Of a stretch of 8,682 bases of DNA, positions 1-8,682 are shown piece after piece. Position 1 is the stretch's first letter; every line of letters starts with the position of its first letter. Below the pieces are notes generated by a model. The model was given only the letters and a program-made list of their open reading frames with translations. It was not told the DNA's origin and made no database searches. A program made the position numbers and the translations under genes. The DNA comes from Promethearchaeota archaeon (GTDB taxonomy: Archaea > Asgardarchaeota > Lokiarchaeia > Sigynarchaeales > SOKP01). Location: NCBI GenBank assembly GCA_016839655.1, contig JAEOTW010000188.1, positions 1 through 8,682 of the forward strand, written 5' to 3'.

Positions 1-74
1 ATTCTTACACGAAATTTTTTATAAAAAAATACTTTCTACAATTTAAGGTAAGTTAAAATATCGAAGGATATTAT

Positions 75-118
75 TAAACGTTTATATATCTACAAATATT
101 TTACGCTGATGTAAACGT
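75..118 (+). promoter_or_regulatory. Probable promoter of the fwd operon
   Basis: An archaeal TATA-like box, TTTATATAT, lies at 81-89, preceded by an A-rich stretch where a BRE would sit. A start of transcription about 25 bases downstream (near 108-113) would leave a leader of about 40 bases containing a good Shine-Dalgarno site. Two copies of TAAACGT (75-81 and 112-118) flank the box, and an inverted repeat TTTAC-N6-GTAAA (100-115) sits at the expected start site; either could be an operator. The box is seen directly; its function and the operator idea are inference. Confidence 0.5.
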
Positions 119-152
119 CAAAAATCGTTTCATTTAATAATGAGGGAAAAAG

Positions 153-410
153 ATGCAAATATACCGCTTAAAAATAAATAAAAACTCATGTATCGGATGT
201 AATGACTGCGTTGTCAGTTGCCCTTTAAATTTTCAACAATTGAAAGAGAAAGGCTATTTAACTAAAGAAAATGCTGTTGTATTAGTCAAGAATGGTTGTG
301 CATACGATATATATGTTGAGGGGAGAGATGTAAATTGTGATGGATGCGGTGTTTGCTTAAAATATTGCCCCGTTTCTGCTATTGAATTACATTTAGTTGA
401 AGTTAAATGA
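153..410 (+). CDS. fwdG: FwdG-like 2[4Fe-4S] ferredoxin, formylmethanofuran dehydrogenase subunit G
   Basis: This is an 85-residue soluble ferredoxin with two classical [4Fe-4S] motifs: CIGCNDCVVSCP (Cys13, 16, 19, 23) and CDGCGVCLKYCP (Cys62, 65, 68, 72). The inter-motif segment is longer than in minimal bacterial 2[4Fe-4S] ferredoxins and holds an extra Cys49. A small two-cluster ferredoxin encoded directly before FwdF matches FwdG, which passes electrons between the polyferredoxin and the catalytic FwdB subunit. The start is supported by GAGGG at 142-146, six bases upstream. Its stop codon overlaps the Shine-Dalgarno site of the next gene, so the two are probably translationally coupled. 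The ferredoxin call is certain; the specific FwdG assignment rests mainly on context, and a generic ferredoxin recruited to the operon is the alternative. Confidence 0.75.
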   Translation: MQIYRLKINKNSCIGCNDCVVSCPLNFQQLKEKGYLTKENAVVLVKNGCAYDIYVEGRDVNCDGCGVCLKYCPVSAIELHLVEVK

Positions 411-420
411 GGTAAAAAAT

Positions 421-1143
421 ATGTCATTTCCAAAAATATCAAGATCAATTAGTAAAGAAATCGAACATGTAAAAGTTCAATTCCTTACAGAAAGTTTAGA
501 ACTTATTTTAGATAGAACTAAGTGTGTTGGATGCGGAACTTGCGCACGTGTCTGTCCAAAAGAAGCTATTTCGCGAGGTCCAGTTGCAGCTGCCAGACGT
601 TTTCCCAATATGGAGGATATTATTCCAGAAGTATATGATCCAAAGAAATGTGTATTTTGCGGAACTTGTGTGGTAATGTGCCCTTTTAGTGCGCTTACAC
701 TGAAGAAAGATGGAGAATTAATTGAATTAGCTAATATTCAGATTGTTAAAGAAAATGTGGTTCCTAAGATTGAATTTGAGACCAAAAAGATATCTGATAA
801 TACAGGAATTGAAAGAATCGCTAAATTATATGTAGATGGTGAAATTAGTATTGTTGATGAAGAATGCGCTGGAGGTTGTGAAGCATGTGCGGATGTATGC
901 CCCAGTGGTGCAATAACTGTTCCAGAAAAATCAGATAAAGGATGGGAAACTGTACCTAATGTTGTTGTTGATCCTGAAAAATGTATTTATTGTGGATCAT
1001 GCGATAATGCGTGCCCAACAGGTGCAGTAAAATTGAAAATTATGGATATTAAATCATCTGGAGAATTCAGCAAACTGTTTTGGGAACCCCTTTTAGAGAG
1101 AATAAAAACGCTAAGGTGGAGTGAAAAAAAGGAGGAAAAATGA
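421..1143 (+). CDS. fwdF: FwdF-like polyferredoxin, formylmethanofuran dehydrogenase subunit F
   Basis: This 240-residue polyferredoxin probably wires electrons to the Fwd catalytic core in the cytoplasm. Four cluster motifs are visible: CVGCGTCARVCP (Cys35-45), CVFCGTCVVMCP (Cys77-87), CAGGCEACADVCP (Cys149-160) and CIYCGSCDNACP (Cys188-198). They form two pairs separated by a roughly 60-residue spacer, which suggests duplication of a two-cluster unit. The third motif has CX3C rather than CX2C spacing at its start. Methanogen FwdF is longer, with eight clusters, so this is a half-size version. The ATG at 421 is preferred over an in-frame TTG at 397 because GAGGT at 409-413 is correctly placed for it and the TTG lies inside the preceding gene. 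The stop codon at 1141-1143 lies just upstream of the TTG start proposed for fwdD. Confidence 0.85.
   Translation: MSFPKISRSISKEIEHVKVQFLTESLELILDRTKCVGCGTCARVCPKEAISRGPVAAARRFPNMEDIIPEVYDPKKCVFCGTCVVMCPFSALTLKKDGELIELANIQIVKENVVPKIEFETKKISDNTGIERIAKLYVDGEISIVDEECAGGCEACADVCPSGAITVPEKSDKGWETVPNVVVDPEKCIYCGSCDNACPTGAVKLKIMDIKSSGEFSKLFWEPLLERIKTLRWSEKKEEK
1130..1135 (+). promoter_or_regulatory. Shine-Dalgarno AGGAGG deciding the TTG start of fwdD
   Basis: AGGAGG lies nine bases before TTG at 1145. The only nearby ATG (1140) runs into TGA after two codons, and the upstream in-frame GTG (1121) would place this site inside its own coding sequence, so TTG 1145 is the best start. Confidence 0.7.
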
Positions 1144-1144
1144 A

Positions 1145-1540
1145 TTGAGTATTAATAATTTAATTTTAATAACGTGCCGAACAATTAATCAAGGAGTTGC
1201 ACTTGAGGGTGGCAAAAATACAAAAGAAAATGTCAGAGCGGCAGGAATCTGTGCTTTTGATAAAGAAGATTTTAAAAAATTAGATTGTTTGGTTGGGACT
1301 CCAGTTAAAGTAATTACTGATCATGGAGAAGTTGTTGTTTATTCAACAATTTCCGAAGAAGGACCCCATCCTGGAATTATTTTCATACCAATGGGTCCTT
1401 GGGCAAATCAAGTTGTAAATCCCGATTCCCAAGCATGCGGCACACCTACCTATAAAGGCATGAAAACAAGAGTAGAAGTTGTACAAAGTGGAAAAGTATT
1501 AGATGCAGTAAATTTAATTAAATTATTAAGGGAGGCATAA
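1145..1540 (+). CDS. fwdD: Formylmethanofuran dehydrogenase subunit D (molybdopterin-binding)
   Basis: This 131-residue protein matches FwdD/FmdD, the small molybdopterin-dinucleotide-binding subunit that corresponds to the C-terminal domain of formate-dehydrogenase-type enzymes. With FwdB it encloses the bis-MGD tungsten or molybdenum centre that reduces CO2 to formate. Recognisable features are the N-terminal NLILITCRTINQG strand-turn, the central VGTPVKV and GEVVV double-psi-barrel strands, and the motif FIPMGPWANQVV followed by GTPTYKG, which are hallmarks of the family. Length is normal for FwdD. The start is a TTG behind AGGAGG (1130-1135), two bases after the fwdF stop codon. Its last codons contain the Shine-Dalgarno site for fwdB. 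There are no lesions. Confidence in the family is high because the WAN motif and the adjacent FwdB agree. Confidence 0.9.
   Translation: MSINNLILITCRTINQGVALEGGKNTKENVRAAGICAFDKEDFKKLDCLVGTPVKVITDHGEVVVYSTISEEGPHPGIIFIPMGPWANQVVNPDSQACGTPTYKGMKTRVEVVQSGKVLDAVNLIKLLREA
1531..1535 (+). promoter_or_regulatory. Shine-Dalgarno GGAGG for the fwdB N-terminus
   Basis: GGAGG sits seven bases before ATG 1543 and inside the end of fwdD. It shows that translation is set to begin at 1543, which encodes the expected FwdB N-terminus, and not at a TTG (1590) that opens the downstream frame. Confidence 0.75.
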
Positions 1541-1542
1541 GA

Positions 1543-2900
1543 ATGGTTGATAAAAATATAAGAACCGTCAATGACGTGATCTGTCCATTTTGCGGAAATT
1601 AAATGGCGATTCGCTCTTTACCGAAACTTTATGTGACGATCTCGAAATTGACGTGGATTTAAAAGAACAAAAAGTTATAGAAGTAAGAAATGGCTGTCAA
1701 ATAGGTACAAAGAAATTTTTTGCTTCAAATCCCAGTGAACATAGGTATGATAAACCTCTCATTAAGGATAATGGTTCATATAAGGAAGTATCTTGGGATG
1801 AGGCAATCGATAAGTCTGCTGACATTTTAGTGAAGGCTAAAAGACCTTTACTTTACGGATTTTCAAGTACTGAGTGTGAAGCTCAAGGCCAGGGTGTAGA
1901 ATTAGCAGAATTGTTAGGAGGAGTTTTAGATAATACTGCATCAGTATGTCATGGACCTTCATTACTTGCAATTCAAGATGTTGGTGCCCCTACTTCAACC
2001 TTAGGTGAATATAAAAATAGGGCAGATCTTGTTGTATTTTGGGGTAGTAATCCTGTTCAAGCACATCCCCGACACTTGGGAAGATATAGTGACTTCATTC
2101 GTGGTTATTTTAGAAAAGATGGTACAAATGACAGATTTATAGTAGTTGTTGATCCCCGTAATACTCTTACTGCTCAATTAGCCGATATGTATATTCAAAT
2201 AAATCCTAACGAGGATTATGAACTATTAAATGCTATTAGAGCACTATTAAGAGGCGTTGAATTAGATAGTAATGAGATTTCAGGAGTGCCAAAAAAGAAA
2301 ATTATAGAATTAGTCAATGCATTAAAATCATGTACTTTTGGAGTCATCTTTTTCGGAATGGGACTAACCCACACTTTATCACATCATAGGAACATTGATG
2401 CTGCAATTTGTCTTACGCGAGAATTAAATGATCATACTAAATTTTTGTTAACTCCCATGCGTGGACATTATAATGTCGCTGGAGCAAATCAAGTTTTTAC
2501 GTGGCAAACGGGATATTCTTATTCTATAGATTTTTCTAAAGGATATCCTCGCTATAATCCAGGAGAGTTTTCCTCAGTAGATCTTCTAATGAGGGATGAA
2601 ATGGATGCCTCTCTAATTGTTGCATCTGATCCCGCAAGTAATTTTCCCGCAGCAGCAGTGAAAAATATGTTTAAACATCCTCTAATTACTATTGAACCTC
2701 ACCATACTCCAACATCAGTGAATTCAGATATTATTTTACCTCCTGCCATTGCTGGAATAGAATGTGAAGGAACAGCATATCGAATGGATAGCGTACCATT
2801 AAGATTAAGAAAGGTCAAAGAAGCGCCCGGAAAATGTTTAACAGATAAGGAGATATTAGAAAGATTAGTAGAAGCCGTAAGAAACAAAAAGGGGGAATAA
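1543..2900 (+). CDS. fwdB: Formylmethanofuran dehydrogenase catalytic subunit B, frame interrupted by a 29-base insert
   Basis: FwdB binds a [4Fe-4S] cluster and the W/Mo bis-MGD cofactor and reduces CO2 to formate. The first 18 codons (MVDKNIRTVNDVICPFCG) read from ATG 1543. One more Asn codon is then followed by TAA at 1600. The family resumes at 1626 in another frame with TLCDDLEIDV and continues without a stop for 424 residues. Removing 1597-1625 gives a 442-residue protein, the usual FwdB size. In that joined protein the cluster cysteines are C14, C17, C21 and C42, and the metal-ligand Cys is C126 in NTASVCHGPS, encoded by TGT and therefore not selenocysteine. Other family signatures are TECEAQ, NPVQAHPRH, FGMGLTHTLSHHRN, MRGHYNVAGANQV and ECEGTAYRMDSVP. 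The identity is certain; whether an intact product is made is not. Taken literally, the gene gives a 19-residue peptide plus a C-terminal part without its first two cluster cysteines. Confidence 0.9.
1597..1625 (+). other. 29-base insert splitting the fwdB iron-sulfur motif
   Basis: These bases lie exactly between the codons for CPFCG and TLCDD, which are contiguous in the FwdB family. The boundaries can slide by one base either way without changing the joined product. The insert carries an in-frame TAA and, not being a multiple of three, shifts the frame. With its flanks it can fold into an imperfect hairpin: CGG/CCG (1593-1595 with 1621-1623), TAAA/TTTA (1600-1603 with 1617-1620) and GCG/CGC (1606-1608 with 1612-1614) around an ATT loop. 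Its origin is unknown: intron, bypass element, insertion mutation or assembly artefact. Confidence 0.75.
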
Positions 2901-2904
2901 ATTT

Positions 2905-3756
2905 ATGGCGGAAGTTAAATTAAAACTGAAAAAAAAACCGGATTTTCCATTAGAAGCTGAAACTATAACACCAGATAAATTTGCTGGAAAATCAGCAGCA
3001 GAAATTAAGAAATTAGTTTTGTATCATGGAAATGAAGAAAAGACAATTGGAGATTTTTTTAACGTCACTGGAACTGGAGGAGAAGTGAGTGATACTAAGA
3101 TTATACTAGATGGAGATCTCTCCAATGTCAAAAGAATTGGAGAAAAAATGACTGGGGGAGAAATTGTAATAAACAGTAATGTTGGAATGCATGTAGGCAA
3201 TAATATGTCAGGAGGAAAGATATTAGTAAATGGTAATGCAGATGATTGGGCAGGAGCTATGTTAAAGGGTGGTGAATTAGAGATTACAGGTGACGCGGGA
3301 CATTACGTTGGTGCTGCATATAGAGGATTTTGGAAAGGAATGGAAAATGGATTGATTAAGGTTCATGGAAAGATTGGTAATGAAGCATTGACATGGGTAA
3401 GGGGGTCAAAACCAGCCAAACGATTTCCAACATTAATCTGTGACAGTGCGGGTTCATTTTTAGGGATTCATAGCCATGGAGGTACTATTATTGTGGAGGG
3501 TGATTGTGATAGATGTATTGGAGCAGATCAAATACGTGGAACAATTGTAGTGAAAGGAAAAATATCGAGAATCCTTCCCTCTTTTAAAAAAATAGGGGAA
3601 GTTAAAGAGATTGAATTAATGAGTGGTGAAAAAATTCAAGGAAAGTTTATAGAATATTCTGGCGATCATTCTGTAGAAAAAAATCATTCTAAAATTGATA
3701 AAAAAACAGGAGAAATTTCAAACAGCTCTAATGGGAGATTGTATGTAGCTGCTTAA
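2905..3756 (+). CDS. fwdC: Formylmethanofuran dehydrogenase subunit C
   Basis: This 283-residue protein matches FwdC/FmdC, the right-handed beta-helix subunit related to the C-terminal domain of glutamate synthase; in Fwd structures it is a scaffold at the core of the complex. The visible signature is a ladder of glycine-rich turns roughly every 19-20 residues: GEKMTGGEIVINSNVG, GNNMSGGKILVNGNA, GAMLKGGELEITGDAG, then GLIKVHGKIG, GGTIIVEGDC and RGTIVVKGKI. The length is close to the family norm, and the last 30 or so residues (Lys/Asp/Ser-rich) look like a poorly conserved tail. The gene starts four bases after the fwdB stop, with GGGGGA at 2891-2896 as its Shine-Dalgarno site, so it is the last gene of the same operon. 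No lesions are seen. Confidence 0.92.
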   Translation: MAEVKLKLKKKPDFPLEAETITPDKFAGKSAAEIKKLVLYHGNEEKTIGDFFNVTGTGGEVSDTKIILDGDLSNVKRIGEKMTGGEIVINSNVGMHVGNNMSGGKILVNGNADDWAGAMLKGGELEITGDAGHYVGAAYRGFWKGMENGLIKVHGKIGNEALTWVRGSKPAKRFPTLICDSAGSFLGIHSHGGTIIVEGDCDRCIGADQIRGTIVVKGKISRILPSFKKIGEVKEIELMSGEKIQGKFIEYSGDHSVEKNHSKIDKKTGEISNSSNGRLYVAA

Positions 3757-3779
3757 GTCTCTCAGATTACTTTTACTTG

Positions 3780-3787
3780 TATAAATA
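3780..3787 (+). promoter_or_regulatory. TATA-like box before the zinc-ribbon membrane protein
   Basis: TATAAATA begins 25 bases before ATG 3805, the spacing expected for a leaderless archaeal transcript, and no convincing Shine-Dalgarno site precedes that ATG. This suggests the membrane-protein gene is transcribed separately from the fwd operon. Weak evidence in such AT-rich DNA. Confidence 0.35.
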
Positions 3788-3804
3788 AGAAAAGTGTTAA
3801 ATTA

Positions 3805-4440
3805 ATGAGTGATAAAGTAATCAGAAATAGAAATATAATTGGGATAATCTTATTGATAATTGGCGGAATGTTAATGATTATTAGCTCCGCTATTGGTAGT
3901 ATAGGTATTTATGAAACACTCTATGGATTAATTTCAACTGAAATTCCTCCAAATTTGGCTTGGACAATTCCAATATTACGTGTTTTAATTTTAATCATGC
4001 GTTGGCTTGCTGATTTAGGTGGAGGCGCTGTAATAGTAGGTGCGGTTTTTATAGCGTTGGGTAGTTTTAGATTTGGTAAATGGCTTGTTGGCATCGGACT
4101 GACTTTTGGCACACTTGCTTTAATAATCTGGGTAATCTCACAAATTGCAAATAGTACTAATTTAATTACAGATCCTCAGGTTTTGAGTTATTTAGCAAGA
4201 CTTGAAGGTTTTTTTACCTATAATACAGGTTTACAATTCATGGGGGTTACAACTGCTATTATTGGTCGTAATTTCGTAAAGAAACCTAAAAAAGTAGAAG
4301 AAGAAATTGAGGAAGAGGAAAAAATTGAATCAACTACACCGTTACCATTTCAAAATATACACTGTCCAAATTGTGGAATATCTTTACCATTTAATGCTGA
4401 ATTCTGTAGTGAATGCGGACAAACCATCGAAAAAAGATAA
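3805..4440 (+). CDS. Multi-pass membrane protein with C-terminal zinc ribbon
   Basis: The function of this 211-residue protein is not recognised. Residues 1-160 contain about five hydrophobic segments (roughly 11-31, 53-69, 71-88, 93-115 and 142-157). A very acidic linker (EEEIEEEEKIE, about 165-175) follows, then a zinc ribbon with CPNCG (Cys187, 190) and CSECG (Cys201, 204). Positive residues flanking the first and last helices suggest a cytoplasmic zinc ribbon. The membrane part is clearly related to the protein at 7711-8154: both begin with an IIGG-L-IISS helix, share a central GG-VI-GA segment and end in IG or IA followed by KKP. The gene lies 48 bases after fwdC but appears to have its own TATA-like box, so a role with Fwd is unproven. 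Membrane-anchored zinc ribbons are common in archaea as uncharacterised proteins. Confidence 0.8.
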   Translation: MSDKVIRNRNIIGIILLIIGGMLMIISSAIGSIGIYETLYGLISTEIPPNLAWTIPILRVLILIMRWLADLGGGAVIVGAVFIALGSFRFGKWLVGIGLTFGTLALIIWVISQIANSTNLITDPQVLSYLARLEGFFTYNTGLQFMGVTTAIIGRNFVKKPKKVEEEIEEEEKIESTTPLPFQNIHCPNCGISLPFNAEFCSECGQTIEKR

Positions 4441-4467
4441 CTTCTTTCTTTACCTGAACTAAAACTC

Positions 4468-4494
4468 ATTCAAATTTTAATTGAATAATTTTTT
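4468..4494 (+). terminator. Possible stem-loop terminator after the zinc-ribbon membrane protein
   Basis: ATTCAA (4468-4473) and TTGAAT (4481-4486) form a six-pair stem with a seven-base loop, followed by six T (4489-4494). The stem is weak and AT-rich; the T-tract alone could also terminate archaeal transcription. Confidence 0.4.
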
Positions 4495-4529
4495 ATTACC
4501 ACTTTTACATCCTATACTTTAAATCTATG

Positions 4530-4537
4530 TTTAAATA
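4530..4537 (+). promoter_or_regulatory. TATA-like box before the GNAT gene
   Basis: TTTAAATA lies 45 bases before ATG 4575, which would give a leader of about 20 bases. No Shine-Dalgarno site is visible. Low confidence because similar strings occur by chance in AT-rich DNA. Confidence 0.25.
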
Positions 4538-4574
4538 GAAATTGTTAAATATGTAATTATAATTCTTGTAAATC

Positions 4575-5509
4575 ATGCAGACGAATTTCCTTAAGATTAA
4601 ACCATATGATGAATCCCTTGGATTTTCTATATTGGTAGATTTATTCAATCAAATGAGGAAATATTTAAATCCTGAAACAACATTTCAAATAACTGAAGAG
4701 TTAGCTCATGCAATTTTGGGTAAAGAGTCGGTCATATCACGAGATTTTTTAATGTTTGAAAATAAGAAAAGTGAAATTATTGGTTTTGCAGGTGTAGCCA
4801 AAACTCCACTCTTTAATGCTTGGCTTACTATATATGGTGTATTACCGAAATATATTGATTCTGAGGTCCCTGGAGCTTTAATTGACGCTATATTGAATCT
4901 TGGAAGAAAATTAAATGTCCCAGAGCTATTATTTCAAACAATTGGAGAATTATCAGCACCTTTCGATGAGAAATTAGAGAATATTGGATTCAGCCCAGTT
5001 AACTATAGCTGGGCTATGCGCTTAAATGATTTTGATTTTTTTTCATACCCTAGTATTCCACACGGTATTACAATTCAGAATTTAAAAGATATAGATGATT
5101 ACGCTAGTGTTGTTACTGTTATAAATGAAGCTTTTGCAGACTCATTTCAGTATAAATCTATCACAAAGATGAAATGGAAAAAGATGATAGAAATGGTCAA
5201 GAAAAATCATATTGTTGAACATTGTGTCGCGTATGAAAAAAATAAAATTGTTGGGGTATGTGATACTTATCTCAATCTTGAAGAAGATCAAACAGGCTAA
5301 TTGCAAATTTCGGTGTTCTTCCAAGCTTCCAATATCGCAAAATTGGGAGTGTACTACTTGCATCTGGAATTGAAACACTTCGGAAGAAAGGGTGTAAAAA
5401 GATTAAATTGAGTGTTGATACTAAAAATGAAAAAGCCTTGGGAATCTATAAAAAGTTTGGATTTTATGTAAAAGATAATTTGACTGAGAAAACATATCAA
5501 ATTATATGA
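4575..5509 (+). CDS. Tandem-GNAT acetyltransferase, broken by a one-base frameshift
   Basis: This is a GNAT-family N-acetyltransferase of about 311 residues when the frame is repaired. Residues 1 to about 155 look like a divergent first GNAT domain, and the second begins near IPHGITIQNLKDIDDYASV. The ORF stops at TAA 5298 after NLEEDQTG, just where the acetyl-CoA-binding core should follow. That core appears at once in another frame from 5300 to TGA 5507-5509: IANFGVLPSFQYRKIGSVLL, then KLSVDTKNEKALGIYKKFGF, the typical end of a GNAT fold. One extra base near 5298 (GGC TTA ATT in place of GGCTAATT) would restore TGLIANFGVLP. As written, the protein lacks its acetyl-CoA-binding half and should be inactive. 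The substrate is unknown. Either a sequencing deletion or a real recent mutation fits. Confidence 0.8.
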
Positions 5510-5524
5510 ACTGTTCTTTAAACT

Positions 5525-5567
5525 CTAAAGATCTTTTAGTAATTTATTTTAGAAATAATCTTTTTTT
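5525..5567 (+). terminator. Possible terminator after the GNAT gene
   Basis: The palindrome AAAGATCTTT (5527-5536), with near-symmetric CT/AG flanks, lies about 15 bases after the repaired GNAT stop codon and is followed by a run of seven T (5561-5567). The separation between hairpin and T-run is longer than in a classical intrinsic terminator; the T-run alone may act. Confidence 0.3.
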
Positions 5568-5616
5568 AGTCTATTATATTTACAGATAATAATAAATACT
5601 ATTCAATCTAATAAAA

Positions 5617-5636
5617 TTCAAATCTGTCTATTTGAA
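5617..5636 (+). promoter_or_regulatory. Inverted repeat overlapping the fdhD ribosome binding site
   Basis: TTCAAAT (5617-5623) and ATTTGAA (5630-5636) are perfect complements separated by CTGTCT. The right arm overlaps GAAGG (5634-5638), the Shine-Dalgarno site for the TTG start at 5646. It may be an RNA hairpin that partly masks translation initiation, or a DNA operator. The repeat is seen directly; any function is inference. Confidence 0.4.
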
Positions 5637-5645
5637 GGATTAACT

Positions 5646-6461
5646 TTGTTTAAGAGAAAAATAAAAATTTTTAAAATAAAGAAAGATAAGCAAGAAGAAC
5701 TAGAAGATATCGTTCTATATGAGACGCCTATTGATTTATATGTAAATTCGAAACCATTAGTAAATATAATTTGTCTTGCTAAAGACTTAAAAGAATTATC
5801 TATAGGTTTTTTATTTTCAATAGGAATAATAGACTCAATTAAAGATATTAAAGAAATTAATGTGAATGAATTAGAAAACTCTATTTATGTGAATCTTAGA
5901 GAAAATAGTAAATTCGATATTGAAAAACTCGATATTAATCCCGTAAGTCGTGTCGTTGATACTACATGTGGTATATCATCACCATGGCGAGATGTAATTA
6001 AGGAGAGTTTAGATAAGGCTAATGTAAAAGAAGCAATTCATGCAAAAGATAATATAAAAATTAATGCTAGCACTATATTCTCTGCTATAAAAGAAATGCA
6101 AACTAAAACTCCCCTTTATCGAGAAACAGGTGGTTGCCATGGAGCAGCAATATTTGATATTAATGGAAATTTATTAAGTGTGAAAGAAGATATAGGTCGA
6201 CATAACGCAATTGATAAAGTTATTGGGGAAATGTTGGTAAAGGAGCATAATTTTGAAAATGTGTTTCTGACTTCAACAGGTCGATTGACAGGTGATTCAG
6301 TTTTAAAAACCATAAAAGCGAAAATTCCTATTGTTGCTTCTCTTTCCGCAGCTATTGAATCTGGTATTAGATTGGCGTTTGCTTATGGGATTACTCTCAT
6401 AGGTTTTGTACGTGGTTCCAGAATGAATATTTATACTCATCCAGAGAGAATTGAACTTTAA
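5646..6461 (+). CDS. fdhD: Sulfur carrier / sulfurtransferase FdhD
   Basis: FdhD accepts sulfur and passes it to the bis-MGD cofactor of formate-dehydrogenase-type enzymes, a step they need for activity. This 271-residue protein shows the family pattern: ETPIDLYVN near residue 26, LSIGFLFSIGII at 51-62, the active-site loop TTCGISS (Cys108), TGGCHGAAIF (161-170), EDIGRHNAIDKVIG (181-194) and the C-terminal GFVRGSRMNIYTHPERI. The well-studied bacterial loop is CGxCG; here only Cys108 remains and Ser111 takes the place of the second Cys, while Cys164 is an additional cysteine in the conserved TGG loop. The TTG start at 5646 follows GAAGG by seven bases. The likely client in this window is FwdB. 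The gene converges on the minus-strand peptidase with a 10-base gap. Confidence 0.93.
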   Translation: MFKRKIKIFKIKKDKQEELEDIVLYETPIDLYVNSKPLVNIICLAKDLKELSIGFLFSIGIIDSIKDIKEINVNELENSIYVNLRENSKFDIEKLDINPVSRVVDTTCGISSPWRDVIKESLDKANVKEAIHAKDNIKINASTIFSAIKEMQTKTPLYRETGGCHGAAIFDINGNLLSVKEDIGRHNAIDKVIGEMLVKEHNFENVFLTSTGRLTGDSVLKTIKAKIPIVASLSAAIESGIRLAFAYGITLIGFVRGSRMNIYTHPERIEL

Positions 6462-6471
6462 ATCTTTACTG

Positions 6472-7581
6472 TTAAATTTTCCATATTCCTTCTTCATAGA
6501 TTACTCTATTATCAGCTATTATTTTAGACCCTGGTTTTTTCATATCTTTTAATATATCCCAATGAATAGCACTTTCATTTGTACCACCAACTTCTTTAAA
6601 TCCAGATCCAAGAGCAACATGAATTGTACCCCCTAGTTTTTCATCAAAAGATATATTTTTTGTAAATTGAGTTATTCCATAATTTGTTCCAACGGCAAAC
6701 TCTCCTAAGATATTAGCATTTTCAATATTTAAGATCTCTTGAAGGAATTCCTCGCCTTTATCAGCAGATGAATTAATTACTTTACCATTTTTAAATTTTA
6801 AATAAATATTTTCAATTTCATTCCCTAGATATATTCCTGGATATGTGAACCTAATATGTCCATTTACTGAATCCTCTACTGGACTTGTAGCCACTTCACC
6901 ATCTGGTAAGTTTTTTTGTCCACTACCATTCTCCCACTTCCTTCCTTTCACGGAAAATTGTAAATCCGTATCTTCTCCTAGAACTTGAATAACATCAATT
7001 TCATTTAAAAAATCAACATATTTTTTTTGATCTAGTTCCATATTTAGCCATTCTTGTATAGGATCTTCTCTATCTAAAAATAAAGCTTTTTTTATAAAAT
7101 CAGCATAAGAAAATAGATCCATATTTGCTTCTTGAGCATAGGAGTGACAAGGAAAAGGAACTATCACCCATCTTGCTTCTCCAACTGCTGCTCTATCATA
7201 AAATATATCCCAAAGTTCTTTTATTTCTGGAGAACCATAACGTTTAGAAATTAGTTGAGGAACGATTAAACTCAAATTTTTTGTGTTATATTCGGCATCG
7301 ATGGCAATCATACAATCAAATTCCTTATGTATCATTTTCCTTACATTATCTATATAAATCAATTGTACCTCTGAAGCATATTTAAAAAGTAATTCCTCTT
7401 GTCCTTCTATAAATGGGAGTAAGAAAGGGTGACCTCCAGCTTTTATGATTTCGACATATAAAGCGCGAAAAAACTCTTCTGCTAATGTTGGACCGAATAC
7501 AAACACTCTGTCCCCCATTTTTACTTTGATAGAGTAATTCACTGCTAATTTTGCAAGCTTCTCATAAAAAGGATTAATCAT
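6472..7581 (-). CDS. M29-family metallo-aminopeptidase
   Basis: This 369-residue cytosolic enzyme of peptidase family M29 (thermophilic aminopeptidase, AmpS/aminopeptidase T) removes N-terminal residues from peptides using a two-metal centre. The conserved C-terminal metal-binding elements are all present in order: LPDGEVATSP (Glu229), LGEFAVGTN (Glu294), DEKLGGTIHVALG (His321) and NESAIHWD (His340, Asp342). The N-terminal half has the family's GDRVFVFGP opening and FYDRAAVGEARWVIVPFP. Length is slightly below the usual 400 or so residues, with no sign of truncation. The ATG at 7581-7579 is taken as the start; no strong Shine-Dalgarno site precedes it, so the message may be leaderless. It is convergent with fdhD and has no evident link to the C1 genes; a housekeeping peptidase is most likely. 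Confidence 0.92.
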   Translation of the reverse strand: MINPFYEKLAKLAVNYSIKVKMGDRVFVFGPTLAEEFFRALYVEIIKAGGHPFLLPFIEGQEELLFKYASEVQLIYIDNVRKMIHKEFDCMIAIDAEYNTKNLSLIVPQLISKRYGSPEIKELWDIFYDRAAVGEARWVIVPFPCHSYAQEANMDLFSYADFIKKALFLDREDPIQEWLNMELDQKKYVDFLNEIDVIQVLGEDTDLQFSVKGRKWENGSGQKNLPDGEVATSPVEDSVNGHIRFTYPGIYLGNEIENIYLKFKNGKVINSSADKGEEFLQEILNIENANILGEFAVGTNYGITQFTKNISFDEKLGGTIHVALGSGFKEVGGTNESAIHWDILKDMKKPGSKIIADNRVIYEEGIWKI

Positions 7582-7602
7582 AAACTATAAACATGTTCGA
7601 GT

Positions 7603-7610
7603 TATTTTAT
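7603..7610 (-). promoter_or_regulatory. TATA-like box for the M29 peptidase
   Basis: On the minus strand ATAAAATA begins about 29 bases before the ATG, the right distance for a leaderless archaeal transcript. The surroundings are almost pure A/T, so chance is a real alternative. Confidence 0.25.
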
Positions 7611-7710
7611 TTTTTATTAATAAATTAAATTAAAAAAATAAGCTTCATAAATTCATATTGAATAATCTAGCCTTATTGAACTCTAAATTATGTGTTAGGA
7701 GATTAAAATA

Positions 7711-8154
7711 ATGGAAAAAAAATGGATTTGGATCTTACTATGTATAATTGGTGGAATTTTATTAATTATTAGTTCTACTGTTAGGAGTTTTACATTTTTT
7801 GAAAGATTGTTTGGTTTGATAGCTGCTGATGTCGGTCCAGTAGTAGCAACAATCGTATCTATAGTTATACAAATCTTAGGTTATATTTCTATGGTTGGAG
7901 GAATAGTTGTTATTATTGGAGCTTTAATTGTTGCAATGAATCACTACATATTAGGAAAAATTATTATTGCTCTTGGTGCTGGTATGGGTTTAATTGGTCT
8001 AATAATTTTTTTCATTACAAGTATTATTGAAGGGTCGATTTATGCAGATATTGTAGGACTCATAACAGAAATAGGCCATGGAAGCTATGGATTCATAGGT
8101 ATTATATTGACAATAATTGCTAGATTGAAATTGAAGAAACCTAAATACTCATAA
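7711..8154 (+). CDS. Small multi-pass membrane protein, paralogue of the protein at 3805-4440
   Basis: This is a 147-residue, very hydrophobic protein of unknown function with four or five predicted helices (about 5-22, 43-59, 61-76, 82-106 and 126-138) and a basic tail KLKKPKY. Residues 6-40 align with residues 11-45 of the other membrane protein (IIGG-L-IISS, then an aromatic stretch and GLI), and the central GGIVVIIGA matches GGAVIVGA. This copy ends where the other continues into the acidic linker and zinc ribbon. The ATG has a good Shine-Dalgarno site, AGGAG at 7697-7701. It is divergent from the M29 gene and apparently monocistronic. The sequence gives no enzymatic residues or transporter motifs from which to infer a role. 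Confidence 0.8.
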   Translation: MEKKWIWILLCIIGGILLIISSTVRSFTFFERLFGLIAADVGPVVATIVSIVIQILGYISMVGGIVVIIGALIVAMNHYILGKIIIALGAGMGLIGLIIFFITSIIEGSIYADIVGLITEIGHGSYGFIGIILTIIARLKLKKPKYS

Positions 8155-8155
8155 A

Positions 8156-8189
8156 AATAGAATTCTATTAACTTCAATAATATTTTTTT
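8156..8189 (+). terminator. Possible terminator after the small membrane protein
   Basis: A perfect 14-base palindrome, AATAGAATTCTATT (8156-8169), begins two bases after the stop codon and is followed by seven T (8183-8189). It could form a short hairpin upstream of a T-tract. Nothing else is evident between 8155 and 8270. Confidence 0.35.
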
Positions 8190-8271
8190 AATTTATAATA
8201 GCATAGTACTTTTTGAGTTATTTAACAAATTTTTTAATTTAATATTAATAAATCTAAATATTATTAAATGA

Positions 8272-8279
8272 AAATATAT
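8272..8279 (+). promoter_or_regulatory. TATA-like box before the HdrB-like gene
   Basis: AAATATAT lies 45 bases before ATG 8317. Transcription starting near 8300 would include the GAGG Shine-Dalgarno site at 8305-8308. Weak evidence. Confidence 0.3.
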
Positions 8280-8316
8280 GTCATCTAATATAAGATAATA
8301 GAAAGAGGAACAGATA

Positions 8317-8682
8317 ATGTCTAAAGCAGAAGAATATAAAATGTTTCAAGGATGTCTTATAGGCAACAGAATTCCTTTTATTGAAGCATCTGCACGAAAA
8401 GTGTTTGATAAACTCGGAATAAAAACTTCAGATGCTCCATTTGCATGTTGTCCGGATCCAGTGGGATTTAACAGTACTGATCATTTAAGTTGGATGGCAA
8501 TGGGTGCAAGAAATCTTACTATTGCTGAAGCTGAAGGAAAAAACAAGCATCGTACTATAATTAATTTTGTCATAATTCATCATAAAAGCTAGTTAAAAAG
8601 TGTTTGACTTCAGGGATAAAGTACATTACTTAAATGGAATTAACAGCGCCTGAATTACAGGGGAAGGATGCGACAGAATCAA
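8317..8682 (+). pseudogene. HdrB-like (heterodisulfide reductase subunit B) fragment, frame-disrupted and cut by the window edge
   Basis: The first 75 or so residues match HdrB/CCG-domain proteins: MFQGCLIGNRIP (Cys13), DKLGIKTSDAPFACCPDPVGF (Cys44, Cys45) and AMGARNLTIAEAEGKN. These are the start of the cysteine-rich domain that holds a noncubane [4Fe-4S] cluster in HdrB. The next expected element, a CNGC-type motif, is absent: the frame reads NKHRTIINFVIIHHKS and stops at TAG 8590. Family-like sequence seems to go on in other frames, with KVFDFRDKVHYLNGINSA at 8597-8650 and ELQGKDATES from 8652 to the edge, implying several indels in about 100 bases. The start is sound (GAGG at 8305-8308). 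It could be a decaying gene or poor sequence near a contig end. HdrB normally has about 290-300 residues. Confidence in the family is fair; the repaired reading is inference. Confidence 0.6.

Follow-up and report, generated by a model that had tools for sequence, protein, structure and literature searches.

A 29-nucleotide insert in the iron-sulfur motif of Lokiarchaeal fwdB genes is probably a short BHB pre-mRNA intron

Among archaeal protein-coding genes, crenarchaeal cbf5 is documented, as far as the literature searched goes, to contain spliced BHB introns; Watanabe 2002 and Yoshinari 2006 are said to be further references for it. In the BHB geometry, a 4-bp helix forms between the tail of exon 1 and the intron's 3′ end. 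In the published cases cleavage occurs between the second and third residue of the bulge, and the crenarchaeal cbf5 pre-mRNA introns are 16–44 bp long, have been confirmed to be spliced by cDNA, and interrupt the codon of a catalytic residue (Yokobori 2009, PMC2738675). The fwdB insert described here resembles the cbf5 introns in being short (29 nt) and situated in a protein-coding gene, in having a predicted BHB or relaxed BHB at its borders, in interrupting codons for functionally essential residues, and in its lineage-specific presence; in addition, Lokiarchaea would share with the cbf5 hosts an (alpha-beta)2-type EndA whose loop carries Lys-Pro-Arg. It differs in its host gene, which encodes a subunit of a metabolic Fe-S enzyme, in its phylum (Asgard/Promethearchaeota), and in occupying two neighbouring sites at constant length, scattered between close relatives; moreover, splicing was shown by cDNA for cbf5, whereas we infer it for fwdB. 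The BHB introns of archaeal tRNA genes, including those at non-canonical positions (Thermoproteales; Atabeyarchaeia and Freyarchaeia, PMC11291895), have the same motif and size class and presumably use the same enzymes, the fwdB insert being unlike them in lying in an mRNA. For an archaeal virus, putative introns of 12 bp have been described in protein-coding genes (Peng et al., as summarized in PMC2738675); they are in frame, with splicing not demonstrated. These and the fwdB insert alike are small and lie in archaeal protein-coding genes, whereas the fwdB insert is 29 nt long, breaks the frame and has BHB pairing. The literature searched, which lacks most subscription journals and preprints, yielded nothing on introns in fwdB or in protein-coding genes of Asgard archaea, and within that literature the fwdB insert is most likely the first BHB pre-mRNA intron found for an Asgard archaeon or for a metabolic enzyme.

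The window, i.e. the whole stretch of 8,682 nt that was analysed (contig JAEOTW010000188.1), contains a Lokiarchaeal (Promethearchaeota) fwd cluster, in which FwdC is followed by other genes including fdhD. The features around fwdB are as follows.

153..410, + strand: 4Fe-4S ferredoxin-like protein, first in the fwd cluster
421..1143, + strand: polyferredoxin, FwdF-like (NF042909, 118.1 bits, below the cut-off of 375)
1121..1540, + strand: FwdD, start codon uncertain (NF042908, 110.3 bits, below the cut-off of 175)
1531..1535, + strand: GGAGG, Shine-Dalgarno-like, ahead of fwdB (from the sequence)
1543..1597, + strand: candidate fwdB exon 1, MVDKNIRTVNDVICPFCG and, in the BHB register, 1 base of the codon that follows (from the sequence and the register test)
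1592..1595, + strand: putative BHB central helix, 5′ arm GCGG, in exon 1
1598..1626, + strand: candidate 29-nt intron in the BHB register (absent from relatives, present in L001; register test)
1599..1620, + strand: predicted intron hairpin UUAAAUGGC-GAUUC-GCUCUUUA, 5-nt loop at 1608–1612
1600..1602, + strand: in-frame TAA, reached by unspliced mRNA (from the sequence)
1621..1624, + strand: putative BHB central helix, 3′ arm CCGA, in the intron (3 of 4 pairs, the outermost being G.A)
1627..2900, + strand: candidate fwdB exon 2, TLCDDLEIDV frame, 424 codons (TIGR03129, 581.6 bits)
2905..3756, + strand: FwdC (TIGR03122, 253.6 bits, above the cut-off of 130.65)

Read from the ATG at 1543, fwdB gives MVDKNIRTVNDVICPFCG up to CPFCG and then AAT TAA (stop at 1600–1602), and the TLCDDLEIDV frame opens 29 nt past the motif and runs to a stop at 2898–2900. 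The earlier note had claimed that a 29-base insert splits CPFCGTLCDD of FwdB and that its exact removal yields a 442-residue protein; the former was confirmed by the sequence, the open reading frames and the TIGR03129 match, and the latter by the codon count (18 + 424 = 442). The insert can be placed at 1597–1625, while placements at 1596–1624 and 1598–1626 yield an identical joined product. The ORF at 1590–2900 by itself exceeded the curated cut-off of the FwdB family TIGR03129 (581.6 against 327.8 bits), aligned from profile position 9 on, and solved structures related to the window's FwdB include 5t5i, subunit B of tungsten formylmethanofuran dehydrogenase. In this family CPFCG...C is the ligand set of a [4Fe-4S] cluster, and the stretch of the joined product across the motif junction, for a tryptic peptide, is CPFCGTLCDDLE.

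A further claim, that no other lesions are present, holds for fwdB, in which none were seen, but not for two other genes of the window. What we read as a GNAT-like acetyltransferase (4575–5509; no match to Pfam or NCBIfam) stays in one frame to 5300 and continues in another to 5509, and near 5296 it has one T fewer than L005, L006 and L008, so the break would be either a single-base deletion or a sequencing error. The hdrB gene (8317–8682) agrees with its relatives up to about 8542–8545 and then diverges; the last 140 bases of the window contain a stop and have no match in G001–G004, and this end may be either a contig-end chimera or an insertion.

Relatives were collected by a scan of 84,980 species genomes that gave 199, of which the best 80 were kept, and the best of these was JAHQWL010000058.1 (L001), from a Lokiarchaeal MAG, isolate ABR06 (G001). 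Over window positions 1–3428 (3,428 bp) it differs by two mismatches (715 and 759) without a gap and carries the identical 29 bases, and a search of G001–G004 for the 29-mer with up to 3 mismatches found it only at fwdB of G001. The insert has no counterpart in L002, L003, L004 and other relatives. Comparison of fwdB among related genomes, which the earlier note had named as a way to see whether the insert recurs, showed that it does: inspection of 29 relatives gave three further fwdB inserts, each exactly 29 nt long and in the same codons, and a search of 83 genomes of the class added G045 as a carrier. Altogether, 5 of the 53 class genomes whose fwdB covers the motif have a 29-nt insert (G001 = ABR06, G045, G047, G061 and G072), and the remaining 48 have, among the matches listed, one to fwdB at 65% identity or more that is unbroken across the motif; G042, G031 and G051, in which the contig end cuts fwdB ahead of the motif, are left out of this count. 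The insertion points fall into two sites within these codons of fwdB, separated by 7 nt.

Site B, between CGGA and AC: window/G001, G045 (L124) and G072 (L027)
Site A, between CCGTTT and TGCGG: G047 (L009) and G061 (L017)

Removal of the 29 nt gives CPFCGT(L/F)CDD in 5 of 5 genes, and the exon-2 frame is complete in the window, L009 and L017 (423–424 codons), whereas in L027 and L124 it stays open until the contig ends. Across the phylum, in which 138 of 227 genomes gave a match at 1e-90, no further split at the motif was seen among the matches listed, the matches outside the class being too diverged for a firm statement and G187, whose match begins at residue 84, being set aside. Traces of such inserts were also seen in protein databases: among the best 120 of 4,107 homologues, 17 FwdB proteins are without CPxC, and 12 of these have an N terminus in which other residues, in place of CPF(CG), run directly into CGTLCDD or TLCDD (P0011, P0015, P0023, P0024, P0027, P0046, P0050, P0059, P0065, P0070, P0074 and P0086). 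Examples of these N termini are MGSYRFIAVCG (compare, by hand, ESYRFIAVCG of L009) and MIINHLIVTLCDD. These 12 proteins, known from the protein alone and in the case of P0065, P0074 and P0086 displaying MCG and nothing more, appear to be mis-called, with a start within or just past the presumed intron and without the CPFC half; P0043, P0047, P0048, P0053 and P0106 were left unclassified.

When the five inserts were examined for pairing, the central helix lying 2 nt from each cut had 19 of 20 possible pairs, the best of 49 registers; three other registers reached 17 of 20, such that the register scan alone is not decisive, and the geometry had been noticed on L009 and L017 ahead of the formal register test. 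Among 20,000 shuffles of the introns, scored with the same choice among equivalent placements, none reached 19 pairs (null mean 9.6). The central helices are CCGU/GCGG in L009 and L017, GCGG/UCGU in L027 and GCGG/CCGU in L124, each with 4 of 4 pairs, versus 3 of 4 in the window (GCGG/CCGA), which is the weakest copy. In the unconstrained MFE fold of L009 the 4-bp helix is flanked by two 3-nt bulges, with one bulged base in the outer helix, and in that of L017 the 3′ bulge alone is as expected, the 5′ loop being larger. At site B (window, G045 and G072) the outer helix is not contiguous and is broken by pyrimidine mismatches, in the window by U.U mismatches at its start, and therefore the motif at this site is relaxed. 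Pairing of the 5′ end of the intron with exon 2, tried by hand, gave no helix and was rejected; the published geometry gave one. In the MAFFT alignment, sites A and B were out of structural register with each other.

Inside the intron, the arms of the site-B hairpin co-vary by hand comparison (UUGC/GCAA in L027, UAGC/GCUG in L124 and UGGC/GCUC, with one mismatch, in the window). The window's loop at 1608–1612 was hand-drawn after the relatives, and the MFE fold has one extra closing pair. The hairpin energy is clearly beyond shuffles only in L124 and L027; shuffles were as stable in 17% (window), 43% (L009) and 35% (L017) of cases. The site-B introns are alike in sequence, with none of 2,000 shuffles as good for each of the three pairs (L124 and L027 agree at 23 of 29 positions), and across the sites L124 and L017 share 19 of 29 (0 of 2,000 shuffles as good); the remaining between-site comparisons are weaker, with 1% to 43% of shuffles equally good. 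The codon for the second Cys, the C of which is among the bases of a helix, is TGC in 5 of 5 intron-bearing genes versus 7 of 33 intronless ones (Fisher p = 0.0016, kinship ignored), and the Pro codon is CCG in both site-A genes versus 1 of 33 intronless ones; L031, outside the group, is not in this codon count.

The insert, its recurrence, the exact restoration of the frame, the helix in BHB register and the genes for EndA and RtcB are direct observations, and we give a probability of about 85% to the reading of the 29 bases as a short BHB pre-mRNA intron that is spliced out. Introns of the BHB type would be present in a scattered minority of the fwdB genes of Lokiarchaea, each at one or the other of the two sites. 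In the folded fwdB transcript, the GCGG that closes exon 1 would pair with the intron's 3′ end and enclose the hairpin; EndA, the tRNA-splicing endonuclease, would cut each bulge between its second and third base, RtcB would ligate the exons, and the outcome would be the canonical 442-residue FwdB with the cluster motif CPFCGTLCDD intact. Cleavage, ligation and the production of active enzyme are steps that we infer.

Of the enzymes required by this scheme, EndA (PF01974) and RtcB were each found in 7 of 7 genomes tested, including ABR06 as the window's relative. All 12 EndA loci were sorted into alpha and beta by sequence: alpha with the catalytic His and the KPR loop is present in 6 of 7 genomes, beta in 6 of 7 and both in 5 of 7, alpha not being found in G047 and beta not in G045. 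The KPR loop and the His of GPGLEH occur in 6 of 6 alpha sequences, the six beta sequences are without both, and at the catalytic place beta has no His (Ser or Lys aligned). The alpha loci L136–L141 (G001, G002, G045, G072, G061 and G027) thus have a KPR loop resembling the Crenarchaea-specific loop. For the G001 alpha subunit the nearest PDB entries are 3p1z (best) and 3ajv, annotated as tRNA-splicing endonuclease and, we presume, both EndA of Aeropyrum pernix; the alignment of the subunit with 3p1z is ungapped over the loop (NKPRLEYFSKP against EKPRGADFEGP), and the catalytic His is kept, Ala standing at that place in 3ajv. From the presence of two subunits, the Lokiarchaeal EndA would assemble as (alpha-beta)2. 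According to two papers (PMC12397907, PMC6379350), the Crenarchaea-specific loop, which carries K-(P/V)-(R/K), includes Lys44, Pro45 and Arg46; the Lys is linked with broad specificity, and cleavage is weaker in the P45A and R46A variants. The word Asgard is absent from the main texts of the 2019 and 2025 EndA papers searched.

The tRNA genes of G001, G047 and G061 contain short introns, some of them outside position 37/38, in the D or variable loop.

L205, L206, L198, L186 and L207: tRNA genes with introns of about 28–37 nt in the D loop or variable region

This agrees with the report, in PMC11291895, that 92–95% of tRNA genes are intron-bearing in three genomes of other Asgard lineages. As a source of the fwdB introns, tRNA introns were rejected: against 40 tRNA stretches no similarity above shuffles was found, the best local scores of all five introns lying within the shuffle range.

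The downstream fwdB frame is under purifying selection: dN/dS of exon 2 between intron-bearing genes and their relatives was 0.03–0.16, against 0.06–0.07 for three intronless pairs, a measure that gives no date for the insertion. In a phylogeny of 38 FwdB, intron presence or absence requires 5 changes, at least 4 of them forced by supported branches; the carriers cluster no more than shuffled labels do, and each has intronless close kin, L002, the gene nearest to the window's, being intronless. On a quicker tree of 152 FwdB, P0023, P0027 and P0050, all with site-A N termini, group together (SH-aLRT 84), and P0065, P0074 and P0086 form another group (SH-aLRT 100). L009 is 92.5–94.3% identical to P0023/P0027/P0050 and shares their weakly supported fork (80), in which P0029, with its motif intact, also sits. 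Since diverged groups share inserts and carriers have intronless kin, the inserts seem persistent in places and transient elsewhere, and gain, loss and transfer are indistinguishable from the present data. That Lokiarchaeal fwdB is a hotspot at which short pre-mRNA introns were repeatedly gained, lost or moved between lineages is a tentative reading, to which we give slightly less than an even chance.

The rivals, bypassing, frameshift and recurrent inactivation, come under the label ALTERNATIVES. Recurrent inactivation, in which a small insertion element or a hotspot mutation breaks fwdB and the cell relies on other enzymes or on a distant paralogue, is unlikely, and among these rivals it accounts for the most: it would fit the scatter of carriers among intronless kin, the lesions in the GNAT-like gene and hdrB of the window, and the distant FwdB paralogue (about 32% identity) in G001, where a search for a second intact fwdB, as the earlier note had considered, found no close copy. 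This paralogue, however, is present equally in the intronless G002, G003 and G004 and is therefore no special replacement. Against inactivation stand also the length, which is always 29 nt and always in these codons, the insert-exon pairing in the EndA register, the exon-2 frames that are complete or open to the contig end, an exon-2 dN/dS as low as that of intronless pairs, and the site-A N terminus shared by diverged genes in groups.

Recoding, whereby the ribosome bypasses the 29 nt or frameshifts and adds about 10 residues to the cluster motif, is more improbable still. Bypassing in T4 gene 60 uses matching take-off and landing codons, a stop right after the break and a structured insert. 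The fwdB insert is like it in the window's stop directly after the break and in being able to form a hairpin, and a −1 shift in the window would, by hand, give CPFCG-KLNGDSLFTE-TLCDD. Unlike in T4 gene 60, none of the 5 genes has matching take-off and landing triplets (GGA/GAA, GGA/GTA, GGA/GTA, TTT/GTT and TTT/GTA), and the insert pairs with the exon in the BHB register that EndA would require; a frameshift product would, in turn, gain extra residues inside the cluster motif. An assembly or sequencing error, for which the 1-nt GNAT deletion and the odd last 140 bases of the window might speak, has next to no probability, given the identical insert of L001 with its 2 SNPs elsewhere, the 29-nt inserts of four further MAGs and the 12 database proteins (best 120 of 4,107) that start as if read from such an insert. 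A 10-codon in-frame insertion combined with a 1-nt sequencing error was rejected, the length being 29 in all five genomes with no 30-nt form. Group I and group II introns have a large catalytic core; the insert, at 29 nt, was rejected as either, and no Rfam family was found in window 1400–1800 at E ≤ 1. Of the four candidates in the earlier note, a very small intron is thus strongly supported, in the form of an archaeal BHB intron. Translational bypassing is disfavoured by the triplets, for which that note had itself seen no matching landing codon; a fresh loss-of-function insertion is disfavoured by the recurrence at the same length and codons, the retention in diverged groups and the purifying selection; and the separate records, which have this insert or one like it, contradict assembly error.

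Apart from fwdB, no insert of 9–150 nt was found in other genes in 0.70 Mb of Lokiarchaeal loci when at least 2 supporting queries were required; the same scan of 0.50 Mb of other loci gave three rows with two matches, two of them with disagreeing lengths. In G002, G040, G044 and G061, of which 1.6 Mb was scanned, no insert of 9–150 nt turned up among the 542 ORFs that matched across genomes. The 0.70 and 0.50 Mb of loci were picked around fwdB, endA, rtcB and tRNA genes, so that sample is uneven, and since the automatic split-match scans missed L027/G072, which was found by eye, others may be missed. In L125 (497–527; G027:C35) a 31-nt insert with a strong hairpin breaks fwdB between SLLA and IQDV; worked out by hand, a central helix there would comprise 3 pairs, and splicing would alter a residue, and it may be a second kind of insert, without a full BHB fit. 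L126 (G028:C45:56500-58100) has a deletion and frameshift in fwdB near codon 260 and no insert. Among distant FwdB relatives, there is one in-frame TGA (G005:C156:9902-11173, L132) and a TAG (G026:C164:2653-3942, L131); tRNA-Sec genes occur in G001 and G047 (L192, L204), so the TGA of G005 may be selenocysteine.

Gene callers appear to record intron-bearing fwdB without the start that holds the Fe-S motif, and therefore pathway reconstructions may deem a working enzyme broken. Since the intron lies in the Fe-S codons of an enzyme that feeds the archaeal Wood-Ljungdahl pathway, splicing could switch CO2 fixation on or off. If the intron reading is true, fwdB would be a second host gene, tRNA-type splicing would extend to mRNA in the archaea closest to eukaryotes, and the relatives would form a natural intron-plus/intron-minus series for studying gain and loss; and if the hotspot reading is true as well, fwdB would offer, in the archaea closest to eukaryotes, a live system in which protein-coding genes gain introns.
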